Shown here: positions 1 to 39,954 of the stretch, in pieces
How the letters are laid out: the number at the start of each line of letters is the position of its first letter
Position numbering within the stretch: position 1 is the first letter of the stretch
Assembly: GCA_016927815.1 (NCBI GenBank)
Contig: JAFGLY010000113.1
Coordinates: forward strand, 1 to 39,954
Origin: Deltaproteobacteria bacterium
GTDB taxonomy: Bacteria; Myxococcota_A; UBA796; JAFGLY01
Length of the DNA: 39,954 bases
Direction: 5' to 3'
Notes under the pieces: model-generated
Seen by the model: the letters and a program-made list of their open reading frames with translations, nothing else
What the model was told of the DNA's origin: nothing
Databases searched by the model: none
Position numbers and translations under genes: made by a program

Positions 1-180
1 CTCGTGGATGTCCATGATCGTGTCGTTGTCCGCGTCGTCGTAGTCGAACGCGTCCGGACCCGTGTCCGACGTGTCGTCCACCGGGGGGGACGTGTCGTCC
101 GTCGCGTCGTCGCACCCGGCCGTCAGAAGTCCGGAGAGCACCAGGGGAAGCCCGAGCAGACGAAGAGAGAGGGGAGACAT
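1..180 (-). CDS. Lipoprotein with calcium-binding-type Asp repeats (5' part only)
   Basis: Only the first 60 codons lie in the window; the rest continues past base 1. The protein opens with a lipoprotein signal peptide: a short basic start, a Leu-rich core and the lipobox LLTAGC, with Cys23 as the lipidated residue. A Thr/Asp/Pro-rich linker follows. The segment DYDDADNDTIMDIHE near residues 46-60 looks like a thrombospondin type 3 or calcium-binding DxDxDG-like repeat. Such proteins are usually tethered to the outer membrane with an extracytoplasmic repeat region. A strong ribosome site (GGAGG, 8 bases upstream) supports the ATG at 180. The gene is divergent from the thiamine-binding gene at 432. 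The function of the missing part cannot be judged. Confidence 0.8.
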   Translation of the reverse strand, partial: MSPLSLRLLGLPLVLSGLLTAGCDDATDDTSPPVDDTSDTGPDAFDYDDADNDTIMDIHE

Positions 181-431
181 GGTGGATTCCTCCAGAGTCG
201 ATCGGTTCGTACGCTACCGCCGTATCGGTACACAGTCAACCTTCACGGTGCCCGGATCCGCTCAGGGCGATCACTTCTGCCCGTCGATTCGTGCAAGAAG
301 GCGATCGATCCGGTCTCGGACCCCGTCGCCCGACCGCTCTCCGCGTGGGCGCACCCGGCCCGTTCGAGGCGCAGTGCTCGGGCCTCGCCTGCCTTGGCGG
401 GGTAGAATGCCTCCAGCCGGAGACCTTGTGC
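181..431. promoter_or_regulatory. Divergent intergenic region with a probable -10 box
   Basis: This 251-base gap is the largest in the window and lies between two divergent starts. On the plus strand a -10-like TAGAAT at 403-408 precedes the ATG at 432 by 24 bases, and a GGAG ribosome site lies at about 419-422. No clear TTGACA -35 box is visible at the right spacing. I looked for a TPP riboswitch, since the downstream gene belongs to a thiamine-binding family, but did not see the conserved CUGAGA motif in a plausible fold. No coding region is supported here; open frames running through it are extensions of neighbouring genes. Confidence 0.35.
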
Positions 432-740
432 ATGATTCTCGCGGAGTTCGCGATGTACCCGATCGGTGTGGGGGAGAGCCTCTCCCCCTGGGTCGCTCGC
501 GCCGTGGAGGTGGTCGACCGCTCCGGTCTTCCGTACCGATTGACGCCCATGGGGACCGTGGTCGAGGGCGAGTGGGACGAGGTGATGGCGGTGATCCGCG
601 CCTGCTGGCAGGCCCTGGACGCCGACTGCGACCGGATCTCCGTGTCCATCCGGGTGGATGCGCGCAAGGGACCCGGAGGTCGGTTGGACTCGAAGATCGC
701 CTCCGTGGCGGCCCGGATCGGCCGCCCGGTCCAGAGGTAG
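432..740 (+). CDS. MTH1187-family thiamine-binding protein (DUF77)
   Basis: A 102-residue protein of the MTH1187/YkoF-like family (DUF77), small ferredoxin-like folds that bind thiamine or related pyrimidines and probably act as carrier or sensor proteins in the cytoplasm. The family pattern is visible: an N-terminal strand MILAEFAMYPIG, the middle motif YRLTPMGTVVEG, and a C-terminal strand ISVSIRVDARKG followed by LDSKIASVAARIG. Length matches the family. The frame is open further upstream, but the ATG at 432 gives the family's usual N-terminus and has a GGAG ribosome site about 9 bases before it. Only two bases separate it from the isocitrate-dehydrogenase-like gene, so the two are probably co-transcribed. 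The ligand is inferred from the family. Confidence 0.85.
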   Translation: MILAEFAMYPIGVGESLSPWVARAVEVVDRSGLPYRLTPMGTVVEGEWDEVMAVIRACWQALDADCDRISVSIRVDARKGPGGRLDSKIASVAARIGRPVQR

Positions 741-742
741 CC

Positions 743-1927
743 ATGGCCCGGCTCACCGTCGTCTGCATGCCCGGCGACGGGATCGGGCCGATCGTCCTCC
801 CGGAGGCGCTCCGGGTACTCGACGCCGTCGGATTCGAGGCCGACTACGTCCAAGCCGAGGTGGGCTGGGAGTGCTGGCGCACCCGGGGCGAGCCGCTCCC
901 CGCCCGTACGCTGGAACTCCTCGAGACCTGGCGCCTGGGCCTGTTCGGTGCGGCCACCTCCAAGCCGATGGACCAGGCCGAGAGCGAACTGCCGCCCGAG
1001 CTCCAGGGACGAGGCCTCACCTACTACAGCCCCTCGGTGGCCATTCGACAGGCCTTCGATCTCGACGTCGCCATCAGGCCATGCCGTTCATTTCCTGGAA
1101 ATCCCCTGAACTTCATCCGGAGGGCGGCGGACGGGAGCGTGGAGGAGCCCAGGGTGGACGTCGTGGTGTTCCGCCAGAACACGGAGGGCCTCTACTCCGG
1201 GGTGGAGTGGACCCACCCACCGCCGCAGGTACGCGCCGCCCTGGACACCCACCGCCGCATGGTTCGCTTCCGGTACATCCCCTCGGAGGACATGGCCCTT
1301 TCTTGCAGAATCTTCACTCGCCCGGCCTGCTTGAGGATCGCCGAGGCCGCGTTCCGCTACGCCGACGAGCACGGCTACCCGTCGGTGACCTGCTGCGAGA
1401 AGCCCAACATCGTCCGGGAGACGTCCGGCATGCTGCTGGCCGCGTGCCGGGAGGTCCAGCGCGCCTTCCCCCACGTCGATCTCTGGGCCACCAACATCGA
1501 CACGATGACGATGTGGCTGACCAAGAATCCAGAAGATTACGGTGTGATCGTGTCGGGGAACGTCTTCGGGGACATCCTCTCCGATGCCTTCGCAGGCCTC
1601 GTGGGAGGCCTCGGGTTCGCTCCGAGCGCGAGCATCGGCGCGCGCTGCGCCATCTTCGAGCCCACCCACGGATCGGCTCCCAAGTACGCCGGCTACGAGG
1701 TCCCGATCGTCAATCCCGTGGCCATGATCCTGGCCGGAGCCATGCTGCTCGACCACGTGGGCGAGCGGGAGCGGGCCCGGCGCATCCACCGAGCCGTGGC
1801 CAGGGTGGTGGCGGATGCCCGCGTCCGCACCTGCGACATGCTGAGGCTGCGCGCCAGCCCCGAGGTCCTGGGCCAGGGTGCCGCCTCGACGCGCGAGATG
1901 ACCGACGCCGTCATCCAAGCGCTGTAG
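743..1927 (+). CDS. Isocitrate/isopropylmalate dehydrogenase family protein, isocitrate-type
   Basis: A 394-residue member of the beta-decarboxylating dehydrogenase family, which oxidises a 2-hydroxy acid to a keto acid with loss of CO2. Visible signatures are MPGDGIGP at the N-terminus, [11 protein letters not shown] and [14 protein letters not shown] in the substrate region, a catalytic Lys in CCEKPNIV, metal-binding Asp residues in NIDTMTMW and [10 protein letters not shown], and [13 protein letters not shown] near the C-terminus. The RPCRSFPG stretch resembles isocitrate dehydrogenases more than isopropylmalate dehydrogenases. The Lys-Tyr in SAPKYAG matches the NADP-preferring residues of E. 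coli Icd. The segment SPSVAIRQ differs from the usual SxNVxLR substrate loop, so the substrate is not certain. Start at ATG 743, two bases after the previous stop. Confidence 0.85.
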
Positions 1928-1964
1928 AAGACGCCAGGTACGGGGCGGTCTCCGTCGGGCCGAT

Positions 1965-2807
1965 CTAGGGCGAGGACGCGTCGCGCGCCCAGAGGAGGAG
2001 CGCGTGGGCGGCCGAGACTCCCTCCGCCATGCCCTCGGCACGGACCACGATGGTATGGGTGCCCTGGACGGCGTTCCGCACGGGAACCAGCGGCGTGTTG
2101 TCGCCCTCGGTGTCGCTGCCCACAACCGTTCCGTCGGGGGCGCTCACGGTGAGGTCCAGGTTGCGGACGCGCGTCGGGGCACCCACGCCCAAGACCACGT
2201 AGGATGCCCCCCTCGAGAAACCCACCGGAACTGCGGCATCGGTCCGGGCGAGGACGGGAATCCACCGGACACCCTCGACCTGGAGCCCCTGGGACTCGAC
2301 GTAGAAGGCCAACGTGACGGCCGCGCGCAGGATGTCTCCGATCGAGACGACCGCGTCCGACTCCACCCCACGGATGAACGCGAAGAAACCGTCGTCGATG
2401 TCCCTGGCGAGGGAGGCCCCCACCACCTTCACCACGTAGGTGCCGGACTGCCTCGGCGTCACCCTGACCACCGGGACGTTGTCGGTGAGCGTGTCCCGCG
2501 TCACCTCCTGGCCATGTGGATCGAGGACCACGAGGTCCAGGTCCAGGATCCGCTTCGCGTCCCCGACCCCGATGAGGACCGTTTCCATGCCCTGGGTCAG
2601 GTGGATGGGGACGTGGAACGTGTTGTCGTTCCGTGACACGAAGCCGACGAGGGACTCCAGAACCTGGATGTTCCTCTCCTCCAGGACCCGGATTCGGGCG
2701 CTCATCTCGTCGAGCACGCCCCCTACGGACACGACCTCGGCCCGGGCCGTCGCAGGCCCGACGAGGACGGCGAGGAGGGCCCCCAGAATCGCGGGACGAT
2801 GGACCAG
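1965..2807 (-). CDS. Exported protein with PPC-like beta domains; probable CTG start
   Basis: A predicted 280-residue periplasmic or secreted protein that I do not recognise as a named family. The segment around RVTPRQSGTYVVKVVGAS resembles bacterial pre-peptidase C-terminal (PPC) beta-sandwich domains, and a second similar module ends in AVQGTHTIVVRAEG. The first ATG, GTG or TTG in frame is the GTG at 2732, but it has no useful ribosome site. The reading frame stays open upstream and encodes a clear signal peptide (hydrophobic ILGALLAVLVG, then ATARA as the cleavage site). A strong GAGGAGGT at 2811-2818 lies four bases before a CTG at 2807. No standard start occurs between that point and the upstream in-frame stop. 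I therefore extend the gene to CTG 2807. It converges on the dehydrogenase gene with a 37-base gap. Confidence 0.6.
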   Translation of the reverse strand: MVHRPAILGALLAVLVGPATARAEVVSVGGVLDEMSARIRVLEERNIQVLESLVGFVSRNDNTFHVPIHLTQGMETVLIGVGDAKRILDLDLVVLDPHGQEVTRDTLTDNVPVVRVTPRQSGTYVVKVVGASLARDIDDGFFAFIRGVESDAVVSIGDILRAAVTLAFYVESQGLQVEGVRWIPVLARTDAAVPVGFSRGASYVVLGVGAPTRVRNLDLTVSAPDGTVVGSDTEGDNTPLVPVRNAVQGTHTIVVRAEGMAEGVSAAHALLLWARDASSP

Positions 2808-2810
2808 GAT

Positions 2811-2818
2811 ACCTCCTC
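2811..2818 (-). promoter_or_regulatory. Ribosome binding site that sets a non-standard start
   Basis: GAGGAGGT on the minus strand, an almost ideal anti-16S match, sits just before ATC (2808-2810) and CTG (2805-2807), in frame with a signal peptide. It has no ATG, GTG or TTG within reach in that frame, which is why a CTG start (four-base spacer) is proposed for the exported protein ending at 1965. Confidence 0.5.
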
Positions 2819-2940
2819 GCGGGTCGACTCCCGACTCGGGGTCCGTATCCCGCTCCCCGGAAGCGGAGGACCGGAACCCGTGCTAAGTACGGAGGCCGCC
2901 ACCGGGGCCGATTCCTGCGCCTCGGTCCATCGGGACACCC

Positions 2941-4299
2941 ATGAGCACACAAGACTACACGCTCCTCCGGGAGACCCTCGAGAACACACAGGCCCGCTTC
3001 CTGGATCTCAAGGTCCTCGATCTCGTGGGCCACCTGCGCCACGTCAGCCTCCCCGTCGAGGCGGTGGGCCCCTGGATCCTGGAGTCGGGCGTAGGATTCG
3101 ACGGGTCTTCCTACGGCTACAAGAAGGTCGCCTCCAGCGACATGGTGCTCATCCCGGACCTCGCCACCGGTCAGCGGGATCCCTTCCGGGAGGAGCCCAC
3201 GGTCTCGTTCGCTGCCAGCGTCCACCTCGCGGAGGACGGCCTCCCTCCGTCCGACCAGGACAGCCGCGGCGTTCTGTGGCGGGCGGTGTCCCGGATGCGA
3301 TCGCTGGGCGTCGCCGACGACCTCTGGGTGGCCCCGGAGTACGAGTTTCACGTGCTCGACGACGTCGAGATGGAGTGCACGCCGACCGCGTGCGGATTCC
3401 ACATCCAGGAGCGGCCCGCTCGACCCGGCACCGGCTACCACCGTGCCTTCCCGGACGACCCCTTCACCGCCTTCCGGGACGATGCGGTCCGGGTACTGGT
3501 GGAGCATGGCGTTCCCGTCAAGTACCACCACCACGAATGCGGACCCCGCGGGCAGATGGAGATCGAGACCTCGCTCGCGCCGATCACGGCGGCCGCCGAC
3601 CACGCCGTCCTGGTCCGCTACGTGCTGCGCTGCCTGGCGGACCTGCGCGACCTGAAGGTCACGTTCATGCCCAAGCCCTTCGTGGACGAGGCGGGCAACG
3701 GGTGGCACGTGCACCAGATGCTCAAGAGCGACGGTCGAAACCTATTTTACGACCCATCTGGGCCCGGGGAGTTGTCCCGGACAGCCCTGGCCTGGATCGG
3801 CGGAATCCTGCAGCACGGACGGGCGCTCGCGGCGTTCGCCAATGCCACCACGAACTCGTACAAGCGCCTCATCCCTGGCTTCGAAGCCCCCACCTCCCTC
3901 ACGTTCGGACCCGGCGATCGCACCGCGGCCATCCGCATTCCGCGCTGGGCTCGCGCCGAGGACACCCGCATCGAGTACCGGCCCGGGGACCTGTCCGGCA
4001 ACCCCTACCTCGTGCTCGCGGGCCTGCTCGTGGCTGGACTCGACGGGATCGAGAACGACCTGGACCCCGTGGCCGAGGGGTGGGGCCCCGATCCGTCCGG
4101 CAGGGACCGGGCGGCCTCGTTGCCCACCTCGCTCGACGAGGCGCTGGATGCCCTCGAGGCGGATTCCGAGTTCCTGCTCCGAGACGGTGTGTTCTCCCAG
4201 GGCATCGTGGAGCGCTGGATCGAGGTCAAGCGCGCCGAGTCCCGCGAGGTGGCCCGTCGGCCCCACCCCTACGAGTACGTGCTGTCGTTCCACCCATGA
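2941..4299 (+). CDS. glnA: Type I glutamine synthetase
   Basis: Makes glutamine from glutamate, ammonia and ATP in the cytoplasm. The 452-residue length and order of motifs fit GlnA type I: VGFDGSSYGYKKVASSDMVLIPD (N-terminal beta-grasp and latch), APEYEFHVLD (metal ligands), HHHECGPRGQMEIE, FMPKPFVDEAGNGWHVHQML (ATP and metal site), NSYKRLIPGFEAPTSL, and the Arg-rich IRIPRWARAEDTRIEYRPGD. The tyrosine-adenylylation segment NLYDLP of the GSI-beta group is absent; the matching region reads DPSGRDRAASLPTSLDEAL. This suggests a GSI-alpha-like enzyme controlled by other means. The gene opens a plus-strand operon; its last codon overlaps the next start (ATGA). A TAAGTA box near 2884 is a weak promoter candidate. 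Confidence 0.93.
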   Translation: MSTQDYTLLRETLENTQARFLDLKVLDLVGHLRHVSLPVEAVGPWILESGVGFDGSSYGYKKVASSDMVLIPDLATGQRDPFREEPTVSFAASVHLAEDGLPPSDQDSRGVLWRAVSRMRSLGVADDLWVAPEYEFHVLDDVEMECTPTACGFHIQERPARPGTGYHRAFPDDPFTAFRDDAVRVLVEHGVPVKYHHHECGPRGQMEIETSLAPITAAADHAVLVRYVLRCLADLRDLKVTFMPKPFVDEAGNGWHVHQMLKSDGRNLFYDPSGPGELSRTALAWIGGILQHGRALAAFANATTNSYKRLIPGFEAPTSLTFGPGDRTAAIRIPRWARAEDTRIEYRPGDLSGNPYLVLAGLLVAGLDGIENDLDPVAEGWGPDPSGRDRAASLPTSLDEALDALEADSEFLLRDGVFSQGIVERWIEVKRAESREVARRPHPYEYVLSFHP

Positions 4300-5180
4300 T
4301 CCGGAACGCGAGGGCCCGGGTGGGGCCGGACCTCGACAGCGAGCGGGTGGATCGAGCGCTGGCCGCCCTCCTCGGCATGAGCCGCGGCCTGGCCCGGCGC
4401 GTGGTGTCGCTGGGTGGCGCCTGGGTGGACGGCCGGCGGGTCCGAGTCCAGTCGCGCCCCGTGCGGACGGGCCAGGAGGTGGTGGCCTGGTGGGCCGATC
4501 CTCCGGAACCCGATCCGGATCCCCTGCTCCCGGCGGCGATCCTCCTGCGCGCTGGTGGCCTCGTGGCCGTGGACAAGCCTGCGGGCGTCCACTCCCAGGC
4601 GGCCCGGCACCGGGTGGCCGGCACGTTGCCGGACCTCGTCTCGACCCGGCTCGGTCTGCGAACGTGTCCGGAGCCGATCCACCGCCTCGATGCGGACACC
4701 TCGGGCGTGATGCTGCTCGGGACCGACCCTTTCGTGCGTGCCCGCGCGTCCGAGGCCTTCCGGCAGAACTCCCTTCACCGGACCTACCTGGCCGTCGTGG
4801 ACGGCGCACCCTCGGAGGACAGTGGCATCATCGACCTGCCCGTGGAACGACGGCCCGCATCCACCGGCTGGCGGGTCCTGGCTCGCGGACCCCGCGCGTC
4901 GCTGCTCCGTCTCGAGCCCACCACGGGCCGCACCCACCAGCTCCGCATCCACTGCAGGCAGGCAGGGTGGCCCGTCCTGGGGGATCGCCGGTACGCACCG
5001 TCCGGGGTCGCGAGCCGGGCGACGGGCCTGTGCCTGCACGCCTGGAGCCTGGAGCTCCCCGCGGATCTGCCGGGTGGACCCCGCCTGCTTCGGGCGCCCC
5101 TGCCCCCGGCGCTCCTCGCGACCCTCTGCTCGGAGGGCCTGCCCGTCCGGCGTCTCGAGGCCGACCCGGGGGTCCGGTGA
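4296..5180 (+). CDS. RluA-family pseudouridine synthase
   Basis: A 294-residue enzyme that isomerises uridine to pseudouridine in rRNA or tRNA. The N-terminal 60 residues form an S4-like RNA-binding domain (ERVDRALAALLGMSRGLARR followed by GGAWVDGRRV). The catalytic domain carries the class motif HRLDADTSG with Asp132 as the predicted nucleophile, the VAVDKPAGV entry strand and the TTGRTHQLRIH strand typical of RluA/RluC/RluD. The exact target base cannot be told from sequence. The ATG at 4296 overlaps the glnA stop as ATGA, and its own stop overlaps the next GTG, so all three genes are likely translated in a coupled way. Confidence 0.9.
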   Translation: MIRNARARVGPDLDSERVDRALAALLGMSRGLARRVVSLGGAWVDGRRVRVQSRPVRTGQEVVAWWADPPEPDPDPLLPAAILLRAGGLVAVDKPAGVHSQAARHRVAGTLPDLVSTRLGLRTCPEPIHRLDADTSGVMLLGTDPFVRARASEAFRQNSLHRTYLAVVDGAPSEDSGIIDLPVERRPASTGWRVLARGPRASLLRLEPTTGRTHQLRIHCRQAGWPVLGDRRYAPSGVASRATGLCLHAWSLELPADLPGGPRLLRAPLPPALLATLCSEGLPVRRLEADPGVR

Positions 5181-6238
5181 CCGAGCCCCCCTGGTGGCAC
5201 CTCGCGCAGAGCGGGGAGATGGATCGCCGGGCCGAGGCACTGGAAGCGCTCCTGTCGCCCTGCCGCCTCTGCCCCCGGGCCTGCGGAGCACTCCGCGACT
5301 CCGGGCAGTTGGGCGTCTGCCGGACCGGACCCGAGCCGGCCTTCGCCTCGGCCGCCCCGCACTTCGGCGAGGAGCCGCCGCTGTCGGGCACCCTTCTCCC
5401 CCGTCCCCCAGGCCTGGGCAACGTGTTCTTCACGGGCTGCAACCTGGCCTGTCTCGCCTGCCAGAACGCCTCCATCTCCCAGGGGCCGACCCCTGGGGCG
5501 TTCCGGGGCACCCATGCGCTCGCGGACGCCTGCGTGGCGCTCCAGGATCGCGGGTGCCACGCGATCGGATTCGTGTCTCCCACCCACCAGGCGCCGGGCA
5601 TCCTCAGGGCACTGGCCGAGGCGGGCCGCAAGGGCTTGAGGATCCCGGTGGTCTGGAACTCCAACGCCTGGGAGACCCTCGAGATGCTGCGCGTGCTCGA
5701 TGGTATCGTGGACGTCTACCTCCCGGACCTCAAGTACGCCGACGACGCGTCCGCCCGGCTCTGCTCCGGTGTGGACGGATACGTGGCGACCGCCCGCTCG
5801 GCGATCCTCGAGATGGCCCGACAGGTGGGTGTCCGGCCCGTGCTCGACGAGCGAGGGCTCCTCCGCCGCGGCCTCCTCATCCGCCTCCTGGTGCTCCCCA
5901 ACGGCCTTGCCGGCGTAGAAGACTCGCTCGCATGGATCGCCTCCGAACTGGGCACTGGGGTGGCGCTGTCCGTGATGTCCCAGTACTGGCCCGCCCACCG
6001 CGCCGCCGAGGAGCCGCTGCTGTCCCGCTCCCTGCACCGCCTGGAGTGGGACCGGGTGCTCGACCGGCTCGACGCCCTGGGCTTCGAGCACGGCTGGGTC
6101 CAGCCCTTCGAGGACGACGCCGCCGCCTGCTACCGTCCGGACTTCGACGACCCGGCGGGCCCCTTCCCCGACGCCGCGGACTGGGGGGACGGCAGCGACG
6201 TGTTCGCCCCGCCCGGAGGGGGGAGACGTCGTCCCTGA
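5177..6238 (+). CDS. PflX-type radical SAM protein
   Basis: A 353-residue radical SAM protein of the PflX group (COG1313 type), related to pyruvate formate-lyase activating enzymes. The [4Fe-4S]/SAM motif CX3CX2C is Cys88, Cys92, Cys95 in GCNLACLACQN, followed by ASISQG. An N-terminal Cys cluster (CRLCPRACGALR, then GVCRTG) marks this subgroup. Further family landmarks are GCHAIGFVSPTH, WNSNAW and VDVYLPDLKYAD. No glycyl-radical enzyme lies nearby, so the partner is unknown. Start is GTG 5177, overlapping the previous stop. Its last 109 bases overlap, on the opposite strand, the end of the molybdenum hydroxylase gene. Confidence 0.88.
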   Translation: MTEPPWWHLAQSGEMDRRAEALEALLSPCRLCPRACGALRDSGQLGVCRTGPEPAFASAAPHFGEEPPLSGTLLPRPPGLGNVFFTGCNLACLACQNASISQGPTPGAFRGTHALADACVALQDRGCHAIGFVSPTHQAPGILRALAEAGRKGLRIPVVWNSNAWETLEMLRVLDGIVDVYLPDLKYADDASARLCSGVDGYVATARSAILEMARQVGVRPVLDERGLLRRGLLIRLLVLPNGLAGVEDSLAWIASELGTGVALSVMSQYWPAHRAAEEPLLSRSLHRLEWDRVLDRLDALGFEHGWVQPFEDDAAACYRPDFDDPAGPFPDAADWGDGSDVFAPPGGGRRRP

Positions 6239-9018
6239 TCGGCGTGCGGAACGCCGCCGGAGACCCGAGACGCGCCGAGCGCCTCCCGGACGACCTCCGG
6301 CGTCATGGGTAGCGCACGGATCCGCTCCCCCGTGGCCGCGGCCACGGCGTTGGCAATCGCGGGCGCCACGGGGAGGATCACCGGCTCCCCCACGCCCTTC
6401 GCGCCGAACGGCCCGTCGGGGTCCGGATCCTCCACGATCACGGAGGCGATCTCGGGAACGTCCGGAGCCCGGGGCACCCGGTACGTGTCGAGGCCACGGG
6501 TGAGGGGCACCCCCGAAGCGTCGTACCGATGCGCCTCGAGGAGCGCGAATCCAAGGCCCTGAGCCACGCCACCGGCCATCTGGCCGCGGATCATGCGCGG
6601 ATGGATGGCCCGTCCGACGTCGTGGGCGGCCACGTACCCGACGACCTTCACCCGTCCGGTCGCGGGCTCCACGTCCACCAGGGCCACGTGGGCGGCCCAG
6701 GCATAGGTCCGGTAGGGGTCGCCCTGGCCGGTCGCGGCGTCCAGCGGATGGGTGGAAACCCTTACCCGCGCCCTACGCTCGAACGGACCCTCCGGGGTCG
6801 ACGCCAAGGCGGCGAGGGTGCACAGGTCGAGGAGCACGGTTCCGTCTTCGGTCGCGCCGCGGCCGTCGACCGCGATCCGCTCCACCGGGCGACCCGTTGC
6901 GGCCGCGGCAATGGAGAGGAGCCCGTCCTCGAGTCGCTGGCAGGCCTCGCGCACGGCCTCGCCCGATACGTACGTCTGGCGGGAGGCGACCGTGGATCCC
7001 GAGTCGGGCGTCTCGTCGCTGTCGCCGGTGCGGATCGAGACCTGGTCCCGCCCCGCGCCCAGCACCTCTCCGGCGATCTGCTGGAACACGGTGAGGGCGC
7101 CCTGTCCGTAGTCCACGGCGCCGCACCGGACCTCGAAGGTCCCGTCGGCCGCGAGCGAAGCCGTGGCCGACCCGATGTCCGGGATCCCGTGTCCGTAGCC
7201 GATCCCGTAGAAGATGGTGGCGAGGCCCCTGCCGCGGAGGTGTCCGGCCGGAGGCGGAGGGAGCGCGGCCTCCACCTGTTCGGCCTTCGCGAGCGCCCGG
7301 TCCAGGCAGGCCGCGAGGCCAGAGGACGCCCCCAGGACCTGGCCCGTGGCGGTCGCCGCACCCGGGTGCAGGTGGTTGCGCCGCCGGAAGGCCACCGGGT
7401 CCATCCCCACCGCCTCGGCGCACTCGTCGACGAACGACTCGCCCGCGAAGGCCACCTGAGGGACTCCGAATCCCCGAAAGGCCCCCGAGATCCCGTGGTT
7501 GGTGTAGACCTGCCGCACGTCCACCCGGACGTGGTCCACCGCGTAGGGTCCGGCCGCATGCACCAGCGCCTTCAGCGCGACGTTGGGCGCCCAGGAGGCA
7601 TAGGCCCCCGTGTCCAGGAGCACGTCGATCTCCAGCGCACGGATCCGTCCGTCCGCCTCGAGGCCGGCCCGGCACGTGATCCGCGCGGGATGACGCTTGG
7701 TGGTCGCCACCTGGGACTCCTCGCGGCTCCAGGCGATCCGCACGGGCCGGCCGGCCACCCAGGCGCCGAGCGCAGCGTGGTGCTGGGCGTACAGATCCTC
7801 GCGGCTGCCGAAGGCCGATCCCATGGGTGGCTGGATCACGCGCACGGCCCGGCGGGGCAGGCCCAGCACCCGGGCGATCCGGTACCGATCGAAGAAGACG
7901 TTCTGGGAGGGGGCCAGCACGGTGATCTCGGTCGTGCCGCCCTTCGTGCGAGGCCACGCGAGGGCGATCTCGGGTTCGAGGCAGACGTGCGCCTGCGCGG
8001 GCGTCCGGTAGGTACGCTCGATCACGATGGGGCTCGCACCGGTCTCGGCCGGGGCGTCCCCCTTCCTAAGCGCGAGGTGGACGAGGAGGTTGCCACCGGG
8101 GTGCAGCACCGGCGCTCCCGCCTCGAGGGCCTGCTCCGGGTCGAGCACGGGCGGGAGCGGGTCGGCCTCGACCTCCACGCGCTCGGCCCCCTCCCGGGCG
8201 GCCTCCGGCGTCTCGGCGAGCACGACGGCCACGGCCTCCCCCCAGAAGCGCACCCGGTCCTTGGCCAGCACGGGCTGGTCCTGGATCGCATTGCCCCACA
8301 AGAGCGTCCCGGGCACGTCCCGCCAGGTGAGCACGTGGACCACGCCGGGGACCGCGAGCGCAGCCTCGGTACGGATCCCTCTCAGAGCGGCGTGGGCGTG
8401 GCGGGCACGGACGGTGACCCCGTGCAGGCACCCGGGGGGCCAGACCAGGTCGGCCGTGTAGCGGCACCCCCCCGTGACCTTCGAGACCGCGTCCACACGC
8501 GCAGGATCGGCACCCACGCGGTCGGGCTCGGGAGGTGGAGGAGGGGCACCCGAGGCCGCACGCAGGACGGCGTCCACGATCGGCTGGTACCCGGTGCACC
8601 GACACAGGTGTCCTGCGAGCCGGGCGCGGACGGCCTCGCGGCTCGTGGCGCCGCCCTCGCCCAGGAGCGCCGAGGCCTCCAGGATCATGCCCGGCGTGCA
8701 GTACCCGCACTGGACGGCGTCCTCTGCGACGAAGGCCGCCTGTACGGGCGAGAGGGCCTCCGGCTGCCCCAACCCCTCCACGGTGACGATCGTCCGGCCG
8801 TGGGCCCGGAGTGCCGGGACCCGGCAGGACCGTACGGGCGCACCGTCGAGCAGGACCGTGCAGGCGCCGCACTCCCCCTGTCCGCACCCCCGGCGCGCGC
8901 CCGTGAGGCCGAGATCCTCGCGGAGGACGTCGAGCAGGAGGCGATCGGCGGGGATGCGGAGGACGTGCTCGACGCCGTTGACGACGAAGCGGAGATCGAA
9001 GGGGTCGACTGAGGGCAT
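6130..9018 (-). CDS. Fused 2Fe-2S/molybdopterin aldehyde or xanthine oxidoreductase
   Basis: A 962-residue xanthine oxidase-family molybdenum hydroxylase in one chain. Residues 1-80 are a plant-type 2Fe-2S domain (Cys45, Cys50, Cys53, Cys65); residues 90-155 hold the second 2Fe-2S cluster (Cys104, Cys107, Cys139, Cys141); the rest is the molybdopterin subunit. Active-site marks include PPMGSAFGSRED, SGAFRGFGVPQ and the catalytic glutamate Glu878 in GVGEPV. There is no FAD domain between the two parts, an arrangement like the Desulfovibrio aldehyde oxidoreductase, so electrons would go to another carrier. The substrate is not predictable. The last ~45 residues are Pro/Gly/Ser-rich, unlike the family, and come from DNA overlapping the end of the pflX-like gene. 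ATG at 9018. Confidence 0.9.
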   Translation of the reverse strand: MPSVDPFDLRFVVNGVEHVLRIPADRLLLDVLREDLGLTGARRGCGQGECGACTVLLDGAPVRSCRVPALRAHGRTIVTVEGLGQPEALSPVQAAFVAEDAVQCGYCTPGMILEASALLGEGGATSREAVRARLAGHLCRCTGYQPIVDAVLRAASGAPPPPPEPDRVGADPARVDAVSKVTGGCRYTADLVWPPGCLHGVTVRARHAHAALRGIRTEAALAVPGVVHVLTWRDVPGTLLWGNAIQDQPVLAKDRVRFWGEAVAVVLAETPEAAREGAERVEVEADPLPPVLDPEQALEAGAPVLHPGGNLLVHLALRKGDAPAETGASPIVIERTYRTPAQAHVCLEPEIALAWPRTKGGTTEITVLAPSQNVFFDRYRIARVLGLPRRAVRVIQPPMGSAFGSREDLYAQHHAALGAWVAGRPVRIAWSREESQVATTKRHPARITCRAGLEADGRIRALEIDVLLDTGAYASWAPNVALKALVHAAGPYAVDHVRVDVRQVYTNHGISGAFRGFGVPQVAFAGESFVDECAEAVGMDPVAFRRRNHLHPGAATATGQVLGASSGLAACLDRALAKAEQVEAALPPPPAGHLRGRGLATIFYGIGYGHGIPDIGSATASLAADGTFEVRCGAVDYGQGALTVFQQIAGEVLGAGRDQVSIRTGDSDETPDSGSTVASRQTYVSGEAVREACQRLEDGLLSIAAAATGRPVERIAVDGRGATEDGTVLLDLCTLAALASTPEGPFERRARVRVSTHPLDAATGQGDPYRTYAWAAHVALVDVEPATGRVKVVGYVAAHDVGRAIHPRMIRGQMAGGVAQGLGFALLEAHRYDASGVPLTRGLDTYRVPRAPDVPEIASVIVEDPDPDGPFGAKGVGEPVILPVAPAIANAVAAATGERIRALPMTPEVVREALGASRVSGGVPHADQGRRLPPPGGANTSLPSPQSAASGKGPAGSSKSGR

Positions 9019-9076
9019 GGGGAACGGGAACTCCCGGGGACCGAACCCGACAGGGACGACATCGGCTCGATCGGGC

Positions 9077-9082
9077 TATCCT
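9077..9082 (+). promoter_or_regulatory. Possible -10 box for the beta-repeat gene
   Basis: TATCCT lies 29 bases before the ATG at 9112, in the 93-base divergent gap after the molybdenum hydroxylase start. The upstream -35 region is poor. It may drive the plus-strand genes from 9112 to 13080. Confidence 0.3.
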
Positions 9083-9111
9083 GTTCGAGGACCCACCTTC
9101 TGGAGCGCCCC

Positions 9112-9534
9112 ATGCAGCTTCTCGTGGCTCCCCTCCTCGTCGCCCTCGCGCTCGCTGGATCGGCCATGACCGTCCGCAGCGGATCGGGTTCCTCCATCGG
9201 TCGGATCGACGAGGACGGTACCGTCCGCAACGCCTCGGGCTCGTCCGAGGGCCGCATCGAGGCCGGCGGCACGGTGCGCGACCGCTCGGGATCCACCATC
9301 GGCCGCATCGATGCGAACGGCACCATCCGGGGGTCCTCGGGCTCCACCGTGAGCCGCGTGGACGAAGACGGCACGCTGCGCGACGCCTCGGGAAGCGCGG
9401 TGGGTCGCCTGGACGGCTGCACGGTCCGCAACCGGTCCGGATCGTCCACCGGCCGGTTCGACGGCTGCACGACGGCGGACCTGCACACCATGGCCGCCTA
9501 CCTCGTCTTCTTCACGCCGCTCCACCACCGCTGA
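9112..9534 (+). CDS. Secreted '5-fold beta-flower' type repeat protein
   Basis: A 140-residue protein with a short signal-like N-terminus (MQLLVAPLLVALALAGSA), then six tandem repeats of 16-17 residues with the pattern T-V/I-R-x-x-S-G-S-x-x-G-R-I/V-D-x-x-G, and a short hydrophobic C-terminus (MAAYLVFFTPL). The alternating turn and strand pattern matches the small proteins named five-fold beta-flower, known mainly from structures of Bacteroides proteins of unknown role. It is probably periplasmic or surface-located. The last two repeats end in Gly-Cys, giving two cysteines that could form a disulphide. It sits 48 bases ahead of the HEAT-repeat gene on the same strand. No function is known. Confidence 0.7.
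   Translation: MQLLVAPLLVALALAGSAMTVRSGSGSSIGRIDEDGTVRNASGSSEGRIEAGGTVRDRSGSTIGRIDANGTIRGSSGSTVSRVDEDGTLRDASGSAVGRLDGCTVRNRSGSSTGRFDGCTTADLHTMAAYLVFFTPLHHR
9169..9468 (+). repeat. Six tandem ~51-bp coding repeats
   Basis: Four units of 51 bases and two of 48 encode the TVRxxSGSxxGRID repeats of the beta-flower-like protein. The DNA copies have diverged while the protein pattern is kept, so this is an old protein repeat rather than a recent expansion. Confidence 0.75.
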
Positions 9535-9582
9535 TCCTGCAGGCCGGCCGGCTTCGCTCCCGGATTGGAGGAGGGACGCACC

Positions 9583-12201
9583 ATGCCACGCCCACCGTCG
9601 CCCACCACCGCCGGTGAGGCACGCGAGGCCTGGTTCCTCGCCGGTTCCTCCGACGAGCAGGCAGAGGCGTTGGAGGCGCTGGGCCGCCTCGGAGGACGGG
9701 GGGACCTCCCGGAGGCCCGCGAGGCCGTGGCCACGCTCGTGGAGCTGTCCCACGCGGCGGTGCACCCCAGGGAACGGGTGCCCGTGCTCCGCGCGCTCGG
9801 CCGCTGCACGGACCAGGCCTTCGCCGTTCCGTCCCTGGTCTCGCTGCTGGACGACCCGGATCCGGACGTGGTGGAGGCCTCGCTGGATGCCGTGGGGCGC
9901 ATCGGGTCTCCCTTCGGCGGCGCGTGGGTGGCACGATGGCTCGACCGGTCGCGCCGGGAACCACCCCCCGAGCGCGTGCTGGGCACGGCCCTCCTGGCAC
10001 TCGCCCGCACCGGTCACCCCTCCACGGCCGAACGGGTCCGCCACGCCTGGGACCGCGGACTCGTGGACGCCACGACCGCGCATCTCGCGATGGCGGAGGG
10101 GGTACTCGCCCACCTGTGGGACGAGGCCAAAGCCCACCTCCGGGATGCGACCGCCGCGCCCGCGGCCGCCTTGCACCTCGCCGTGACGCGCCACCCGGAC
10201 CTGCCCACGCTGCTCGATCCCCTCCTGACGGGGCCGGACCCGTCTCTCGCACTGCTCGCCCATGCCCTGCTGGAAAGCCTGCGGCCGAAGGCGCGCGACC
10301 AGCTCCTGGAGTCGGTGGCCGAGGCCCACCCCGCGCGACGCCGGCGGCTCGCACGCGGCCTGCGCGCCTGGCCCGAGGCCGAGGTCCTGGAGGCTTGGCG
10401 CGCCGCGTGCGGTCTGGACGACGACATCGTGCTGCTCGCGGTCGCCATGGACGCCGGCATTCCCGTCCTGCAGGACGAGGCCCTCGCGTACGTCGTCGAA
10501 CGGGATCCCGACGCCGTGCGCGAGGCTCTGCGCCGGGTCCATACGCCGACTGCCGCCCTGATCGGCCACCTTCCCGCGTGGATGGCCCATCCCGACGAGG
10601 GCGTGGCCACCGCTGCCGTTCGCGTCCACTCGAACCTGCTCGGCCCCGATCGGATCGATCAACTGGAGGGGCTCGCCGCGTCGCCCCGCACCGCGCTCAG
10701 GGTGGAGTGGATCCGCGTCTGGCAGAACGGCTTTATGGCCCACAGGGACGCCGCGGGCCGCGTGCCACTGCCGCACGGGGACCGGGTCCGTCTCGTATCC
10801 GGCCTCCGGGCGTTCATGGCTGTGGATCCGAGTCCCGAGGTCCGTCGGATGGCCATCTACTGCGCGGGCAACCTGGGTCTGTCCGAGCTGGGGGACGACG
10901 TCGCTCGAGTGCTCCATCGAAGTGTGGACGCCCTCGATCGGCGGGCGGCCGCGATCGCGATCGCCCAGATGCCCGCCGCCCGCCACCTTGGCTTGCTCGC
11001 GGATCTGCTGGCACGAGACGTGGACGTGCGCCTGTCGCGCCGTCTCGTCCTCGCGACGATCCGATGCCTGGACGGTGCCGAGGTGCCCCCCGGGCTCGCG
11101 GACACCGTGGCCGATCGTCTCGTCGATGCCGACCCGGAGTCCCGACCGGATCTCCTCGACCTCCTGGGCCGTGCGGCCGGTCCGGCAGCGCTCGATCGAC
11201 TCCGAGAGGCCACGCGCTCGGGTGTGCACCGCCAGGCCTGCGTGGCGATCAGCGCGCTTGGCCGTCTCGGGTTGGACCGCGCGCTCGACGTCCTCCTCCC
11301 CGCCTCGGCACACCCGGATCCCGAGCGGCGCCTGCGTGCCGTAGAGGCGTTGGGTCGCGTGCCCGGCACCGTGGCGACGGACCGCCTGGCGTGCGTGCTC
11401 GCCGACCCCTGCGAACCCAGGGACATCCGCCGGGCCGCCCTGGCGGCGCTCGGGGCGCGGCAGCAGGCGCCTACCGGCGTTCGCGTCGATCCCGAAGACC
11501 CCCTCGCCGGTCCCATCTTCGCGCTCCTGCGCGATCTTGCGGATCGATCGCTCTCGGCGGCGGACCTGGATCGACGGCTTGCCCGGGCCGTGCCCGCCCT
11601 CGATCCGGACGCCCTGGAGCGGGCGCACCCGGCCGCGCTCCAGTCTTTGCGAACGGCGGAGTACCTCCATGCCGCCGTGGATCTGCCGCCCGGACTCGAC
11701 GCCGCTCCCCCGGTGCTCTTCTGGGTGAAGGGTCTGGAGGTATGGCTCAACGGCGTACTCGCCCCGCGTCTCGCAAGCCTGGCGAGCCGGGAGCTCAAGG
11801 CTGCGCTGCGCGCGCTCGACGAGCGGTGGGGCACGCTGAAGCCGCACCTGGCCCCCCGCTGGGACGACGCACGCCTGCCGGGCAACCGGGGCGACCTCTA
11901 CCATGCGCTGGTCCACGACACGGTCTCCTGTGCGCCCCACGGGTTCGGCCGCGCCCAGCTGGGCCTGCGCGCGCTCGCCGCCGTGCTCCTCGCCTGCGTG
12001 GACCCTCCCGTCGCGTGTGGGATCGCGTGCTGGTCGAGCCCCCTGGAACGGTCCGCGGTGGAGGATCTGGCCAACGGCCTCGCGTGCCTGGCCAACCAGC
12101 GCAATCCCCTCACCCACCGCCGCGTCGGTCGAGCCGAGGACAACGAGCCGGTGCGCGAGCTGGCACTCGCCTGCGCCGGCGCGATCGCTCGGATGTCGTG
12201 A
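9583..12201 (+). CDS. HEAT-repeat protein with possible HEPN-like C-terminal domain
   Basis: An 872-residue, probably cytoplasmic protein without signal peptide or membrane segment. Most of residues 20-620 is a run of helical HEAT-like repeats (for example PSLVSLLDDPDPDVVEASLDAVGRIG, split here as LLDDPDPDVVEASLDAVGR), suited to protein or nucleic acid binding. Residues about 700-872 form a separate all-helical region ending with ACLANQRNPLTH: Arg840 and His845 make the RX4H pattern typical of HEPN domains, many of which are RNases. This assignment is tentative. An alternative is a binding-only domain. GGAGGAGGG at 9566-9574 places the start at ATG 9583. The Dam-type methylase gene follows 39 bases later. 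Confidence 0.72.
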   Translation: MPRPPSPTTAGEAREAWFLAGSSDEQAEALEALGRLGGRGDLPEAREAVATLVELSHAAVHPRERVPVLRALGRCTDQAFAVPSLVSLLDDPDPDVVEASLDAVGRIGSPFGGAWVARWLDRSRREPPPERVLGTALLALARTGHPSTAERVRHAWDRGLVDATTAHLAMAEGVLAHLWDEAKAHLRDATAAPAAALHLAVTRHPDLPTLLDPLLTGPDPSLALLAHALLESLRPKARDQLLESVAEAHPARRRRLARGLRAWPEAEVLEAWRAACGLDDDIVLLAVAMDAGIPVLQDEALAYVVERDPDAVREALRRVHTPTAALIGHLPAWMAHPDEGVATAAVRVHSNLLGPDRIDQLEGLAASPRTALRVEWIRVWQNGFMAHRDAAGRVPLPHGDRVRLVSGLRAFMAVDPSPEVRRMAIYCAGNLGLSELGDDVARVLHRSVDALDRRAAAIAIAQMPAARHLGLLADLLARDVDVRLSRRLVLATIRCLDGAEVPPGLADTVADRLVDADPESRPDLLDLLGRAAGPAALDRLREATRSGVHRQACVAISALGRLGLDRALDVLLPASAHPDPERRLRAVEALGRVPGTVATDRLACVLADPCEPRDIRRAALAALGARQQAPTGVRVDPEDPLAGPIFALLRDLADRSLSAADLDRRLARAVPALDPDALERAHPAALQSLRTAEYLHAAVDLPPGLDAAPPVLFWVKGLEVWLNGVLAPRLASLASRELKAALRALDERWGTLKPHLAPRWDDARLPGNRGDLYHALVHDTVSCAPHGFGRAQLGLRALAAVLLACVDPPVACGIACWSSPLERSAVEDLANGLACLANQRNPLTHRRVGRAEDNEPVRELALACAGAIARMS

Positions 12202-12240
12202 GGACGAGAGGGGCAGCTCGCGTCGGGTTAATCGCCCCCG

Positions 12241-13080
12241 ATGACGCTTCCCCCCTCCGGTCCCTTCCTCAAGTGGGCGGGTGGCAAGCGCAAGGTGGTG
12301 TCGGCCTTGCTGCCCCACCTCCCGCCGTCGTTCCGAACCTACCATGAGCCCTTCGTGGGGGGCGGGGCACTCTTCTTCGCACTCGCGGCCCCTCGGCTCC
12401 GACCGTTCCAGCACGCGATCCTCTCGGACGCCAACCTCCGGCTCGTGCGCACCTGGCAGGCCGTCCGCGACGACGTGGAGAGCGTGATCGCGCGCCTCGA
12501 GGTCCATGCCTCCAGCCACTCGCGGGACCACTTCCTCGCGGTGCGCAAGTCCGCCCCGGATGGGTCGCCCGATCCCGCCGATGTGGCCGCGTGGCTCATC
12601 TACCTCAACAAAACGGCCTTTAACGGTCTTTACCGCGTCAACAGGCGAGGGGTCTTCAACGTCCCCTTCGGTCGCTACGCGAACCCCACGATCTGCAATT
12701 CGGGCCTGCTGCAGGCGGTGAGCCGGACGCTGGACGGCGTGGAGGTGCGCCACGCCCCGTTCGAGGCCACGCTGGATCTGGCCGAGGCCGGGGACGTGGT
12801 GTACTTCGACCCACCGTACGTGCCCCGCTCGGCCACCTCGTCCTTCACCTCCTACACGGAGGGTTGCTTCGGCCCCGAGGACCAGGTGCGGCTGCGCGAC
12901 GTGGCGCTCGCACTCGCCGATCGGGGGGTGCGCGTGGTGCTCTCCAACCACGACACCCCCGGGGTCCGCGACCTCTACCGTCCGCCCTTCTCGTTGTTTC
13001 GGGTAGAGGTGGCGCGGTTCATCAACAGCCAGGGCGATCGCCGGGGGACGGTGCCCGAGCTCGTCATCGTGGCGGGCTGA
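12241..13080 (+). CDS. Dam-family DNA adenine N6-methyltransferase
   Basis: A 279-residue DNA adenine methyltransferase of the Dam/DpnM (alpha) group, which transfers a methyl group from SAM to adenine N6. Motif X is FLKWAGGKRK (Lys11-Lys16 region), motif I is PFVGGGALFF (about residues 37-46), and the catalytic motif IV is DPPY at residues 190-193. YLNKTAFNGLYRVNRRGVFNVP, quoted here only in part as NKTAFNGLYRVN, is the conserved target-recognition region of the group. GATC is the likely site by family, but this is not shown. No restriction endonuclease gene is adjacent, so it is an orphan methylase. Composition resembles its neighbours. Its stop overlaps the convergent oxidoreductase gene by 17 bases. 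Confidence 0.9.
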   Translation: MTLPPSGPFLKWAGGKRKVVSALLPHLPPSFRTYHEPFVGGGALFFALAAPRLRPFQHAILSDANLRLVRTWQAVRDDVESVIARLEVHASSHSRDHFLAVRKSAPDGSPDPADVAAWLIYLNKTAFNGLYRVNRRGVFNVPFGRYANPTICNSGLLQAVSRTLDGVEVRHAPFEATLDLAEAGDVVYFDPPYVPRSATSSFTSYTEGCFGPEDQVRLRDVALALADRGVRVVLSNHDTPGVRDLYRPPFSLFRVEVARFINSQGDRRGTVPELVIVAG

Positions 13081-13918
13081 TCGCCGCCTGCACCCGGCGG
13101 GCGAGCCGCACGGCCCGGGCAGCGTCGGCCGCTGGCACGGGGAAGGGAGCTTCCTGGCGTACGTGGGCCAGGAACGCGTCGTGCTCTCTCTCCAACGCGT
13201 CGCCCGCCGGGACGGGCACCGCCTCCTCCTCGAGCCCTGCTGCCCCCCACCGGACGCGATCCGCCCGGCCGGCGGCGAGGTCCATCGAGACGTACGCGTC
13301 GAGCGTGAAGACCCGTAGGGCACGCACCTGCCTGCGCGACACGCGGCTCGCGGTGAGCACCGCTGCGCCCCCCGAGGCCGTCTCCAGGCGGGCGTTCGCG
13401 ATGTCCACCCCACAGGCGGACCGGACGGCGAGCCCCGAGGCCCGGATCTCGTCCGGCTCCTCTCCCAGCAGCCACAACGCGAGGTCGAGATCGTGGATCA
13501 TGACGTCCAGCACCACGTCCACGTCCGCCCCCCGGCCCGTGGGCGCATGGATCCGCTCGGCCACGAGGAAGCGGGCCCGGAGCCCGGGCAGGGCACAGAA
13601 CACCGGGTTGAACCGCTCGACGTGCCCGGGCATGCAGTCCGGCCACGCGGCCAGCGCCTCCGCCGCGTCCGGGTCCGGGGCGAGCGGCTTCTCCACGAGA
13701 CACGGCACGCCCGCGTCGAGCAGGGGCAGGGCGACCTCGGCATGGCGCACGGCGGGCACGGCGACGATCGCAGCGTCCGGCCGTCCGACGGGCCCGGGGT
13801 GACCCCGTCCGGGGTCCACCACGCGAACCCGCACGTCGGGGCGACGGCCCAGGGCCCGGGCGTGGAGCCCGCCCATGTGTCCGAGCCCCGCCACGACCAC
13901 CTCGATGCGGGCGGTCAC
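13064..13918 (-). CDS. Gfo/Idh/MocA oxidoreductase coupled to lpxA (GnnA-like candidate)
   Basis: A 284-residue NAD(P)-dependent sugar dehydrogenase. It has the Rossmann motif GLGHMGGLHARAL, the family catalytic motif EKPLA and IHDLDLALWLLG. The segment GHVERFNP is typical of family members encoded next to lpxA. Start is GTG 13918, overlapping the lpxA stop as GTGA; an upstream ATG at 13951 would add 11 residues inside lpxA and is less likely. In Acidithiobacillus and Leptospira a relative, GnnA, oxidises UDP-GlcNAc at C3 for a diamino lipid A sugar together with the transaminase GnnB. No gnnB is present in this window, so the reaction here is an inference. Confidence 0.85.
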   Translation of the reverse strand: MTARIEVVVAGLGHMGGLHARALGRRPDVRVRVVDPGRGHPGPVGRPDAAIVAVPAVRHAEVALPLLDAGVPCLVEKPLAPDPDAAEALAAWPDCMPGHVERFNPVFCALPGLRARFLVAERIHAPTGRGADVDVVLDVMIHDLDLALWLLGEEPDEIRASGLAVRSACGVDIANARLETASGGAAVLTASRVSRRQVRALRVFTLDAYVSMDLAAGRADRVRWGAAGLEEEAVPVPAGDALEREHDAFLAHVRQEAPFPVPAADAARAVRLARRVQAAISPPR

Positions 13919-14718
13919 GGGGCTCCGTCCGGGGCGCCGTGCACCCGGCACACCCCCCGTCGGCTCGAGGACACGAACGCGAGGAGTTCTTGCACCTCGG
14001 GCACCTCGCCCCAGGTCTCGGCGACCCTCCGGATGGCCTCGGCCCGGAGCGGACCCGCGCGTCCGAACAGCAGGTCGTACGCGGACCTCAACGCCTTGAT
14101 CGTTCCCGAGGCCACGCCGGCCCTTCCGAGGCCCACGCGGTTCAAGCCCACGAGCCGGGCCCGATCCCCCTGCACGAGCCCGAAGGGGGGGACGTCCTGG
14201 GACACCATGGATCCGGCCGCGACCATGGCGAGTCGGCCCACGCGGGCATGCTGGTGGACACCCGCGAGCCCTCCCAGGACCGCCCGGTCACCCACCTCCA
14301 CGTGCCCGGCGAGGGCCGCGGTGTTCGCCAGGATGCACCGGTTGCCGATCGTGCAGTCGTGGGCCACGTGGGCCTGAGCCATGAAGAGGTTGTCGTCTCC
14401 GATGCGGGTCTCTCGGGAGCCATGGGCACTGGCCCGGTGGGCCGTGGACCCCTCCCGGAAGGTGTTGTGGCGCCCCACCACGAGGCGGGTCGGCTCCCCG
14501 CGCCACCGGGTGTCCTGGGGATCCGCGCCGAGCACGGCCCCGGGGAAGATCCGCGTGCCGGGTCCGATCTCAGAGGGACCGAACACGACGCCGTGGGGCA
14601 GGACCTCCACCCCGTCGTGCAGGACCACGTCCGGTCCGACCACCGCGAACGGTCCGACGGCGGCACCGGCGGAGATCTCGGCGGCAGGGTCCACATGGGC
14701 GAGCGGATGGATGGCCAT
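13915..14718 (-). CDS. lpxA: Acyl-ACP--UDP-GlcNAc O-acyltransferase
   Basis: The first enzyme of lipid A synthesis; it moves a hydroxyacyl chain from acyl carrier protein to UDP-GlcNAc (or to its 3-amino analogue). The 267-residue protein begins with hexapeptide repeats of a left-handed beta helix (for example IGPGTRIFPGAVLG and CTIGNRCILANTAALAGHV). The catalytic histidine is His120 in AQAHVAHDCTIGN, matching His125 of E. coli. The DVPPFGLVQGDRARLVGLN segment and the helical C-terminus are standard. It is not in the usual skp-lpxD-fabZ-lpxA-lpxB order, because bamA lies about 18 kb away in this window, but it keeps the oxidoreductase partner downstream. ATG at 14718. Confidence 0.92.
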   Translation of the reverse strand: MAIHPLAHVDPAAEISAGAAVGPFAVVGPDVVLHDGVEVLPHGVVFGPSEIGPGTRIFPGAVLGADPQDTRWRGEPTRLVVGRHNTFREGSTAHRASAHGSRETRIGDDNLFMAQAHVAHDCTIGNRCILANTAALAGHVEVGDRAVLGGLAGVHQHARVGRLAMVAAGSMVSQDVPPFGLVQGDRARLVGLNRVGLGRAGVASGTIKALRSAYDLLFGRAGPLRAEAIRRVAETWGEVPEVQELLAFVSSSRRGVCRVHGAPDGAP

Positions 14719-14767
14719 GGCGCGGTCCGGTGGGGGTAGCGGGGGCCGTGGGTACCCGCAAGTCGCT

Positions 14768-15232
14768 TCAGCCCCTGCCGGCCAGGCGCTCGAGGCAGGC
14801 GCTCACCTGGCCGGGCGTCGCGTTGTCGGCAAGGAAGTCCACGGGTGCGTGGAGCCGCTCCAGGTGGGCCCAACGCCGGGGCTGGGCGGAGAAGTCGTGG
14901 GAGAACACCGCTGGCAGGCGACAGCCGTCCGCCCGGAGGGCGGCCAGTACGAAAGCGCCCTGGTTCTCCTCCAGGAATGTCCGAGCCCGGGCCCGGTCTC
15001 CCGAGAACCGGCCGGCCATGGCGTCCAGGTCGCCGAGCAGCGCCTCGGCCGGGACGCGGTCGAAGCGCATGTCGAGCACGACCACCTCGAACCCCTCGCG
15101 CCAGCGAGCGAGGGCCTCGGACCCGCTGCCCGCGCGGGTGAACACGAACGGTCCGGCGAGGAACCGGCCGAGCGTACGCGTGTACTCCTCGCCGTCCTCG
15201 ACCACCAGCACCCGGATGGGATCTCGTGTCAC
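14768..15232 (-). CDS. Stand-alone atypical receiver domain protein
   Basis: A 154-residue single-domain response regulator. The N-terminus RVLVVEDGEE supplies the acidic pair (Glu12, Asp13), and Asp54 in VVVLDMRFD is the phosphorylation site. After Asp54 there is an unusual insertion before the next helix, and the conserved lysine of receivers is missing (VDFLADNAT where a K-P would be expected). The same LDxxFD...P start of the insertion is seen in the sigma-54 activator two genes upstream, so the two receivers are related. GTG 15232 overlaps the kinase stop (GTGA). Likely the output or phosphate sink of the TPR-kinase. An alternative is a receiver that no longer accepts phosphate normally. 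Confidence 0.75.
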   Translation of the reverse strand: MTRDPIRVLVVEDGEEYTRTLGRFLAGPFVFTRAGSGSEALARWREGFEVVVLDMRFDRVPAEALLGDLDAMAGRFSGDRARARTFLEENQGAFVLAALRADGCRLPAVFSHDFSAQPRRWAHLERLHAPVDFLADNATPGQVSACLERLAGRG

Positions 15233-17925
15233 GAGGCCTCCTCCTCCGCACGGGGAAACCGGACCACGACCGCCTTGGCCCAGCCCGGCTCGGGCTCGAC
15301 GTGGACCACCCCCCGGTTGCGGGCGATCCGGTCGGCTGCGAGGCCCAGGCCCCGGTCGATGCCCCTCCCGCTCAGGATGGCGTCCGCGAGAGGGCTGGGG
15401 GCGCTGTCCCGGAACCTCAGGGCCAGGACCTCGTGCCCGGTCACGGGGTCCACCTCGAGGCCCATCGCCACGCCGACCCTGCGCGCCTCGGGGGGGCACT
15501 CCTCCACCACGGCGCCGATGGCGTTCCGGATCAGGTTCGCGGCGATCTCCTCGAAGTCTCGGGGAAAGACGCGCACGGGTACGGCCTCCTCGCCCCCCTC
15601 GACCTCGACGGCCGGGGCGTCCACGAGGCCCGGCTCGGCGGCCACGCGCCGGCCCACCGCCTGCAGGAGATCGGCATCCACCTCCAACACGCTCACACGT
15701 CGCAGCAGCCGTCCGAGGGCGGCGTACCCGTCCTCGTTGAGCACCCGAGACACCTCGCGGAGCGTGCGGGCGAGTCCCTGGACCCGCGCCGGGTCCGGAC
15801 GCTCCAGCGCCCCGCGGAGCGCCCCGAGCCGCGTCATGGCACGGTGCATGGGCCCGATCACCGGATCTCGATGGCGGAGGGCGAGCCGCACGCGGTGCCG
15901 CCGGCCCACGGCCTCGAGGTCGGCGAGGTACGTGTCGAACCGTTGCTGGACGCCCGGCTCCTCTGCCTCTCCGAAGAGCGCACCGACGGCCCAGGAAGCA
16001 GCCGTGAGGTCTCCGCGCTCGAGGCGTTCGGCGATGGAGGGGAGCACGGTGGTGCGGTGCTTCAGCACCTCGTGCCGGATGCCTGCCAGGATCCCGGCCA
16101 CGTCGTGGTAGGCGTCCGGGATCCGCTCGATCAGGTCGACCAGGGTGGCCCCGGTGCGACGGCGCAGCCACCAGGCGAGCGGACCGACGAGCAGGAGCGC
16201 CAGGCCCGCGGCGAACGCGACGCGCCGACCCCACAGGGCCCGGTCCACGCGCTCAGCGAGCGCCAGCGCCGGTTCTCGAGCCAGCCCGCCTGGAGAGCGG
16301 GCGAAGAAGGCGTCGAGCAGCGCACGCGCCTCTCTGGGTCTGCCCTCCTCCGCCGCCACGGCAGCCAGGAGGTACCAGGCCTCCGAGGCGCCGGCCTCCG
16401 CGCCACGACGGAGCAGTGCGTCGGCCTCTTCCGGGTGCCCCAGGGCCCGCTCGAGCTCTCCTGCGGCCAGGAGGATGCGGGGGTCGTCCGGATCCTCGGC
16501 CAGGCACCGCCGGTAGCGCGCCAGGGCATCCTGGGGCCGGCCGGCCTCCACGTCGAGCGCCGCCAGCAGCAGCAGCGCGTCGGTGTAGGCCGGGGCCAAC
16601 GCGAGGGCCTCCTCGGCTTCGGCCCGGGCGGCCCCGGCGTCTCCCCGCTGGCGGTAGACCCGCGCCACGCGGTAGTGCCATCGGGCTTCCTCCGGGAGTT
16701 CGGCCCCTGGACGACTGTCGGGCAGGATCACGGGCGCGGGGCTCCTCCGCTCCAGGTCGGCCAAGGCCTGCCGGGCCTCCTCGGCGTCCGAGGGCGCCGG
16801 AGCGCCGTCGAGGCAGGCCCGCCAGGCCTCCCGCGCAGCCGCGGGTTCCCCGCTGTGCTGAAGGATGCGGGCCAGGCGGCACTGGATCGCGGTCCAGCCG
16901 GGTCTCAAGCCGAGCGCCGTGCGCAGCTCTCGAATCGCCTCGTCGTTCCTGCGGCCACCGTACCGGTCCGCGAGCAGCAGGCCGAGATCCGCGTGCCAGG
17001 TCGGTTCCTCGGGGGCGAGCAGGACGGCGGCAGCGAGGGATCGCTCCGCCTCGGCCACGCGGCCGGCCGCGATCTGGACCTCTCCCAGCGAGGCCCAGGC
17101 CTCGGCCGATCGGGGGGCCCGCGCAACCAGATCCCGCAACCGCTCCGTAGCCTCGTCGAGGTGTCCCGAGGCGGCGAGCCCACGCGCCTCCTCCATCCCC
17201 TGCCTGAGGCCGCTCCCCAGAGGCTCCCCTCCTCCGAGGGCAAGGCGACTCGCCTCGTTCTCCACTGAGATCCGGTCGGCGAGCGTCTGAAGGCGCGCCC
17301 CTCCCTCGAGCGCGGGCCACCGCTCGAGGACCCGCGCGACCAGGCGCGCGGCGGCATCCCGGTCCCCGGCATCCTTGAGCCCGCTGGCCACCCGGAGCAC
17401 GCTGTCCCCGTCGGGCTCGCCGTCGAGGAGATCGAGGTAGCGCTCCAGCGCGTGCTCGGCCCCCACCGGGTCGGTCGCGGCCAGCAGGCAGGCTTCGCGC
17501 CGATAGGGCTCGGCCGATCCGAGGTCGAGGGTCTGGAGGCGACGCCAGAGCGCCAGGGCGGTGGCTGGATCCCGCTCCTCGAGGAGGACAGCGCGGGCCC
17601 GCACCACGTCCGGCTCGTTGGGCAAAGCCGCCCAGGCCGCATCGGCTCCGGCGGTGTCGCCCAGAGCCGCCAGCGCGCGGCCGAGCCCCAGAACCGCAGG
17701 CACGAGCGCCGGATCCCGGAGGAGGGCCAGCCTCCAGCCGGCCGCGGCCTTCTCCCACTGCCCGGCCTGCTCGGCCCGCCAGGCCTCCGTCACGACCGCC
17801 TTCAACGCCGGCGAGGTCCCCTCCAACTCGAGCGGCAGCGTCCCCGCCACCGCGAGATCGGGCGGTTGGGCCTGGCGCGCCCCCACGGCCGACGCCAGCG
17901 CGAGGAGCAACCCGATCCGGTTCAC
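15229..17925 (-). CDS. Membrane TPR-repeat histidine kinase
   Basis: An 898-residue sensor. A short hydrophobic N-terminus (IGLLLALASAVGA) may export the first ~565 residues, which are TPR repeats (for instance AEEALALAPAYTDALLLLAALDVE, seen as ALALAPAYTDALLLLAAL). One membrane helix lies at about residues 569-587 (VAFAAGLALLLVGPLAWWL). The cytoplasmic part has a possible phosphoacceptor His618 in GIRHEVLKH and a C-terminal HATPase: N-box ANLIRNAIGA, a degenerate G1 box (RDSAPS instead of DxGxG) and a G2 box GRGIDRGLGLA. Start is GTG 17925, overlapping the sigma-54 activator stop. The TPR region would sense a protein in the periplasm. The ligand is unknown. Confidence 0.78.
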   Translation of the reverse strand: MNRIGLLLALASAVGARQAQPPDLAVAGTLPLELEGTSPALKAVVTEAWRAEQAGQWEKAAAGWRLALLRDPALVPAVLGLGRALAALGDTAGADAAWAALPNEPDVVRARAVLLEERDPATALALWRRLQTLDLGSAEPYRREACLLAATDPVGAEHALERYLDLLDGEPDGDSVLRVASGLKDAGDRDAAARLVARVLERWPALEGGARLQTLADRISVENEASRLALGGGEPLGSGLRQGMEEARGLAASGHLDEATERLRDLVARAPRSAEAWASLGEVQIAAGRVAEAERSLAAAVLLAPEEPTWHADLGLLLADRYGGRRNDEAIRELRTALGLRPGWTAIQCRLARILQHSGEPAAAREAWRACLDGAPAPSDAEEARQALADLERRSPAPVILPDSRPGAELPEEARWHYRVARVYRQRGDAGAARAEAEEALALAPAYTDALLLLAALDVEAGRPQDALARYRRCLAEDPDDPRILLAAGELERALGHPEEADALLRRGAEAGASEAWYLLAAVAAEEGRPREARALLDAFFARSPGGLAREPALALAERVDRALWGRRVAFAAGLALLLVGPLAWWLRRRTGATLVDLIERIPDAYHDVAGILAGIRHEVLKHRTTVLPSIAERLERGDLTAASWAVGALFGEAEEPGVQQRFDTYLADLEAVGRRHRVRLALRHRDPVIGPMHRAMTRLGALRGALERPDPARVQGLARTLREVSRVLNEDGYAALGRLLRRVSVLEVDADLLQAVGRRVAAEPGLVDAPAVEVEGGEEAVPVRVFPRDFEEIAANLIRNAIGAVVEECPPEARRVGVAMGLEVDPVTGHEVLALRFRDSAPSPLADAILSGRGIDRGLGLAADRIARNRGVVHVEPEPGWAKAVVVRFPRAEEEAS

Positions 17926-19520
17926 GTGTCCTTCATGTCGCGTACGCGCAGCCCGAGCTGGTTGAACCGAAGCTGCACCTTGCGTCCGTGCGAGGGATCC
18001 CCAAGGAGGATCCGGGCCATGCCGGAGAAGGAACCCTGCTCCTGGCGCCACAAGGCCGCGAAGTACTGGCGCTCGACCTCCACCGAGAGGGCGTTGAGGC
18101 TCTCGTGGGGACGGATGGTCACCTCGTGCCGCCACCCCTCCTGGGAATCCCCTCCGGAGGTGCGGACCGCTCTGAGCAGGTCGCGGACGAGCTTGGGTCG
18201 AACCTGGACCACGTCCGCCCGCTCGCCCGGAGGCACGCCCGCCAGCTCCGCGAGCGTGAACGTGAGGGCATTCTCCACGACCATGGCGAACTCGCGCAGG
18301 TTGCCGGGCCAGGCGTGCTTCCTCATCAGGCGCATGGCCTGGTCCGTGAAGAGGACATGGAGCACTCCGGGCTCCTGCGCGGGCACGCGGCCGCCCGCGA
18401 CGGTGTGCACGCGGCACCGGCCGAAGCCTGCGCGCTCCCGGTAGTCGGCCAGGAGTTCGGCCGGGTAGGAGCCGTCCAACGCCCGTTCGACGCAGAATGC
18501 GAGGAGCCCCGACAGGTCCTCGCCCCGCTCTTTCAAGGGCGGGAGGGCCACCGTGCACGCCGGGTTCAAGCGCATGTAGAGGTCGGGCCGGAACCGGCCC
18601 TTCTCCACGAGCCGGGCGAGATCCTCGTGCGAAGCCACCACGACCTTCACGTCCACCTGTCGCTCGCGGGTGTCCCCGAGCCGGACCAGGAGCCCCTCCT
18701 GCAGGACCGTGAGCAGCATCCGCTGCGCCTCCTCCGGCAGGTTGCCGACCTCGTCGAGGAAGAGCGTGCCGCCGTGCGCCGTCTCGAAGGCCCCCGTGCG
18801 ATCGGCCACCGACCCCGTGTAGGCCCCCTTCACGGACCCGAAGAGGTGCGCAGCCATGAGATCCCGGGGCATGGTGGCCAGGTCCACCGCCACGAAGGCG
18901 CCGGTCCTCAAGGAGCGCGCGTGGACGAAGTGCCGGGCGATGAGCGTCTTCCCGGTCCCCGTGGGCCCCGTGAGGATGATGGGAAGTCGGCCGCGGGAGA
19001 GCACCTCCAGGCGGCTCCGGATCCTCCGCATCCCGAGGGGGCGCCCCCACCAGATCGGCCCGTCCCAGGCCTCGCCGCCCTTGGCTCGGAGGATCCCCTG
19101 GATCTGGGCCTGCAGCGTCCGTGCGTCGAGGCAGTCGTCGTCCAGGAAATACGTGTATTCCTGGGCATCGAGGGCCTCGGCCTCCTGTTCGAGGGGCAGA
19201 TCGTCCCGGCTGGTCATCAGGATCACGGGGAGGTCGGGGGCCCGCTGGCGGAGCCGGGCGAGGATTTCCAGTCCCTGCCGCCGCCGCGCACGCGCCTGCT
19301 CCGCCTCGCCCGCCTCGGGGCCCAACCCGACCAGGTGCTCCACCGGAATGTCGAAGTGGACGTCCAGGAGCACGAGGTCCACGTTCGTCCGCCCGCGCCC
19401 GAGCCGGGACTCGGCCTCGGCCCAGGACCGAGCCGGACCCAGCACGTCGTGCTCCGGCAGGACCCGCCGGCAGAGATCGATGGTGCGGTCGAGGTCGTCG
19501 ATCACGAGGATGCGGGCCAT
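17922..19520 (-). CDS. Sigma-54-dependent response regulator with atypical receiver
   Basis: A 532-residue enhancer-binding protein. The N-terminal receiver has acidic Asp8/Asp9 and phosphoacceptor Asp53, an insertion of about 23 residues after it (starting HFDIPVEHLVGL), and no conserved lysine (YFLDDD at that place). The AAA+ domain has Walker A GPTGTGKT (185-192), a sigma-54 contact loop GAYTGS (232-237) in place of GAFTGA, and Walker B GGTLFLDEV (Asp256, Glu257). The arginine-finger region and WPGNLREF are present. The C-terminal part (SFSGMARILLG, then KVQLRFNQLGLR) looks like a Fis-type helix-turn-helix. ATG 19520 has AGGAGG upstream. It should activate sigma-54 promoters; targets are unknown. 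Confidence 0.88.
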   Translation of the reverse strand: MARILVIDDLDRTIDLCRRVLPEHDVLGPARSWAEAESRLGRGRTNVDLVLLDVHFDIPVEHLVGLGPEAGEAEQARARRRQGLEILARLRQRAPDLPVILMTSRDDLPLEQEAEALDAQEYTYFLDDDCLDARTLQAQIQGILRAKGGEAWDGPIWWGRPLGMRRIRSRLEVLSRGRLPIILTGPTGTGKTLIARHFVHARSLRTGAFVAVDLATMPRDLMAAHLFGSVKGAYTGSVADRTGAFETAHGGTLFLDEVGNLPEEAQRMLLTVLQEGLLVRLGDTRERQVDVKVVVASHEDLARLVEKGRFRPDLYMRLNPACTVALPPLKERGEDLSGLLAFCVERALDGSYPAELLADYRERAGFGRCRVHTVAGGRVPAQEPGVLHVLFTDQAMRLMRKHAWPGNLREFAMVVENALTFTLAELAGVPPGERADVVQVRPKLVRDLLRAVRTSGGDSQEGWRHEVTIRPHESLNALSVEVERQYFAALWRQEQGSFSGMARILLGDPSHGRKVQLRFNQLGLRVRDMKDT

Positions 19521-19978
19521 CGGGCCTCCTTGAGGCGTCGGGCGGATGTCGCCGCTTCCCTCACCCGCTGGTCGAGGCGCTTCAAGGCATGCGCCACCTC
19601 CATCGCCGCCGCTGCCCCCTTGGCGAGGCGATCCGCGGGGGCGTGGTCCAGATCGGGCAGGAGCGCCCGCAGCCCCTCCATGGCGGCGTCCACGGCGGCC
19701 ACGTCCGGATCGTCCGCGAGCCCCGCGAGGGACGGCCTCAACCGATCCCACAGCGCCGGAGCGGACTCCAGGCGATCTCCCTGGCGACGCGTCGCCCCCA
19801 CGTCCGCCCGAAGGGCGGCCCGTACCGCCTCCGGATCCGGATCCGGAGGCAGCCAGCGGAGCTCCATCGCCACGTACTTGCCGAGATCGTGCCGGACGCG
19901 GGCGACCGCCTCCACCAGGGACGGGTCCGGAGGTGTGCAAGGCCGCGTCTTGCGGGATCGTGCGGGTTCTTTTATCAT
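19502..19978 (-). CDS. Small helical protein with HDLGKY motif, possible phosphotransfer protein
   Basis: A 158-residue cytoplasmic protein that I do not recognise as a named family. It has no signal peptide or membrane helix, and it reads as mostly alpha-helical with many Ala, Leu and Arg. His30 in ARVRHDLGKYVAME resembles the H-box of histidine kinases or a phosphotransfer helix, and is similar in kind to RHEVLKH of the TPR-kinase in the same operon. It is the first gene of this operon, and its last 19 bases overlap the start of the sigma-54 activator. ATG 19978 has GGAGGAG upstream. A role as an intermediate in the phosphorelay is an inference from position and motif only. Confidence 0.6.
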   Translation of the reverse strand: MIKEPARSRKTRPCTPPDPSLVEAVARVRHDLGKYVAMELRWLPPDPDPEAVRAALRADVGATRRQGDRLESAPALWDRLRPSLAGLADDPDVAAVDAAMEGLRALLPDLDHAPADRLAKGAAAAMEVAHALKRLDQRVREAATSARRLKEARWPASS

Positions 19979-20058
19979 CGTCGCCGGGCTCCTCCTCGAC
20001 GCGTCCTCCCCATCCTATGCGGTCCTCGCAGACCTACCCTGGTCCACCGGGTCGATAC

Positions 20059-22824
20059 ATGGCATCATCGGCCGATTCCTCTTCGACGCGTCCCCCGCTG
20101 ACCCCGGTGCCGCGCCCGGCGACCAACGAGCTGAAGCGTCGCTACGAGGAACTCCTGGCCGAGCTGAAGCTGGAGCCCGGCGTGCGGGTCAGCCTCTCGT
20201 GGATGTTCGAGGAGGCCCTCCGCTCCGATCCGGCCCTCTCCGTCCCCTCCCACGCTGCCGGAGACAGCACCCAGCCGGCTCTGCGCGCCAGCGATTCCGC
20301 CATCTCGGCCCACTCGCCCATCGAGGCGAGCGACGACGTGGAGCCCCCTCCTCCCGCGGCCCACTTCCCCCAGCTGTCCCTGCCGGGCCGATACTGGTAC
20401 CGCGGGTTCATCGGCGCCGGATCCATGGGCGAGGTCCACCGGGTCTACGACCGGGCCCTCAGGCGTCCACTGGCCATGAAGGTCTTGAGACCCGATCTGC
20501 CCAGCCCCGACCTCGCGGTCTTCCGGTTCATCGAGGAGGCCCAGGTCACCGCCCAGCTGGAGCACCCGGGCATCGTACCGGTCCACGACATCGGCCTCCT
20601 GCCCGACGGCCGCTGGTTCTTCACCGCGATGGAGGCCCGGGGACGGCGCCTCACCTCGGCGATCCGCGAGGTCCACGAGGTGCGCCTCCAGCACGGCACC
20701 TTCGCCGAGACGCCGGGGGGCTGGAGCTTCCGCCGCCTGGTCAGCGCGTTCCGGACGGTCTGCGAGGCCGTGGCCTACTCCCATGCCCGAGGGGTCGTGC
20801 ATCGCGACCTCAAGCCCGACAACATCCTCGTGGGCGAGTACGGCGAGGTGCTCGTCCTCGACTGGGGCCTCGCCCGCCCCATGCGTGCCGGACCCGACCG
20901 CAAGCTGCGCGCCGAGCCGGTGCGGTCCGATCGGCAGGAGGAGGAGGCCTTCGCGACCCGAGCCGGGATCGTGGCCGGCACACCGGCCTTCATGCCCCCC
21001 GAGCAGGCCCGGGGCGAGGTGGATCGGCTCGGGCCCTGGTCCGACGTGTACGCCCTGGGAGGGGTGCTGTACGAGGTGATCTTCGGCAGCCACCCCTACG
21101 AGGGCATGACAGCCCGCGACGTCCTGGAGCGGGTCAAGCGGGGGCCGCCTCCGTTCCCGCCCGCGCCCTGGGCCCCGATGCCCATGCTCCAGGCCTGTCG
21201 ACGGGCGCTGCGCTTCAACCCCGAGGACCGGTTCCCCGATGCAGGGGCCCTGGGCGCCGAGATCCACGCGTGGCTCGAGGGCGCGCTGCAGCGCGAGAAG
21301 GCCCAGGAGGCCGTCCAACAGGTGCGCGGTCGGATCCCCAACCTCTCCCGTCGGTACCTCGAGGCGCTGCGCGTCCGGGAACGGGCCCGGCGGGCGGTGT
21401 CCCGCCTGGCGCCGAGCACCGCCCTCTCCGAGAAGGAGCGTTCGTGGGAAGCCGAGGAGCGCGCCGAGCGGGAGCTGGAGTCCGTGGAGGACGCCTTCCA
21501 GGACGTGGTGCAGCAACTCCAGGCCGCCCTCCTGCAGTGCCCCGACCTCCTCGAGGGCCGCGCCGCCCTGGCCGATCTCTACCGCAACCGTCACGACGCC
21601 GCGGCGGCCTTCGGACAGGCCGAGAGGGCCCGACAGTTCGAGCGCCTCCTCCGGGAGTACGACATCGGCACCCACGCGGCCTTCCTGGCGGGCCTGGGTC
21701 GGATGTCGCTGACCTCGGATCCTCCGGCCACGCGCATCGTGGTGGAACGGTTCGAGATCAAGGGCCGCCGCCTCAGTCCCCAACCGGTGCAGGTGATGGA
21801 CCGGGTGCCTGCCGGCGACTTCCAGCTCCCCGCCGGTTCCTACCTCCTCGAGATGGAGGCGCCGGGCCGGGTGAACGTCCGGTACCCCATCCACCTCCCA
21901 CGGGAGGGCACCTGGACGGCCGCGCCTCCGGGCCAGACGGAGCCCCGCCCCGTCTTCCTCCCCCCCGAGAACCTCGTTCCGGACGCCGCTGTCTACGTGC
22001 CCGAGGGGTGGGCCATCTTCGGCGGCGACGCCGAGGCTCCGGGCAGCCCCCCCCGACGCAGGCTCTGGATGTACGGCTTCACCATCGCACGGTTCCCGGT
22101 GACCCACCAGGAGTACCTCGCCTTCCTGGACGCCCTGGCCGCCTCGGACCGGTTGGACGAGGCCGCGGACCGGGTCCCCCGCCTCGCGGGCCCCCCCGAC
22201 AGCGACCCGCCGGCGATCTACCGGGTCGGGCCCGACAACCGGTTCCGACCGGTGGACTCCACTCCGTTCGGCCCCATCCGGCCCGGAGCCCCGGTCACGC
22301 TCGTCCGCTGGTCCGACGCGGCGGCGTACTGCCTCTGGCTCCGGGCGCGCACGGGGCTGCCCTGGCGCCTCGTCACCGAGGCCGAGCGCGAGAAGGCCGC
22401 ACGGGGTGTGGACGGCCGCTGCTTCCCCTGGGGCGACCACGCGGATCCGTCCTTTGCGTGCAGCCGCGACTCCATGCTCGACCGGCCCGGTCCTCCGTCG
22501 CTGGACGCCTTTCCGGTCGACAACAGTCCCTACGGAGTCCACGGCCTTGCCGGGGGCTCCGCGGACTGGTGCATGGACACCCTGCAGGCGGACGGCCCGG
22601 CCCACCAGGGGGCCATGGTGTCGACTCCGGCCCCCCTGACGCCCGAGGATGCGGAAGCCGGCGTACAGGCGACGATCCGGGCGGTACGCGGCGGGTCCTT
22701 CGACGCACCGGACCGCGTGGGGCGGGCGGCGGCCCGTGCGGGGTTCCCGGCCACGATGCGCCGTCCGGGTCTCGGCTTCCGCCTGGCTCTCTCGCTCGAA
22801 GACCTGCTCTCCTCCCGAGGGTGA
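20059..22824 (+). CDS. Ser/Thr protein kinase fused to a formylglycine-generating-enzyme-like domain
   Basis: A 921-residue soluble protein in three parts. A Hanks-type kinase (about residues 110-430) has a glycine loop GAGSMGEV, catalytic Lys141 (AMKVL), HRDLKPDN with Asp250, DWGLA in place of DFG (Asp268) and a PPEQARG end of the activation segment. A helical linker follows, with a PEGA-like beta segment (VPAGDFQLPAGSYLLEMEAPG). The C-terminal part (from about 640) is a SUMF1/FGE-type fold: FTIARFPVTHQEYLAFL, WRLVTEAEREKAARG, SPYGVHGLAGGSADWCMD, VRGGSF. No membrane helix separates the parts. The start is unsure: ATG 20017 is an alternative, but 20059 leaves more promoter space from the divergent gene. 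Substrates are unknown. Confidence 0.85.
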   Translation: MASSADSSSTRPPLTPVPRPATNELKRRYEELLAELKLEPGVRVSLSWMFEEALRSDPALSVPSHAAGDSTQPALRASDSAISAHSPIEASDDVEPPPPAAHFPQLSLPGRYWYRGFIGAGSMGEVHRVYDRALRRPLAMKVLRPDLPSPDLAVFRFIEEAQVTAQLEHPGIVPVHDIGLLPDGRWFFTAMEARGRRLTSAIREVHEVRLQHGTFAETPGGWSFRRLVSAFRTVCEAVAYSHARGVVHRDLKPDNILVGEYGEVLVLDWGLARPMRAGPDRKLRAEPVRSDRQEEEAFATRAGIVAGTPAFMPPEQARGEVDRLGPWSDVYALGGVLYEVIFGSHPYEGMTARDVLERVKRGPPPFPPAPWAPMPMLQACRRALRFNPEDRFPDAGALGAEIHAWLEGALQREKAQEAVQQVRGRIPNLSRRYLEALRVRERARRAVSRLAPSTALSEKERSWEAEERAERELESVEDAFQDVVQQLQAALLQCPDLLEGRAALADLYRNRHDAAAAFGQAERARQFERLLREYDIGTHAAFLAGLGRMSLTSDPPATRIVVERFEIKGRRLSPQPVQVMDRVPAGDFQLPAGSYLLEMEAPGRVNVRYPIHLPREGTWTAAPPGQTEPRPVFLPPENLVPDAAVYVPEGWAIFGGDAEAPGSPPRRRLWMYGFTIARFPVTHQEYLAFLDALAASDRLDEAADRVPRLAGPPDSDPPAIYRVGPDNRFRPVDSTPFGPIRPGAPVTLVRWSDAAAYCLWLRARTGLPWRLVTEAEREKAARGVDGRCFPWGDHADPSFACSRDSMLDRPGPPSLDAFPVDNSPYGVHGLAGGSADWCMDTLQADGPAHQGAMVSTPAPLTPEDAEAGVQATIRAVRGGSFDAPDRVGRAAARAGFPATMRRPGLGFRLALSLEDLLSSRG

Positions 22825-22836
22825 TGGCCCCGACCG

Positions 22837-23718
22837 TCACGGATGGGCGGCGAACGCCAGCACGCCCTCCTCGAGCACGGCCTCCGCCCCGTGCACGAAG
22901 GCGCAGTTCCGGCCACCGTGGCCGACGGGGAGATCCACGACGACCGGTACGCCCAGCGGCCCGAGGTGATCGAGGACCACGTCCATGAGGCTCCAGCCCT
23001 CCCCGGCCGGCGCCTCGCACTCCACGAAGCTGCCCAGGGCCACGCCCTTGACACCATCGAGCGCACCCGAGGCGACCAGTTGCGCGAGGAGCCGATCCAC
23101 CCGGTAGGGCGCCTCGGCCACCTCCTCCAAGAGCAGGATGCAGCCACGGGCTCGGATCGCATCGGGCGTGCCCGCCAAAGAGCCCAGGGTGCAGAGGTTC
23201 CCCCCCACCAGCGGGCCCCGGGCCCGCCCGGCCACGAGCACCGTACCCCGCCAGGGACCGGCCACCCCCTCCAGGAGCAGGCGCCGGACGGCGTCGCGGC
23301 TCGTCCCATCCGCGTGGTCCACGAGGCTGTGCAGCACCGGGCCATGGATCGCACCCGCGATCCTGCGGCGGTGCATGGCCTGGAAGAGCGCCGTGGCGTC
23401 CGAGAAGCCGACCACGGGCCGGGGCACGACCCGATCCCAGCGGACGTGGGGCAGAAGGCGCAGGATCCCGTATCCACCGCGGGCGAGCCAGGCGGCGTCG
23501 AGCGAGGAGTCTCCGAGCGCCCACTCGAGGTCCGCCCGTCGTTCCTCGTCGGTGCCCCCCAGGTACCTCCATCGACGCCCCAGGTGAGGCGCGAGGACCG
23601 GGTCGAACCCCCACCCGCGGACGATCTCGAGGCTCGCCAGGAGGCGTTCGGGGTCGTGGATGCCGGACGGCCCGAACACGCCGATCCGGGCGCCGGGCGA
23701 CAGGGGAAGGAGCGCCAT
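22837..23718 (-). CDS. S66-family LD-carboxypeptidase-like peptidase
   Basis: A 293-residue protein of peptidase family S66, whose best-known members (LdcA) cut the last D-Ala from peptidoglycan tetrapeptides during recycling; others process the antibiotic microcin C. The triad region is readable: LARGGYGILRLL, then the nucleophile Ser in VVGFSDAT, a glutamate in ILLLEEVAEAPYRVDRLL, and the histidine in LPVGHGG near the C-terminus. No signal peptide is seen, so it is likely cytoplasmic. I chose ATG 23718 (GAGGG upstream) over an ATG at 23739, which adds seven residues. It converges on the kinase gene with a 12-base gap. Confidence 0.85.
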   Translation of the reverse strand: MALLPLSPGARIGVFGPSGIHDPERLLASLEIVRGWGFDPVLAPHLGRRWRYLGGTDEERRADLEWALGDSSLDAAWLARGGYGILRLLPHVRWDRVVPRPVVGFSDATALFQAMHRRRIAGAIHGPVLHSLVDHADGTSRDAVRRLLLEGVAGPWRGTVLVAGRARGPLVGGNLCTLGSLAGTPDAIRARGCILLLEEVAEAPYRVDRLLAQLVASGALDGVKGVALGSFVECEAPAGEGWSLMDVVLDHLGPLGVPVVVDLPVGHGGRNCAFVHGAEAVLEEGVLAFAAHP

Positions 23719-23807
23719 GGCGGGAAGATACCCTCGCACGGGGCCGGGCGCCGCCCGCGCCTGCAGGCCCGCGCCCGGCTACATTCCGGGCCTGTCCGGA
23801 GATCGCC

Positions 23808-25484
23808 GTGTCGCCGAAGACCGCCCGATGGGCCCGACTCGCCGGTTGGACCCTCGCCCTGGCCGTGCTGGTCGTGCTCTACGTGGTACTCCAGCCGCAC
23901 ATCGTCGGCGACCGTAGGTTCAACCGAGATCGTTCCGAGACCTTCAAGGTATGGATCCTCGGCTTCGGCATCGGCCTGGTGGCCTTGAGATGGGCCTGGC
24001 ACCGCTGGCTGGAGCCCCGTGCCAGCTCGCTGACCCGCTGGAGCAGCCGGGCGCTCGCGTTCCTGCTCCTGGCCCTCTGCTTCACCGCCGTGGCCAACTA
24101 CGGGCGCTTCGGGACCTACGTGATCCGGGATCGCGTGGACGTCTACGACCTCATCCACTACTACCTGAACGCCCGGTACTTCGACGAGCTCGGCTACTAC
24201 GACCTCTACCCCGCCTGCATTCTGGCCGACCTCGAGAACGGCGGGCCGTGGTTCAAGTCCAACCCCCCCACCTTCCAGGACCAGGACGAGAACGGCTACG
24301 CGTTCCGGCCGATCTCCGAGGGCGTCCAGAAGGGCCTGACCGTGAAGGAGAAGTTCACGCCCGAGCGTTGGGCCTCCTTCTCCCACGAATTCCTCGTCCT
24401 GCAGCGGGAAACCTACGGACTCACCCTGGACTACTGGTGGCAGCTCGTCAACGACCACGGCTTCAACGGCTCACCCGCCTGGGTCGGGTACGCCTCGCCG
24501 ATCGCCAAGCTCGTGCCCGTGGAGTCGGTGAAGCTCCTGGGGTACCTCGACCTGGTGCTGCTGCTGGGCGCCGTGGGGGCGTCGTGGTGGGCGTTCGGAG
24601 GATGGTCCGCGGGGTTCCTCCTGCTCTTCCTCGTGACCACCTACAGCACCCGGTGGCCCACGGTCACCTGGGCCTTCCTGAGGTACGACTACGCCGTGGC
24701 CCTGATCCTCGGTGCCGCGTTCGTGCGCAAGGGAAAGGGGTTCTGGGCGGGCCTCTCGACGAGTCACGCCACGGCCATGCGCATCTTTCCTCTGCTCTGG
24801 AGCTTCGGCCCCGCCGTCCAGGGGCTGTGGCAGCTCGTCCGCCACCGTCGCCTCGAGCGGTTCGCCCTGCTCTTCCTCGCAGGTTTCGTGGTCTGGCTGT
24901 TGGCTCTGGAGGCCAACTTCGCGATCCAGTACGGGTGGGACGCCGTGGTCTCCTACTGGACCGACATGGCGACGCACATGGAACCCGCGAACCTGTCGTC
25001 CCGCCGGGAGGGGCTCGCCATCGCCCTGGCCTATCGGGGCGAGTTCGACGCAGGGTGGTCCGAGGCCCGGATCAACCGGGTGGCGTTCCAGGAACCGATC
25101 CGGATGGTCGTGGCGGCACTCCTCCTGCTGCCGCTGGCCTGGGGCCTGCGCCGGGCGGATCGGGCGGAGGCCTACGCGCTCGGCTTCATCCCCTTCTTTG
25201 CCCTGACCACCGCCTCCTACTACTACTACGTCGTTCGGGCGCCGCTCATCGCCGTCTACGGCTCGGACCTGCGCCGCGGCCGGCACGCGCTGGCGCTCGG
25301 GTTCCTGCTCGCGGTGGACCTGTTCAGCAACTTCGCCGAGCAGCACCTGGGTGGGAACCGGATCTTCGTCATCGGGTGGCTCGGCTGGTCCCTCCTCGCC
25401 TTCTGTATCGGCACGATCGGCGTCCTCCTGTGGGAGGACGCCCATGCACGCCCCAAGACCGCCCCTCTTCCGGAGCCGTCATGA
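23808..25484 (+). CDS. Multi-spanning GT-C-like membrane glycosyltransferase
   Basis: A 558-residue integral membrane protein with about ten predicted helices (first ones: WTLALAVLVVLYVVL, VWILGFGIGLVALRW, ALAFLLLALCFTAV). After the third helix comes DVYDLIHYYLNARYFDELGYYDLY, seen here as DLIHYYLNARYFDELG. Acidic residues in this first large loop, followed by a sugar-lipid-like topology, are typical of GT-C glycosyltransferases using polyprenyl-phosphate sugars (GT87/PMT-like). Family assignment is tentative. Start is GTG 23808 with GGAG upstream. The stop overlaps the ATG of the AMMECR1-like lipoprotein gene, so they probably act together. The donor and acceptor are unknown. Confidence 0.7.
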   Translation: MSPKTARWARLAGWTLALAVLVVLYVVLQPHIVGDRRFNRDRSETFKVWILGFGIGLVALRWAWHRWLEPRASSLTRWSSRALAFLLLALCFTAVANYGRFGTYVIRDRVDVYDLIHYYLNARYFDELGYYDLYPACILADLENGGPWFKSNPPTFQDQDENGYAFRPISEGVQKGLTVKEKFTPERWASFSHEFLVLQRETYGLTLDYWWQLVNDHGFNGSPAWVGYASPIAKLVPVESVKLLGYLDLVLLLGAVGASWWAFGGWSAGFLLLFLVTTYSTRWPTVTWAFLRYDYAVALILGAAFVRKGKGFWAGLSTSHATAMRIFPLLWSFGPAVQGLWQLVRHRRLERFALLFLAGFVVWLLALEANFAIQYGWDAVVSYWTDMATHMEPANLSSRREGLAIALAYRGEFDAGWSEARINRVAFQEPIRMVVAALLLLPLAWGLRRADRAEAYALGFIPFFALTTASYYYYVVRAPLIAVYGSDLRRGRHALALGFLLAVDLFSNFAEQHLGGNRIFVIGWLGWSLLAFCIGTIGVLLWEDAHARPKTAPLPEPS

Positions 25485-27871
25485 AGCACCTCCCCCGCCT
25501 CCTCGCCTGGAGCATCCTGGTCCTCGCGCTCGGATCCTGTGGCGACTCCCGGAAGGTCGCGCGCACCTCTGCCGGCATCGTCGTGACGGGCACGACGTTC
25601 GAGGAGCGCCTCGACAGCGCGGTCCTACGCGCGGCCAAAGGCACGCTGGGCACCGAGGCGAAGAAGGCGCTCCAGGGCGTGCCGGGAGCGGTCCTGGTGG
25701 ACGCCCCCTCCAAGGTGACGGGCCTGCCCGAGGGCACGGAAGTCAAGCCGCTCTTGGGCGAGGGGCCGCTCGGCGAAGCGCTGTTCGGCACCGACGAGGA
25801 GGCCGCGGCCCGCAAGGTCCTGGAGTCCGGATCCCGCGTGGTGATCGTGCACTGGCGGCTGCGCTCCTCGGTGGACCGAGGCGGGTCGGTCCTGGCCAAG
25901 CTCTACCACCACTCCGACCTGTCCTGGTTCTCTCTCTTCCGCGTCACCGACGAGCTGTTCCTCTACCGGGTGCTCGACCAGCCCGTGGAGTTCCCGCCTG
26001 CCCTGGCCGCGGTCTGCATCGCGGCCTTGAGGTCCACCCTGTCCGGCCAGGGTCTGCCGCCCCTTCCGGACGTGAAGGCGCGCGAGGGCGCCTGGGATCT
26101 CGTCGCGTCGGTCCGTGGGCAGGGACGCGAGCTGGCCGTGGGCCTGGCGCACAGCTCGGACCTGCGCAAGGCCATCCTGGAGCTGGCCTCCGACCTCGAG
26201 CGAGCCCATCGCCGGAACATGGAGATCCATGGCTTCCCGCCCCTGAAGGACCACATCCCGGATCTCTCCATCGAGATCCATCGGATCACCGAGCTGGCCG
26301 TGGTCGAACCCCGTGGCGAGCAGGACCTGGAGGGGCTCTGGGAGCTGGGAATGGACGGCGCGATCATCCGTGATTTCGAGAGCCGGAAGTCCGGCGTCTT
26401 CCCGGGCGCCGTTGCCTACACGCGCGCGTTGCGCACGGCCGACGACTTCCTGATCGAAGCTGCGGCCTTCCACCGGTTGGACGCCCGGCGGCCCTGGCGC
26501 GACGACGCCATCCTCCTCCAGATGTTCCGCACCCACCACTTCCGGGAGTACCCGGGCAAGGGCATCGTCTACCTGTTCCGGGGGGTGCCGCCGGTGCCCA
26601 TCGAGGCAGTCACCCTCCGCAACACGGAGCGAGCCCTCCTCCGGGCGGCAGAGTGGTACCTCGCCAACCAGAGGAGCGACGGCTCGGTCACCTACAAGTG
26701 GTGGCCCGCCGAGAACCGGGAGTCCAACGAGTACAACATCGTCCGCCACACGCTGGCCACGTGGAACCTGTCCCAGGCCTGGCACATCGATCCCCGGCCC
26801 GAGTTCCTCGAGGGTGCGGCCAGGGCCCAGGACTACACGCTCCAGTTCCTGGTCCGCGAGGGGGACATGGCCTACTTCACCCACCAGAACAACACCAAGC
26901 TCGGAACGGTGGTGGTGGGGCTCCTCGGGATGATCGAGCTGGCCCGCATCCAGAACGACCATGGAAACGACGATCTGATGCGACAGCTCGGCGCCTTCGT
27001 GAAGTACATGCAGGTCCGAGAGGGGCCCGAGAAGGGCAGGTTCAAGGGCTACCACGTGCCCGAGGACCACCCCTACTACGACGAGGAGAACGACATCGTC
27101 CCCGGCGAGGCGGCCCTGGCGCTCACGCAACTGGCCGAATGGCTCCAGGATCCCTCCTGGCTCGAGCCCCTCCGGGACTACTGGACCTACTACCAGCCGT
27201 GGTTCCGCGAGAAGGCCGCCCGGAAGCACACGGATGCCCCCTGGCCCGCCTGGATCTACGACAACCAGACCCGTCTGGATCTCGTGGAGTTCGGCCCATG
27301 GACGGTCATGGCCGCGAACGCCCATCACCGGGCCACCAACGATCCGACCGTGGCGGCGTTCGGGCTCGAGGTGGCACGGTGGATGATCGAGTCGTACCAG
27401 TACGACGAAGCCCGCACGCCCTGGCGGGACTACCTCGGCGGCTACTACAAGCTCCCACACGAACTCCCGGCCATGCAGGCGTTCTGCTACGCCGAGGGCA
27501 CCGCCGCGGCCTACCAGATGGCCCTCCGGGCCGCGCCGGAGCAGGCGCCGTTCTTCGAGAAGGCCACGCGGTCCACGGTCCGGTTCGCCTACGTCATGCA
27601 GTTCGACGACTGGAACACGTACCCCTTCTCCCGACCGTGGGTGGTCCGGGGGGGCATCCGGTACGCGATGAACGAGACCAAAGTTCGAATTGACTACGTC
27701 CACCATGCCTTTTCCGCCATGTACCAGTACCTCGTGGGTGCCCGCGCGGATCCCGCACTGCCTGAGGGCGTAAAGGCCGACGTACCCCTGCTCGACGACC
27801 AGATCGCCGCGGCCCGGGCCCGGCTGGAGCACGCTCGCGCCAGCCAGGGGTCGAAGGCGTCGGAGAACTGA
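25481..27871 (+). CDS. Lipoprotein with AMMECR1-like domain and helical-toroid-like domain
   Basis: A 796-residue lipoprotein (signal peptide, lipobox ALGSC, Cys20). Residues about 180-365 resemble AMMECR1 proteins: FPPLKDHIPDLSIEIHRI, then LEGLWELGMDGAIIRDF, GVFPGAVAY and a last segment with DDFLIEAAAF. The hallmark LRGCIG of AMMECR1 is not present. Residues about 385-770 are helix-rich, with many Trp, Tyr and acidic residues (RAAEWYLANQRSDGSVTYKWW, read as EWYLANQRSDGS; YDEENDIVPGEAALALTQLA), and resemble six-hairpin (alpha/alpha)6 toroid enzymes such as glycoside hydrolases or sugar epimerases. ATG 25481 overlaps the GT-C gene stop. A role in a glycan or lipid-linked sugar outside the cytoplasm is inferred from this pairing. 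Domain calls need a profile search. Confidence 0.7.
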   Translation: MKHLPRLLAWSILVLALGSCGDSRKVARTSAGIVVTGTTFEERLDSAVLRAAKGTLGTEAKKALQGVPGAVLVDAPSKVTGLPEGTEVKPLLGEGPLGEALFGTDEEAAARKVLESGSRVVIVHWRLRSSVDRGGSVLAKLYHHSDLSWFSLFRVTDELFLYRVLDQPVEFPPALAAVCIAALRSTLSGQGLPPLPDVKAREGAWDLVASVRGQGRELAVGLAHSSDLRKAILELASDLERAHRRNMEIHGFPPLKDHIPDLSIEIHRITELAVVEPRGEQDLEGLWELGMDGAIIRDFESRKSGVFPGAVAYTRALRTADDFLIEAAAFHRLDARRPWRDDAILLQMFRTHHFREYPGKGIVYLFRGVPPVPIEAVTLRNTERALLRAAEWYLANQRSDGSVTYKWWPAENRESNEYNIVRHTLATWNLSQAWHIDPRPEFLEGAARAQDYTLQFLVREGDMAYFTHQNNTKLGTVVVGLLGMIELARIQNDHGNDDLMRQLGAFVKYMQVREGPEKGRFKGYHVPEDHPYYDEENDIVPGEAALALTQLAEWLQDPSWLEPLRDYWTYYQPWFREKAARKHTDAPWPAWIYDNQTRLDLVEFGPWTVMAANAHHRATNDPTVAAFGLEVARWMIESYQYDEARTPWRDYLGGYYKLPHELPAMQAFCYAEGTAAAYQMALRAAPEQAPFFEKATRSTVRFAYVMQFDDWNTYPFSRPWVVRGGIRYAMNETKVRIDYVHHAFSAMYQYLVGARADPALPEGVKADVPLLDDQIAAARARLEHARASQGSKASEN

Positions 27872-27904
27872 ATCGCCGTGCGTTCTTCGGAGATTGGAGT
27901 CACC

Positions 27905-28762
27905 GTGAGTTCACGCATGCCGTTCCTGTTCCCGCTGCTCCTGGCTGCGGCCTGCTCGAAGACGAACGCCTGGGACAGCCCCGAGGGGAAGGACTGGATC
28001 CAGGTCGAGGCGTCGCCCGCCGATGCCACCTGCGGGCTCCGCATGGATGGCACCGCCGAGTGCTGGGGACCGGATGCGGACGACGGCCTGGCCCCCCCTT
28101 CGGACTACCTCGTGGACATGGCCCTCTCCCACCTGTTCTACGGGATCAACTACGACGCCGAGATCGTCGTGGGCGAGGAACGGGGCGACGGCGTCCACGC
28201 CCTCGACCTCTCGGACCTGCTCGACGGCACCCGGTACATCGACGCGGCCGCGGGCTCGGCCTGGATCTGCGGCCTGTCCGAGGAGGGGGCCCTGCGCTGC
28301 ACCGGCAGCTCGAGCGTGATCTCCGCCGTGCCGCAGTCAGGGCATTACGCCCAGATCTCCGGTGGAAACTGGTACCTCTGCGCTCGTCGCGCGGATGGGA
28401 CGGCCTCGTGCTGGGACGAGGACAGCCAGCAGATCGACCGCCTCGGGCCCTACACGACACTGGACGCGGGACCGCGCGGGGCCTGCGGGGTGGCCGAGAA
28501 CGGAGAGTTGAGATGCTGGGGGGACGTCTTCGTCGAGGACGACTCCGGTCCGTACAAGGACGTGAGCGTCGGCACCGCCATCGCCTGTGCCCTCGATCGG
28601 CAGAGCGTCATCTGGTGCTGGTGGGACCCGACCATCGTCTCCAACGTGGTCCCACCGACCGACGGTCCCTTCATCGGCCTGGCCGCCGGCACCTTCCAGG
28701 TGTGCGGGCTGCGCCTGGACGGCGGGATCTCCTGCGCCCAGGCCGAGGCCGCGGGCGAGTAG
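27905..28762 (+). CDS. RCC1-like repeat lipoprotein
   Basis: A 285-residue lipoprotein (lipobox LAAACS, Cys17). It has about six RCC1-like (beta-propeller) blades, each with the pattern C-G/A-L...G...C-W: ATCGLRMDGTAECWG, WICGLSEEGALRCTG, YLCARRADGTASCWD, GACGVAENGELRCWG, and two weaker ones. Each blade has a Cys pair, which probably forms a disulphide in the periplasm. Proteins of this type are common in myxobacteria, and their roles are mostly unknown. I chose GTG 27905 because GGAG lies five to six bases upstream; GTG 27878 or ATG 27917 are alternatives. It lies 33 bases after the AMMECR1-like gene and converges on thiC. Confidence 0.7.
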   Translation: MSSRMPFLFPLLLAAACSKTNAWDSPEGKDWIQVEASPADATCGLRMDGTAECWGPDADDGLAPPSDYLVDMALSHLFYGINYDAEIVVGEERGDGVHALDLSDLLDGTRYIDAAAGSAWICGLSEEGALRCTGSSSVISAVPQSGHYAQISGGNWYLCARRADGTASCWDEDSQQIDRLGPYTTLDAGPRGACGVAENGELRCWGDVFVEDDSGPYKDVSVGTAIACALDRQSVIWCWWDPTIVSNVVPPTDGPFIGLAAGTFQVCGLRLDGGISCAQAEAAGE

Positions 28763-28782
28763 CGACCCCGGCCGGCCTTGGG

Positions 28783-30159
28783 CTACTCCTTCCTCTCGAG
28801 GCAGGGCGCATCGGGGTCCAGGGCGCTTGCGGCGAGCATGCGCCAGGTGGCAGCGTCCTGGGACAGGCGCATGGCGCAGAAGCGGGGACCGCACATGGAG
28901 CAGTGGTGGACGCTCCGGTTGGTGCCTCGTGGCGCCACGGCCTCGCGGTACTCTCGGGCGCGGTCGCTGTCGAGGGCCAGGTCGAACTGGGCGTCCCAGT
29001 CGAATGCGAAACGGGCGCGGGCCATCTCGTCGTCGCGATCCCGGGCCCCGGGCCGACCGCGGGCCACGTCGGCGGCGTGGGCGGCGATCCGGTGGGCGAT
29101 GATGCCTGCGCGGACGTCCTCCGCGTCGGGGAGCGCGAGGTGCTCCTTGGGCGTGACGTAGCAGAGCATGGACGCACCGGCCCAGGCCGCCAGGGCCCCC
29201 CCGATGGCCGAGGCGATGTGGTCGTACCCGGCCGCGATGTCGGTCACGAGCGGGCCGAGCACGTAGAAGGGGGCCTCCTCGCAGATCCGTTGCTCGCGCT
29301 CGACGTTCTCCTGGATGCGGTGCATCGGGACGTGGCCCGGCCCCTCGATCATGACCTGGACGTCGCGGGCCCAGGCCCTCCGGCACAGCTCCCCGAGCAC
29401 GTCGAGTTCGCCGTACTGGGCACCGTCACCGGCGTCCGCCAGGCACCCGGGCCGGAGCGAGTCGCCCAGGGACAGGGTGATGTCGTACCGGGTGCACAGG
29501 TCGAGGAGATCGTCGTACACCTGGTAGAAGGGATTCTCCTCCCCGCGGGCGATCATCCACCGAGCCATCAGTGCCCCGCCCCGGCTCACGACCCCGGTCA
29601 GGCGCCCGTCGAGCCGGCCGAGCAGGGACCTCAAGATGCCGCAGTGGATGGTCATGTAGTCCACGCCCTGCCGGGCCTGGCTCTCCACCACCTCGAGGAG
29701 GTCGGTCGGCGACAGGTCCTCCACCCGCTCCGCCCGCGCCACCGCTTCGTACACCGGTACCGTACCGAGTGGCACCGGGCAGTTCTGAAGGATGGCCGAG
29801 CGGATCCCGGGAATGTCGCCTCCGGTGGACAGGTCCATGACCGTGTCCGCGCCGTACCGGACGCAGACCGCGAGCTTGTGGAGCTCGTTCTCGATGTCGC
29901 TGGTCAAGGCCGAGTTCCCGATGTTGGCGTTGACCTTGCACCGAGCGGCGAGGCCGATGCCCACGGGCACCAGGTTCTGGTGGTGGACGTTGGCGGGGAT
30001 CACCATGCGGCCCCGTGCGACCTCGGCACGGATCGTCTCGGGCCCGAGCCTTTCGGACTCGGCCACGACCTGCATCTCAGGCGTGATCTCTCCCTGCCGG
30101 GCCAGGTGCATCTGGGAGCGGTTGCCGGTTCGTTCGAGAGCGTACGCGCGTCGGCTCAT
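28783..30159 (-). CDS. thiC: Phosphomethylpyrimidine synthase
   Basis: A non-canonical radical SAM enzyme that rearranges aminoimidazole ribotide to HMP phosphate, the pyrimidine part of thiamine. The 458-residue chain matches the bacterial short ThiC. Diagnostic segments are [70 protein letters not shown] and the cluster-binding CSMCGPRFC near the C-terminus (CX2CX4C). It is the last gene of the long minus-strand run: its ATG at 30159 overlaps the stop of the PAP2 gene (ATGA), so no TPP riboswitch can sit directly upstream. The stop is 20 bases from the convergent RCC1 gene. Confidence 0.95.
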
Positions 30160-30686
30160 GGCGACCCCTGGGTGGGAGGACCGGATAGCGTACCCCGGCC
30201 GGTGGATCCCCGCTGGATCAGGTAACGGATCGCGAGCCCGATGCCGGTACCCAGGAGCGCACCTCCCAGGATGTCGGAGGGCCAGTGCACCCCTGCCACC
30301 ACGCGGGAAAGGGCCACCAGGGTGGCGAGCACCCAGGCCCAGGGCCGACCCAGTACCGCGGCCACGGCGAAGAGGGCGGCCGCGTGCGCGGACGGGAAGG
30401 CCTCCCCGCTGCCGCACCCCGCGGGCAGGACCAGGTCGGCGAGCTGGTGGCAGGGGCGGATCCTGCCCACGATCGGCTTGAAGACCCGTACCACCACGAC
30501 GTCCGCCACGGCACCGGCCAGGCCCACGCGGACGGCCTCGCCCCAGCGGCGAAGGCGCCACGCCCGAAGGAGCAGGAGCCCGACGAGGAGGAGGGTGCCA
30601 GCCCGGCCGTCCACGAAACGGCAGGTCACACCCACGCCGGGCAGCGTGGCGAGGCCGTTCAGGACCCTGAGGATGGCCTCGTCCAC
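30156..30686 (-). CDS. PAP2-family membrane phosphatase
   Basis: A 176-residue membrane phosphatase of the PAP2 superfamily, which removes phosphate from lipids such as phosphatidic acid or undecaprenyl diphosphate. All three active-site motifs are visible: KX6RP (Lys70, Arg77, Pro78), PSAH (98-101) and SRX5HX3D (Ser127, Arg128, His134, Asp138). Around them are about five membrane helices (for example [10 protein letters not shown]). The exact lipid substrate cannot be told. Start is GTG 30686, 10 bases after the nuclease stop, and the gene overlaps thiC. Position inside an envelope operon suits a role in undecaprenyl-phosphate recycling or lipid turnover. Confidence 0.85.
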
Positions 30687-30696
30687 GGCACTGGCC

Positions 30697-31512
30697 TCAC
30701 CGCTGGCTCGCGACCTTGTGGTCTCGGACGTCCACGATCTGCCCCCGAGGGTCCAGGAGGGTGAGACGGTCCACCTTGTTGTTCCAGACCGGCACGCGGC
30801 TTCCCAGGTGGATGCGGATCTGCCGCTCCGGGTCCACCTGGTGCTCGCCCGCGCCCGAGCGGAGCTCGAAGGTGTGGCCGGGCGGAATCACCACCTCGGG
30901 CAGGCGAAAGGACCGTCCCCTCGCGTTGGTGACGCGGTAGCCCGACAGGTTCTGCGGCGTGTCCGTGATGTTGCAGATCCGGGCGTACTCGGCGTTGGGG
31001 TCCTCGCGCTCGTCTCCCCGGCCGTTTGCGTGGAACGAGGTGATGTGGAAGGGCCCGCGGAAGTGGGGATCGGACCAGATGCCGATCCGCTCGCCACGAG
31101 CGGCCGCCTGCGCCTCGAGGAGCGGCGCGACATCGCCCTCGATCGGGGGCAGGAGGAACACGTGCCCCAGGCCCAGGCGCACGAGGTGCGTCTCGAGGGA
31201 CTTCCCGTCCACGAGGACGTCGGCCACGAGGCGGCCGTACCCGTCCCGCACCACCGATCCGTACCTGAGCTCGACCATCCGCCCCAGCAGGAAGGCCTTG
31301 GCAGCCTCCCGGGCCTCCTCTCCGAACGGCTCCTTGGGACGCAGCTCCGTGGTGTTCACGCCCTTGAGCCGGACGCGCTCTCCGTTCTCCAGTGTGTAGG
31401 TGTCCCCGTCGTAGACGCGCACCACCCGGGCGGACGCGGGCGGGGTCTCGACGTCTGCCGCGATCCCATGCCCTGCGAGGGCGAGGAGGACGAGGAGGCA
31501 GATCAGGCGCAC
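30697..31512 (-). CDS. Secreted staphylococcal-type nuclease with lamin-tail domain
   Basis: A 271-residue exported protein. The signal peptide (MRLICLLVLLALAGHGIAA) is followed by a thermonuclease fold (about residues 28-150) with the catalytic set Arg48, Glu56 and Arg94 and the metal-site segment VYDGDTYTL, in line with staphylococcal nuclease. Residues about 158-260 look like a lamin tail (LTD) beta-sandwich: ARICNITDTPQNLSGYRV, FRLPEVVIPPGHTFELRSG, VWNNKVDRLTLLD. LTD domains join bacterial surface enzymes to other structures. Start is GTG 31512. The gene lies between lipA and the PAP2 gene with small gaps. It may degrade DNA or RNA outside the cytoplasm. Confidence 0.85.
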   Translation of the reverse strand: MRLICLLVLLALAGHGIAADVETPPASARVVRVYDGDTYTLENGERVRLKGVNTTELRPKEPFGEEAREAAKAFLLGRMVELRYGSVVRDGYGRLVADVLVDGKSLETHLVRLGLGHVFLLPPIEGDVAPLLEAQAAARGERIGIWSDPHFRGPFHITSFHANGRGDEREDPNAEYARICNITDTPQNLSGYRVTNARGRSFRLPEVVIPPGHTFELRSGAGEHQVDPERQIRIHLGSRVPVWNNKVDRLTLLDPRGQIVDVRDHKVASQR

Positions 31513-31536
31513 CAGGAATCCCTTCGAAGGAACGGG

Positions 31537-32403
31537 TCAGACCCGACCCGAGGCGAGCAGTTCCCCGGCCCGGTACGAGGACCGCACCAGCGGTCCCGAG
31601 GCTACCATGGAGAACCCGAGCGCGTGTGCCTCCTCGCGCCAGGCCTCGAACGTCTCGGGAGCGATCCACTCCGCCACCGCGACATGCGCCCTGGAGGGTG
31701 CGAGGTACTGGCCCAGGGTGAGGCTCGTCACCCCCACGCCCCGGAGCGCCCGGAGCGTCTCTCGGATCTCCTCGGCGGTCTCGCCCATCCCCAGCAGGAG
31801 GGCCGACTTGGTGACCATGCCGGGTCGGATGGTGCCCGCGAGCCTGAGCACCTCGAGCGATCGGGCGACCGAGCAGCGGGGATCCCGCACCCGGGCCTGC
31901 AGGCGGTCCACGGTCTCGAGGTTGTGGGCGAACACGTCCGGGCCCGCATCCACCAGCGTCCGCACGGCCTGGGCATCGCCGCCGAAGTCCGAGGCCAGCA
32001 CCTCGACGGTGACCCCGGGCGCGTGCTCGCGCAGGGCCGCGACCACGGCCGCGAGGTGGGCGGCTCCGCCGTCCGGGAGGTCGTCTCGGGTGACGCAGGT
32101 GATCACCACGTGCCTCAAGCCCCAGGTCACCACGGCGCGTGCGACCCGTCCCGGTTCGGAAGCGTCCACGCGACCGCCTGGATTTCCCCTGTGGACGGCA
32201 CAGAAACGGCATCCGCGCGTGCAGGTGTCGCCGAGCACCAGGAACGTGGCGGTGCCGGAGGACCAGCACTCCCCCCGGTTGGGGCACCGGGCCTCCTCGC
32301 AGACGGTGTGGAGACCGAGTTCGCCGAGCGTGCGCTTGATCGCCCCGTAGGCCTCCCCCCCGCCGGGCCGGACCTTGAGCCACGCGGGCTTGTGCGCGAT
32401 CAT
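31537..32403 (-). CDS. lipA: Lipoyl synthase
   Basis: A radical SAM enzyme that inserts two sulphur atoms into octanoyl groups on 2-oxoacid dehydrogenase E2 subunits. The auxiliary cluster is Cys35, Cys40, Cys46 (CX4CX5C), the SAM cluster is Cys61, Cys65, Cys68 (CX3CX2C in CTRGCRFC), and the C-terminal RSSY motif that ligates the auxiliary cluster is at VRSSYRAGE. Other family segments: TSLTLGQYLAPS and FAHNLETVDRL. Length, 288 residues, is normal. ATG 32403 overlaps the last base of the bamA stop, so it is coupled to bamA. No lipB ligase is present in the window. Confidence 0.95.
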   Translation of the reverse strand: MIAHKPAWLKVRPGGGEAYGAIKRTLGELGLHTVCEEARCPNRGECWSSGTATFLVLGDTCTRGCRFCAVHRGNPGGRVDASEPGRVARAVVTWGLRHVVITCVTRDDLPDGGAAHLAAVVAALREHAPGVTVEVLASDFGGDAQAVRTLVDAGPDVFAHNLETVDRLQARVRDPRCSVARSLEVLRLAGTIRPGMVTKSALLLGMGETAEEIRETLRALRGVGVTSLTLGQYLAPSRAHVAVAEWIAPETFEAWREEAHALGFSMVASGPLVRSSYRAGELLASGRV

Positions 32404-34943
32404 CAGAAGAAGGACCCGATGGAGAAGTCGAACACCGAGCTTCGCTCGCCCGGCTGTGGGTCGATGGGGAAGCCCTGCTCGAACCTCAGGGGGCCCAGGG
32501 GGCTGAACCACCTGAGGCCGAATCCCCAGGACGTGCGGAGCCCACGCAGGCTCATGTGCCCCTCTCCCCAGGGATCCCCGAAGGCGTTGCCCGCGTCGAA
32601 GAAGAGCACCGCGGTGATCCCAGCGCTCTTCACGATGGGGACCTCGAGCTCGACGTTGTTGATGAGGGTCTCGGTCCCGCCCACCACGAGCCGGTCGTCC
32701 GGCGCCGAGGGATCGTCGGCTCCCGAGAAGTAGTTGCCGATGTAGGAGGTGGTCTCGGACCGGACCCCGGTGGCCCGGATGGAGGGCCCGAGGCTGTACC
32801 AGTCGAACCCCCGCACCGAGTTGATGCCCCCGGCGCGGTACCGGTGGATGTAGGGAACGACGCTGCCGTCGGTGGACCGGATGGCCCCGGCCGTGAGGTT
32901 GTACCGGAACACGATCCACTCGCCCTCGGGGACGAGCGGCTTGAAGTACCGGAAGTTCAATCGGGTCTCCCACATGCCGAAGTCGCCGCCGAGCAGGGAG
33001 AGCACCTGCTGGTCGTTCACTCGGAAGCCTCCGGACAGCTCGGAGGCGAGGCTCGCGTAGTAGCCGCGGGTGGGAAGAATCCGGTTGTTGCGCTTGTCCA
33101 CGTTGAGGTTGAGGCCCAGCGTGGAGGTGAGGCCGGACCGGTAGAGCTGGCCCCCGAGCAGCCGCTTCTTGTAGGCGTCGATGCTGTGGAGACCCGAATC
33201 CTCGATGGTGTAGTCGGCCGTGAGCAGGACGTCGTCGCGGGGGTCGAGGTAGCGCCCCACCGCGAACGACCCGCCGCGCTGGTACTCGTCCTCGAGGTAC
33301 TGCCGGGAGTAGGCGTAGCCGTTCACACGCAACGTCCAGCGCGTGTCCAGGAAGTACGGATCGAAGAGCGAGACGTTTCCCTGCTGACGGTAGGAGGAGA
33401 CGTTCGCGGCCGCGGCCATCACGTAGCCGAGACCGAGGAAGTTGTTCTTCGCGACGTTCAAGCCGAAGATGAAGTTGTCGAGGTTGGAGAACCCCGCCTG
33501 CACCGAGAAGGTGCCGGTGGGCTGCTCGGTGACCTGGACCTGCACGTCGAGGGAGTCGGGCGTGGCGCCCTTGGGCGTGGTGATGTCCACGCTCTCGAAG
33601 AACCCGAGGCGCTGGAGCCGCGCCCGCGCCTCCTTGAGCGCCCGGCCGCTGTAGGTCTCGGCCTCGTTCAGCGGGATCTCCCGCCGGACGACCTTGTCGT
33701 ACGTGGGGTCGTTGCCGGTGATGTGGATCCGGCCCACCGTGATCCTCTCACCCCGCTCGATCTGGAGCGTGAGGTCCACGGTCTGGCGCTCCGGGTCGCT
33801 GTCCGTGAGCGGAACCACGTTGGCGAAGGCATATCCCTGGTCCGAGTAGAGATCGGAGGTCTCCTGGAGCAGGGTCTGGATGCGCGAGAGCTGGAACCAG
33901 TCGCCGGTCCGCACGGGCTCTCGGGCGGCCGCGGTGCTCTCCTGGCCGTATCCGACCGATCCGGGGAACCAGCGGACGCTGTCCCCGAGGGCCTTTCGGT
34001 TGTCGTGCTCCACGTCGTCGAGGGACTCGCCCTCGACCAGGCGCATCACGGACTCCTTCGTGAGCCCCTCCTCGGGGACGAAGTCGCCCTGGACGTCGAT
34101 CTTCCCGATCCGGTACCGCGGGCCCTCCTCCAGGTGCATGTGGACGAGGATGTGGCGCTTGTCGGGGGACAGGTAGACCTTCGGCGGATCCACGCGGACG
34201 TCCACGTACCCCTCCTCCAAGAAGACCGATCGGACGACGTAGACGTCGTTGTCGAGGTCCTCCTGGCGGAAGTTGCCCGTGGAGGTGAGCCAGGGTGCGA
34301 CGCCCGCGGGCCGCGTCTGCATGAACTTTCGGATCTTGCGGTCGGGCACGTGGTCGTTGCCGGAGAAGTCCACCCGGGCGACCCGGACCTTCTTGTTCTC
34401 CGTGATCTGGAACGTGAGTTCGACCTGGTGGTTGCCAACGTCCTGAACCTCGCGTTCCACCTCGGCCAGGAAGTACCCCTTCTCGAGGTACAGGTCGCGG
34501 ATCCGCTGGATGTTGGCGGCCACGTCGGCCTCGTTGAGGACCGCGAAGACCGGGATGTCCACCACGGCCCGGATGTCTTCCTCCTCGATCTTCTTGTTGC
34601 CCCGGATCTTGACCTCCCGGATGGCGGGCTTCTCCACGACCTGGAAGGTGACGACCACTCCGTTGCCCCCGGCCGCGGGGGAGAGGTCGACCCGGACGTC
34701 CTCGACGAGGCCCGAGCGGTAGATCGAGCGCAGGTCGCGCTGCACCTTCCAGCCGGACAGCTCCTCCCCGGGCCGGAGCTCGATGCGGGCCTGGATCACC
34801 GCCTCCTCGATGCGCTTCAGGCCCGACACCACCACCTGTTCCACCCGCCCCTGGGCGGGCGCCGGGGCCTGGGCACGCACGGGCCCGACCACGAGAAGCC
34901 ATGCCGCCAGGAGCACGAGCCACGCGAGGACCGGCCGGTTCAC
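32403..34943 (-). CDS. bamA: Outer membrane protein assembly factor BamA
   Basis: The core of the BAM machine that folds beta-barrel proteins into the outer membrane. The 846-residue precursor has a signal peptide (NRPVLAWLVLLAAWLLVVG, then ARA-type cleavage near VRAQA), five POTRA-like domains (for example VEQVVVSGLKRIEEAVIQ, IREVKIRGNKKIEEEDI, ITVGRIHITGNDPTYDKVV) and a C-terminal 16-strand barrel with the VRGF motif (SVRGFDWYSLGP) and a final aromatic residue (IGSFF). Start is GTG 34943, overlapping the lolD stop (GTGA). Unlike many relatives, the next gene is lipA, not skp-lpxD-fabZ. Confidence 0.95.
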   Translation of the reverse strand: MNRPVLAWLVLLAAWLLVVGPVRAQAPAPAQGRVEQVVVSGLKRIEEAVIQARIELRPGEELSGWKVQRDLRSIYRSGLVEDVRVDLSPAAGGNGVVVTFQVVEKPAIREVKIRGNKKIEEEDIRAVVDIPVFAVLNEADVAANIQRIRDLYLEKGYFLAEVEREVQDVGNHQVELTFQITENKKVRVARVDFSGNDHVPDRKIRKFMQTRPAGVAPWLTSTGNFRQEDLDNDVYVVRSVFLEEGYVDVRVDPPKVYLSPDKRHILVHMHLEEGPRYRIGKIDVQGDFVPEEGLTKESVMRLVEGESLDDVEHDNRKALGDSVRWFPGSVGYGQESTAAAREPVRTGDWFQLSRIQTLLQETSDLYSDQGYAFANVVPLTDSDPERQTVDLTLQIERGERITVGRIHITGNDPTYDKVVRREIPLNEAETYSGRALKEARARLQRLGFFESVDITTPKGATPDSLDVQVQVTEQPTGTFSVQAGFSNLDNFIFGLNVAKNNFLGLGYVMAAAANVSSYRQQGNVSLFDPYFLDTRWTLRVNGYAYSRQYLEDEYQRGGSFAVGRYLDPRDDVLLTADYTIEDSGLHSIDAYKKRLLGGQLYRSGLTSTLGLNLNVDKRNNRILPTRGYYASLASELSGGFRVNDQQVLSLLGGDFGMWETRLNFRYFKPLVPEGEWIVFRYNLTAGAIRSTDGSVVPYIHRYRAGGINSVRGFDWYSLGPSIRATGVRSETTSYIGNYFSGADDPSAPDDRLVVGGTETLINNVELEVPIVKSAGITAVLFFDAGNAFGDPWGEGHMSLRGLRTSWGFGLRWFSPLGPLRFEQGFPIDPQPGERSSVFDFSIGSFF

Positions 34944-35626
34944 GAGGGCTCCTCTTCGAAGCGCCCGTCGGACAGGGAGAGGCGCCTCGGCAGCCGCCGC
35001 GCGAGGTCGTGCGCATGGGTGGCCACGACGAGCGTACAACCGTCCTCCGCGTTCAAGGCGAGCAGTTCGTCGAAAACCGCGGAAGCCGTCCGGGTGTCGA
35101 GGTTCCCGGTGGGCTCGTCGGCCAGGAGGAGCCCCGGCCGCGTGACCAGGGCTCGGGCGATGGCCACCCGCTGCTGCTCCCCTCCCGACAGCTCGCCGGG
35201 GAGGTGGTGCAGCCGGTTGCCGAGGCCGATGCGTGCGAGGCCCGCGGCCGCTCGATCCTCGGCATCGCCCTTCCGGACGCCGGCGATGGCGAGGGGCATG
35301 GCTACGTTGCCGAGGGCGGAGACGTTGGGCAGGAGGTGGTGGAACTGGAAGACGAAGCCGATGGTGCGGTTTCGGCGCGCGTCCACCTCTCGCGGTCCTC
35401 CGCCGAAGGCGTCTCGGCCGTCGAACGAGACCGTGCCCGAGGTCGGGTGGTCGAGGGTGCCGACCACGTGGAGGAACGTGGACTTCCCGGACCCCGAGGG
35501 ACCCTGGATGGCCACCAGGCCGCCGGCCTCGACGTCCAGGTCGATGCCCTCCAGGACGCGGATCTCGTGGCCGCCCTTGACGAACCGCTTGTGGAGGCTT
35601 CGGATGGCGAGGCAGGTGCCGGGCAT
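34940..35626 (-). CDS. lolD: Lipoprotein-releasing ABC transporter ATPase LolD
   Basis: The ATPase of the LolCDE system that releases lipoproteins from the inner membrane for transfer to the outer membrane. The 228-residue protein has Walker A GPSGSGKST, the Q-loop FVFQFHHLLPNV, the signature LSGGEQQR, Walker B LLLADEPTGNLD and the H-loop His in VVATHAHDL. ATG 35626 lies two bases after the LolC/E stop, and the stop overlaps the bamA start. The lipoproteins in this window are presumably among its cargo. Confidence 0.92.
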   Translation of the reverse strand: MPGTCLAIRSLHKRFVKGGHEIRVLEGIDLDVEAGGLVAIQGPSGSGKSTFLHVVGTLDHPTSGTVSFDGRDAFGGGPREVDARRNRTIGFVFQFHHLLPNVSALGNVAMPLAIAGVRKGDAEDRAAAGLARIGLGNRLHHLPGELSGGEQQRVAIARALVTRPGLLLADEPTGNLDTRTASAVFDELLALNAEDGCTLVVATHAHDLARRLPRRLSLSDGRFEEEPS

Positions 35627-35628
35627 GG

Positions 35629-37070
35629 CTACTCGTAGCGGAGTCCCTCGACGGGGTCGAGGCGTGCGGCTCGCCGGGCGGGGTAGAGCGTGGCGACGAA
35701 ACACGTGAACATCGCCGTGTACATCACCAGGAGCACCGTGGCGGGCTCCACCACGACGGGCAGCGAGTCCAGGTAGTACACGTCGATGTCCAGGGGAAAC
35801 CGGTAGCGGTCCAGCCCCAGACACCCGAGCAGGCCCAGAAGCGTCCCGACCAGCGTGCCCACCACGCCGATGACCACCCCCTCCAGCATGAACGTGAGGG
35901 CCACGGCCGGAGCGCTCGCGCCCATGGCTCTCAGGATCGCGATCTCCCGGCCGCGGGTGAGGACCACCAGGACCAGCGAGCCCACGATATTGAGACCGGC
36001 CACGAGCACGATCAGCGAGAGGATGAGCCCCATGACGATCTTCTCGAGCTTCAATGCCGAGAAGAGCTTCTGGTTCATGTTCTTCCAGTGCCGGGTGTAG
36101 TACGGGTAGGCCAGGCGGGACTCGATGTCGAGCGCGATCTCGCCCGCCGCGTACGGATCCGCGACCCGCACCTCGAGGCCGTGGACCGATCCGGGGGGCA
36201 GCCCGAGGAACCCGCGCAGGTCGTCGTTCGAGATGTAGCACCACTTGGCGTCGTACTCGAACATGCCCGTGTAGAAGAGCCCCGCCACCCGGACCGCCAG
36301 CACCTTGGGGATCGGCATGCCGAAGGGGCCGCTCTCTCCGGTCCCCACGGGGTTGATGACGTGGATCTTGTCGCCCGGGTAGACGTGCAGGGAGTCCGCG
36401 AGTTCGCTGCCGAGGATCACCCCCGGCACGTCCTCGTTGTCTGCCTCGTCCTGGCCCAGAGCCCTGGGCGGGCTGGAGATCCGCGCGAGCAGCGCCCGCT
36501 TCGTGTCCATGTCCTCCAGCCCACCCTCGGGTCCCACGGTGAGGTTCTCCAACAGGTCGGTCGCAAAGGGCGTGAGGACCGGGTCGAAGCCCTTGAGGAC
36601 CACGCCCGCGGACGCATAGCGCGATCTCAGCATCATCTCCGTGTAGAGGAACGGCGCAGCCGCCGTCACCCCGGGGACCTGCTGGATCTCCTCCACCACC
36701 TGGATGGGGTCGTGGAGGGTGCCACCGTACGGGAGGACGACGATGTGCGCGTTGGATCCGAGGATCTTCTCGCGCATGTCGGCCTCGAAGCCGGCCATCA
36801 CGGAAAGCACGATGACCAGGGCCATCACGCCGACGATCACGCCCACCACGGACACCAGTGCGATGGCGCTGATGCCGTGGCGCTGGCGCCGCGCGCGGAG
36901 GTGGGACAGGGCCACGCGCCAGGCGAAGGCCAGGTCGTGACGGCGCGGTCGGATGAGGACGAGGAGGATCCCCGCGGCGACGGCCGAGCACGCCACCCAC
37001 ACCCAGGGCAACCCCGGCCCGGTGATCACGCGCACGGCCTCCCGGGTCCACCCGAGGTAGGCGGGCTCGA

Positions 37071-37074
<4 letters not shown>
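35629..37074 (-). CDS. lolC: Lipoprotein-releasing ABC transporter permease (LolC/LolE family)
   Basis: A 481-residue inner-membrane permease, the partner of LolD. After the first helix of the MacB/FtsX-type core (ISAIALVSVVGVIVGVMALV) comes a large periplasmic domain (about residues 90-335), then three more helices (KIVMGLILSLIVLVAGLNIVG, quoted only as MGLILSLIVLVAGLNI; VVIGVVGTLVGTLLGLLG; ATVLLVMYTAMFTCF) and the ending ARLDPVEGLRYE. It is longer than usual LolC because of an extra N-terminal hydrophobic segment (WVWVACSAVAAGILLVLI, about residues 23-40). Only one permease gene is seen, so it may work as a homodimer (LolF-like). Start is GTG 37074, overlapping the lysS stop. Confidence 0.9.
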
Positions 37075-38591
<1,517 letters not shown>

Positions 38592-38661
38592 GGGAAAAGG
38601 TTCCGGTTCCGGGCGGGGTGGCCCCCTAACCCGAACGAGGGGTGTGTGCCCTCCCCGCGGG

Positions 38662-39781
<1,120 letters not shown>

Positions 39782-39867
39782 GGGGCCTCCGTGTGGGCGG
39801 CCACGGATCTATCCCGGGTTAGCCGCGGGGGCTCTCCGGGTCTTGGGAGGGTCGAACGACCGGCCTT

Positions 39868-39954
39868 TCACCGCTCCGGCAGCAGCGCGAGCAGGCGGGC
39901 GTGCTCGTCCTCCATGGCGCGGGCCTCGGCGTCCTCGTCGTGGTCGTAGCCGAC
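39868..39954 (-). CDS. ybeY: Endoribonuclease YbeY (C-terminal end only)
   Basis: The last 28 codons of a gene that enters from the right edge. GYDHDEDAEARAMEDEHARL matches the C-terminus of YbeY, a zinc-dependent RNase for 16S rRNA 3' end maturation, where the histidine in GYDH is a metal ligand. The gene would be the first visible member of the minus-strand run toward prfB, with an 86-base gap that shows no clear terminator. Only the tail is seen, so the call rests on this motif. Confidence 0.75.
   Translation of the reverse strand, partial: VGYDHDEDAEARAMEDEHARLLALLPER

Follow-up and report, generated by a model that had tools for sequence, protein, structure and literature searches.

A Putative Four-Protein Phosphorelay with Paired Lysine-Less Receivers and a Sigma-54 Activator in the Myxococcota

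A four-gene operon with overlapping frames occupies positions 14768 to 19978 on the minus strand of the window, the 39,954-nucleotide stretch of a Deltaproteobacteria bacterium genome analyzed here, and it probably encodes a four-protein His-Asp-His-Asp phosphorelay, similar to Spo0, that would drive sigma-54 transcription. In gene order, the products are a small HDLGKY protein, a sigma-54 activator with a receiver domain, a membrane kinase with a TPR region, and a lone receiver. All four genes were found where the original prediction had placed them, and they are coupled by successive overlaps of 19, 4, and 4 nucleotides. A phosphorelay is in itself a known kind of system; what appears to be new here is that the two receivers are sister paralogues and that the small protein is related to the phosphotransfer domain of the kinase. 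No fusions between the four proteins were seen among the open frames examined.

The lone receiver (154 amino acids, GTG start; 14768..15232, minus strand) carries E12, D13, and D54, and the receiver of the activator (19077..19520, minus strand) carries D8, D9, and D53, confirming the acidic pair and the phospho-Asp in both. These residues are invariant in 91/91 lone receivers and 65/65 activator receivers, respectively. The Ser/Thr of beta4 is T or S in all 65 activator receivers, and in the lone receivers it is S in 67/91 and A, V, C, or I in the remainder. Both proteins lack the conserved Lys, a receiver residue that is normally held important. By hhalign, the canonical Lys falls on D136 of the lone receiver, where Asp replaces it in 77 of the 91 homologues, and activator residues 118 to 139 are devoid of Lys. 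No shift in alignment restores the residue, as K is absent from a 9-residue window around the position in the lone receivers (0/91) and from a 13-residue window in the activator receivers (0/65); the control set, comprising the other receivers of the same genome, retained the Lys in 28 of 28 cases. The predicted insertion after LDxxFD...P also proved to be real. It is common to both receivers, lies in the beta3-alpha3 loop, where it replaces the gamma turn, and adds 30 residues to the lone receiver and 22 to the activator receiver (between FD and QG), with the Gly found at D+8 of ordinary receivers shifted to D+38 and D+30, respectively. The lone receiver, as modeled with AlphaFold (pLDDT 97.2), has the (beta-alpha)5 fold of PF00072 and matches 4qpj_C (VIA Z 14.9, rmsd 2.0, 118 aligned) with many receivers tied, while the fold of the activator receiver is assigned by profile only. 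When the genome was searched for Pfam receivers, the lone receiver was not among the matches. A published definition classes as a pseudo-receiver a receiver missing any of the five residues D, D, D, T, and K (PMC12632262, accessible portion), and both proteins fall under it by their missing Lys. As pseudo-receivers by definition, they may transfer phosphate poorly; that source also states that substitutions at K do not necessarily prevent phosphorylation.

The two receivers had been proposed to be a matched pair from one source, and the comparisons agree. Aligned with each other by hhalign they gave an E value of 2.5e-21, versus 2.7e-12 and 1.9e-16 against ordinary receivers. They formed sister groups (94/92, with the bootstrap not settled) in a tree calculated with the insertion cut out, which gives moderate support to their being sister paralogues.

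The membrane kinase (898 amino acids, GTG start; 15229..17925, minus strand) has a hydrophobic N terminus, a TPR region, one transmembrane helix at residues 569 to 587, a phosphotransfer region with H618 (RHEVLKH), and a GHKL ATPase with N797, R800, N801, D840, G859, and K884, all of these residues being invariant in 82/82 full homologues. The G1 box is degenerate, as predicted: it reads DSAPSP, and in the full homologues the Asp of this box persists without exception (82/82) and the Gly is lost. The profile of the kinase finds the structures of FixL, NtrB, and CpxA. HATPase_c was matched at E <= 0.1 by 23 of 28 kinase members, the window kinase itself having no HATPase match and not being among the matches of an HATPase_c search of its genome, and no HisKA-type Pfam family was among the matches of the 28 members at that threshold. 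HisKA kinases carry Thr or Asn at H+4, which is needed for phosphatase activity. The H-box here is H-E-x-x-K rather than H-E/D-x-x-T/N, with K at H+4 in 80/82 homologues and R in 2/82. The TPR region, present in the window as predicted, does not belong to every version of the system, since some lineages have a kinase without it. The sensor part is swapped while the core stays, being TPR in the window and Nannocystis, approximately 200 amino acids in locus L185, and C-terminal in locus L188.

The small HDLGKY protein (158 amino acids; 19502..19978, minus strand) is proposed to be a stand-alone histidine phosphotransferase with H30 as the candidate phospho-acceptor and K34 at H+4. H30, D31, and T63 are invariant in 50 aligned rows; the His is present in 64 of 65 unique homologues, the remaining one being cut by a contig end, and H+4 is K in 61/64 and R in 3/64. 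The protein has no Pfam match, none of 50 members matches Hpt or HisKA, and Pfam Hpt (PF01627) has no match in the whole genome. Its model has five helices (pLDDT 94.7) with H30 near the end of helix 1. Foldseek with this model returned helical-bundle look-alikes (FAT domains, talin, designed bundles) without a convincing match, the best E value being 0.36 and that of plant HPt 1wn0 being 2.9. We rejected a reading of HDLGKY as an HD-phosphohydrolase motif, as just one HD is conserved, with no second His/Asp pattern. An hhalign comparison with the kinase phosphotransfer region, using broader alignments limited to that region, gave a score of 33.2 and a probability of 68.4 with the H-boxes in register; 199 column shuffles scored at most 18.3. 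With the H-box masked, the probability was 23.0 and the score, 26.3, was still above every shuffle. Earlier, narrower alignments had given a weak result (probability 9.9, p 0.003), and four subset comparisons gave probabilities between 17.8 and 34.3, with the H-box left unaligned in one. These results point to remote homology between the small protein and the phosphotransfer domain within the kinase itself. Given sister paralogues as receivers and a small protein that is a stripped-down relative of the kinase domain, the relay probably arose through the doubling of a two-component pair.

The sigma-54 activator (532 amino acids; 17922..19520, minus strand) combines the Lys-less receiver (approximately residues 1 to 145, with D8, D9, D53, and T103) with an AAA+ domain (PF00158, E 9.5e-51) and a C-terminal tail that is presumably DNA binding. 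Its loop is GAYTGS, correcting the earlier reading of GAFTGA; GAYTGA or GAYTGS occurs in 43/65 activators and exact GAFTGA never in that tally. RpoN, the sigma-54 gene, is present in the genome. Autoregulation of the operon by sigma-54 was considered and is not supported, because none of 81 upstream stretches reached a shuffle p of <=0.05 in a weighted scan for the -24/-12 promoter consensus. A divergent Ser/Thr kinase with an FGE-sulfatase-like domain (20059..22824, plus strand) lies 80 bp from the operon and is a possible neighbor or target; protein kinase genes are near the operon in some related loci, not most. Conserved neighbors are lineage specific only, and we therefore name no target; several neighbor clusters are antisense shadow frames.

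This set of four parts is found across the Myxococcota in three gene orders, supporting the suggestion that they may define a subfamily. The order small protein, activator, kinase, lone receiver occurs in 51 of 80 genome contig loci, among the matches listed, which are 80 of 133 relatives found; 29 of the 80 are without a partner in the available stretch, and fragments from metagenome-assembled genomes end contigs. Among 20 further stretches, four have kinase, lone receiver, small protein, activator and four have small protein, activator, lone receiver, kinase. Within the taxonomic order, 63 genomes from two surveys (377 and 356 genomes) include 47 with both lone receiver and small protein, 4 with the lone receiver only, 3 with the small protein only, and 9 with neither (Fisher p 5e-6, a hand tally with shared ancestry not corrected for). 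The receivers had been expected always to accompany the TPR kinase and the small protein, and they nearly do, the exceptions being the TPR-less kinases, one family in which the genes of the system are split over the genome, and nine genomes of two other families (f33 and f35) that hold a divergent orphan lone-receiver copy, with no kinase or small protein detected. Homologue counts cover loci L039 to L163 and L184 to L203 plus the window, as unique sequences over the last 120 residues of the frame or, for the small protein, the domain. Profile thresholds were E<1e-20 (lone receiver), E<1e-100 (activator), E<1e-30 (kinase), and E<1e-5 (small protein), which leave out the orphan receivers of f33 and f35; of 84 kinases, 2 were excluded because they were too short, giving 82.

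Four phospho-sites, in the T, R1, P, and R2 parts, are thus co-encoded, their presence and invariance being known from the sequences. In the proposed relay, a signal acting on the membrane kinase through its extracytoplasmic TPR part would lead to autophosphorylation of H618, the phosphoryl group would pass from H618 to D54 of the lone receiver, from D54 to H30 of the small protein, and from H30 to D53 of the activator, and the AAA+ domain of the phosphorylated activator would open sigma-54 promoters. We infer the occurrence of phosphotransfer, its order, and the direction in which the kinase is inserted in the membrane. One may speculate that the insertion and the partner's H+4 Lys compensate for the missing receiver Lys. 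A bolder version, which we think unlikely, is a charge-swapped, self-enclosed relay in which the H+4 Lys/Arg of the donors stands in, in trans, for the Lys that both receivers have lost, the circuit being one doubled pair. If this were true, phosphochemistry would occur only inside docked cognate pairs, the relay would therefore be insulated from the cell's other kinases and receivers, and T/N-type phosphatase activity would be removed.

We consider it rather improbable that the operon encodes a branched two-component system, with the kinase phosphorylating both receivers directly, the lone receiver acting as a sink, and the small protein acting as a phosphatase or scaffold. Such roles have precedents, in the accessible portions of the sources, in the receiver-only NmpT of Myxococcus xanthus, thought to be a sink (PMC11841059), and in small receiver phosphatases with short acid-amide motifs, CheZ with DxxxQ and CheX with ExxN (PMC3510030). 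However, a phosphatase would not need its His kept in 64/65 homologues, that His is conserved in a donor-like H-box of a protein related to the donor domain of the kinase, and a sink need not persist in most genomes having the other parts. A phosphate-free switch, with the receivers unphosphorylated and the kinase-like and small proteins controlling the activator by binding, would accord with the absence of Lys from every receiver counted, with the degenerate G1 box, and with the classing of Lys-less receivers as pseudo-receivers (PMC12632262, accessible portion). We give it little credence. The same source has it that phosphorylation can survive K substitutions. Moreover, 91 lone and 65 activator receivers show no exception in the acidic pair or the phospho-Asp, and the kinase H, N, D, and K are invariant in 82/82, an invariance most simply attributed to selection for phosphochemistry. 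A chance grouping of genes, or an ordinary two-component locus in decay, might explain why standard models barely detect the parts, but residue and gene-set conservation across the phylum refutes it, leaving it a negligible likelihood. At the level of sequence, conservation and paralogy support the complete relay of the original prediction.

The Spo0 relay of Bacillus (KinA-Spo0F-Spo0B-Spo0A) likewise consists of a separate kinase, a lone receiver, a stand-alone phosphotransferase, and an output regulator. The window system differs in its sigma-54 AAA+ output, in its receivers, without Lys and with an insertion, and in the joining of its genes in one operon; Spo0B also has a C-terminal domain beyond its phosphotransfer part, and the small protein has no such domain. 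Multi-step signaling onto an NtrC-like sigma-54 activator occurs in LuxU-LuxO of Vibrio, where LuxU, unlike the small protein, is an ordinary HPt, and the receivers of LuxU-LuxO and NmpRSTU are not known to depart from the canonical pattern. NmpRSTU of M. xanthus signals onto an activator of the same type (PMC11841059, accessible portion), with a hybrid kinase, NmpS, unlike the system here. The accessible portion of PMC3018481 mentions the T-R-P-R relay of B. subtilis and indicates that surveys rarely find fully split four-gene relays at a single locus, one of five phosphotransfer genes in tetrads being in a kinase-RR-RR-PP locus. It also describes RedCDEF of M. xanthus, a four-component relay where phosphate moves from a receiver onto a kinase-type transmitter domain; its layout, unlike that here, is T1-R1R2-T2-R3, and that portion mentions neither a sigma-54 output nor Lys loss. 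ChpT, the phosphotransferase of the CckA-ChpT-CtrA pathway, resembles a kinase DHp domain and is outside the known HPt classes (PMC3433190, accessible portion). It retains a degenerate ATPase-like domain and operates with a hybrid kinase, whereas the window system has a donor domain with nothing attached to it and encodes its first receiver as a protein of its own. Unlike other pseudo-receivers, those described here have an invariant phospho-Asp and acidic pair and are conserved as a pair, together with two His donors that are themselves related. A keyword search of open-licence PMC papers, in the text accessible, found no earlier description of this four-gene system.

The relay is widespread in the phylum yet mostly missed by standard models. 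Its two paralogues provide, at once, a natural test of receiver function without Lys, and the system offers a worked example of a relay that seemingly arose when a two-component system was duplicated in both its halves, with gene orders and sensors differing by lineage. In Nannocystis, Plesiocystis, and Enhygromyxa, all of which include named strains, it would be a sigma-54 input that is apparently still unstudied.

All four genes of the expected overlapping operon were found on the minus strand at 14768-19978: a 158-residue protein with an HDLGKY motif (the small protein), a 532-residue sigma-54 activator with an N-terminal receiver, an 898-residue membrane kinase with TPR repeats, and a 154-residue stand-alone receiver (the lone receiver). 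Pfam sees the AAA+ domain of the activator (E 9.5e-51), half of the activator receiver, the TPR repeats and, below threshold, half of the lone receiver; it matches neither the ATPase domain of the window's kinase nor anything in the small protein, to which it assigns no family. The source genome (3.99 Mb, 97% complete) has an RpoN gene; ahead of the operon, no conspicuous sigma-54 promoter was found. The activator loop reads GAYTGA or GAYTGS instead of GAFTGA in most homologues. The plus strand at 20059-22824 encodes a fusion of a divergent Ser/Thr kinase with an FGE-sulfatase-like domain, and protein-kinase genes also occur near the operon at related loci L084, L099, L113, L130, L141, L155, and L162.

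The two receivers depart from the canonical pattern in the same ways. The predicted model of the lone receiver (pLDDT 97.2) is a receiver, matching solved receivers with Z 14.9 at 2.0 Å over 118 aligned residues. In an hhalign alignment with eight of the genome's ordinary receivers, it shows a 30-column gap before Q91-G92, and the canonical Lys falls on D136; the activator receiver shows 22 gap columns against ordinary receivers, so the insertion predicted for both is real. A turn described in PMC12632262 as carrying, in canonical receivers, Pro and Gly four and eight residues past the phospho-Asp here has Asp at the former place in most sequences, with the Gly pushed behind the insertion. Invariant residues are E12, D13, D54, F57, R59, G67, Q91, and G92 in 91 unique lone receivers and D8, D9, D53, F56, L63, Q82, and G83 in 65 activators. 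The predicted loss of the Lys likewise held, none being present in residues 131-139 of the 91 lone receivers (D in 77, S in 6, G in 4, A in 3, and E in 1 at the Lys place) or in residues 119-131 of the 65 activators. Of the 32 other receivers that a Pfam search of the genome lists, 28 were taken, and all 28 have a Lys near the C terminus with P or A right after it. A four-Cys insert (C..PCWxC..RxGC type) lies around beta2 in ten of the 65 activator receivers, every one of them from a distant family (L184-L192 and L197); it may be a metal or redox site that joins the relay.

The original prediction that the receivers form a matched pair is supported. Lone and activator receivers align with each other at an hhalign E of 2.5e-21, compared with weaker values of 2.7e-12 and 1.9e-16 against ordinary receivers. 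After removal of the insertion, a tree of 57 rows united the lone receivers (14) with the activator receivers (15) and separated them from the 28 ordinary receivers (94/92); support for the two groups taken singly was 99/99 and 98/96. The shared insertion and shared Lys loss agree with a common origin, which is likely rather than proven because the tree bootstrap had not settled.

The kinase starts with a hydrophobic N terminus and TPR repeats. One strong transmembrane helix (569-587), with Arg residues after it, leads into the phosphotransfer region and then the GHKL ATPase domain. H618, H623, N797, R800, N801, T829, D840, G859, and K884 are invariant in 82 full homologues, and the degenerate G1 box noticed originally is a family trait. 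HATPase_c was reached at E <= 0.1 by 23 of 28 kinase homologues and a HisKA family by none of the 28. The kinase of locus L185 has only about 200 residues ahead of its catalytic part, and that of L188 carries its extra part C-terminally; the input part is exchangeable.

All 50 aligned rows of the small protein share H30, D31, and T63, and the motif H-D-x-x-K/R is present in 64 of the 65 unique homologues; a contig end truncates the other one. A profile of the 65 small proteins matched one of 82 kinase regions (590-765) with a probability of 68.4 and a score of 33.2 over 97 columns, aligning RHDLGKY to RHEVLKH. The score was 26.3 with the H-box masked, and reversing one of the two profiles gave 0.1; 199 column shuffles gave a mean of 11.0 and a maximum of 18.3, and control profiles gave 19.1 (lone receivers), 9.5 (activator receivers), 16.8 (AAA+), and 12.9 (TPR). 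This second donor thus looks like a stripped relative of the kinase donor. Searching the genome for Hpt returned no match, the same search giving one in 8 of 14 control genomes.

Strong matches (E < 1e-30) to P0004, the query protein for the lone receiver, occur in 46 of 58 genomes, counting the one it comes from. In genome_contigs, where 80 of the 133 relatives found were listed, all four parts stand in the window's order at 51 of the 80 loci; the others hold kinase and lone receiver (17), the lone receiver only (11), or everything except the small protein (1). Nannocystis, Plesiocystis pacifica, and Enhygromyxa salina are included. The parts were found together as a rule, but not always. Nine lone-only stretches from the set of relatives were traced genome-wide, and the small protein and the kinase were each found elsewhere in 8 of 9, which indicates split operons. 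Across 63 listed genomes of the order, 47 have both lone receiver and small protein, 4 the former alone, 3 the latter alone, and 9 neither; most mismatched genomes are <90% complete. Divergent lone-like receivers (E 6e-14 to 5e-11) are present in nine further genomes, from two families (f33 and f35), where profile searches detected neither the kinase nor the small protein; the profiles used recovered both proteins in three positive genomes included for comparison. Orphan receivers of this divergent, insertion-bearing type, with no kinase or small protein detected, occur at L193-L195, and those of L193 and L194 keep the phospho-Asp, the insertion, and QG. Distant families have the order kinase-lone-small-activator (L184, L185, L190, and L191) or small-activator-lone-kinase (L187, L188, L189, and L197).

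A recurrent neighbor, whose product has the motifs WDLDKTYL and SGSP and looks phosphatase-like on inspection, lies near the small gene at 13 loci (L094, L100, L102, L107, L110, L115, L116, L118, L122, and others). The small gene of Nannocystaceae is directly preceded by one of about 180 codons with a weak helix-turn-helix match (L137 2216-2755, L145 2183-2722, and L155 2055-2594). Loci with the distant gene order have an additional ordinary receiver gene, oriented divergently, next to the kinase (L185 9990-10439 and L190 about 11982-12407). Public MAG records titled Klebsiella pneumoniae also carry the system (L087, L098, L105, and L111), and these titles look wrong.

A decayed locus was rejected, as was, by profile, membership of the Hpt or HisKA family. 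The set of parts matches a T-R1-P-R2 phosphorelay, and every phospho-site is invariant. Most economically, phosphoryl groups would pass from kinase H618 to lone receiver D54, then to small protein H30 and to activator D53, which would act on sigma-54. HisKA kinases have H-E/D-x-x-T/N, and according to PMC3510030 this T/N is required only for phosphatase activity. Both donors have Lys or Arg at that place (82/82 kinases and 64/64 complete small proteins). A Lys near the donor His is not unheard of, since ordinary HPt proteins have one three residues past it. The coincidence of a donor Lys with receivers that have none of their own makes a Lys supplied in trans an idea worth testing. A strict salt-bridge pair of donor Lys and receiver Asp is not supported, because the most distant lineages have lost the Asp at the receiver Lys place and kept the donor Lys. 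The proposed way of working resembles that of the Spo0 and CckA-ChpT relays; unlike them, the present system seems to have been built out of its own two kinds of protein.

Follow-up and report, generated by a model that had tools for sequence, protein, structure and literature searches.

A predicted exported lipoprotein fusing a divergent AMMECR1-like domain to an (alpha/alpha)6 toroid, encoded with a GT-C-like membrane protein in a bacterium of the Myxococcota_A

In the window analysed here, the 39,954 nucleotides of contig JAFGLY010000113.1 of a Deltaproteobacteria bacterium (assembly GCA_016927815.1), one gene encodes a 796 aa predicted bacterial lipoprotein, P0001, in which a divergent AMMECR1 domain is followed by an (alpha/alpha)6 toroid. 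That gene (25481..27871, + strand, ATG start and TGA stop) overlaps the gene for a 558 aa GT-C-like membrane protein (23808..25484, + strand, GTG start and TGA stop) by the four bases ATGA, at 25481..25484 (+). The overlap, proposed in an initial annotation made from the sequence alone, is exact, and it recurs identically in L002 (contig G195:C391), from the only other genus of the window's family among the genomes examined. There the GT-C-like gene ends at 5950 and the lipoprotein gene starts at 5947, the two proteins being at 57% and 60% identity to those of the window. Upstream of the window's pair, on the opposite strand, is an LD-carboxypeptidase gene (22837-23739), and downstream of the lipoprotein gene is one for an RCC1-repeat protein. 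The evidence taken together leans, by a modest degree, towards an enzyme that is tethered in the envelope, acts on an exported glycan and uses its AMMECR1-like part for binding.

The export signal is that expected from the initial annotation. In P0001 the lipobox L17-G-S-C20 comes after a hydrophobic stretch (signal peptide 25481..25540, +), and a lipobox no more than 50 residues from the start used is present in 15 of 20 orthologues, which suggests that most members of the family are exported. The N-terminal domain that follows (residues 28-192; 25562..26056, +) is without a Pfam match or a known relative found, and the idea that it is related to the soluble end of GT-C enzymes was rejected for want of hhalign support, its scores against AMMECR1, GT87-like and C3 proteins all being below 0.4%. 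Searches with P0001 by itself were of little help: against Pfam there were zero matches up to E 1, Pfam, NCBIfam and PDB sequence searches gave nothing usable beyond a faint signal for TIGR04335 (AmmeMemoRadiSam protein A) over residues 252-354 (E 0.074), and a carbonic anhydrase match (E 0.003) was discarded as structurally senseless and gone once a family profile was used. Prediction of the full-length structure from the one sequence gave a pLDDT of 36 and no usable model. Relatives are nonetheless plentiful: of the 284 genomes of the phylum, 80 have a match to P0001, as do 50 of the 63 in the order, whereas the viral contigs searched have none. Full-length orthologues are 40-60% identical, the distant relatives, at 25-35%, align from the AMMECR1-like part through to the end, and genomes of distant classes have several paralogues each.

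The long aromatic-rich helical domain, which the initial annotation took to be of the (alpha/alpha)6 kind, stood up to profile searching, modelling and structure search, all of which point to a twelve-helix toroid at residues 374-766 (26600..27778, +) with GH76 mannanases and sugar epimerases nearest to it. A profile from 27 toroid domains matches 4mu9 at E 4e-9, GH76 mannanases at 8e-7, cellobiose 2-epimerases at 1e-6 and GH127 at 5e-5. Single homologues exceed the Pfam cut-offs for GH127 (25.4, cut-off 24.9) and C5-epim_C (PF06662; 24.6, cut-off 23.3), the latter match being confined to one homologue and one helix pair, with P0001 itself giving none. AlphaFold2, from two sequences, those of the window and L002, models residues 374-766 as 12 main helices with a mean pLDDT of 66 and a pTM of 0.75, the loops being below pLDDT 50. 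With Foldseek, the PDB matches to this model at E <1e-3 are GH76 enzymes (best, E 1e-4), Lin0763 (3k7x), which is an uncharacterised protein, and cellobiose 2-epimerase, with the GH76 and AGE matches at prob 1.00; a polysaccharide lyase and GH127 rank next, and sugar-active enzymes make up most of the top 50. GH76 alpha-1,6-mannanase, cellobiose 2-epimerase/AGE, GH127, GH88 and the GlcE C-terminal domain share with the P0001 toroid the twelve-helix barrel and conserved residues at the N-termini of inner helices, GH76 and the 2-epimerases being the best fold matches, but the toroid is only about 13-14% identical to such enzymes, and we know of no AMMECR1 domain in any of those families.

Is the toroid catalytic? 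In (alpha/alpha)6 enzymes the active site is usually at one end of the inner helices. Here, with conserved taken as the same in at least 23 of the 27 toroid sequences and with helices mapped on a model of moderate quality, 13 conserved residues are on even helices against one on odd helices (p = 0.0015), and 12 of those 13 fall within the first dozen residues of their helix, a placement that, as modelled, resembles an active site. The polar cluster consists of Y405, R422, H423, E543, D650, E672, R736, D738 and H742, and its strongest motif, R736-x-D738-Y-x-x-H742, is at the N-terminus of helix 12 (27686..27706, +). These nine residues are nearly invariant among proteins about 20-30% identical, and this, with their position in the usual active-site place, is what counts against a reading in which the toroid is a ring that binds or serves as a scaffold without catalysis, and the whole protein is an envelope receptor or assembly factor built from two worn-out enzyme folds. 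That alternative, which we regard as unlikely though worth keeping in mind, draws on the AMMECR1-like part having lost its conserved core, so that one half of the protein already shows a loss of activity, and on a homologue, L091:7382-9181, whose toroid is without the R-H and R-x-D-x-x-x-H and whose AMMECR1 part is intact. Tandem genes also exist in which one copy has kept the AMMECR1 core and the other the toroid core.

If the toroid is an enzyme, what might its reaction be? Membership of GH76 was rejected, as the position of the catalytic Asp pair is occupied by F604-G605 in P0001, in a HMMER alignment that is weak and gives moderate certainty; in consequence the reaction is not readable from a known family. 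The comparison with AGE and cellobiose 2-epimerase gave no alignment across the full barrel; the conserved histidines H423 and H742 of the toroid are at most putative counterparts of catalytic ones there. The catalytic residues of cellobiose 2-epimerase 3VW5 are H184, E187, H243 and H374, and those of GlcE-type C5-epimerase are E499, Y500, N510, Y560 and Y578 (PMC13308652).

The overlapping gene's product appears from its family's features to be a polytopic GT-C-like protein distantly related to GT87, as the initial annotation had it in naming the neighbour GT-C-like. Family-averaged hydropathy gives 12 TM-like segments, and after the third is an invariant loop with D111..D114..H117-Y-Y and E127-L-G-Y..D132-L-Y. 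GT87 (PF09594) resembles the window protein in being polytopic with an early Asp-containing loop followed by HYY..ELGYYDLYP; the window protein itself falls below a match to the GT87 profile, however, which is reached by four of eight orthologues (best E 1.9e-5).

How closely are the two genes tied? Among the 63 genomes of the order, strong orthologues of the GT87-like protein (E below 1e-80) are present in 27, and all 27 also have the lipoprotein; put the other way, they are in 27 of the 50 lipoprotein-bearing genomes versus none of the 13 without it (Fisher p = 2.8e-4, shared ancestry being ignored). A further 23 genomes have the lipoprotein but lack the GT87-like protein. In only five genomes are the two genes adjacent, the other 22 with both having them apart, and the adjacency is restricted to two families out of the roughly six that make up the order: in that of the window the pair is on the same strand, and in the other (G064, G171 and G078) it is divergent. 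Elsewhere the lipoprotein gene often adjoins that for C3, an uncharacterised polytopic protein without any Pfam match, and its further neighbours in other families include HTTM, GreA and RluA. The link between the two genes is weaker than the initial annotation had it, the pair being conserved as neighbours in those two families only. Most genomes have the genes unlinked, and the idea of an order-wide operon made up strictly of these two was rejected. As adjacency occurs in just two families and co-occurrence is wider, the pairing is a functional hint rather than a conserved operon.

With linkage so confined, different neighbours in other families and several lipoprotein paralogues per genome in distant classes, the toroid could instead be an enzyme acting on something that has nothing to do with what the GT87-like protein makes, for instance peptidoglycan, LPS or a foreign polysaccharide, the overlap being a local accident. 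We rate this too as improbable, to about the same extent as a non-catalytic ring, given that the GT87-like orthologues in the order never occur without the lipoprotein and that adjacency survives a change of gene orientation.

The identity of the segment between the N-terminal domain and the toroid, residues 196-372 (start approximate; 26066..26596, +), was drawn from families of homologues and not from P0001 alone, and on this comparative ground it is classed as a divergent AMMECR1 domain. With hhalign, the whole fusion family matches canonical AMMECR1 at 99.5% (E 1.6e-22), and still does so at 98.7% (E 2.6e-16) after removal of all Pfam-positive members; the narrow family of residues 196-372 matches the Pfam-positive fusions at 98.1% (E 9.5e-14) and canonical AMMECR1 at 68.6% (E 4.6e-5), and the controls (N-terminal domain, toroid and GT-C protein) reach at most 0.4% against AMMECR1. 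Narrow-family profiles, too similar internally, reached neither AMMECR1 nor toroid structures. A profile from 28 fusion proteins, on the other hand, matches in the PDB exactly the three solved AMMECR1 structures, PH0010 (1vaj), MM0484 (1zq7) and ST0229 (1wsc), with 1vaj first at E 7.8e-16, so that the comparison with the Pyrococcus structure suggested in the initial annotation came out positively at the level of profile search; both halves of the protein have, in the event, significant matches. An HMM from canonical and fusion sequences, built without the window family, matches P0001 over residues 253-356 with an E of 2.5e-8 in a set of 20, shuffled and reversed decoys being at E 0.5 or worse. 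Independently, the Pfam AMMECR1 model run on the same genomes gave above cut-off matches in frames that also carry a P0001-type toroid: in a protein scan seven exported chains have both, at 25.2-83.9 bits (L091:7382-9181, L094, L095, L096, L097, L099 and L056), all shorter than the P0001-type full-length homologues, one of which, L044, scores 22.2 bits (E 1.1e-4) against PF01871, under the cut-off of 25. Chance or generic alpha/beta similarity, for which speak the lack of a direct Pfam match to P0001, the mere E 0.074 of TIGR04335 and the modest score of the narrow family taken alone, can be put aside as extremely improbable in the face of the other hhalign scores, the near-empty controls, the three structures and the full-length intermediates that connect the P0001 family with canonical AMMECR1.

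What remains of AMMECR1 in P0001 is its layout, which the initial annotation had recognised along with the missing core, and which is well above chance. Colinear with PF01871 are the VFVTL strand, the G-x-D-G turn (residues 290-293, retained almost throughout the fusion family), the LP strand, the FL helix and a W-containing end. Unlike AMMECR1, P0001 is not a small cytosolic protein but an exported 796 aa chain, alone falls under the Pfam cut-off, and is without LRGCIG, DPRF and PQV: the LRGCIG position aligns to -RELAV (site at residues 216-221, RELAVG; 26126..26143, +), that of DPRF is EIHG and that of LPQV is PGAV. With these lost, the P0001 domain is a homologue, and not a functional equivalent, of AMMECR1. 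Core loss is graded across the exported AMMECR1-toroid fusions, with an LRGCIG-form core intact only in L091:7382-9181 (WRGCVS) and L094 (IRGCQS), both of which also have DKRF. AMMECR1 domains are also found within the AmmeMemoRadiSam or MEMO-AMMECR1 fusions, but there the partner is MEMO rather than a toroid and LRGCIG is intact; the window's own genome encodes one such fusion, at C123.

For the envelope-tethered enzyme that we favour, the following course may be pictured. After synthesis in the cytosol the lipoprotein would be exported, receive its lipid at Cys20 and be held at one of the membrane faces of the envelope. There the toroid would most likely act on an envelope polysaccharide or glycolipid, whether as a glycosidase, a lyase or an epimerase, and the most likely task of the AMMECR1-like part would be to bind substrate or a partner. 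In the window's lineage the GT87-like membrane transferase of the overlapping gene would probably contribute to building the glycan, the two proteins then sharing a pathway. What the sequences themselves show is the signal for export, the two folds, the pattern of conserved residues, the overlapping genes and their co-occurrence; catalysis, substrate, the task of the AMMECR1-like part and the common pathway are inferred. An envelope glycan system, as the initial annotation suggested, is what we infer as the context of the pair.

The function of AMMECR1 has been described as still unknown, and a missense change in the LRGCIG of the human protein is linked to disease (PMC5502304). AMMECR1 was tied to MEMO and radical SAM proteins by Burroughs 2019, as cited in PMC7159879; as represented there, that domain work does not link AMMECR1 to exported toroids. 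The component parts of P0001 are of known kinds, and their combination is not described in the literature searched, where no account of an exported AMMECR1-toroid fusion was found, which is not proof of absence. That AMMECR1 folds in general are glycan- or substrate-handling modules is doubtful as matters stand. AMMECR1 spans bacteria, archaea and humans, and fusions with graded loss are a guilt-by-association clue, pointing to carbohydrates. The exported fusions are tractable proteins for testing the function of AMMECR1-type domains, and the toroid adds an unassigned (alpha/alpha)6 family to the envelope biology of these bacteria. If AMMECR1 folds were indeed such handling modules, the exported fusions, with their intact or worn AMMECR1 domains and with the tandem genes included, would show what orphan AMMECR1 proteins do in general.

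Several families have, adjoining the gene for the AMMECR1-toroid lipoprotein, that for a conserved polytopic protein, here termed C3 (7680-9518 in locus L106, 7866-9722 in L124, and also in L111, L112 and L113). C3 has no Pfam match; by eye it looks like a candidate GT-C-like protein, but hhalign detected no relation between it and the window's own GT87-like protein.

The window genome also has a second, distant AMMECR1-toroid paralogue (contig C154, 30207-31895; locus L041:1696-3915), whose anchor, in contrast to the lipobox of the window lipoprotein, is several TM-like segments. The canonical AMMECR1 of this genome forms a fusion with a MEMO domain (C123, 210-704; L001:192-1910); 5′ of one of its possible starts lies a hydrophobic stretch that could serve as a signal peptide. 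Open frames of 500–650 aa that include AMMECR1, the size of MEMO fusions, are common in the phylum. Elsewhere in the window a single open frame (19546-22824) encodes both a Ser/Thr protein kinase domain and an FGE-sulfatase (formylglycine-generating-enzyme-like) domain, and another (30697-31512) a lamin-tail domain fused to a Staphylococcal nuclease domain, apparently with a signal peptide.

Some distant AMMECR1-toroid fusions (loci L095, L097, L098 and L099) have an additional N-terminal domain, to the eye a thioredoxin-like candidate. In genome G009 (contig C35) two AMMECR1-toroid lipoprotein genes are in tandem and overlap (L091:5079-7382 and 7382-9181), an arrangement present in part at L050 (G003, contig C162). 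The first product has a worn AMMECR1 domain and a well-kept toroid; the second has an intact AMMECR1 domain, with WRGCVS as its form of the LRGCIG core and a Pfam score of 83.9 bits, and a worn toroid. It is as if two putative activities had been divided between the two genes.
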